Assembly: GCA_026392215.1 (NCBI GenBank) | Contig: JAPLCN010000152.1 | Span: 1-33,143 of the forward strand | Origin: Actinomycetota bacterium | GTDB lineage: Bacteria; Actinomycetota; Humimicrobiia; Humimicrobiales; Humimicrobiaceae | DNA length: 33,143 nucleotides | Reading direction: 5' to 3' | Shown: piece after piece, positions 1-33,143 of the stretch | Numbering within the stretch: position 1 is the stretch's first letter | Layout of the letters: each line of letters begins with the position of its first letter | Position numbers and translations under genes: made by a program | Notes under the pieces: generated by a model | The model's input: the letters and a program-made list of their open reading frames with translations, nothing else | The model's database searches: none | What the model was told of the DNA's origin: nothing

Positions 1-682
1 AAATCTCAACAATATCTGCAGCCATTGCTTTTGCAATGGCATCAGCCTTATTGTTTGCATCTTTTACAGCCAGTGCCAAAGCTTCATTTTTTGCATTTTT
101 TTTGGCTTCATCGCTTAAATCATAACTTATTGAAGAAATATAGCTTGCCCCGGCTTCAACTGCTGTTGAAATTACGCTTCCTATTTTTTCAATCTTTTGC
201 GTTGTTACAAGCAAAGTAGTAATTGCATTAAATGCATAAATTGCCGGCGGTTTATTTACAATATAGTTATACAGGGGTTGAAGACTGTACCCTGAAGTCT
301 CAATTTTTATATTACTTTCTCCTAGTGTTTTTATCGCTGTCACTACATTTTGCGCATCAATTGAGTTTGTATTGACTGCTTCTTCGCTTGAAGGTTTTTC
401 TGTTGAAATCTCAATTTTAACCATCACAGTGTCGGGAATAACTTTAACTGCTCCTTCACTGTTAACAACTATTGTTTTCGCCTGGCCTGCTAATGACGTT
501 TTTTGAGTATCAGCCTGGCTTCCGTAAACAGTTTCCTCAGTTATTGCTTGAGTGGACTTAGTTTCATTTGTATATCTTGGCGGCTTCCCCCCGATACAAC
601 CGGGTAAAAAAAATACAGAAGTTCCAAGCAATATCAATAAGGCAGTTAAAATTGACAAAGTTTTTATTTTTTTTGTTTTCAT
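1..682 (-). CDS. SIMPL-domain (DUF541, YggE-like) lipoprotein, partial at the left edge
   Basis: This reading frame is open from an ATG at 682 to the window edge (227 codons), so the C-terminus is missing. The N-terminus has lysines, a hydrophobic stretch and then FLPGC, a plausible though imperfect lipobox, so export and lipid anchoring near Cys29 are likely. After a low-complexity Thr/Gln linker (about residues 35-70) the sequence runs VNSEGAVKVIPDTVMVKIEIST, the usual opening of the SIMPL/DUF541 fold, followed by the segment with GYSLQPLY and the helix rich in A, K and D. Members of this family (YggE, BP26) are periplasmic or surface proteins of uncertain function, linked to oxidative stress in some species. 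A weak ribosome site (AAGGAA, about 6 bases upstream) supports the start. It follows leuS by about 60 bases and may be co-transcribed. The family assignment is good; the role is unknown. Confidence 0.8.
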   Translation of the reverse strand, partial: MKTKKIKTLSILTALLILLGTSVFFLPGCIGGKPPRYTNETKSTQAITEETVYGSQADTQKTSLAGQAKTIVVNSEGAVKVIPDTVMVKIEISTEKPSSEEAVNTNSIDAQNVVTAIKTLGESNIKIETSGYSLQPLYNYIVNKPPAIYAFNAITTLLVTTQKIEKIGSVISTAVEAGASYISSISYDLSDEAKKNAKNEALALAVKDANNKADAIAKAMAADIVEI

Positions 683-744
683 TGATATTCCTTTTATAAT
701 CTTTTACTTAATCCATGTTATTTTTAAAGATAAAACCAAATAAA

Positions 745-3276
745 TTATTCTATAACTATACTATATAGTTTATCCTGGACATAAATTTTCTTTATCATCT
801 TTTTGCCTTCAATATAATTTTTGATTTTTTCTGAAGAAAACGCAAAATCTTCCATTTCTTTTTCTGAAGAGCCGACAGGAAACTCTTTTTTATCCCTTAT
901 TTTTCCATTTATCTGAAAAACAATAGTTGTCATATCTTCCTTTACAGCGCCGCTTTCAAAATCAGGCCATGAAACATTATGGACGCTGAATTTCCTTCCC
1001 AGCCTGAACCATAATTCTTCAGAAATAAATGGAGCCACAGGTGAAATAAGAAGTATTGCCTTTTCTGTTGCACTGTAAATTAAATTATAATTGGCATCTT
1101 GAGGTTTGACTTCATCATTATACTTATACATCATGTTTACAAGCTCCATTATTGCGCTTATGGCTGTGTTGAAATTAAACCTTAAGATATCATCTGTAAC
1201 TTTTTTTATTGTTTTATGCAGTTTCCTGAAATAATCTTTTTCCAGAGGGCTTAAACCTGGAATATCAGCAGTGTATTGTAAATTTTTAGCTTTACCCAGG
1301 CTGAAGTGTCCATAATTTTTTAAATTGGAAATATTTCCATTAATCAGCCTCCATAATCTACCTAAAAATCTGTAAGAACCCTCAACCCCGCTGTCGCTCC
1401 ATTCTACTATTGAATCAGCCGGCCCGACAAATAAAATATACAGCCTTAGTGTATCAGATCCATATTTATTATAAATTTCTGAAGGATTAACAACATTTCC
1501 TTTTGATTTTGACATCTTCTGGCCACCCAAAGTAACCACTCCGTGCGGATAATACTTTGTAAAAGGCTCCTTAAAATCAATAAGTCCTCCGTCAAACAAT
1601 ACTTTTGTAAAAAACCTTGAATAAATAAGATGCATGGTTGCATGCTCAATGCCTCCGATATACTGATCAACAGGCATCCAGAATTTAGCGTCATCTTTAT
1701 TAAAGGGTTCTTTGCTGTCATGAGGACTGCAATATCTTAAAAAATACCAGGACGAGCATACAAAAGTATCCATGGTATCTGTTTCCCTTTTAGCTTTGCC
1801 TCCACATTCCGGACAAGTTGTATTAACAAATTCATCAATATATGCAAGCGGTGAAAGTCCGGTTGGCTTAAAATCAACATTAAAAGGCAGGACTACGGGC
1901 AAATCCTTTTCAGGAACAGGCACTGTGCCGCACTTTTCACAATAAACAACCGGTATTGGAGCACCCCAATATCTTTGCCTTGAAATTAGCCAGTCTTTTA
2001 ACTTGTAGTTTATTTCAGCATTGCCTATATTGTTTTTAGCAAGAAACTCAATTATTTTCTTTTTCCCTTCGGTTGACTTTAAACCATTAAAGCTTCCTGA
2101 ATTAACCATTATTCCTTCACCGCAGTAAACTTCCCTTAACCCGGCAGAAAGATTGCCTGTTGGAGAAATAACTTCTCTGATTTCAATCCCATATTTTTTT
2201 GCAAAATCAAAATCTCTGTCATCATGTGCAGGAACAGCCATAATAGCACCCGTCCCATAATCTGAAAGAACATAATTTGCAATCCAGACAGGCACTTTTT
2301 CTGCGTTTATTGGATTTATTACGTATCTTCCTGTAAAGCCTCCGATTTTTTCAATTTCAGTTGAGCCTCTTTCGATATCAGTCTGCTTTGAAATCTTACC
2401 TTTTATTTTTCTGATCTCTTCTTTAATTTTTGGATCTGTGACAATTCTGTCTACGAGCGGGTGTTCCGGTGCCAGAATAAAAAATGTGACTCCGAACACT
2501 GTATCAGGCCTTGTTGTAAATACGGGTATCTCAATATTTTCCTTATCACCCTGGAGTTTGAAATTAATCCTTGCTCCTTCACTTCTGCCAATCCAGTTTT
2601 TCTGGATTGTTAAGACTCTTTCCGGCCATCCGCTTAAAAGTTCCATATCGTCAAGCAGGGCCTGGGCATATTTTGTTATTTTAAAATACCATTGTGATAG
2701 ATTTTTTTTTACAACTTCGCTGTCACACCTCTCACACCTGCCATTTATTACCTGTTCATTTGCTAAAACGGTCTGGCATGAATTGCACCAGTTTACAGGG
2801 CCTGATTTTTTTTCTGCCAGGTTCATCTTATACAAAAGAAGGAAAAGCCATTGCGTCCACCTGTAATAGTCAGGTTCACATGTAATAATTTCATCACCGA
2901 AATCGTATGTCATCCCCAGTTTCTGAAGTGCAGCCTTCATTTTATTGATATTTTTAAAGGTACTTTCCCTGGGATGGATACCGCTTTTTATGGCAGCATT
3001 TTCAGCCGGAAGCCCGAAAGCATCAAACCCCATCGGATGAAGGACATTATAGCCTTTTCTGCTGTATAATCTTGCCAGAATATCCCCGATTGTATAGTTT
3101 CTTGCATGCCCCATATGAGGCTCACCGGAAGGATAGGGAAACATCTCAAGGCAGTAATATTTAGGATTTTCTTTCCCGGTTTTAAGATGATTTGTTCCAT
3201 TTTTTTCCCACTCGCTGTTCCATTTTTCTTCAATCAGCTTATGGTTATAATTTTCAATGCTTATGGAGTCCTGCAA
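745..3276 (-). CDS. leuS: Leucyl-tRNA synthetase
   Basis: Class Ia synthetase that attaches leucine to tRNA-Leu in the cytoplasm. The 843 residues match the usual bacterial length. Visible signatures are the HIGH motif as HMGH after YPSGEP near residue 55, the CP1 editing domain with TTRPDTVFGVTF and AVPAHDDRDFDFA, zinc-like Cys pairs, and KMSKSKGNVVNPSEI for the second ATP-binding motif. The start is TTG: there is no ATG before the HIGH region, and GGAAAGGAC lies about 8 bases upstream of the TTG. It is the last large gene of the nadD-yqeK-lytR-rsfS-leuS block, separated from rsfS by 315 AT-rich bases that hold a possible separate promoter. I saw no T-box-type antiterminator sequence upstream. 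Identification is secure. Confidence 0.98.
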   Translation of the reverse strand: MQDSISIENYNHKLIEEKWNSEWEKNGTNHLKTGKENPKYYCLEMFPYPSGEPHMGHARNYTIGDILARLYSRKGYNVLHPMGFDAFGLPAENAAIKSGIHPRESTFKNINKMKAALQKLGMTYDFGDEIITCEPDYYRWTQWLFLLLYKMNLAEKKSGPVNWCNSCQTVLANEQVINGRCERCDSEVVKKNLSQWYFKITKYAQALLDDMELLSGWPERVLTIQKNWIGRSEGARINFKLQGDKENIEIPVFTTRPDTVFGVTFFILAPEHPLVDRIVTDPKIKEEIRKIKGKISKQTDIERGSTEIEKIGGFTGRYVINPINAEKVPVWIANYVLSDYGTGAIMAVPAHDDRDFDFAKKYGIEIREVISPTGNLSAGLREVYCGEGIMVNSGSFNGLKSTEGKKKIIEFLAKNNIGNAEINYKLKDWLISRQRYWGAPIPVVYCEKCGTVPVPEKDLPVVLPFNVDFKPTGLSPLAYIDEFVNTTCPECGGKAKRETDTMDTFVCSSWYFLRYCSPHDSKEPFNKDDAKFWMPVDQYIGGIEHATMHLIYSRFFTKVLFDGGLIDFKEPFTKYYPHGVVTLGGQKMSKSKGNVVNPSEIYNKYGSDTLRLYILFVGPADSIVEWSDSGVEGSYRFLGRLWRLINGNISNLKNYGHFSLGKAKNLQYTADIPGLSPLEKDYFRKLHKTIKKVTDDILRFNFNTAISAIMELVNMMYKYNDEVKPQDANYNLIYSATEKAILLISPVAPFISEELWFRLGRKFSVHNVSWPDFESGAVKEDMTTIVFQINGKIRDKKEFPVGSSEKEMEDFAFSSEKIKNYIEGKKMIKKIYVQDKLYSIVIE

Positions 3277-3365
3277 TTTAAAAAGTCCTTTCCGTATTTA
3301 AAACTTAAGAATGAAAATAATATTTATTTTTTAAAATATAAAAATAAAACTTTATTAAAAAATAA

Positions 3366-3394
3366 TTATTAGCATTAAATTATTTTTTTTACAA
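3366..3394 (-). promoter_or_regulatory. Possible sigma-A-type promoter for leuS
   Basis: On the minus strand TTGTAA (3389-3394) is followed after exactly 17 bases by TAATAA (3366-3371), about 90 bases before the leuS TTG. The stretch 3277-3591 is very AT-rich, so such matches can arise by chance. I see no T-box, no clear terminator and no other gene in this 315-base gap. Confidence 0.35.
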
Positions 3395-3591
3395 AAAAAT
3401 TAAAAAAAATCATGTAATTTAAAACAACCCTGAAATAAAACAGGAGGGACTAAAAAAAATAAATAATTATTAATACAAACAGGCAATAATATTTAGTTAA
3501 GGCAGTCTTGATTAATGAAAATAAAAAAGAAAAATTCCCCGGCACAATAAAATCAATGACTATTATTTATAATAAACCATTCATAGGTTAA

Positions 3592-4053
3592 TTATTTCCA
3601 GTCAATGATTTTTGAATCCTTCCAAAGCCTTTCAAGATCATAATATTGCCTGAATTCTTCAGAAAATATATGGACCACAAAATCGTTGTAATCAACCAAT
3701 ATCCAGTTGCCTTCAGTTAATCCTGCCGTGTACAGAGGTGAAAAATCATATTGCTTTAGCCTGAATTTTATTTCATCCTCAAGTGCAGTTGTAAGCTTTA
3801 TATTTTTTGCTCCTATTATTACAAAATAATCCGTAATAACCAGCCTGTTTTTCATTTCAAGGATATTTATGTATTCTGCTCCTTTTCTATCAGCTATCCT
3901 GGCAATATACTTTACAATATCCCCGGTACTATCCTTATTTAATTTTAAACCTTCCTTTAAAATGTCTTCCGGTTCCGCATTAGCAACTTTTTTTCTTATT
4001 TTATCCTCACTTTGCTGTATAATCCTTACCCAGAATAACGCTGATGCCAACAT
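3592..4053 (-). CDS. rsfS: Ribosomal silencing factor RsfS
   Basis: RsfS binds ribosomal protein L14 and blocks joining of the 30S and 50S subunits, saving translation capacity in starvation. The conserved core starts around DSTGDIVKYIARIADRK and contains ITDYFVIIGAKN, then YTAGLTEGNWILVDYNDFVVHIF and the C-terminal FYDLERLW-like helix (here YYDLERLWKDSK), about 110 residues as in the family. The start is uncertain. The frame is open back to 4125 but overlaps the preceding LCP gene, which ends at 4007. I chose the ATG at 4053 (153 residues); a TTG follows directly at 4050. Neither has a clear ribosome site, and between the end of the LCP gene and the conserved core there is no in-frame ATG, GTG or TTG. 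Thus either the protein carries an extra 40-residue N-terminus or the base sequence here has an error. Confidence 0.88.
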   Translation of the reverse strand: MLASALFWVRIIQQSEDKIRKKVANAEPEDILKEGLKLNKDSTGDIVKYIARIADRKGAEYINILEMKNRLVITDYFVIIGAKNIKLTTALEDEIKFRLKQYDFSPLYTAGLTEGNWILVDYNDFVVHIFSEEFRQYYDLERLWKDSKIIDWK

Positions 4054-5974
4054 TGTCGGGGTTTTTATCTGAATATTTAATGACTCCCACTCCAAGAGCT
4101 TTTTGGATTTGCTGGGCAATGGCATTCATTTCATCAGTATTCTGGAAAAATAATATTTCTGTCTGTTTGTAGTTAAAATTAGCAGCATTTTTAGTTTCAA
4201 TAACTTCTATCACTTTTGTTTCTGTATTCAGCTTGTCTTCAAGCTGCTTTTTAGCTTTTTTAGCAATGCCCTCTACCCCTACTCCGTTTAATATATTTAT
4301 TTTAACCGGGCTGACTGCTTGTTGGGTGGTTTGTGTTGTATCGCCTGCCTTGCCGTAATCAGATCCAACAATTATAACTATATTCTGTGCCGGAGCTTCC
4401 TCGTTTTTAGTGATGCTCCCTACTTTCAGAATATTTTTTATTTCTTCGGCAATAGCCATATATCCCGGATCTTTTGAATTAACAATAATTTGAGTTGCAG
4501 TATAATTATAGTTATCCGCATCTTTTGCCTGCAGCAAACTAAATTTGGCAGTTCCGTCATCATATTTCAGGTCCTTAAATAACGCTCCGACTTTTCCGGC
4601 AATTCCGGGTGTGCCGACTCCATTTAAAATCTGAAGGTCAACAGTTACCTTGTTTAACTGGGTGCTTGCAGTGGTAGCGGTTGTTGTAATATTGAAAATC
4701 TGGCTTAGCTTTGAAATATCGGGAACAAAAAATACATTGCCACCCTCTAATGTTACCGAGGTGACGTCCATGGGATAAACAACATTATTTTCAGCTTTTA
4801 GTTTTGAAACAGTTGAAATAAGCTGGTATATTTCCGTGCCTGTCAGGTTTGTTTCATAAAGATTTTTTATGGAATTTAAGTTTTTTTCAAGATCTTTATC
4901 ACTGGCTCCGGCCAACTTTAAAAACAGGCTGTCAAAAATCTTTTTCTGATTTGATGTTAAATTAACCGGCACATCTTTTTGTGCACCGCTAAAATATTTC
5001 AGATAACTTACTGCCTTTACTCCATCCAGATTGTTTTCCCCTGCTTTAAGTTCAATAGGGCTTTCATTTTCAAAATTTTTTATGGTAACTGCCTGGTCAA
5101 GGTTAACAGTTATTCCGCCGAGCTTATCGGTTATATCTTTCACATTAAATATTATATATTTGTTTATATCCATTCCTAGCGCTTTTTTAAGCGTCAGAAT
5201 AAGCAAGTCCATCCCTCCGTATCCCACAGCTTTGTCCGCGCTTTCCAGACCGAAACCCGGAATATCCATAAGAGTTTTAACTGGAATAGTAAGAGTTGAT
5301 AATTTACTGTTCTTGCTGTCAAATCTTAAATAAAATATGAAATTAATATCAGGCTCCAGCAGATTTTCTCTTGCGCCTGCTACAACCATGCTGACATCTT
5401 CATTAAGCTGGAGGTTTGAGGGGATATTGATTGTTTGTGCAGTAGTGGTTTCTGTTTGTACGCTGCTGTTAATTAATTTATTTTTAATAAACTTATATCC
5501 GAAAAAAACTCCGGCTGCTGCTGCAGCAACCAGGATAATAATTAGAATGCTGGAAGTAATGATCTTCCTGCGCTTTCTTTTTTGTTTAACCCTTTTTGTT
5601 CTTGTAGAATAATCACCTGGGTCTTCCCCTGAAGGGACATCTTCATTATCTCCATAATCAAAATCCTCATCTTTAAAGAAATCGTCTGCAAGCCTGTCTT
5701 TATATTTCTTTATGTCAGGTTCATCATCTTTTTCTTCTTCAAAACCATTTTCGTCTTTTTCATAAGGCGAAGACTTTCCTCCAATATCCTGCTCATGCCT
5801 GAAATTTTTGCCTTCGTCTTCATCTTCACTTTGAGGATACTTATTCTTGTTTTCCTCATATCGTGAATATTTATCCCCGTTAAAATAATCATCTTCATTC
5901 TTAAAGAAATATTTATCTTCCTTTTTCTTTGAGAAGTACTCTTCGTCATCAAATTTATTATCTTCTGGAGCCAT
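4007..5974 (-). CDS. LytR-CpsA-Psr (LCP) family membrane protein with two LytR_C domains
   Basis: LCP proteins transfer glycopolymers such as wall teichoic acid or arabinogalactan to peptidoglycan. This 655-residue protein has a long, highly acidic cytoplasmic head (residues 1-125), a Lys/Arg stop region, one membrane helix (about 138-160) and an external part. Residues about 190-420 look like an LCP domain (MDIPGFG, GYGGMDLLILTLKKALG, NKYIIFNVKDITDKLGGITVNL, LDGVKAVSYL). Two LytR_C repeats follow (about 443-540 and 556-652), each starting ILNGVG and containing an NYNY- or NFNY-like motif. The usual SIPRDT motif is replaced by TIPVKTL and the late Arg residues are absent, so it may lack transferase activity. 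The start has an excellent ribosome site (GGAGG, 8 bases away) and overlaps the end of yqeK by 17 bases. The stop is TGA at 4007, within the start region of rsfS. Confidence 0.85.
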   Translation of the reverse strand: MAPEDNKFDDEEYFSKKKEDKYFFKNEDDYFNGDKYSRYEENKNKYPQSEDEDEGKNFRHEQDIGGKSSPYEKDENGFEEEKDDEPDIKKYKDRLADDFFKDEDFDYGDNEDVPSGEDPGDYSTRTKRVKQKRKRRKIITSSILIIILVAAAAAGVFFGYKFIKNKLINSSVQTETTTAQTINIPSNLQLNEDVSMVVAGARENLLEPDINFIFYLRFDSKNSKLSTLTIPVKTLMDIPGFGLESADKAVGYGGMDLLILTLKKALGMDINKYIIFNVKDITDKLGGITVNLDQAVTIKNFENESPIELKAGENNLDGVKAVSYLKYFSGAQKDVPVNLTSNQKKIFDSLFLKLAGASDKDLEKNLNSIKNLYETNLTGTEIYQLISTVSKLKAENNVVYPMDVTSVTLEGGNVFFVPDISKLSQIFNITTTATTASTQLNKVTVDLQILNGVGTPGIAGKVGALFKDLKYDDGTAKFSLLQAKDADNYNYTATQIIVNSKDPGYMAIAEEIKNILKVGSITKNEEAPAQNIVIIVGSDYGKAGDTTQTTQQAVSPVKINILNGVGVEGIAKKAKKQLEDKLNTETKVIEVIETKNAANFNYKQTEILFFQNTDEMNAIAQQIQKALGVGVIKYSDKNPDNVGISVILGKDYTAK

Positions 5975-6641
5975 CTAATAAACCTCCAAGTATTTGGATA
6001 TTATTCCAGATTTTAAAAGTATCACTGTAAATGTTTTTATTATTTCTTATTATATAGATTATATTATTTTTATAAACTTCCAGTAAACATAAATTAATAT
6101 TTTTTAACGATAATTCCCTTAAATAAAAAACTTCCCTGTAGTTTCTTCTTTCTTCTATCTTGTCAGAAATATAGATTATCTTGTCTGATGTGCTCATATT
6201 GCAATATCCGATAGTATGATATTTTATTGAATTTAATATTTCCTCATCTTTTATATTAAATGCATCCCTTACAATAAACGCTCCGGCAAATCCGTGGAGA
6301 ATAGAATGAATATCCAGGTCCGCTTCGGTTGCATTGATTTCATTTTTGTTTCTAAAGGCGATTTCTTTCAGTTCTTCAAAATGAAAAATTTTTCCGTAAT
6401 CATGCAAAAGCGCTGCAATACAAAGCTTATAATAAATATCCTGGCTGTTTAAGAATCCAACTGATTCTTCACTAATATGATCATTTAAAATATATCTCAC
6501 TGCAAGTTTTTCACAATAAAATAAAGTTGAAATGGTATGCTCATATAAGTCCGGCGAAAAAACATCATGAATTCTGTCATTAATGTTTGAAATGTATTCT
6601 TTCTGTCTTTGATTTAGTTTAAGTTTATCTATAAAGTCCAT
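5958..6641 (-). CDS. yqeK: YqeK-type HD-domain hydrolase (probable diadenosine tetraphosphatase)
   Basis: HD-superfamily metal-dependent phosphohydrolase; characterised YqeK proteins split Ap4A symmetrically into two ADP. The metal-binding set is visible: His35 (EHTISTLFYCEKLA), His80-Asp81 (LLHDYGK), His116 (LHGFAGAF), His142 (IKYHTIGYCNMS) and Asp160 (YISDKIEERR). Length, 227 residues, is slightly over the usual 190-200 because of a Lys/Asn/Ile-rich tail. It overlaps nadD by 17 bases and the LCP gene by 17, so the three are surely translated from one transcript; nadD-yqeK-rsfS is a very common arrangement in Gram-positive genomes. No strong ribosome site precedes the ATG, which suggests translational coupling to nadD. 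Family identification is strong; the substrate is inferred from the family. Confidence 0.92.
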   Translation of the reverse strand: MDFIDKLKLNQRQKEYISNINDRIHDVFSPDLYEHTISTLFYCEKLAVRYILNDHISEESVGFLNSQDIYYKLCIAALLHDYGKIFHFEELKEIAFRNKNEINATEADLDIHSILHGFAGAFIVRDAFNIKDEEILNSIKYHTIGYCNMSTSDKIIYISDKIEERRNYREVFYLRELSLKNINLCLLEVYKNNIIYIIRNNKNIYSDTFKIWNNIQILGGLLDGSRR

Positions 6642-7266
6642 GTTTTAATATGTAATTGCTTACTCCCTCCGGAACAAGATAATCGATCGGCCTGCCTTCT
6701 TTAACTCTTTTTCTTATATCCGTAGAAGAAATGGCAAGAGCGGGGACTTCCATTACAAATATTTTTTCGATATTATTATTTGTTTTTTTAAAAAGCATCT
6801 CTTTTAATTCCTGTATCCTGGAGATATTATAACCCGGTCTTGTTGCAGCTATAAAGCTGCATAACTGCATGATCTCTTCAGTCTTTTTCCACGTAAGTAT
6901 TTCAAGAATTGCATCTGCTCCGGTAATAAAGTAGAGTCCTGTGTTTTCCCCGTACATTTTTTTTAACTCCCTGATTGTGTCTATCGTATAAGACTTTCCT
7001 TTCCTGTCTATTTCAATCCTTGAGACAAAAAATTTTTTATTTGCAGAAGTTGCAATAACTGTCATCAGGTACCTGTGCTCGGCAATTGTTTCCTCACTGA
7101 AATTTTTGTGCGGAGGATCCCCTGAAGGAATAAATATTACCTTATCCAGTTTGAACTGGTATAGCGCTTCATCTGCAGCAACAAGATGCCCATGGTGAAC
7201 AGGATTGAAGGTGCCGCCCATAATTCCTATTTTTAAATTTTCTTTCATATCCTGTATATTTGCCAA
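6625..7266 (-). CDS. nadD: Nicotinate-nucleotide adenylyltransferase
   Basis: Makes deamido-NAD from nicotinate mononucleotide and ATP in NAD synthesis. The nucleotidyltransferase signature GGTFNPVHHGH is near residue 17, FIPSGDPPHK follows, and the C-terminal ISSTDIRKRVKEGRPIDYLVP carries the ISxTxxR motif. At 213 residues it has the usual length. The first possible start is TTG at 7266; an ATG at 7248 (seven codons in) is an equally reasonable start. Neither has a strong ribosome site. It is the first gene of the nadD-yqeK-LCP-rsfS run, and a good extended -10 promoter lies just upstream. Confidence 0.96.
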   Translation of the reverse strand: MANIQDMKENLKIGIMGGTFNPVHHGHLVAADEALYQFKLDKVIFIPSGDPPHKNFSEETIAEHRYLMTVIATSANKKFFVSRIEIDRKGKSYTIDTIRELKKMYGENTGLYFITGADAILEILTWKKTEEIMQLCSFIAATRPGYNISRIQELKEMLFKKTNNNIEKIFVMEVPALAISSTDIRKRVKEGRPIDYLVPEGVSNYILKHGLYR

Positions 7267-7287
7267 CGCTCTTCTTTAATGTTGGGA

Positions 7288-7296
7288 ATTATAACA
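7288..7296 (-). promoter_or_regulatory. Extended -10 promoter candidate for nadD
   Basis: The minus strand reads TGTTATAAT, a full match to the extended -10 consensus TGnTATAAT, with a poor -35 (TTTTAA, 17 bases further up). The predicted start site, about 7281, is 15 bases from the TTG and 33 from the ATG of nadD. It sits between the integrase remnant and nadD, where the operon would be expected to begin. Confidence 0.5.
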
Positions 7297-7319
7297 TACA
7301 GAAGGAGCTTTTAAAATAA

Positions 7320-7496
7320 TTACAAAGCAACAAATCCCTTAAATGATTTCATACCGCTTTCAATATCTATGTTGGCAAGAGTTATGTAGATCGTGGTGGT
7401 GCTGATGTCTGCATGGCCCAAAATACGCCTTAAGGTTTCAATTTCTTTGGTTTGTTTGTAACCGATAATTTTTTTCTTGGCATATATGGCCTTTTT
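7320..7496 (-). pseudogene. C-terminal fragment of a tyrosine recombinase / integrase
   Basis: Between proA and nadD the minus strand encodes a 58-residue open stretch without a start codon, ending in TAA at 7320-7322. It contains ETLRRILGHADISTTTIY, the end of the catalytic domain of Xer/phage-type integrases: the LGH box with the second conserved histidine region and the tyrosine nucleophile in TTIY, followed by a short tail. The upstream half of the domain (the Arg boxes) is absent, because the frame runs directly into the 3' end of proA. Hence it is a truncated remnant, not a functional recombinase. It is probably the scar of a mobile element that entered next to proA. No att-like direct repeat was recognised. 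Confidence 0.72.
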
Positions 7497-8755
7497 TAGC
7501 TAATAGTTCTTATCTGTCCGTCACCATAAACAACAAATTTATTTGTTGTAAGCTGCCTTAACCCCAAGGGGCCTCTCCAATGCATTTTTTGGGTGCTTAT
7601 ACCTATTTCGGCTCCCATGCCGAACTGTCCCCCGTCTGTAAACCTTGTTGATGCATTAACGTAAACTGCTGAAGAATCAACCCTTGATGTAAAATACCGG
7701 GCATTTTCATAGTCAGATGTAATTATTGTTTCTGAATGATGGGAGCCGTATTTGTTAATATGCTTTACTGCTTCTTCAATGCCATCTACAACCTTTACTG
7801 CCATAATCAAATCAAGGTATTCCGCGTACCAGTCATTTTCATCAGCTGCTTCAATTGAGGGATAAATTTTTTGAGCAAGCGGGCAGCCTTTTAATTTAAC
7901 ATTTTTATTTTCAAGAGCTTTTAATATCATCGGAAGCAGCACTTCTGCATTTTCACAGTGAATAAGTAATTTTTCAGCTGCGTTGCAAACACCAGGCCTT
8001 TGAGTTTTAGCGTTTACGACAATACTTATAACCTTTTCTATGGAAAGATTGAATTTATTATCTATATAAATATGGCAGTTGCCTATTCCGGTCTCAATGA
8101 CCGGAACTTTGGAGTTGCTGACAACGCTGTCTATCAGCCCTTTCCCTCCTCTTGGTATCAGTACATCTATATATTCCCGCAGTTTCATCATCTCTTCGGC
8201 ATCTTCTCTTGATGAAGAAGGGATTATCTGGATCAAATCAGCAGGAAAATTATTTTTTATTAAAACATTTCTCATTACTTCAACCAGTTTTAAATTTGAA
8301 TTAACAGCATGAGAGCTGCCCCTTAATATTACAGCACTTCCGGCTTTCAGGCAAAGCACAGAACAATCAACCGTTACGTTTGGCCTTGCTTCATAGATAA
8401 TCCCGATAACACCAAATGGAACCCTGATATTGCTTAAAGCCAGCCCGTTTGGCAGGTTATACCCGAAAATTACTTCGCCTACAGGATCTGTGAAATTTAT
8501 TACATCCTGAATGCTTCCGGAGATAGCTTCTATCCTCTTATGGTCAAGTATCAGTCTGTCTAAAAGGCTCTCGCTTATTCCTTCTTTTTTAGCCTTCAGG
8601 CAATCAAGGTTATTTGCACTGAGTATTTCGCCGGATTTTTCCAGTAAGACTTCGGAAATATCTTTTAATACCTTATTTTTTTCCTTTGTGCCTGCATTTG
8701 CTAAAAAGTAGGAGACTTCTTTGGATTTTTTTGCTATTTCATAAACTATGCTCAT
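7496..8755 (-). CDS. proA: Gamma-glutamyl phosphate reductase
   Basis: Second step of proline synthesis: NADPH-dependent reduction of L-glutamyl 5-phosphate to glutamate semialdehyde. The aldehyde-dehydrogenase-like fold is clear from NIRVPFGVIGIIYEARPNVTVD, SAVILRGSSHAVNSN, IPRGGKGLI and the catalytic cysteine in QRPGVCNAAEKLLI; the C-terminal FTDGGQFGMGAEIGISTQKMHWRGPLGL is diagnostic. The frame is open to an ATG at 8785, but the ATG at 8755 has a good ribosome site (AGAGG, 5 bases away), giving 419 residues, the family norm. It lies 60 bases after proB, consistent with an obg-proB-proA transcript. The next sequence downstream is the integrase remnant, starting right at the stop codon. Confidence 0.97.
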   Translation of the reverse strand: MSIVYEIAKKSKEVSYFLANAGTKEKNKVLKDISEVLLEKSGEILSANNLDCLKAKKEGISESLLDRLILDHKRIEAISGSIQDVINFTDPVGEVIFGYNLPNGLALSNIRVPFGVIGIIYEARPNVTVDCSVLCLKAGSAVILRGSSHAVNSNLKLVEVMRNVLIKNNFPADLIQIIPSSSREDAEEMMKLREYIDVLIPRGGKGLIDSVVSNSKVPVIETGIGNCHIYIDNKFNLSIEKVISIVVNAKTQRPGVCNAAEKLLIHCENAEVLLPMILKALENKNVKLKGCPLAQKIYPSIEAADENDWYAEYLDLIMAVKVVDGIEEAVKHINKYGSHHSETIITSDYENARYFTSRVDSSAVYVNASTRFTDGGQFGMGAEIGISTQKMHWRGPLGLRQLTTNKFVVYGDGQIRTIS

Positions 8756-8815
8756 TTTAACCTCTGAAATATTTATAAATTTCATAAAACATATTAAGAA
8801 AAAAAAGGGTTTAAG

Positions 8816-9949
8816 TTAAAACACAACAAGGCTGTCTCTGTGGATTACCTCGCAGCAAAGGTCCGGCCCGAATTCTTCCAATATCTCTTTTTCATTCTTG
8901 CCTTTAACCATACTGATGTTTTCACTTACCAGATTTGAAATGCCTTTTGCAATTATCCTGTTATCTGTTGAAATTACCATTATATTGTCACCTTTTATAA
9001 AACAGCCGTTTACTTCAGTTACCCCGACAGGCAGCAGGCTTTTCCCTTTTTTTACAATAGCTTCTTCAGCGCCCTTGTCTATTTTAATGCTGCCTTTTGT
9101 CACCATCCCATAAGCGATCCATCTTTTTATACTGGTTATTCTTTTAGTCTCTTCTGGAATAAAAAATGTTCCTATATTTTCGCCATTTAAAACTCTTTGG
9201 ATGACATCAGGCTCCCTGCTGTTTGCAATTGCCATGGGTATGCCGGAAAGGGAACATATTTTTGCTGATCTTATTTTTGTAACCATACCTCCTGAACCAT
9301 AGCTTGAGCCGATTCCTCCGGCCACTTTTTCAATTTCTTCAGTGATGTTTTCTACAAAGGATATCAGTTCTGCGTCTGAATTAACCTGCGGGTTTTTATC
9401 AAACAAACCGTCAATATCAGATAAAACAATCAGGAGATCGGCTTCAATAAGCCCTGCAATCAGTGCAGCAAGAGTATCATTATCGCCGAATTTAATTTCA
9501 TCAAGAGCCACACTGTCGTTCTCATTTATAATTGGTATCACATCAAGGTTAAGAAGGCTATCAATGGTATTTTTTATGTTAAGATATTGCTCTCTTCTTG
9601 TGGTATCTTCGCGGGTAACAAGGATCTGCCCGACTTTTTTGCTGTTTTTATAAAAAAAACTGCTGTAAACTCTCATTAAATCGTGCTGCCCGACAGCTGC
9701 AACAGCCTGAAGCATGGAATATTTTTTAGGCCTTTCCTTAAGGTTTAAATATTTTAGCCCGGCAGCAATAGCACCGCTTGTAACAATTATGACTTCCAGA
9801 TTATTGTCTTTTATTTTTGAAATCTCTCCTGTAAACTTCTGAAGATTTTCCATGTCAAGCCCGCCTATTGGAGAGGTGAGGCTGCTTGAACCAATTTTGA
9901 CCACAATTCTTTTTACTTTTTTCAGGTATTTTTTTCTTAAGTCTTCCAT
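8816..9949 (-). CDS. proB: Glutamate 5-kinase with C-terminal PUA domain
   Basis: First step of proline synthesis: ATP-dependent phosphorylation of glutamate, normally feedback-inhibited by proline. The amino-acid-kinase domain begins RIVVKIGSSSLTSP and contains VTSGAIAAGLKYL, the AVGQHDLMRVY segment, IINENDSVALDEIKFGDNDTLAALIAGLIEADLLIVLSDIDGLF (nucleotide and glutamate binding; the later quoted part is read directly) and a glycine-rich GSSYGSGGMVTKIRSAKI loop. A PUA domain occupies about the last 100 residues. Two starts are possible: TTG at 9961, which overlaps the obg stop, or ATG at 9949, four bases past it; I prefer the ATG (377 residues). Neither has a clear ribosome site, so coupling to obg is likely. 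Confidence 0.96.
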   Translation of the reverse strand: MEDLRKKYLKKVKRIVVKIGSSSLTSPIGGLDMENLQKFTGEISKIKDNNLEVIIVTSGAIAAGLKYLNLKERPKKYSMLQAVAAVGQHDLMRVYSSFFYKNSKKVGQILVTREDTTRREQYLNIKNTIDSLLNLDVIPIINENDSVALDEIKFGDNDTLAALIAGLIEADLLIVLSDIDGLFDKNPQVNSDAELISFVENITEEIEKVAGGIGSSYGSGGMVTKIRSAKICSLSGIPMAIANSREPDVIQRVLNGENIGTFFIPEETKRITSIKRWIAYGMVTKGSIKIDKGAEEAIVKKGKSLLPVGVTEVNGCFIKGDNIMVISTDNRIIAKGISNLVSENISMVKGKNEKEILEEFGPDLCCEVIHRDSLVVF

Positions 9950-9953
9950 TTGG

Positions 9954-11258
9954 CTAATCAACTAATTCAAAAACAAGTTTGCCTATAATGACAGTTGAGC
10001 CTTCCTTTATGCCCATTTTTTTTAGTTTATCACCAATGCCCATTTTTTTTAATTTATTCTTTAAATAATCAAGCGCTTCCCTGTTTTCCAGATCGGTCAT
10101 TGCCACAATCCGCTCCAGGTATTTATTTTCAACAAAATATTCATTTCCCCTGGTGATTATTTTAATATTTTCTTCTTTCGGAGTGTCTTCATTTAAAGTA
10201 TAAACCCTGATATTTCCTGACTGTTCCTGCAGTTCCTTTTCTTTTGCAAGAATACTTTTTTCAAATTTAACTTTCCCGCTTAATATTTTTATAAAATCAT
10301 TTATATTTTCACCTGTTTGCGCTGAAACAGGAATTATTTCTGCATCTGTTAATTTTAAAAGCTCTTTTTTTGCCTTATTAATTATTTTTTTGTCAGAAAT
10401 CAAATCTATCTTGTTGATTGCTATAATATATTTTTTTTCGTAGAGGCTTTGGTTGTATTGCATGAGTTCATCCCGCAGCTCCTTAAAAGTTTCTGAAAGT
10501 GATTTTTTATCTTCAATTAACTGCCGGCAATCTAAAACCAAGACTATGATAATAGTCCGCATAATATGCCTTAAGAATTTATCGCCAAGCCCTGCTCCCA
10601 GATGCGCTCCCTTAATTAAACCAGGAACATCTGCAACTACAAAGCTTTCGTTTTCATAATAAACAACTCCAAGGTTAGGGGATAATGTTGTAAACGGATA
10701 GTCAGCAATTTTTGGTTTTGCTTTTGAAATCATGCTTATCAAAGTTGATTTGCCAGCATTAGGAAAACCTGCCAGTGCAACATCGGCAATAAGCCGCAAC
10801 TCCAGATTCAGCCATATTTCTTCAGTTTCCTCACCCTTTTCTGCAAAAGAAGGAAATTTAAGCCTTTGCGATACGAAACTTGCATTTCCCCGGCCGCCTC
10901 TTCCACCTCTGGCAATTAAAATTTTTGCCCCCGCATCATCCAGGTCAAATAAAGTTTCGCCTTTTTGATTTTTAACAATGGTTCCGGCAGGAACCTTAAT
11001 ATAAAGATCTTCTCCGCTTCTTCCTGCTTTTTTATTTGAAGAGCCTCTCTGACCGTCTTGAGCCTTATAATGAACCTTATCCTTAAAGCAATAAAGGGTG
11101 CTTAAATTCTGGGTAGCTTCAATAATTACGTCTCCGCCTTTCCCTCCATTACCGCCGCAGGCAATCTTCTTTACTCTGTCTTTTAAAAGAAAAAAAGAAG
11201 CGCTTCCGGATCCGCCGTTCCCGGCTTTTATGTTAATTTTTGCTTCATCTAAAAACAT
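9954..11258 (-). CDS. obg: Obg/CgtA GTPase
   Basis: Essential GTPase that acts in 50S ribosome assembly and stress signalling. Three domains are visible. The glycine-rich Obg fold (about 1-158) begins MFLDEAKINIKAGNGGSGSA. The G domain (about 159-330) has GFPNAGKST (P-loop), the FTTLSPNLG switch and DVPGL, NKIDL and SAQTG motifs. The C-terminal OCT domain (about 350-434) ends KEGSTVIIGKLVFELVD. Presence of the OCT domain is typical of Gram-positive Obg proteins. The ATG lacks a ribosome site; the normal partners rplU and rpmA lie upstream but are separated here by a terminator, repeats and a transposase fragment, so obg may have its own unseen promoter. Confidence 0.97.
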   Translation of the reverse strand: MFLDEAKINIKAGNGGSGSASFFLLKDRVKKIACGGNGGKGGDVIIEATQNLSTLYCFKDKVHYKAQDGQRGSSNKKAGRSGEDLYIKVPAGTIVKNQKGETLFDLDDAGAKILIARGGRGGRGNASFVSQRLKFPSFAEKGEETEEIWLNLELRLIADVALAGFPNAGKSTLISMISKAKPKIADYPFTTLSPNLGVVYYENESFVVADVPGLIKGAHLGAGLGDKFLRHIMRTIIIVLVLDCRQLIEDKKSLSETFKELRDELMQYNQSLYEKKYIIAINKIDLISDKKIINKAKKELLKLTDAEIIPVSAQTGENINDFIKILSGKVKFEKSILAKEKELQEQSGNIRVYTLNEDTPKEENIKIITRGNEYFVENKYLERIVAMTDLENREALDYLKNKLKKMGIGDKLKKMGIKEGSTVIIGKLVFELVD

Positions 11259-11273
11259 AATTAAATTAAATGA

Positions 11274-11405
11274 CTATGCCGTTAGCTCAGTATAAATTAA
11301 TTTCCGGGAGGTGACACAAACATTAACAACACGGTTACGGTTAAATAACTCACCACTAAACCAACGACGGTTAAACCTAAAACAAAACTCATCAGTATTT
11401 GCCAT
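11274..11405 (-). pseudogene. C-terminal remnant of an IS1595/ISXO2-type transposase (43-codon frame)
   Basis: A 43-residue frame runs from an ATG at 11405 with a perfect-looking ribosome site (AAGGAGG, 9 bases upstream) to a TAG at 11274. The peptide contains TDEFCFRFNRRWFSGELFNR and ends IYTELTA. That pattern (DEFxFRFNRR, then LFxR, then a TYxELT-like end) is the C-terminus of IS1595-group transposases of the ISXO2-like family. The catalytic DDE region is missing and the frame continues upstream only a few codons before the repeat copies, so this is a fragment. It lies between rpmA and obg. The strong ribosome site may be chance; I do not claim the peptide is made. Confidence 0.65.
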
Positions 11406-11425
11406 AATCAACAACCTCCTTGAGG

Positions 11426-11486
11426 GAAGCAGGAGAACCGTCCCTTTGTTTCTGCTGATGGAAGCAGGAGAACCGTCCCTTTGTTT
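11426..11486 (-). repeat. Two direct copies of a REP-like sequence (35-base period)
   Basis: Two identical 26-base units occupy 11426-11451 and 11461-11486, separated by 9 bases. The minus strand reads GGGACGGTTCTCCTGCTTC in each. The same core, with one or two changes, occurs twice near the start of valS (28406-28432 and 28528-28554). The sequence resembles short interspersed REP-like elements; the type and mobilising protein are not shown here. Confidence 0.8.
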
Positions 11487-11512
11487 TCTTTGCTTCTTTT
11501 AGCATTGAAAAC

Positions 11513-11545
11513 AAAAATCTGGCTTAAAAAAATTAGCCAGATTTT
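11513..11545 (-). terminator. Intrinsic terminator after rpmA
   Basis: An 11-bp perfect stem (AAAATCTGGCT at 11514-11524 with AGCCAGATTTT at 11535-11545) and a 10-base loop follow the rpmA stop by about 20 bases. On the minus strand the stem runs into a T-rich tail (TTTTTGTTTTC). It would end the rplU-rpmA transcript before the transposase remnant and obg. Confidence 0.75.
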
Positions 11546-11565
11546 AATATAAAAATAAGCCACAT

Positions 11566-11823
11566 TTAAGCTTCTGAAATTACGTTAATTACTTTACCTT
11601 TTTTTGTGTTCTTGATGAACTCCAGAACACCGTCTGCCTTTGCAAACAAGGTAAAATCTTTGCCCATGCCAACATTGTTTCCTGGTCTGAATTTGGTTCC
11701 TCTTTGCCTAACTATAATATTGCCGGCTTTTATTATCTGGCCCCCGAACATCTTAACGCCTAAATATTTAGGGTTGCTGTCTCTGCCGTTTCTGGAGCTG
11801 CCGACACCTTTTTTACTTGACAT
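11566..11823 (-). CDS. rpmA: 50S ribosomal protein bL27
   Basis: Ribosomal protein whose N-terminus reaches the peptidyl-transferase centre. The 85-residue protein has [19 protein letters not shown] and the [19 protein letters not shown] segment typical of bL27. The N-terminus MSSKKG is short: there is no Prp-cleaved extension of the kind found in many Firmicutes, and no prp gene between rplU and rpmA. The start has a ribosome site (AGGGG, 8 bases away) and lies 14 bases after rplU. A hairpin terminator follows. Confidence 0.97.
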
Positions 11824-11837
11824 AATTTACCCCTTAA

Positions 11838-12155
11838 TTATTTTTTCACAGTTATCTTTTCAAGACTAAGTAAAGTCAAATTCTGCCTGTGCCCTACTTT
11901 TCTGTGATATCTTTTTTTAGCTTTGTATTTGTATGCAATAACCTTGTCGCCTCTGAACTGCTTTTTGATTGTTGCTTCCACTTCAACATTTTCAAGAACC
12001 GGTTTGCCGATTTCAACCTTACCGGCGTCACTAAAAAAGTTAACGTCAGTAATTCTGACTTTATCGCCTTCAATGCCATCTATTCGATCAATAACTATAT
12101 TAGTATTTTCTTCAACTTTATACTGCCTACCCCCGCTGGTAATTATCGCGTAAAT
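11838..12155 (-). CDS. rplU: 50S ribosomal protein bL21, apparently starting with ATT
   Basis: The minus strand encodes 105 residues beginning (M)YAIITSGGRQYKVEENTN and ending SLEKITVKK, a full-length bL21 with the conserved YKYKAKKRYHRKVGHRQ segment. At the position of the family's initiator Met (normally MYAII) the codon is ATT (12153-12155). Exactly six bases upstream lies GAGGAGG, an ideal ribosome site, and an in-frame TAG occurs just before it, so no other upstream start exists; there is also no internal ATG, GTG or TTG that would leave a usable protein. ATT initiation is known for infC, where it serves autoregulation. A base error is the alternative. It is the first gene of rplU-rpmA and is preceded by a long leader. 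Confidence 0.93.
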   Translation of the reverse strand: MYAIITSGGRQYKVEENTNIVIDRIDGIEGDKVRITDVNFFSDAGKVEIGKPVLENVEVEATIKKQFRGDKVIAYKYKAKKRYHRKVGHRQNLTLLSLEKITVKK

Positions 12156-12457
12156 TTTGGGCCTCCTCTAAAACATTAATTAAAATAAATTTCTAATGAG
12201 AATCTAAACTGAAACTCTTACACGACTAAAGTCAGCTGGTTCTTAGATACTGACTAGCTTTCGATATAAGCCAAAACTTATAACGACTAATTGGTTTCTC
12301 TAAGAATTTCACTATCAAAGATTCCATTTAAGTCTATTAACGATAGTATAACGCCCGTTTCAAGACGTTTTTATAAAAAGCCTTCATCTCCATCATTTTA
12401 AATAAAGAGCTTTCCCCATCATTTTAAATAAAGGGCTTTCGGCTAAAATATTATTGT
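12156..12457 (-). promoter_or_regulatory. Probable structured 5' leader of rplU
   Basis: About 300 bases separate the predicted start site from the rplU start and contain no gene. On the minus strand several paired elements are visible: TTCTTAGA pairs with TCTAAGAA some 50 bases later; inside lies TATAAG/CTTATA around a TTTTGG loop; and AGTCAG pairs with CTGACT overlapping the outer arm. This could be a leader bound by L21, as known for Firmicutes, but I cannot match it to a described family. The distal part holds a tandem repeat. Confidence 0.45.
12390..12440 (-). repeat. Tandem 26-base repeat in the rplU leader
   Basis: Two 25-base units at 12390-12414 and 12416-12440 differ at one position (plus strand: CCATCATTTTAAATAAAG then A/G then GCTTTC). 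They lie at the 5' end of the predicted rplU leader, and together with AGCC upstream and GGCTTTTT downstream could form alternative hairpins. Confidence 0.85.
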
Positions 12458-12463
12458 AAAAAC

Positions 12464-12491
12464 ATTTTACTGATTTTATTTTAAAAATCAA
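12464..12491 (-). promoter_or_regulatory. Possible promoter of the rplU-rpmA operon
   Basis: On the minus strand TTGATT (12486-12491) and TAAAAT (12464-12469) are 16 bases apart. The pair lies just beyond the terminator of the RNase gene, where a new promoter is needed. The region is AT-rich and the match is moderate. Confidence 0.35.
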
Positions 12492-12504
12492 CACATGACA
12501 TAAC

Positions 12505-12534
12505 AAAAAATGATATTAACATATTATCATTTTT
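12505..12534 (-). terminator. Likely intrinsic terminator of the RNase E/G operon
   Basis: Downstream of the RNase stop, the minus strand has AAAAATGATA, a nine-base loop and TATCATTTTT, a 10-bp AT-rich stem running into TTTTTTG. The stem is weak in GC, but position and U-run fit an end to the long cell-shape/RNA operon. Confidence 0.5.
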
Positions 12535-12549
12535 AATGTCAAACTAAAA

Positions 12550-14220
12550 TTAAATAATTTCTGCAACTGCGCTTGTTTTTGAAATATTTTTTATTTCAAC
12601 TGTTACCCTTTTGCCTATAAATTTCTTGCCGCCGACTATCTGAATAATGTAACCGTCAATTCTTGCCAGCGCATCTTCTGAATTATGAAGGTAAGTTTCT
12701 TCAATAAGCAAGTCCAGGCAGTCTCCTGGCTTGAAAGGCTTTGAAGCTTCTTCAACATCCTTGTAGCTTCCTTTAGAAACAACAGCAAGCTCATCCATTG
12801 GCAAGTTGTCATCGCCTTTAATTACAATATGTTTTTTGGTTAAGTTTTCAAGAGCCCTTAAATTTCTTCCGCCCTGGCCTATGACCTGGCATGCTATTGC
12901 AGTATTAAGTTTAATAAAAAAAGCTTTTTCTGTACTTTTAGTTGAAAGAATTTTTATTTTTCTTTCAATATCATATTTGATTGTTTCTTCAGACTTTACA
13001 AAGCCTGTTCCCGAGCAGCACGGACACGGCTTGCATAAAGTTCCGATAATTCCATCAGAAACGTTTTTTCTTGTCATCTCCAGCAAACCGAACTTTGAAA
13101 AATTAAGCACTTCAGTTTTGGTTTTATCTTTATCAAGACATTGCTTGAACTTTTCAAAAACTTTTTGCCTGTCTTTTTCGCCGGCCATGTCTATAAAGTC
13201 AATGACAATAAGCCCGCCGATATCTCTAAGCCTTAACTGGTTGGAAATTGCTTCTGCAGCTTCAAGGTTAGTCCTTAAAATTGTTTCGGAGGCATTTTTA
13301 TTTGAGGTAAATTTCCCCGTATTAACATCTATGGATGTTAAAGCCTCTCCATAATCAATCACAATAAATCCTCCGGACTTAAGCCAGACTTTTCTTTCAA
13401 TAGCGTTTTCAATAACTTCATTTACATTGAAATCTTCAAATAAATCATCCGGACTGACATGGAGTCTGATGTTTGAAAATCTTACTCCGATATTTCCAAA
13501 ATATCTTGAGATCTCTTTTTTAACTTCCCTGTTATCAACATGTATTGTCTTGAAATCATCAGAAAATAAATCCCTTAGAAGCCTTAAAACAATTGGCTGT
13601 TCATCATTTATCAGAGTAGGCTTTGTTGATTTTGCGATCTTTCTTTGAATGCCGCTCCATATTTTCAGAAGCTGCTTTAAATCTCTTTTAAGAATATTTT
13701 TATCAGCAAGTTTTGCTGCAGTCCTTACAATTATTCCGCAATCCTTTGGTTTTATTTCTCTGGCAATCTGCCTTAGACTGTCTCTTTCTTTATCGCTTAA
13801 CTTTCTTGATACGCCAATTCCGTCATTATATGGTGCAAGAACCAGATGCCTTCCTGGTATAGAAACAAATGTTGTAAGCCTTGCTCCCTTGCTTTTTAAA
13901 GGATCTTTAGTTACCTGAACAACAACCAGCTGACTGGGCTTAAGTATATGCTGGATTTTCTTGGGCATATACTCGCTTTCCTCAAAATCCATGTCTAGAA
14001 CAATTTCATTTATATAAAGGAAAGCATTTTTTTCTTCACCTATATCAACAAAAGCAGCGTCTAAACTGGGAAGGACGTTTTCCACTTTGCCTACATAAAT
14101 ATTTCCAACAATTGACCGTTTAAACTTCCTGTCAAAATACAGCTCTGTTACCTGCCCGTTGTCTATAATGGCTACACGGGTTTCACTGTCACCAGAGCTG
14201 ACAAGCATTTCTTTACTCAA
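12550..14220 (-). CDS. rng: Ribonuclease E/G family endoribonuclease with C-terminal TRAM-like domain
   Basis: Single-strand-specific endoribonuclease for rRNA and mRNA processing. The N-terminal S1-like domain holds YVGKVENVLPSLDAAFVDIG (about 42-61). The catalytic aspartates are Asp298 (SIDVNTGKFT) and Asp341 (GLIVIDFIDM). The zinc-link motif CPCCSGTG (about 399-406) is present. After a small helical region, residues about 497-556 look like a TRAM domain (KPGDCLDLLIEE ... ALARIDGYIIQIVGGKKFIGKRVTVEI), an extra RNA-binding element that E. coli RNase G lacks. The total of 556 residues is nearer RNase G than RNase E. The start is TTG, with AAGGAG 11 bases upstream. It lies directly after the radical SAM/DUF2344 pair, a common neighbourhood. 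Confidence 0.93.
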   Translation of the reverse strand: MSKEMLVSSGDSETRVAIIDNGQVTELYFDRKFKRSIVGNIYVGKVENVLPSLDAAFVDIGEEKNAFLYINEIVLDMDFEESEYMPKKIQHILKPSQLVVVQVTKDPLKSKGARLTTFVSIPGRHLVLAPYNDGIGVSRKLSDKERDSLRQIAREIKPKDCGIIVRTAAKLADKNILKRDLKQLLKIWSGIQRKIAKSTKPTLINDEQPIVLRLLRDLFSDDFKTIHVDNREVKKEISRYFGNIGVRFSNIRLHVSPDDLFEDFNVNEVIENAIERKVWLKSGGFIVIDYGEALTSIDVNTGKFTSNKNASETILRTNLEAAEAISNQLRLRDIGGLIVIDFIDMAGEKDRQKVFEKFKQCLDKDKTKTEVLNFSKFGLLEMTRKNVSDGIIGTLCKPCPCCSGTGFVKSEETIKYDIERKIKILSTKSTEKAFFIKLNTAIACQVIGQGGRNLRALENLTKKHIVIKGDDNLPMDELAVVSKGSYKDVEEASKPFKPGDCLDLLIEETYLHNSEDALARIDGYIIQIVGGKKFIGKRVTVEIKNISKTSAVAEII

Positions 14221-14240
14221 TTTTTTCCAAACTCCTTAGG

Positions 14241-14909
14241 TCAAACAATTTCAAGTGGAGTTTTAAGCATGCCTCCTCTTAAAACATAGGCTTCTTTCTT
14301 AAAATAATCTTCAACCACAGCATCGTTATTGTTTGACAAATATTTAAAATATTTTAAAAAATCATTAAATTTAAAGATTTTATTATTTTCTGAAAATTTA
14401 GTATATCCAATTAAGTTTAAATTAACAATATTACTGTCAATTTCATCATAGATTAAATCCAGGCTGTAAATTGAGCCGGCAAATTCACTGGTAGTGATAA
14501 TGTCATTATTAATTTTTTCTCCCGAATTTTTCTTTTCAATTTTTATCTTAAAACTATAGCTGCAAAACTCAATATCCCCCATCAGGCTTGGAACTTTATT
14601 TACAATATTTTTAGCTTCCAGTACACTCATCTGCTCTTTTAACTGCAGGTTTATACTGTTTTTAAAATCCTCTGCATCCAATTTTTCGCAAATATCAATA
14701 TCCGAATATTCTGCAAGACTTGCAAGTCCGACCGGAACAGGAAAGCTGAAATTGATTTTCGGATTGGGGCGAAATCCCTCGCTGAATTTAACATTTATCT
14801 TTGCCCTTGTAATTGCCATTTTTATGAGCCTTACAGTCTCAAGATGAGACAAATATTTAAATTCCCTTATTTTATTGAATTTAAACCTTATTTTAGTGTC
14901 TTCCATCAT
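14241..14909 (-). CDS. DUF2344 / TIGR03936 radical-SAM-linked protein
   Basis: A 222-residue protein of the family always found beside or fused to the TIGR03960 radical SAM protein. The hallmark segment is IRFKFNKIREFKYLSHLETVRLI, followed by ITRAKINVKFSEGFRPNPKINFSFPVPVGLAS, all typical of pfam10105. It starts with a double ATG overlapping the end of the radical SAM gene by 17 bases, so translation is likely coupled. Its biochemical role is not established; conserved linkage to RNase E/G and rplU suggests tRNA or rRNA modification, which is inference. The C-terminus (LRGGMLKTPLEIV) sits 20 bases before the RNase start. Confidence 0.92.
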   Translation of the reverse strand: MMEDTKIRFKFNKIREFKYLSHLETVRLIKMAITRAKINVKFSEGFRPNPKINFSFPVPVGLASLAEYSDIDICEKLDAEDFKNSINLQLKEQMSVLEAKNIVNKVPSLMGDIEFCSYSFKIKIEKKNSGEKINNDIITTSEFAGSIYSLDLIYDEIDSNIVNLNLIGYTKFSENNKIFKFNDFLKYFKYLSNNNDAVVEDYFKKEAYVLRGGMLKTPLEIV

Positions 14910-16695
14910 TTTTTAATGCAATGCTTTTTGCTTTTTTATGCTCTTTTATTAAAATTTCTTTTGTAACGGGGATGTCAATAAAATCCCAAGGCATAATTTC
15001 ATCAATGCCGGCTTCCCTTCCGGTAAAAAAATTGATATCAATTTTTGCTTTGTCGAAAGCATCCACCCAGGTTTTATAATTAAAAAATTCACTCCAGTTG
15101 TCAAACTTTGCCCCATTTTTAAACGCTTCCTCCACTGCATCTGCAACTTTTATATTTCCTCTTGCAAGCACGCATTCAATCCTGCTTTTTTTCGGATCAG
15201 ACCAGCTGACTTTTACAAATCTTTTCGGAAGGTTATTTCTTATCCTGGCAAATTTTCCCTCCAGTATCTCTATTGAATCCTGCGGGGCCCATTGAAAAGG
15301 TGTAAATGGTTTGGGACAAAAAGCATTTATGCTCAAATTTATATTCAACCTGCCAAGTTTGCTTTTTGGCAGTACATTTCTTGCAAGAGCAGTAATTTTC
15401 TGAACGATTTCTGTTATGCCTTCAATATCTTTTTCATTTTCAAAAGGAAGCCCTATCATAAAATAAAGTTTTACTTTTTCCCATCCTTTTTCAAATGCAA
15501 TACTTATGCATTCAAGCATTTCATTTTCATCTATATTTTTATTAATTATATCTCTCATGATTTGAGTTCCGGCTTCCGGGGCAAAAGTAAGCCCTGTCTT
15601 TCTCCCGCTCTGGATCATTTCAGCTATACTTAATGTAAAACTGTCAAGCCGGAGTGAAGGAAGGGAGACTGATATCTTCTTATTCTTGTTTAAATCAAGA
15701 AAGCTCTTAATCAGAAACCCCAGCTCTTTATAATCTGCGCTTGAAAGTGAAAGAAAAGAAATTTCATCAAAACCGCTGTTGTCTATACCTTCCATACAAT
15801 CTGAAATAAGATTTTCTGCTTTTCTTGTCCTTACCGGCCTGTAAGTAAAGCCTGCCTGGCAAAACCGGCAGCCTCTGAAACACCCTCTCATAATTTCACA
15901 AACAAACCTGTCGTGCACTGGTTTGATATTTGCAATTACAGGACTGGTTACAATCCTGTAATTGTCCAGATCTTTTACTGTTGCCTTTTTTACTTTTAAA
16001 TCAGGCTCAATTTTTTTAACTGTTCCATTATCATAATAATAAAACTTATAATCTGAAGGAACGTAAACTCCATCAAATTTGTTAATTTTGCTTAAAAACC
16101 ATTCCTTTCTCCTGTTCTCAAGCTTAAACTGCTTTAAAACTTCCAGTATTTTTATAACTACCTCTTCTCCATCCCCAATAACAAAAAAATCCATAAAAGG
16201 AGCCATTGGAAGAGGGTTTATTGCAGCAGGACCTCCCGCGCACACTATCGGTTTTCGCATGTTTAACCGGTCCCTAAATCGTAAGTTTAACCCTGCTAAA
16301 TCAAGCATGTTAAGGACATTGGTATATTGCATCTCGTGCTGAAGGCTGAAACCTATAATATCAAACTCATCAAGAAATATTTTATTTTCAAGGGAAAACA
16401 GTCTGGTACTATTTTTTCTTAAGTTTGCCTCCAGATCTATCCATGGAGAAAACACTCTTTCGGCGCTAAAATCATCATGGTTATTTATTGTTTCATAAAG
16501 AATCTGGATTCCCAGATTTGACATGCCGACTTCATACACATCCGGGAAAGCCAGTGCAAAAAAAACTTTGGAATCTAAGTCTTTAATGTTTTCAATACTC
16601 TTGCTTTTAATCCCGAATTCATTTCCGATATATCTTCCTGGTTTTAAGACACCTTCAAGAAGTTTTTCAAAATCAGAAAAATTTAAAGTCTTCAT
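14893..16695 (-). CDS. TIGR03960 family radical SAM protein
   Basis: The 600-residue protein has an N-terminal domain with PDVYEVGMSNLGIQILYE and VCAGGPAAINPLP, resembling the B12-binding-like part of this family, then a radical SAM core whose [4Fe-4S] cluster ligands are Cys272, Cys276 and Cys279 in RGCFRGCRFCQAGFTYRP. Downstream, FAPEAGTQIMRDIINK and KLYFMIGLPFE are further core motifs. Reaction and substrate are unknown in the family; its fixed partner is the DUF2344 protein, whose gene overlaps its 3' end. It starts three bases after the rodA stop, without a clear ribosome site. Family identification is strong. Confidence 0.93.
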   Translation of the reverse strand: MKTLNFSDFEKLLEGVLKPGRYIGNEFGIKSKSIENIKDLDSKVFFALAFPDVYEVGMSNLGIQILYETINNHDDFSAERVFSPWIDLEANLRKNSTRLFSLENKIFLDEFDIIGFSLQHEMQYTNVLNMLDLAGLNLRFRDRLNMRKPIVCAGGPAAINPLPMAPFMDFFVIGDGEEVVIKILEVLKQFKLENRRKEWFLSKINKFDGVYVPSDYKFYYYDNGTVKKIEPDLKVKKATVKDLDNYRIVTSPVIANIKPVHDRFVCEIMRGCFRGCRFCQAGFTYRPVRTRKAENLISDCMEGIDNSGFDEISFLSLSSADYKELGFLIKSFLDLNKNKKISVSLPSLRLDSFTLSIAEMIQSGRKTGLTFAPEAGTQIMRDIINKNIDENEMLECISIAFEKGWEKVKLYFMIGLPFENEKDIEGITEIVQKITALARNVLPKSKLGRLNINLSINAFCPKPFTPFQWAPQDSIEILEGKFARIRNNLPKRFVKVSWSDPKKSRIECVLARGNIKVADAVEEAFKNGAKFDNWSEFFNYKTWVDAFDKAKIDINFFTGREAGIDEIMPWDFIDIPVTKEILIKEHKKAKSIALKNDGRH

Positions 16696-16698
16696 TTT

Positions 16699-17919
16699 TT
16701 ATTTATAATCCTCATAAGCAATTTCATAATCCTTGCGGGTTTCTCTTCTCATATATACATTCTCCACCAAGGCTATCCCCATAAAAATAGCAAGCAGATT
16801 TGAGCCTCCATAACTTAAAAATGGAAGCGGTATTCCTATAATTGGCATTAGCCCGATAGTCATTCCGATATTTATTGTCATTTGTGAAAGTATTATAAAG
16901 CCTATGCCGCCTGCAAGCAAAGAACCAAAGTTGTCACTGGCATGCCTTGACACATAAAAGCATCTCCAGACAATTAAGCCTAAAAGAATTAACACGACAA
17001 AAGCGCCTGCAAAGCCAAGCTCTTCTCCTATTACTGAAAATATGAAATCAGTATGATGCTCCGGCACGTAATTAAGGTTGGTTTGAGTTCCAAGAAATAA
17101 GCCTTTGCCAAAAATTTTGCCCGAACCTATAGCCAGCTTTGATTGAAACAGGTTATAGCCTACTCCTTCCGGCCTGACATTAGGCTTTAAAAAAACAAGC
17201 AGCCTGTCCAGCTGGTATTGTTTTATCAAACCAAGCTTGATCCCTGCAAAAACACCGCCTGCCGTGATGCCTGTTACACCCAGGAAATATAAAAAATTTG
17301 CTCCTGAAATAAAAAGTATACCTGTATAAACCAGGAAATATATTATTGCCTGCCCGAAATCAGGCTCAATCAGTATTAAAAGTATTGTGGAAAAAGCAAC
17401 TAAAACAGATAGGATTACTTTCTTAAATCCGACAAAACTTTTTTTCTCCACACGCCATTTGGAAAAAACAGCAGCAAGGCAAATGACCATAAATATTTTT
17501 GAAAACTCTGAAGGCTGTATTGAGGTAAATTTTAAATCTATCCATGCTTTATTTGAATTTACTTCATAGCCAAAGAAAAGAACACTTATAAGGCCTGCAA
17601 TATTTATGAAATAAATAATAATCCATATTCTTTTTAATTTTCTGTAGTCAAAGGTAAGAAGACCGATAAATATAGCAAATGAAACTGATAAAAAGATTAG
17701 CTGCTTTTTAAAATAAAACATCGGATCAACTGAAGGAAGGCTGTATCGTGTGGCGCTATAAATTATTAATACTCCGAATGCAGAAAGAAAAATGACGCAA
17801 AGAAATAATACAATATCAAACTTTAAAGATTTTCTTTTGGTTTCACCAAAATCAGCATTTTCAAATCCGGTATTAATATATTTGTTTTTAGCTGCTTCTT
17901 CTCTTGAGTGCCTTCCCAT
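16699..17919 (-). CDS. rodA: RodA, SEDS peptidoglycan glycosyltransferase of the elongasome
   Basis: Polytopic membrane protein that polymerises lipid II during lateral wall growth together with PBP2. The 406 residues include about ten hydrophobic segments and SEDS hallmarks: IQPSEFSKIFMVICLA, ILIEPDFGQAIIYFL, the loop VPEHHTDFIFSVIGEELGFAG holding the catalytic-region acidic residue, and IGIPLPFLSYGGSNL near the end. A 30-residue basic cytoplasmic head precedes the first membrane helix. The ATG follows the mrdA stop immediately and has GGAG five bases upstream, so mrdA and rodA are translated as a pair, which marks it as RodA rather than FtsW. Confidence 0.95.
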   Translation of the reverse strand: MGRHSREEAAKNKYINTGFENADFGETKRKSLKFDIVLFLCVIFLSAFGVLIIYSATRYSLPSVDPMFYFKKQLIFLSVSFAIFIGLLTFDYRKLKRIWIIIYFINIAGLISVLFFGYEVNSNKAWIDLKFTSIQPSEFSKIFMVICLAAVFSKWRVEKKSFVGFKKVILSVLVAFSTILLILIEPDFGQAIIYFLVYTGILFISGANFLYFLGVTGITAGGVFAGIKLGLIKQYQLDRLLVFLKPNVRPEGVGYNLFQSKLAIGSGKIFGKGLFLGTQTNLNYVPEHHTDFIFSVIGEELGFAGAFVVLILLGLIVWRCFYVSRHASDNFGSLLAGGIGFIILSQMTINIGMTIGLMPIIGIPLPFLSYGGSNLLAIFMGIALVENVYMRRETRKDYEIAYEDYK

Positions 17920-19812
17920 TTAATCTCCAAAATTATCAACAGGCTTAACCTGCTGCTGGCTTTCAATGTGATATAAATATTCATATATTTTTTCCGCAAT
18001 AGGGGCAGCATTCGCACCTCCGCCTCCAGCCTCTTCAAGCATTACTGCAACTACATATTGAGGATTGCTTATCGGAGCATAACTTGCAAACCATGCGTAA
18101 TCCTGGTGGCCCCAAAATTCAGCAGTACCTGTCTTGCCTGCCACAGGTATTTTATCCAGGGGGAAAGTCCTGAAAGCGCTTGCACCGGTTCCCTGTCTGG
18201 TTACCAGGTTAAAGCCGCTTTCAATTATGTTTACATATTCCTGGTTAAGTTCCAGGTCGTTAAATTTGCTTTGGGACAGGTCAGCCACATTTGCTCCGCT
18301 TTCATTTTTAATTTCCTTTAAAACATGCGGAACATATTGCTTGCCCCTGTTTGCCAGTGTCATATATGCATAAGCAAGCTGCAGAGGTGAAACCAGCAAA
18401 TCCCCCTGTCCGATACCCATATTCACTGTATCGCCGGGAAACCATATTGAATTAGCCTTATCATTTTTAAACCATTCTTTTTTCCAGGCCTTGTCCGGAA
18501 TTAATCCCGGATCCTCGCTTGGCAGATCAATACCGGTTTTAGCTCCAAAGCCCAGAAGTTTTGCATATTTCTGTAAAAGCTCTTCGGAGTTTTTATTTTT
18601 TAAATACAGCCTTAATGAAACTTCATAAAAGAAAACATCACAGGAATTTTGTATCCCCCCTAATATATTTAATCCTCCATGCCCGCTTTTATTCCAGCAG
18701 AATTTAGGATAATCCGTTCCAAGTCCATACCATGTTCCGGCATCGAATATTACACTGCTTTTATTAATTACGCCTTCACTTAATCCTGCATATGCGGGGA
18801 CAATTTTAAATACTGATCCCGGAGGAAAGCTCATTATCGCCCTGTTATTTAAGGGAAATTTTCTAGCTGGATCATTTAACTGGGCCCAATTGGCGGTTGA
18901 TATTCCGCCGATAAATACACTCGGATCGTAAGTCGGGTAGCTTGCCATTGCAAGAACTTCACCTGTTTTTGCATCAAGCACAACTACTGAACCGCCGCCG
19001 GCATTAAAGTTAATGTCAGTTTTACCAACTTTTTTCTGCCTGATTGCTTCAAGTTGAGTAGCCAGCGTTTCTTCAACATATTTTTGAAGCTCAATATCAA
19101 TTGTGAGATATATGTTATTGCCGGGAATATAATCAGTTTGTTCTACTATATTTGTAGGCCTTCCAAGAGGATCGACTTCATAAACAATTTTGCCTTTAAT
19201 TCCCTTAAGAATACCCTCATATTGTTCTTCGACTCCTGTAAGCCCGATCTGATCTCCGCCCTCATAGCCTGCTTTATTCTTTTCCTGTTTTAATTTTGCT
19301 TCATCAATTTCACCCGTATAGCCTAAAACATGAGATGCAAGATAGCCATAATTATACTTTCTTAAAAATATGTTTACAATTTCAACTCCTGGCAGGCTCT
19401 GGCTGTTTTCCTTCAGATAAACCAGTGTTTCCTTGTCAATATCCTGCTTGATTATTACCCTGTCGATATAGGTTGTTTTAGTTTTCTCAAGCTTGGCTTT
19501 TAAATCATAATAAGATAAACCCAGCTTGGAGCTTAAAGTGGAGAGAATATCTTCTCTTTTTAAAACAATGTAAGGATCTACTGCAACACCAACAGTTGGA
19601 ACACTTTCAATTAGAAGCTTCCCGTTTCTGTCATAAATATTTCCTCTCGGAGCAGCAGTTGACCTTGTTCTGGTAATATTTTGAGTTGCAGCTTCAGCAT
19701 AAACTTCACCGCTCATTACCTGGAGAAAGTACAGCTTTAATATTAAAACTACTACTATGGCTATTACCAGATATCCGATAAATATTATCCTTTTATTTGT
19801 ACTGATATTCAA
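17920..19812 (-). CDS. mrdA: Penicillin-binding protein 2, elongation transpeptidase
   Basis: Class B PBP that cross-links peptidoglycan in the elongasome. One N-terminal membrane helix (about 8-30) is followed by the dimerisation domain, opening RSTAAPRGNIYDRNGKLL, and the transpeptidase domain. Catalytic motifs are SVFK (Ser333, Lys336, in PPGSVFKIV), SCD (Ser390, as in other PBP2 proteins) and KTG (560-562 in VAGKTGTAEFWG). The 630-residue length is normal. It starts with TTG; the ribosome site AGGAG lies 9 bases upstream within the end of mreD. The arrangement mreB-mreC-mreD-mrdA-rodA is the classical rod-shape cluster, so the cell is probably a rod. Confidence 0.96.
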   Translation of the reverse strand: MNISTNKRIIFIGYLVIAIVVVLILKLYFLQVMSGEVYAEAATQNITRTRSTAAPRGNIYDRNGKLLIESVPTVGVAVDPYIVLKREDILSTLSSKLGLSYYDLKAKLEKTKTTYIDRVIIKQDIDKETLVYLKENSQSLPGVEIVNIFLRKYNYGYLASHVLGYTGEIDEAKLKQEKNKAGYEGGDQIGLTGVEEQYEGILKGIKGKIVYEVDPLGRPTNIVEQTDYIPGNNIYLTIDIELQKYVEETLATQLEAIRQKKVGKTDINFNAGGGSVVVLDAKTGEVLAMASYPTYDPSVFIGGISTANWAQLNDPARKFPLNNRAIMSFPPGSVFKIVPAYAGLSEGVINKSSVIFDAGTWYGLGTDYPKFCWNKSGHGGLNILGGIQNSCDVFFYEVSLRLYLKNKNSEELLQKYAKLLGFGAKTGIDLPSEDPGLIPDKAWKKEWFKNDKANSIWFPGDTVNMGIGQGDLLVSPLQLAYAYMTLANRGKQYVPHVLKEIKNESGANVADLSQSKFNDLELNQEYVNIIESGFNLVTRQGTGASAFRTFPLDKIPVAGKTGTAEFWGHQDYAWFASYAPISNPQYVVAVMLEEAGGGGANAAPIAEKIYEYLYHIESQQQVKPVDNFGD

Positions 19813-19813
19813 T

Positions 19814-20302
19814 TCATTCTTCTCCTGAAAATTTAACTCTCATTAAAGGAAAAATAATAAATATTAATATTATGTTAAACAAAGGCTTCAGCAATAAATC
19901 AATCCCCAGTGGAGCAAAATCTATATTATAGCCAAATAAATAATAAATTATGTTAATTATTATAATATTAATTTCCGTAAGCATAAAAACTGCAAGTACA
20001 TAGCTTACAAGTCTTAATTTTAATCCTGATTCCAGCAGTTTGCCGATTATGAAAGCATCTAATGCAAAAATAAGCGGGGAAATTCCGACAATACTGCTTG
20101 ACAGCAAATCAAAAACAAGCCCTGCAAAAAAGCCATAAACCATTCCGACGGTTAAACTGTTCTTAAATGTTATGGCAATTATAGCAACAAGGATAAAATC
20201 AAAATTTATATAATATAATTTCAGCTGCTGCGCAAAAACTACCTGGAGTATTAAAAAAAATATTAAAATAAAAAAATCAATAGCCTTGCTAAAAATTTTC
20301 AT
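19814..20302 (-). CDS. mreD: Rod shape-determining protein MreD
   Basis: Small integral membrane protein of the elongasome. Its 162 residues are almost entirely hydrophobic with about five membrane segments; the motif VYGFFAGLVFDLLSSSIVGISPL is typical of MreD. Sequence conservation in this family is low, so position between mreC and mrdA carries much of the weight. Only a weak ribosome site (AGAGC) precedes the ATG. The end of the gene supplies the ribosome site for mrdA, one base further on. Confidence 0.93.
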   Translation of the reverse strand: MKIFSKAIDFFILIFFLILQVVFAQQLKLYYINFDFILVAIIAITFKNSLTVGMVYGFFAGLVFDLLSSSIVGISPLIFALDAFIIGKLLESGLKLRLVSYVLAVFMLTEINIIIINIIYYLFGYNIDFAPLGIDLLLKPLFNIILIFIIFPLMRVKFSGEE

Positions 20303-20339
20303 AAAGCTCTAAATAAAATTATAACTTTTATCATTCTTA

Positions 20340-21155
20340 TTACCATTCCAGTACCACCAGAACATTTTCAATTAATTTAAAATTTACAAAAGGTTCAATT
20401 TCAATTGTCTTAAAAGGGTTGCTTTCTGAAATCGAGACCTTTTTAACTATGCCTATCAGAATTTCAGGCGGAATATATTTCCCGAATTCAGAAGTCATTA
20501 TTATGTCGCCTGTATATATTAAATCTTCCTTGGGGATATAATTCAGGAAAATTTTCTTGCTGTAGCTGCCTTCAACCATACCAATGCTCCTGGAAGATAG
20601 CAGCCTTGCGCCTATACTCATTTGCGAGTCATTTAACAGCCTTACCTTACATGAATTGCTGGCGCTTAAAGTTACAATGCCTATAAAACCTTTTTCATTA
20701 ATAACTCCCATGCCTTCAACAACACCATTATTTTTACCGGCATTTAAGGTCACTTCGGATTCCCATTCTCCTTCATTATAGCCGATTACTTTGGCAGCAA
20801 CAGTCTTATAATTTTTTCTCTGCTTTATATTAAGAAGTTCCCGCAGGGAATTATTTTCAATTTTTAAATTGATATTTTCACTGTAATCCTGCAGCAGCTT
20901 TGCTTTATCCTGCTCAAGCTGCTTTAGCTTTTGAGAAAGCCCGAAGAAATTTTTGATATTATTGATTGCTTTTATGAGAGGCTGAAAGGCAATAAATATT
21001 TTTTCCTGCAAAGGCTTAAAAATATCTAAAGTCTTTGTTTTAAAACCCTTTATAAAATCTGCATCTCTGAAGCTGGCAGTAACAACTATCAGACAGATTA
21101 TAATAATTATACTTATAATTATTATGTTTTTTAAACTGTTTCCTGGGGATGCCAT
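20340..21155 (-). CDS. mreC: Rod shape-determining protein MreC
   Basis: Bitopic membrane protein that scaffolds the elongasome and activates PBP2. The 271 residues show a membrane helix (about 9-27), a coiled coil (about 70-110, rich in Lys, Gln, Leu and Glu and ending NSLRELLNIKQ) and the two beta-barrel-like C-terminal domains beginning KTVAAKVIGYNEGEWESEVTLNAG, with GVVEGMGVINEKGFIGIV. No clear ribosome site is seen before the ATG. It lies 35 bases after mreB and 37 before mreD. Confidence 0.95.
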   Translation of the reverse strand: MASPGNSLKNIIIISIIIIICLIVVTASFRDADFIKGFKTKTLDIFKPLQEKIFIAFQPLIKAINNIKNFFGLSQKLKQLEQDKAKLLQDYSENINLKIENNSLRELLNIKQRKNYKTVAAKVIGYNEGEWESEVTLNAGKNNGVVEGMGVINEKGFIGIVTLSASNSCKVRLLNDSQMSIGARLLSSRSIGMVEGSYSKKIFLNYIPKEDLIYTGDIIMTSEFGKYIPPEILIGIVKKVSISESNPFKTIEIEPFVNFKLIENVLVVLEW

Positions 21156-21190
21156 TTATTAAATTAATATTTTCAAATTTTGTAATTCTT

Positions 21191-22222
21191 CTAGTGCTTT
21201 GCATATTTTAAATATCTTTTAAGAGTTGCAAAATCTTCCGCACATTTGCCGGCTCCAAGAGCAACTGAAGCAAGAGGGTCATTTGCAAGGTAAACCGGGC
21301 AATGGGTTTCCCTGCTTACTCTTTCTGTTAGCCCTTTAAGCAAAGCGCCGCCGCCGCTTAGCACTATGCCTCTTTTCATTATATCGGATGCAAGTTCAGG
21401 AGGAGTGACATCCAGTACTTCAATTACTGAATTAACAATGTCTGCGATTGTCTTTTCAAGCGCTTTTCTGATCTGCTGGCTGGTAATAATTATTGTTTTA
21501 GGAAGTCCTGTAACCAGGTCTCTGCCGTTTATTTCAAGTTTTTCTTCATTTTCAAGAGGAAAAGCTGAACCTATTTCAATTTTTACTTTTTCTGCTGATC
21601 TTTCACCAATCAGTAAATTATGCTCTTTTTTGAGAAAGTAGGTTATGGCTTCATCCATTTCATCTCCGCCAATCCGCAGTGACTGGCTTACAACTATTCC
21701 GCCCAAAGATATGACTGCAACTTCCGAAGTTCCCCCGCCGATGTCTACAATCATTGATCCTGTTGGTTCATTTACAGGCAGATCCGCTCCTATCGCTGCA
21801 GCAAGCGGTTCTTCAATGATATATGCTGCTCTTGCCCCTGCCTGCTCCGTAGCTTCAATTACTGCTTTTCTTTCAACAGCAGTAATTCCTGAAGGCACGC
21901 ACATAATAATACGGGGCCTTGCAAAAGCAACATTCTTATGGACTTTCTGAATAAAATATCTTAGCATTTTTTCAGTGGTTTCAAAATCAGAAATTACACC
22001 GTCTCTTAAAGGTCTTATTGCAACAATGTTTCCAGGAGTTCTTCCTACCATCCTTTTTGCTTCTTTGCCTACAGCTAAAATCCTGTTTGTATCCTTATTA
22101 ATCGCAACAATAGATGGTTCATCAAGTACAATCCCCTTGCCTTTTACAAAAACAAGAGTATTGGCAGTCCCTAAATCAATTCCCATATCTCTTCCAATTA
22201 CATTTAGAAAAAAATCAAACAT
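21191..22222 (-). CDS. mreB: Cell-shape actin homologue MreB
   Basis: Bacterial actin that directs lateral wall synthesis. Visible are the phosphate-1 motif [22 protein letters not shown], the segment with [14 protein letters not shown], phosphate-2 [19 protein letters not shown] and the C-terminal adenosine region [13 protein letters not shown]. The start is the ATG at 22222, with AAGGAG five bases upstream, rather than the TTG directly before it; this gives 343 residues, the family norm. It follows maf by 30 bases and leads the mreBCD-mrdA-rodA run. Confidence 0.97.
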
Positions 22223-22251
22223 CAATTCTCCTTACCTATTATTAAATTCTA

Positions 22252-22890
22252 TTAAAAATTATTTAAATTATATCCGAATCCTTTTAAAATATTTAAAAAT
22301 TTATAAATGGGAAGCCCCACCACGTTAAAAAAGCACCCGTTTATTTTTTCAACTAAAACTGCCCCGTATCCTTCTATATCATAGCCGCCTGCCTTATCAA
22401 GAACATTTTCTTTTAATATGAAGCAATTGATATCTTCCTTGCTTAACTTTCTGAAAGTTACTTTTGTTTCCTCAAAACCTGTTTTCATTTTGCCTGACAT
22501 ATAGCTTAATACACTTATCCCAGTAAAGACACTATGGGTTTCCCCGGATAAAACGCTTATAAAATTCTTTGCTTCATTTAAGTCTTCAGGTTTGAAGTAA
22601 TATTTATTTTTAAAATAAACAATGGTATCAAAACCACATATCAGTATATCTTTATAATTATTTTCATTTAAAATTTTTAATTCATTAATTTTAACATAAT
22701 CAGCGACATTTTTAGATTTTTTTATACTATTTTTAATTACGGTATCATTTGGTTTTTCAAATTCTTCTTCATTGCAATTTAAAGGAGGGATGACCTCGAA
22801 ATTAATTTTAAGTAAGTTTAAAATGCTTGACCTGCGGGGTGAAGCAGAAGCTAAAATAAATTTTATTTTCTTATTTTCTTCTAAAAACAT
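22252..22890 (-). CDS. maf: Maf-type nucleoside triphosphate pyrophosphatase
   Basis: Maf proteins hydrolyse dTTP/UTP or modified nucleotides to monophosphates (house-cleaning). The family start is clear in KKIKFILASASPRRSSILNLL, and GETHSVFTGISV and VVGLPI near the end also fit. The usual ADTVV motif is here FDTIV, with the catalytic Asp kept, and the central part is Lys/Asn-rich and divergent. The frame is open further upstream, but the ATG at 22890 places the start just before the conserved motif, with a 20-base overlap with the DUF4321 gene. A gene for Maf before mreB is a standard arrangement in Gram-positive bacteria. Confidence 0.9.
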   Translation of the reverse strand: MFLEENKKIKFILASASPRRSSILNLLKINFEVIPPLNCNEEEFEKPNDTVIKNSIKKSKNVADYVKINELKILNENNYKDILICGFDTIVYFKNKYYFKPEDLNEAKNFISVLSGETHSVFTGISVLSYMSGKMKTGFEETKVTFRKLSKEDINCFILKENVLDKAGGYDIEGYGAVLVEKINGCFFNVVGLPIYKFLNILKGFGYNLNNF

Positions 22891-23119
22891 CAGCAAGTAA
22901 AAATGCAAGAAGCAGTCCAATGATAGAGCCAAGAGTAATATTTACATGAATTCCGAAATTTACATCAAATAAATATAAGTTTAAACTTAAATTATCGGTG
23001 CCGACCTTTAATCCCTGGTCCAGTATGGGGACAATATCTTTAAGCACATGGCCAAGTATTGCACCTAAAATGCCCCCAATTAAAATTATGAAAAAAACAA
23101 CAACGCCTCTTCTTCTCAA
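22871..23119 (-). CDS. DUF4321 small membrane protein
   Basis: An 82-residue protein with two hydrophobic helices (about 6-27 and 58-78) joined by a loop with the family pattern LSLNLYLFDVNFGIHVNITLGSIIGLL, matching DUF4321 as I know it: a glycine-rich first helix (GGILGAILGHVL) and a second ending AFLLADVFRRK. Function is unknown; genes of this family often sit directly before maf and mreB, as here. The start is TTG with AAGG seven bases upstream. It is probably the first gene of the maf-mre operon. The 176 bases before it are AT-rich and contain a TATAAT-like box but no convincing -35. Confidence 0.8.
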   Translation of the reverse strand: MRRRGVVVFFIILIGGILGAILGHVLKDIVPILDQGLKVGTDNLSLNLYLFDVNFGIHVNITLGSIIGLLLAFLLADVFRRK

Positions 23120-23295
23120 AATTTAACCTTATCCAAAAAAATATACAAATATATTAAAAAATACTATAACAAATTGACTTTAAAAAAAGTAATTATATAA
23201 ACTAATACTACATTTTTAGCTAATAATCACACAATTTTTTATTTTTAACAAATAAAAAGCATTAATTAAAATAATTAAGGCTGTATTTCTAACTT

Positions 23296-23793
23296 TTACA
23301 GGTAATTTCCAAAAAATATATTAATTTCTCTCTCAGCGCTTTCAGAACAATCAGAGCCGTGTATTGAATTTATGGTGACGTCTGAACCATAATCTCCCCT
23401 TATTGATCCTTTTGGAGCCTTCGCGGGATCGGTCGGGCCCATTAATTCTCTTGACTTCGATATGGCATTTTCACCTTTAATGATCATCACAATAGAAGGG
23501 CCGCTTGTCATATAGTTCATAAGGCGTTCAAAATATGGCCTTCCTTCATGCTCCCGATAATGAGTATATGCAATAGTCCTGTCCATTTCAAGGACTCTGA
23601 TCCTTTCTATTTCAAGCCCTGCTTTTTCAAATCTCGAAATTATATCCCCGACTGCCTTTTTTTCAACACCATCAGGTTTAATGATTATAAGACTTCTTTC
23701 GCAATCTTTAATGTCCTTCTCCGATTTTTGTGTTTTATTTTTATCTTCTGTTTTTATCATTGTTTTGTTTTCTATTTTAGTTTTTAGGTTCAT
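23296..23793 (-). CDS. ndk: Nucleoside diphosphate kinase with a charged N-terminal extension
   Basis: Transfers the gamma phosphate between nucleoside triphosphates and diphosphates. The catalytic domain starts ERSLIIIKPDGVEKKAVG (about residue 32) and contains YREHEGRPYFERLMNYMTSGP and the active-site His145 in NSIHGSD, followed by the terminal SAEREINIFF. About 31 residues rich in Lys, Glu, Asp and Thr precede the usual start. The extension is likely genuine because GGGGAGG lies five bases before its ATG at 23793. It is 74 bases after the zinc-ribbon gene. Confidence 0.96.
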   Translation of the reverse strand: MNLKTKIENKTMIKTEDKNKTQKSEKDIKDCERSLIIIKPDGVEKKAVGDIISRFEKAGLEIERIRVLEMDRTIAYTHYREHEGRPYFERLMNYMTSGPSIVMIIKGENAISKSRELMGPTDPAKAPKGSIRGDYGSDVTINSIHGSDCSESAEREINIFFGNYL

Positions 23794-23866
23794 AGCAGCC
23801 TCCCCTATTACTAATTTAATTCATTTAAATATTTTAATAATTCCGTGGCTAAAAAAGATCCGGCCA

Positions 23867-24316
23867 CTACTGCGCTGATTTGCAATAAGGGCATATTTTC
23901 CAGTCAAGATTTAACGGCTTACCGCAGTTTACGCACGAATTTTTTAATTTTTTCCTGCAATAAGGGCATATTAAAAAATCATCTCTTACCTCCTTCCCGC
24001 AGGCAAGGCATTTTGCATTTCCTCTGCCAAGCAGTAATTCTGTTTTTCTTATTTCAAGGTCCCTTTCAACAACATCATCTATAAATTCCGGCGGCCTTAA
24101 AATCAGATACAAAATTAACCCGATATAATTAAAAATAAACACTATTATTGCCCAGAAAGGTGCAGGGGCATTTCTTAATCTTGCATCCCTGAAAGTCCAG
24201 TAAACAAATGACAGCCAGATTATTATGAGCATAAAAATAATCCCGTATAACAGATACTTCCAGATGGGATTAGTAAAAAAAGCTATTACGTTATTTAAAT
24301 ACTTCAGTATGTCCAT
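23867..24316 (-). CDS. Membrane protein with C-terminal double zinc ribbon
   Basis: The 149-residue protein has a short amphipathic start, two membrane helices (about 18-40 and 52-72, the second in APFWAIIVFIFNYIGLILYLILRPPE), a linker and two zinc ribbons made of CxxCG and CPYC pairs: CLACGKEV ... CPYCRKKL and CVNCGKPL ... CPYCKSAQ. This is the double-zinc-ribbon pattern seen in many uncharacterised membrane proteins of Gram-positive and actinobacterial genomes. No function is known. The start has an excellent ribosome site (GGAGG, four bases upstream). It stands between folC and ndk, a place where Actinobacteria often have another small membrane protein (DUF4233); this is not that family. 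Confidence 0.82.
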   Translation of the reverse strand: MDILKYLNNVIAFFTNPIWKYLLYGIIFMLIIIWLSFVYWTFRDARLRNAPAPFWAIIVFIFNYIGLILYLILRPPEFIDDVVERDLEIRKTELLLGRGNAKCLACGKEVRDDFLICPYCRKKLKNSCVNCGKPLNLDWKICPYCKSAQ

Positions 24317-24393
24317 CTATCCTCCAAATCTTTAGACTTAAAAACAAAAAAATCCACTCTCAAATTGCAAAAAATAGCGTACAAGCAATTTTA

Positions 24394-25713
24394 TCAAAAA
24401 TATTCTGATTTCACAAATTCGAGGTTGGTTATTGAACCTGTTATACATATGATATCATTTTTTAAAGCAATGTTTAAAGAATATTTTATTGAATTTTCAA
24501 TATTGTCAATTTTAAAAATAAGCTGCGGGCCTTTCACGTTCTCATCTCTTAGTTTTTCTGCTTCCTTTAATACTTCTTCTTCAAGCTCATCTGCTGAAAG
24601 GCTTCTACCAGTACAGGAAGAAGTTAAAATAATCAAATCAGATAAAGGCAGGATGCACTTGATCATTTCCTTATAATCCTTATCTTTTAGCACAGAAAAA
24701 ATAATTATTTTTCTGCGGTCCTTAAAATATTTCTGAAGATTTATCGCTAAATTCTTAATGCCTTCAGGATTATGAGAAGCATCCGCAATAAAAGCAGGTT
24801 CCCGCCTCATTAATTGAAACCTGCCGGTGATATTTGTGTGACTCAGGCTTTCATTTATTTTTTCGGTGCTTAATTTTTTACCGGCAAACAACTCACACAA
24901 TGCAATTGCCAAGCAAAGATTTTCCTGCTGATAATTGCCAGGAAGAGGAAACCGGATATTTTCATAGCTGCCAAAAATTCCTCTAATATCTGCCACAAAT
25001 CCTTCAATGCTTTCATTTTTAAGCTCTGATACGGCAAAATCTTTTTCAATAATATAAAGTTCTGATTTTGTGTCTTTAACCTTGCCCTCAAGCACTTTTA
25101 ATACTTTACTGTCCGTGCTTGCAGTCGCTACGCGGCAGCTGCTTTTTATAATTTCGGCTTTTTCCTTTGCAATTGCCGTTATTGTACTTCCAAGAATTAG
25201 GGTATGCTCAAGGCTTACTCCTGTCAGTCCGGCAACTTTTGCATAAGCTGCATTTGTAGCATCCCATCTGCCTCCCATGCCTGCTTCTAAAACCATTGCG
25301 TCAAGCTTTTCATTAAAAGCAACATAAAACATCATTGCTGTAAGAATTTCAAATTGAGTCATTTCCCCATCCAGGTTCATTTCATTAACTTTTATTACTG
25401 ATGGGAATATTTCTTCAAATACTCTTGTAAATTTATCCTCCGCAATATCACTGCCTCTTATGGAAATTCTTTCTGTATATGAATTGATATGGGGAGAAAC
25501 ATAATAACCTGCACTAAAGCCATAGCCATTAAGTATTGCTGCAGTTATTTTTGTTGTAGACGTCTTGCCGTTTGTTCCGACAATATGAATAAAACCAATC
25601 TTTTCATGTGGACTACCAAGCAGGTTTAAAATTTTATTAATCCTTAAAAGGTTTGGCTTTATTCCAAAAACAAGCGTGCTATCTATATATTTGCAAACTT
25701 CATTATAATTCAA
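24394..25713 (-). CDS. folC: Folylpolyglutamate / dihydrofolate synthase
   Basis: ATP-dependent ligase of the Mur family that adds glutamate to folates, often also to dihydropteroate. The P-loop is IVGTNGKTSTTKITAAIL near residue 44; SPHINSYTERISI, LEAGMGGRWDATNA and the C-terminal IADASHNPEGI are diagnostic. The protein has 439 residues, normal for the family. The start is TTG, with AAGG 11 bases upstream; no in-frame ATG is available nearby. It follows valS by 20 bases, as in many Gram-positive genomes. Confidence 0.95.
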   Translation of the reverse strand: MNYNEVCKYIDSTLVFGIKPNLLRINKILNLLGSPHEKIGFIHIVGTNGKTSTTKITAAILNGYGFSAGYYVSPHINSYTERISIRGSDIAEDKFTRVFEEIFPSVIKVNEMNLDGEMTQFEILTAMMFYVAFNEKLDAMVLEAGMGGRWDATNAAYAKVAGLTGVSLEHTLILGSTITAIAKEKAEIIKSSCRVATASTDSKVLKVLEGKVKDTKSELYIIEKDFAVSELKNESIEGFVADIRGIFGSYENIRFPLPGNYQQENLCLAIALCELFAGKKLSTEKINESLSHTNITGRFQLMRREPAFIADASHNPEGIKNLAINLQKYFKDRRKIIIFSVLKDKDYKEMIKCILPLSDLIILTSSCTGRSLSADELEEEVLKEAEKLRDENVKGPQLIFKIDNIENSIKYSLNIALKNDIICITGSITNLEFVKSEYF

Positions 25714-25733
25714 AGTAATGCCAACCTTAAAAA

Positions 25734-28508
25734 CTATTTCTTTAATTTTTTGACAGCTGCAAGTTCTTTTTCCAGAGCCATGCTTGCACTGCTGTATTTT
25801 GCAACCTTGCCTTTTTCCTTTTCAATAATTTCTTTTGGAGCTTTGGAAATAAATTGTGGATTTGATATTTTTACACTGGATTTGTCAAGTTCCAGACTTG
25901 TTTTTTTAATTTCTTCTTCAATTCTTTTAATTTCAAGCTCAATGTTTATTGACTTGGCTATGTCAATATAGATTTCAAAATCCTTTACAGCTGTTTTTAT
26001 ACAAGAATCTGCAGCAGACGGAAAAATGTAATTTATTTCATCAGATTTGCATAATAATTTTATATAATCCTCATTTTCCTTAAGAAGTTCTTTTTGCGCA
26101 GAATTTTCTGTTTTTGCATTAAGATAAATTTTTATTTTGCTGGCCGGATTAACTTTGTGCTCTGACCTTATTTTTCTTATCTCACTTATTATTTCAAAAA
26201 GAAGCTCGACTTCATTTGATTCTTTCTTTGACAGATATTTTTTTTGAGGCCTGGGGAAATCCGCTGTCATTATGCTTTCACCCTCATGCGGAAGGCTCTG
26301 CCATACGGCTTCAGTTATAAATGGCATTATAGGATGAAGCAGCCTCAAGTAATTTTCAAGCACGTAGTGCAGGATAAATGCCGCCGTTTTCTTATCCTGC
26401 GTGTTCTGGCCATAAATCCTGGTTTTTGAAGTCTCAATATACCAGTCACAAAACTCACTCCAGAAAAAGTTATAAGCCAGCCTTGCCGCAAAAGCAAAAT
26501 TAAATTTCTCAATATATTTTTCAAAACCCTTAATGGTAGTGTTTAATTTTTCAAGAATCCATTTATCCCAGATACTGAGCTTCAAATCACCCAGTTTTAT
26601 ATTTTTAATTTCATCTTCAAGCCCTGACAAGCTTGAAATTACAAATTTGGATGCATTCCATATCTTATTTGCAAAATTTCTTGAGCCTTCTATCTTTTCT
26701 TCTCCTAAAACAAGATTTCTGCCCGGAGTAGTAAGCGAAGCTAATGTAAACCTTAGAACGTCACACCCATATTTATCAATAAGCTCAACGGGATCAACAA
26801 CATTTCCCTTTGATTTGCTCATTTTCAGGCCTTTTGAATCATTGACAAGAGGGTTTATGAATACTTCTTTAAAAGGAACGCTCTTCATAAAATAAAGGCT
26901 TATCATAATCATCCTTGCCACCCAGAAGAAAATAATATCGTGAGCGGTAATAAGAAGGCTTGTGGGAAAGAAATAATGAAGTTCAGCAGTATCCTCCGGC
27001 CAGCCTAGTGATGCAAAAGGCCACATGTCTGAACTGAACCATGTATCCAGGACATCACTGTCCTGGATTAAATTTGAAGAATCACATTTGGAGCATTTTA
27101 AAGGTGCTTCTTCAGAAACGATCAGCTCATTGCAATCCTTACAATACCACACAGGAATCCTGTGCCCCCACCAGAGCTGCCTTGAAATGCACCAGTCCTT
27201 GATATTTTCCATCCAGTTAAAATAAAGTTTTTCCCATTTTTTAGGGATAAATTTTATTTTTCCGGTTTTGACAGCTTCAATAGCCCCAGTCGCCAGCTTC
27301 TTCATTGAAACAAACCATTGCATTGAAACTCTTGGCTCAATTATAGTTAAACACCTTGAACAAAAACCTGCAGAAGAAACATGGTCTTTCCTGCCAAGCA
27401 GATATCCTTTTTCCTTAAGCTCAATTAATATCTTTTCTCTGGCTTCAAACCTGTCAAGGCCTGCAAATCTGCCGGCATTCTCATTAAGGGTTGCATCGTT
27501 ATTCATTATGTTGATTTGGGCAAGATTGTGCCTTCTGCCTATTTCAAAATCATTAGGATCATGCGAAGGAGTAACTTTTACTGCACCGGTTCCAAATTTC
27601 ATATCAACATAATCATCTTCAACAACAGGTATTTTTCTTTCGGCAATCGGAAGAAAAACAAGCTTTCCTGCTAATTTTCTGTATCTTTTATCTAACGGAT
27701 TTACTGCAACAGCAGTATCTCCAAGCATTGTTTCAGGCCTTGTGGTTGAAACTACAATAAAATCTGTTTCGCTGGGCAAGCCTGTTTTTTCATCAATAAG
27801 AGGATACTTTAAATCCCACATGTGGCCATGCTTATCCTGATGCTCAACTTCAATATCAGAAACTGCTGTCTGGCACCTTGGGCACCAGTTAACCATATAG
27901 TTGCCTCTATAGATTAATCCGTCATTATATAGTGTTACAAATTCCTTATTTACCGCTTTTACATATCTGTCATCAAAAGTAAATCTTTCTCTGTCCCAGT
28001 CACAGCTGCAGCCAAGAATTTTAAGCTGTGATATTATTCTGCTTCCATATTTTTCCTTCCAATCCCAGACTGTTGCGATAAATTTTTCCCTCCCAAGGCC
28101 ATGGCGGGACAACCCCTGTTTTGCAAGCTCCCTTTCAACTACATTCTGGGTTGCTATGCCGGCATGGTCAGTTCCTGGAATCCAGGTGCAATTATAACCT
28201 TTCATCCTCTTATATCGGACCATAGCATCCTGAAGGGTATTGTTAAGCGCATGCCCCATATGGAGAAATCCGGTAATATTTGGCGGAGGGATTACAATGG
28301 AAAATGGCGGTTTTGAAAGCCCGACAGTTCCGTGAAAATATTTTTTATCCATCCAGAAATCGTAAATACCTTTTTCAAATTCCTGCGGATTATATTTGCC
28401 TGTAAGAAGCAAGGGGACAGTTCTCTTGCTTCCTTGCTTCCCATTATAATAATTGGTAATTAATTTAGTTTTTTGTAAATTTTTCTGTTTTATAAGCTCA
28501 AATTTCAT
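25734..28508 (-). CDS. valS: Valyl-tRNA synthetase, 5' end altered by a REP-like repeat
   Basis: Class Ia synthetase charging tRNA-Val. Motifs: HMGH in ITGFLHMGHALNNT, the editing-domain TTRPETMLGDTAVAV, CISRQLWWGHRIPVWYC, KMSKSKGNVVDPVELI, and the C-terminal coiled coil (about 855-924). The conserved body begins at about residue 37 (LTGKYNPQEFEKGIYDFW). The preceding 36 residues are not typical of the family: codons about 25-35 are a translation of a REP-like palindrome (28406-28432) that also occurs upstream. The only ATG before the body is at 28508 and lacks a ribosome site; a TTG at about 28420 would start the protein just before the body. The true start is unsettled. The enzyme itself looks intact. 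Confidence 0.95.
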   Translation of the reverse strand: MKFELIKQKNLQKTKLITNYYNGKQGSKRTVPLLLTGKYNPQEFEKGIYDFWMDKKYFHGTVGLSKPPFSIVIPPPNITGFLHMGHALNNTLQDAMVRYKRMKGYNCTWIPGTDHAGIATQNVVERELAKQGLSRHGLGREKFIATVWDWKEKYGSRIISQLKILGCSCDWDRERFTFDDRYVKAVNKEFVTLYNDGLIYRGNYMVNWCPRCQTAVSDIEVEHQDKHGHMWDLKYPLIDEKTGLPSETDFIVVSTTRPETMLGDTAVAVNPLDKRYRKLAGKLVFLPIAERKIPVVEDDYVDMKFGTGAVKVTPSHDPNDFEIGRRHNLAQINIMNNDATLNENAGRFAGLDRFEAREKILIELKEKGYLLGRKDHVSSAGFCSRCLTIIEPRVSMQWFVSMKKLATGAIEAVKTGKIKFIPKKWEKLYFNWMENIKDWCISRQLWWGHRIPVWYCKDCNELIVSEEAPLKCSKCDSSNLIQDSDVLDTWFSSDMWPFASLGWPEDTAELHYFFPTSLLITAHDIIFFWVARMIMISLYFMKSVPFKEVFINPLVNDSKGLKMSKSKGNVVDPVELIDKYGCDVLRFTLASLTTPGRNLVLGEEKIEGSRNFANKIWNASKFVISSLSGLEDEIKNIKLGDLKLSIWDKWILEKLNTTIKGFEKYIEKFNFAFAARLAYNFFWSEFCDWYIETSKTRIYGQNTQDKKTAAFILHYVLENYLRLLHPIMPFITEAVWQSLPHEGESIMTADFPRPQKKYLSKKESNEVELLFEIISEIRKIRSEHKVNPASKIKIYLNAKTENSAQKELLKENEDYIKLLCKSDEINYIFPSAADSCIKTAVKDFEIYIDIAKSINIELEIKRIEEEIKKTSLELDKSSVKISNPQFISKAPKEIIEKEKGKVAKYSSASMALEKELAAVKKLKK
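28406..28432 (+). repeat. REP-like palindrome inside the 5' part of valS
   Basis: A 27-base unit with perfect 8-base arms, GAAGCAAG at 28406-28413 and CTTGCTTC at 28425-28432, and the central GGGACAGTTCT. An additional CTTGCTTC follows at 28433-28440. It differs from the copy at 28528-28554 by one base and lies within the translated frame of valS. Confidence 0.85.
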
Positions 28509-28512
28509 AATT

Positions 28513-28569
28513 TTTTAAACTTTAGTAGAAGCAAGGGGACGGTTCTCTTGCTTCCTTTTAAACTTTAGT
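28513..28569 (+). repeat. REP-like palindrome flanked by 14-base direct repeats
   Basis: The palindrome (28528-28554, arms GAAGCAAG and CTTGCTTC) lies 5-60 bases upstream of the valS ATG. TTTTAAACTTTAGT occurs immediately on both sides, at 28513-28526 and 28556-28569. The arrangement looks like a small insertion with a target-site duplication, or one period of a tandem duplication. Confidence 0.85.
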
Positions 28570-28675
28570 GAATTGTTCACCGGAAATGAATTAAAATTAA
28601 AAAATGCCTTATTTATTTTCAGGAATATAATGGATTATTAAAACTTAAAAATTGCCAGGCATCAATAATTTATTC

Positions 28676-29924
28676 TTAAGCCAACTTTTCTTCAGTATTG
28701 CTAAATTCCTTCGGTTGCCCTTCTGAAGTTAAATTTACTGCCTTGTCAAGCACAATATCTCTGGTTATAACAAACTTTCCTATATCCTGTCTTGAAGGAA
28801 TTTCATACATGATATCAAGCATTACTTCTTCCAGAATTGACCTTAAGCCTCTTGCTCCAGTACCCCTGTTTAATGCAAGGTTTGCAATAGTTTTGATTGA
28901 ATCTTCTGTGAAAGCCAAATCCACTTCATCATGGCAAAGTCAATATTTTTACAAGGTCATTTTCAGTAAGACTTTTTAATGCTGAAATAACTGGAAGCCT
29001 TCCTACAAATTCAGGAATAAAGCCAAACTTAAGAAGATCTTCCGGCATTACCTGAGGCAGAAGCAAGTCTGCTCTTTCATTCTTTTTTGGGATCTTGTCA
29101 GAAATAAAACCAACATTTCTTTTGTTGATTCTTCTTTCAATTATATCTTCGAGTCCTCCGAAAGCGCCGCCGCAGATAAAAAGGATGTTTGTCGTATCAA
29201 TCTGGATAAACTCTTGATGAGGATGTTTTCTTCCGCCTTGAGGAGGAACATTTGCCTCTGTCCCTTCCAGAATCTTAAGCAATGCCTGCTGAACCCCTTC
29301 TCCAGAAACATCCCTTGTTATTGACGGGTTTTCTGATTTTCTTGAAATCTTGTCAATTTCGTCTATGTAAACAATTCCGTTTTCGGCTCTTTTGATATCA
29401 AAATCTGCAGCCTGAATAAGTTTGAGAAGTATGTTCTCAACATCTTCACCAACATAACCGGCCTCAGTTAAAGTTGTTGCATCAGCAATGCAAAAAGGGA
29501 CATTTAAAATCCTTGCCAAAGTCTGGGCAAGCAAAGTTTTGCCACATCCCGTAGGCCCTACTAAAAGAACATTGCTTTTCTGGATCTCAACATCGTCCTT
29601 TGAAAGTTTGCTTTCGTACTTTATCCTCTTGTAATGATTGTAAACTGCAACAGAAAGAACTTTTTTTGCTTTTTCCTGTCCAATCACATATTCATTTAAT
29701 ATGGAATAAATTTCATCCGGTTTTGGCAAGTCATGAAAATCAGTATCCTTATCCTGCTTGATTTCCTCATCCATAATATCGTTGCATAAGTCTACGCATT
29801 CATCGCAAATGTAAATACCAGGACCTGCAATTAATTTTTTAACCTGTTTTTGCGGTTTGCCGCAAAATGAGCATTTTAAAACTTCGTTTTTTGTCTCTTG
29901 CTCGTCTGACAAATTTATCAACAC
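28676..29924 (-). pseudogene. clpX: ATP-dependent Clp protease ATPase subunit ClpX, interrupted by a deletion/frameshift
   Basis: ClpX unfolds substrates for ClpP. The 5' frame (29924-28929) encodes the zinc-binding domain (Cys18, Cys21, Cys40, Cys43), Walker A GPTGCGKT (123-130), the GYVGEDVEN pore loop, Walker [11 protein letters not shown] and the [13 protein letters not shown] segment, then ends ILTLP-stop. The 3' frame resumes (about 28936 downward) with [12 protein letters not shown] and carries RGTGARGLRSILEEVMLDIMYEIPSR to the normal end at 28676. The family has about 18 residues (EPKNALxKQYxxLF...) between these points; here only 13 bases remain, so about 41 bases are missing and the frame shifts. 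The start is uncertain (GTG 29924 or nearby TTG). Either a real loss of function or an assembly error; clpP next door is intact. Confidence 0.88.
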
Positions 29925-30072
29925 CTTTCAAAAACTATCTTAAGTTTAGTTAAATAATTTAATTTTTACTTAATTTTTTTTATATGATTATTAACCTTTA
30001 AAAAAGATAAAAATAAAATTTAAAATATTATATAAATATCCTTTCCTTATGTCTTAAAGATTTATTTCATCA

Positions 30073-30672
30073 TTATTTTTTATAAATTACCTCGTCAATA
30101 ATACCGTACTCTTTTGCTTCTTCTGAAGTCAGTATAAAATCTCTTTCAGTATCTTTTGATACTTTCTTTACTTCCTGGCCGGTATGATTTGCAATTATTC
30201 TATTCAGGGAATCTCTTACTCTGAGCATTTCCCGCGTATGAATTTCAATGTCAATCGCTGATCCTTCAAAGCCACCTGATGGCTGGTGAAGTAGTACCCT
30301 TGCATTCGGAAGCATAAACCTTTTCCCTTTTTCTCCTGCAAGCAAAAGAACAGCGGCGGCGCTGGCTGCCTGACCTATGCAAATAGTAGATACCTTTGAT
30401 TTTATAAACTGCATGGTATCATAAATTGCAAGAGCAGCAGTAATAACTCCTCCAGGGCTGTTAATATAAATCTGGATATCTTTTTCAGGGTCTTCTGCTT
30501 CCAGGTGGATAAGCTGCGCCATTATAACATTTGCAACATTATCGTCAATACCGGTCCCTAAAAATATTATCCTTTCCTTTAACAGCCTTGAATAAATATC
30601 AAAAGATCTCTCTCCCCTGTTGGTTTGCTCTATAACCATAGGGATTAAATATTCATTACTGATCGGTTTCAT
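30073..30672 (-). CDS. clpP: ATP-dependent Clp protease proteolytic subunit
   Basis: Serine protease that forms the degradation chamber for ClpX-type ATPases. The catalytic triad is visible: Ser104 in [11 protein letters not shown], His129 in VLLHQPSGG and Asp178 in [23 protein letters not shown] is the substrate-binding glycine region. The frame is open to an ATG at 30684, but the second ATG (30672) has GGTGAT four bases upstream and gives 199 residues, the normal size. It lies 83 bases after tig and precedes clpX, as in most Gram-positive genomes. Confidence 0.97.
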
Positions 30673-30755
30673 TTTTATCACCATTTAAAATAATCTTAAA
30701 TTGCGCATTTAATATTAAAAGCCCAATATTTTTTAATAAAAATATTCCAGAATTA

Positions 30756-32210
30756 TTACTTGCTTTCTGAAATAAGTTCCTCAACAATTGATTCTTCTTT
30801 AGAAAATTCTTCTACTTCTTCAAAGCTGTCCTTTTTGCCTTTTTTAGCCTTTTTTTCCTTCTCTGAAAGTTTCTTTAAATCATCCAGACTTAACTCATTA
30901 ATTTTTGCACTATCAATTAAAAAATCCACAAGTTTTTTCCGCCTTACAGACGCCTGGACATTTTTCTCTCCAGCAGGAGTTTTTAGATACTCTTCAACTT
31001 TTTTCCTGTCTTCCTCTTTTTTGGTAGATTTTATCAGATTTTCTTTTTCTGATGAAAGTTCATCTGAAGAAGGCTCGAACTTATCTTTAAGCTCTTTCTC
31101 GAGCGTATTAAAGATCAGATATTCTTTCACATTAAAAAGTGCTTTATTTTTAAAATCTTCACTTATCTTATCTTCATTTATCTTGAAGTATTCCATATAT
31201 TGCTGTTTAGTAAGATTCTGATCCTCCAACCTGTGCTCAAAATCATGTGAAAGCTCTTTAACCTCGTCGTCTATCATTATTCGTGGAACATCAAGTTTTG
31301 AATTTTCAACTAGATAATTCACAATATCAGAGAAAATTTTATTTCGCCTTGCATTCTTCTTTTGCGCGCCAAGATTTTCCTTAATAAATTTCTTTAAATC
31401 ATCAGCAGTTTCAAAATCTCCCATGTTTTTTAGAAATTCATCGTCCACTGCAGGAAGGGATTTTCTTTTTGCTTCTTTTACAGTTAGTTTGAATTCAGCA
31501 TTTTTTCCTGCGATATTTTTATCTTCAACTTCTTTTGGCATCTTTGCGCTTACTGTTGTTTCTTCACCTTTTTTCATGCCTATCAGGGCTTTTTCAAATT
31601 CCTTTAAAAGAACTCCGGAGCCTACTTCAAGGACATAATCATTATAACTACCGCCCTCAAACTCTTTTCCGTCAACAGTACCTGTAAAATCTATTGTAAC
31701 ATTATCCATTTTTTTAATTGCGTCATCTTCACCAATCGGTTCAAGAGATGCAAATCTGTTTCTTAAGTTTTCAATCTGCTCATCTATTTCTTCACCCGTG
31801 ACTTCAATCGGATAGCCTTCTACTGAAATACCTTTATATTCCGGCAGAACTGCATCAGGTTCAATTTCAATTGTTATTGCAAAATTAACAGGCTTGTCCT
31901 GATTTAATTCTCCGTCAAGATCAACTTTAGGATAACCAACAGGTTTAAAGTCTGAACTTTCAATAATACCTGAATATAGTTCAGAAATAGCAATATTTGC
32001 AGCTTCTGATAAAACATATTTCTTTCCATAATTAATATCTATAATCTGATAAGGAACTTTTCCTTTTCGAAATCCCGGTATTTTTGCTTTTCCTGAAATA
32101 TCCTTATAAGCCGCATTAATAGACTTGTTAAAATATCCGTTTGATATTTCAACAATTAATTTTACTTTGTTCTCATCAATCTTTTCCTGGCTTTTAATAC
32201 TATAACTCAA
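30756..32210 (-). CDS. tig: Trigger factor, ribosome-associated chaperone
   Basis: Binds the ribosome next to uL23 and receives nascent chains. The N-terminal domain has the ribosome-docking signature GFRKGKVP (about residue 47-54). A FKBP-type peptidyl-prolyl isomerase domain follows (about 155-240, DNVTIDFTGTVDGKEFEGG), and then the helical C-terminal arms. The last 45 residues form a Lys/Glu-rich, probably disordered tail, making the 484-residue protein longer than the 430-residue norm. The start is TTG, supported by AAGGAGG nine bases upstream. A good promoter lies 135 bases before it. Confidence 0.96.
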   Translation of the reverse strand: MSYSIKSQEKIDENKVKLIVEISNGYFNKSINAAYKDISGKAKIPGFRKGKVPYQIIDINYGKKYVLSEAANIAISELYSGIIESSDFKPVGYPKVDLDGELNQDKPVNFAITIEIEPDAVLPEYKGISVEGYPIEVTGEEIDEQIENLRNRFASLEPIGEDDAIKKMDNVTIDFTGTVDGKEFEGGSYNDYVLEVGSGVLLKEFEKALIGMKKGEETTVSAKMPKEVEDKNIAGKNAEFKLTVKEAKRKSLPAVDDEFLKNMGDFETADDLKKFIKENLGAQKKNARRNKIFSDIVNYLVENSKLDVPRIMIDDEVKELSHDFEHRLEDQNLTKQQYMEYFKINEDKISEDFKNKALFNVKEYLIFNTLEKELKDKFEPSSDELSSEKENLIKSTKKEEDRKKVEEYLKTPAGEKNVQASVRRKKLVDFLIDSAKINELSLDDLKKLSEKEKKAKKGKKDSFEEVEEFSKEESIVEELISESK

Positions 32211-32344
32211 CTTAAAGACCCTCCTTAAATTATCTAAATTTTCTCCTTAAACCAAAAAAAATTTATTTTAATAATGGTAATTTCAAATTTTCATATACAT
32301 AAATTTACAGAGATTACAATACACAGCCTTAAAATAAACATCTA

Positions 32345-32373
32345 ATTATAAATAAATTTATTTAAAATTACAA
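32345..32373 (-). promoter_or_regulatory. Sigma-A-type promoter of the tig-clpP-clpX operon
   Basis: On the minus strand TTGTAA (32368-32373), a 17-base spacer and a perfect TATAAT (32345-32350) are found about 135 bases before the tig start. No gene lies in 32211-32732; beyond this promoter the stretch 32374-32614 shows nothing I recognise. Confidence 0.62.
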
Positions 32374-32614
32374 ACAAAGTGTTATTGAAAATAGGGAATT
32401 TTTAAAATAAGTGGCCGGTAAGTGCAGTTAAGATAATTTAAGTTATACAAACTGTAAAGAATTTAATCCTGTTTCCTTGTAAGCTTTAACTAAGAAATCT
32501 TAATTTCCTTAAAAATCCGCATACCATATGATCATCACACTAAAACCACTAAATATGTCAGCAGCTGCATGTTTCCTTGAAGGTGCCCTATCGCTTCTAT
32601 GCAGAGACTAAAAT

Positions 32615-32687
32615 GAGGCGGACTCCTTCGGCTGTCGCCTTCAGTTAGGTCCTTTCGACTCCCTGGGTCTAACCATGCCACCGGCAT
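32615..32687 (-). repeat. tRNA-flanking repeat, copy C
   Basis: About 73 bases on the 3' side of tRNA-Leu that align with copy A (33062-33143): shared blocks are GCGGACTC, GTCCTTTCGA, TCCCT and GCCAC-GGCAT. It ends in a perfect small palindrome, ATGCC-ACC-GGCAT, at 32675-32687. I do not recognise the family. Confidence 0.7.
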
Positions 32688-32732
32688 CTTTCGACTATTA
32701 AAAACAGTTATCGATTAGGATTTGAAGTTAAC

Positions 32733-32818
32733 TGGTGCGAGTAGAGGGAGTCGAACCCCCACAGGTGTTACCTACTAGCTCCTAAGGCTAGCGCGTCTGC
32801 CAATTCCGCCATACTCGC
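32733..32818 (-). tRNA. tRNA-Leu (anticodon UAG)
   Basis: An 86-base class II tRNA with acceptor arms GCGAGTA/TACTCGC, anticodon loop CTTAGGA in a CTAGC/GCTAG stem giving UAG, a long variable arm, the T loop GTTCGACTC and an encoded CCA end. It follows tRNA-Lys by nine bases and is likely co-transcribed with it. Confidence 0.97.
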
Positions 32819-32827
32819 ATAAAATAA

Positions 32828-32903
32828 TGGTGGGTCGTACAGGCTTCGGACCTGTGACCCCCTGATTAAGAGTCAGGTGCTCTGCCAACTGAGCTAACGA
32901 CCC
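32828..32903 (-). tRNA. tRNA-Lys (anticodon CUU)
   Basis: A 76-base tRNA with acceptor arms GGGTCGT/ACGACCC, D arm TAGCTCAGTTGGCAGAGCA, anticodon stem CCTGA/TCAGG around the loop CTCTTAA (anticodon CUU), T arm ACAGGTCCGAAGCCTGT and encoded CCA. Confidence 0.97.
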
Positions 32904-32944
32904 GATACTAGCAATCTTGTTTCAAATTTGCAAGAACTTTATAA

Positions 32945-32977
32945 GTCTAAACATGCCACCATCATATTTAAACTCTA
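32945..32977 (-). repeat. tRNA-flanking repeat, copy B (short)
   Basis: A 33-base piece upstream of tRNA-Lys sharing GTCTAA-CATGCCACC with copy C and an identical 15-base end, CATATTTAAACTCTA, with copy A at the window edge. The small palindrome is partly lost (ATGCC-ACC-ATCAT). Confidence 0.7.
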
Positions 32978-33021
32978 ATCAAAAGTTATTCTTTAAACTT
33001 TAAAGTGTTTGGCACGCCTGG

Positions 33022-33143
33022 AGGGATTCGTTCTTTCGTCTCACTATCGTTCGCTCCCGTAGACGCGGACTCATTACGCTTCGCTTCACTCCGTCCTTTC
33101 GAATCCCTTTGTTTAAATAAGCCACAGGCATATTTAAACTCTA
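33022..33143 (-). repeat. tRNA-flanking repeat, copy A, with large inverted repeat
   Basis: Region 33062-33143 aligns with copy C, and its last 15 bases repeat those of copy B. A 9-base perfect inverted repeat, AGGGATTCG (33022-33030) and CGAATCCCT (33100-33108), encloses 69 bases that themselves contain GC-rich complementary pieces, so a stable RNA or DNA fold is possible. No coding sequence is seen in 32904-33143. The copy may continue past the window. Confidence 0.65.

Follow-up and report, generated by a model that had tools for sequence, protein, structure and literature searches.

The gene for ribosomal protein bL21, rplU, retains what reads as the very rare start codon AUU, and not AUG, across dozens of species in a class of uncultured Actinomycetota. 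The window, i.e., the whole stretch of 33,143 nucleotides that was analysed, comes from a draft genome (G000) of 2.15 Mb in 207 contigs, with a completeness of 96.5%. This genome belongs to the Candidatus Humimicrobium group. Its named near matches are Actinomycetota MAGs and Ca. Humimicrobium oleiphilum, and Ca. Humimicrobium is placed in the class Ca. Humimicrobiia by NCBI. To our knowledge, hardly any AUU starts are known apart from that of infC, and a literature search found no paper describing an AUU start in rplU.

A previous sequence-only reading of this DNA had reported an ATT at the initiator position of rplU, 6 bases after GAGGAGG, with an in-frame stop upstream and no usable NUG codon. 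Direct reading of the sequence bore this out (Table 1). The minus strand around the start reads TTT TAG AGG AGG CCC AAA ATT TAC GCG ATA ATT, and the stop codon is located at 11838-11840 (minus strand). Reading in frame, no NUG is reached until a GTG 58 codons 3' of the ATT, within the protein, and rplU is the sole gene of the window without a usable NUG. The product matches Pfam family PF00829 with 105.7 bits (residues 2-101 on profile positions 2-99), and the isoleucine codon falls opposite Met1 in alignments with solved bL21 chains (3j3v chain R, for example, at 1-102 to 1-101). The gene was assigned to the bL21 family on this full-length match with an aligned initiator position, and to the genes with an AUH start on its non-NUG initiator, the lack of a usable NUG and a Shine-Dalgarno sequence at proper spacing.

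Table 1. Features of the rplU region, in coordinates of the window
Feature	Position	Strand	Basis
rpmA (bL27), ordinary ATG behind AAGGGG	11566..11823	-	sequence, gene calls, profile match
rplU (bL21) coding sequence, AUU start to TAA stop	11838..12155	-	PF00829 match; Ile codon on Met1
ATT initiation codon of rplU	12153..12155	-	ATT in 35 and ATA in 1 of 37 class copies; 1 change on tree
Shine-Dalgarno sequence GAGGAGG of rplU, 6 bases from ATT	12162..12168	-	sequence; spacing 5-7 in all 36 AUU/AUA copies
In-frame TAG close 5' of the rplU ATT	12168..12170	-	read from sequence
Repeat element in the rplU 5' UTR, window genome only	12200..12480	-	insertion in alignment with relatives
Putative promoter TTGACA-18-TAATAT	12513..12542	-	alignment; consensus matched by eye

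The rplU gene was sought in 40 genomes of the class and located in 37. The initiator codon was ATT in 35 of the 37 copies and ATA in one (G018). The single exception, G035 of a second family, carries an ATG three codons 5' of the initiator position. The third family (f3, G036-G039) likewise has ATT, indicating that the AUU start predates the family of the window genome. Judged from these copies, rplU had its AUU no later than in the common ancestor of two of the families and has retained it since. Conservation among relatives, which the sequence-only reading had named as support for an AUU start, was thus observed, and an ATG at the position of 12153-12155 was not found in the class copies. 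All 36 copies with AUU or AUA carry, 5-7 bases upstream of this codon, a Shine-Dalgarno sequence matched over at least 5 bases. The conserved codon, the proper spacing of the Shine-Dalgarno sequence and the absence of other starts strongly support AUU as the functional start, and AUU is almost certainly the true start codon of rplU.

A start-pattern scan covered 396 genomes of the phylum. No AUH codon was found at the rplU initiator position in the about 356 sampled Actinomycetota genomes beyond the class, and the sole pattern match outside the class (G261) arose by chance and has in-frame stops. The rplU starts that were read directly in Actinomycetota outside the class were ATG in several cases, GTG in two and CTG in one, and rplU of distant phyla starts with ATG. 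In a genome from another family of the phylum (G043, locus L057), the codon at the initiator position of rplU is CTG, preceded by AGGAGG, which is a further non-standard start of L21. The conserved TAC GC that follows the start of rplU was discarded as a special feature, because it is also present in most rplU genes with an ATG start.

The codon appears to be under selection. On a quick tree built from the RplU, InfC, RuvB and RsmD proteins, with a small sample of Ile columns, the start codon of rplU changed once; at four conserved Ile codons within rplU, the third base changed 6, 10, 4 and 5 times. A start switch from AUG to AUU was recorded for 1 of 61,358 AUG starts, and AUG is normally favoured (PMC5622118). 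Since ATT is a single step from ATG and AUG is normally favoured, the fact that rplU has kept AUU speaks for purifying selection on its start.

An orthologue-pair survey of G014 (1.19 Mb) against partial sequence of G016, G024, G027 and the window genome showed few genes without a NUG in all members, namely prfB, infC, rsmD and rplU, together with some shadow or degraded frames. The presence of prfB is explained by its known in-frame-stop frameshift. The sequence-only reading had overlooked that rplU has company in its AUH start: infC, rsmD and, in part, ruvB form a small set with it.

Like rplU in the same clade, rsmD has an AUH start, in 29 of 29 genomes of the window's family (G000-G034; ATT in 12, ATA in 9, ATC in 8 and ATG in none). 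In-frame stops are located close upstream in 28 of the 29, and the AUH starts are mostly behind GGTGAT (L240-L268). In contrast to rplU, rsmD swaps among AUU, AUC and AUA, with 8 such changes on the tree and none to ATG. The rsmD gene starts with ATG in f3, the other family with AUU in rplU, indicating that the AUH set is not strictly linked. The infC gene has no NUG start in the window's family, and AUU or AUA is found in most genera. In a group of infC copies mainly from genus g7 (L108, L109, L111-L113, L115, L120), neither a NUG nor a clear in-frame AUH at normal spacing was detected; these copies have TTT or TTC at the expected start place and an ATT one base out of frame. The apparent start of ruvB is ATT or ATA behind GGAGG in several genera and ATG in others; the loci concerned are L296, L306-L309, L314, L315 and, in G014, C2:90829. 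Three AUH candidates behind a Shine-Dalgarno-like sequence were seen in G014 only, in nadE (C5), infB (C2) and rpoD (C1), genes for which ATG is found or expected in homologues.

NUG candidate starts were found in 19 S10/spc ribosomal-protein genes of the window genome and in rpmA, rpmI and rplT. Across the genomes of G014 and G016, ATT, ATA or ATC behind a Shine-Dalgarno sequence of at least 6 bases occurred at background level, with no enrichment, indicating that there was no general change of start codon. No altered tRNA set was detected among the 30 tRNA loci read, which look ordinary. IF3 of the window genome is full-length and ordinary, with a PF05198 match and a match to solved IF3 at E 4.6e-44.

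IF3 rejects non-NUG starts, and infC is autoregulated thereby, with ATT in E. coli and ATC in Streptomyces (PMC5472188). The GTC start of sigR in Streptomyces is repressed by IF3 (PMC5472188), and in vitro, initiation at AUU by the CAU anticodon is lowered by IF3 (PMC10158994). G966, the methylation target of RsmD, stacks on initiator-tRNA C34; loss of RsmD relaxes initiation (PMC7949028). The statement of the sequence-only reading that AUU initiation is well known only for infC is slightly too narrow given the non-NUG start of sigR under IF3 (PMC5472188).

From the observed codon, its conservation, its context and its companion genes, a response of rplU to IF3, with its size and its purpose, may be inferred. 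In the proposed mechanism, fMet-tRNA would initiate rplU at AUU, positioned by the strong Shine-Dalgarno sequence. With IF3 in excess this initiation would be rejected, and with IF3 scarce relative to 30S subunits it would rise; AUU would be retained because L21 synthesis is thereby IF3-sensitive. L21 would join one homeostatic loop with infC and, in the window's family, with rsmD, both of which have AUH starts, and the RsmD of this loop would methylate G966, next to the P-site initiator anticodon. The clade-wide AUU suggests that translation of rplU may be deliberately held under the proofreader IF3. IF3-linked control of rplU through its AUU start is given about an even chance. The sequence-only reading had extended such control to L21 and L27 together. 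It is plausible for L21, for which infC and sigR are precedents, but not direct for L27, whose gene rpmA has its own ATG. A wider arrangement would be an IF3-sensed initiation-fidelity regulon of infC, rsmD, rplU and partly ruvB, in which the IF3-to-30S ratio sets both how stringent initiation is and how much of a 50S protein is supplied, and so couples 50S assembly to the IF3 level; this is a tentative and rather unlikely extension.

The infC genes of E. coli and Streptomyces resemble rplU in having an AUH start behind a Shine-Dalgarno sequence that is conserved over wide distances. By the rule that IF3 rejects non-NUG starts (PMC5472188), both would be IF3-sensitive, in the case of rplU by analogy. 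In contrast to infC, rplU encodes a 50S protein and not the discriminating factor, so that rplU would stand on the output side of the loop and would not regulate itself. The rplU case is also confined to one class and nearly always AUU. The sigR gene of Streptomyces is likewise an actinobacterial gene other than infC with a non-NUG start. It has a strong Shine-Dalgarno sequence (AGGAGGTG in sigR) and a conserved codon (GTC in 32 of 34 and GTT in 2 in its genus) (PMC5472188), and, as with rplU, it is the first gene of a co-transcribed pair in which the second gene has a ribosome site of its own. However, sigR encodes a regulatory sigma factor and rplU a ribosomal protein, the codons are GTC and ATT, and repression by IF3 is experimentally shown for sigR and predicted for rplU. 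The AUU of rplU, kept through the radiation of the class alongside an AUH start in rsmD, may offer a natural, testable case of IF3-dependent control beyond infC and sigR. In practice, L21, RsmD and IF3 will be missed or truncated in genomes of this class by gene finders restricted to NUG starts.

The AUH set (infC, rsmD and partly ruvB) strengthens the idea of IF3 control and also opens the alternative of mere tolerance. In this main rival explanation, AUU is a true but fixed weak start in an AUH-tolerant lineage, by which L21 is tuned down or matched to L27 and for which the strong Shine-Dalgarno sequence compensates, with no regulation by IF3. The scattered AUH candidates in unrelated genes of single genera (ruvB, nadE, infB and perhaps rpoD) suggest such a wider tolerance, so control need not be the reason for the AUU start, and the free exchange of AUU, AUC and AUA in rsmD is in line with this. 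That a ribosomal protein made in bulk should have a weak start, for no obvious reason, also speaks against IF3 control. However, rplU is almost fixed at AUU although AUG is one base away, the other ribosomal-protein genes listed above use NUG, and AUH behind Shine-Dalgarno sequences is not enriched genome-wide. A fixed weak start is a serious explanation, with somewhat less than an even chance.

Translation from another codon upstream, with the Ile codon internal to an N-terminally extended L21, is very unlikely. An in-frame NUG does occur 4-7 codons upstream in 7 of the 36 AUU/AUA copies, but these NUGs lie within or before the Shine-Dalgarno sequence and are lost in sister species, even inside one genus. 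The remaining 29 copies, including that of the window, have no in-frame NUG before a stop within 12 codons upstream, and an upstream extension was rejected for them; in the window genome it is excluded by the in-frame TAG. The spacing between the Shine-Dalgarno sequence and the ATT, which is 5-7 everywhere, also argues against an upstream start.

The rplU gene is flanked by rng on one side and by rpmA-obgE on the other, with rpmA and obgE downstream. Leader-type autoregulation is known in ribosomal-protein operons, and an Rfam L21 leader exists for Firmicutes. Repression of rplU through a leader RNA, by L21 or another factor, with AUU merely weakening the start so that the repressor wins, would resemble these cases in the operon concerned and in the possible control of L21 synthesis. 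However, an Rfam search for leader RNAs, including the L21 leader, gave no match in the window region or in 12 loci, and simple folds of rplU from -40 to +40 showed no common structure. The 5' UTR of relatives is short and, in the alignment, unconserved apart from the Shine-Dalgarno sequence and the start, so that conservation here falls on the initiation site. The window copy moreover holds an inserted repeat. Leader repression is likewise very unlikely.

A sequencing or assembly error that turned an ATG into the ATT, as might be feared in a draft of 207 contigs, is refuted by the identical codon in 35 genomes, several of them from separately named public MAG records, and has a negligible probability.

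The putative promoter is kept in aligned relatives from the genus of the window genome and from a second genus. The repeat, which sits between the promoter and rplU, is absent from the aligned relatives, and at least 6 further partial copies with 80-94% identity are located elsewhere in the window genome; it is no part of the start-site feature of rplU. Downstream of rpmA, at 11430-11500 of the window, tandem ACAAAGGGACGGTTCTCCTGCTTCC units were observed, a motif known from the surroundings of REP-associated transposases.
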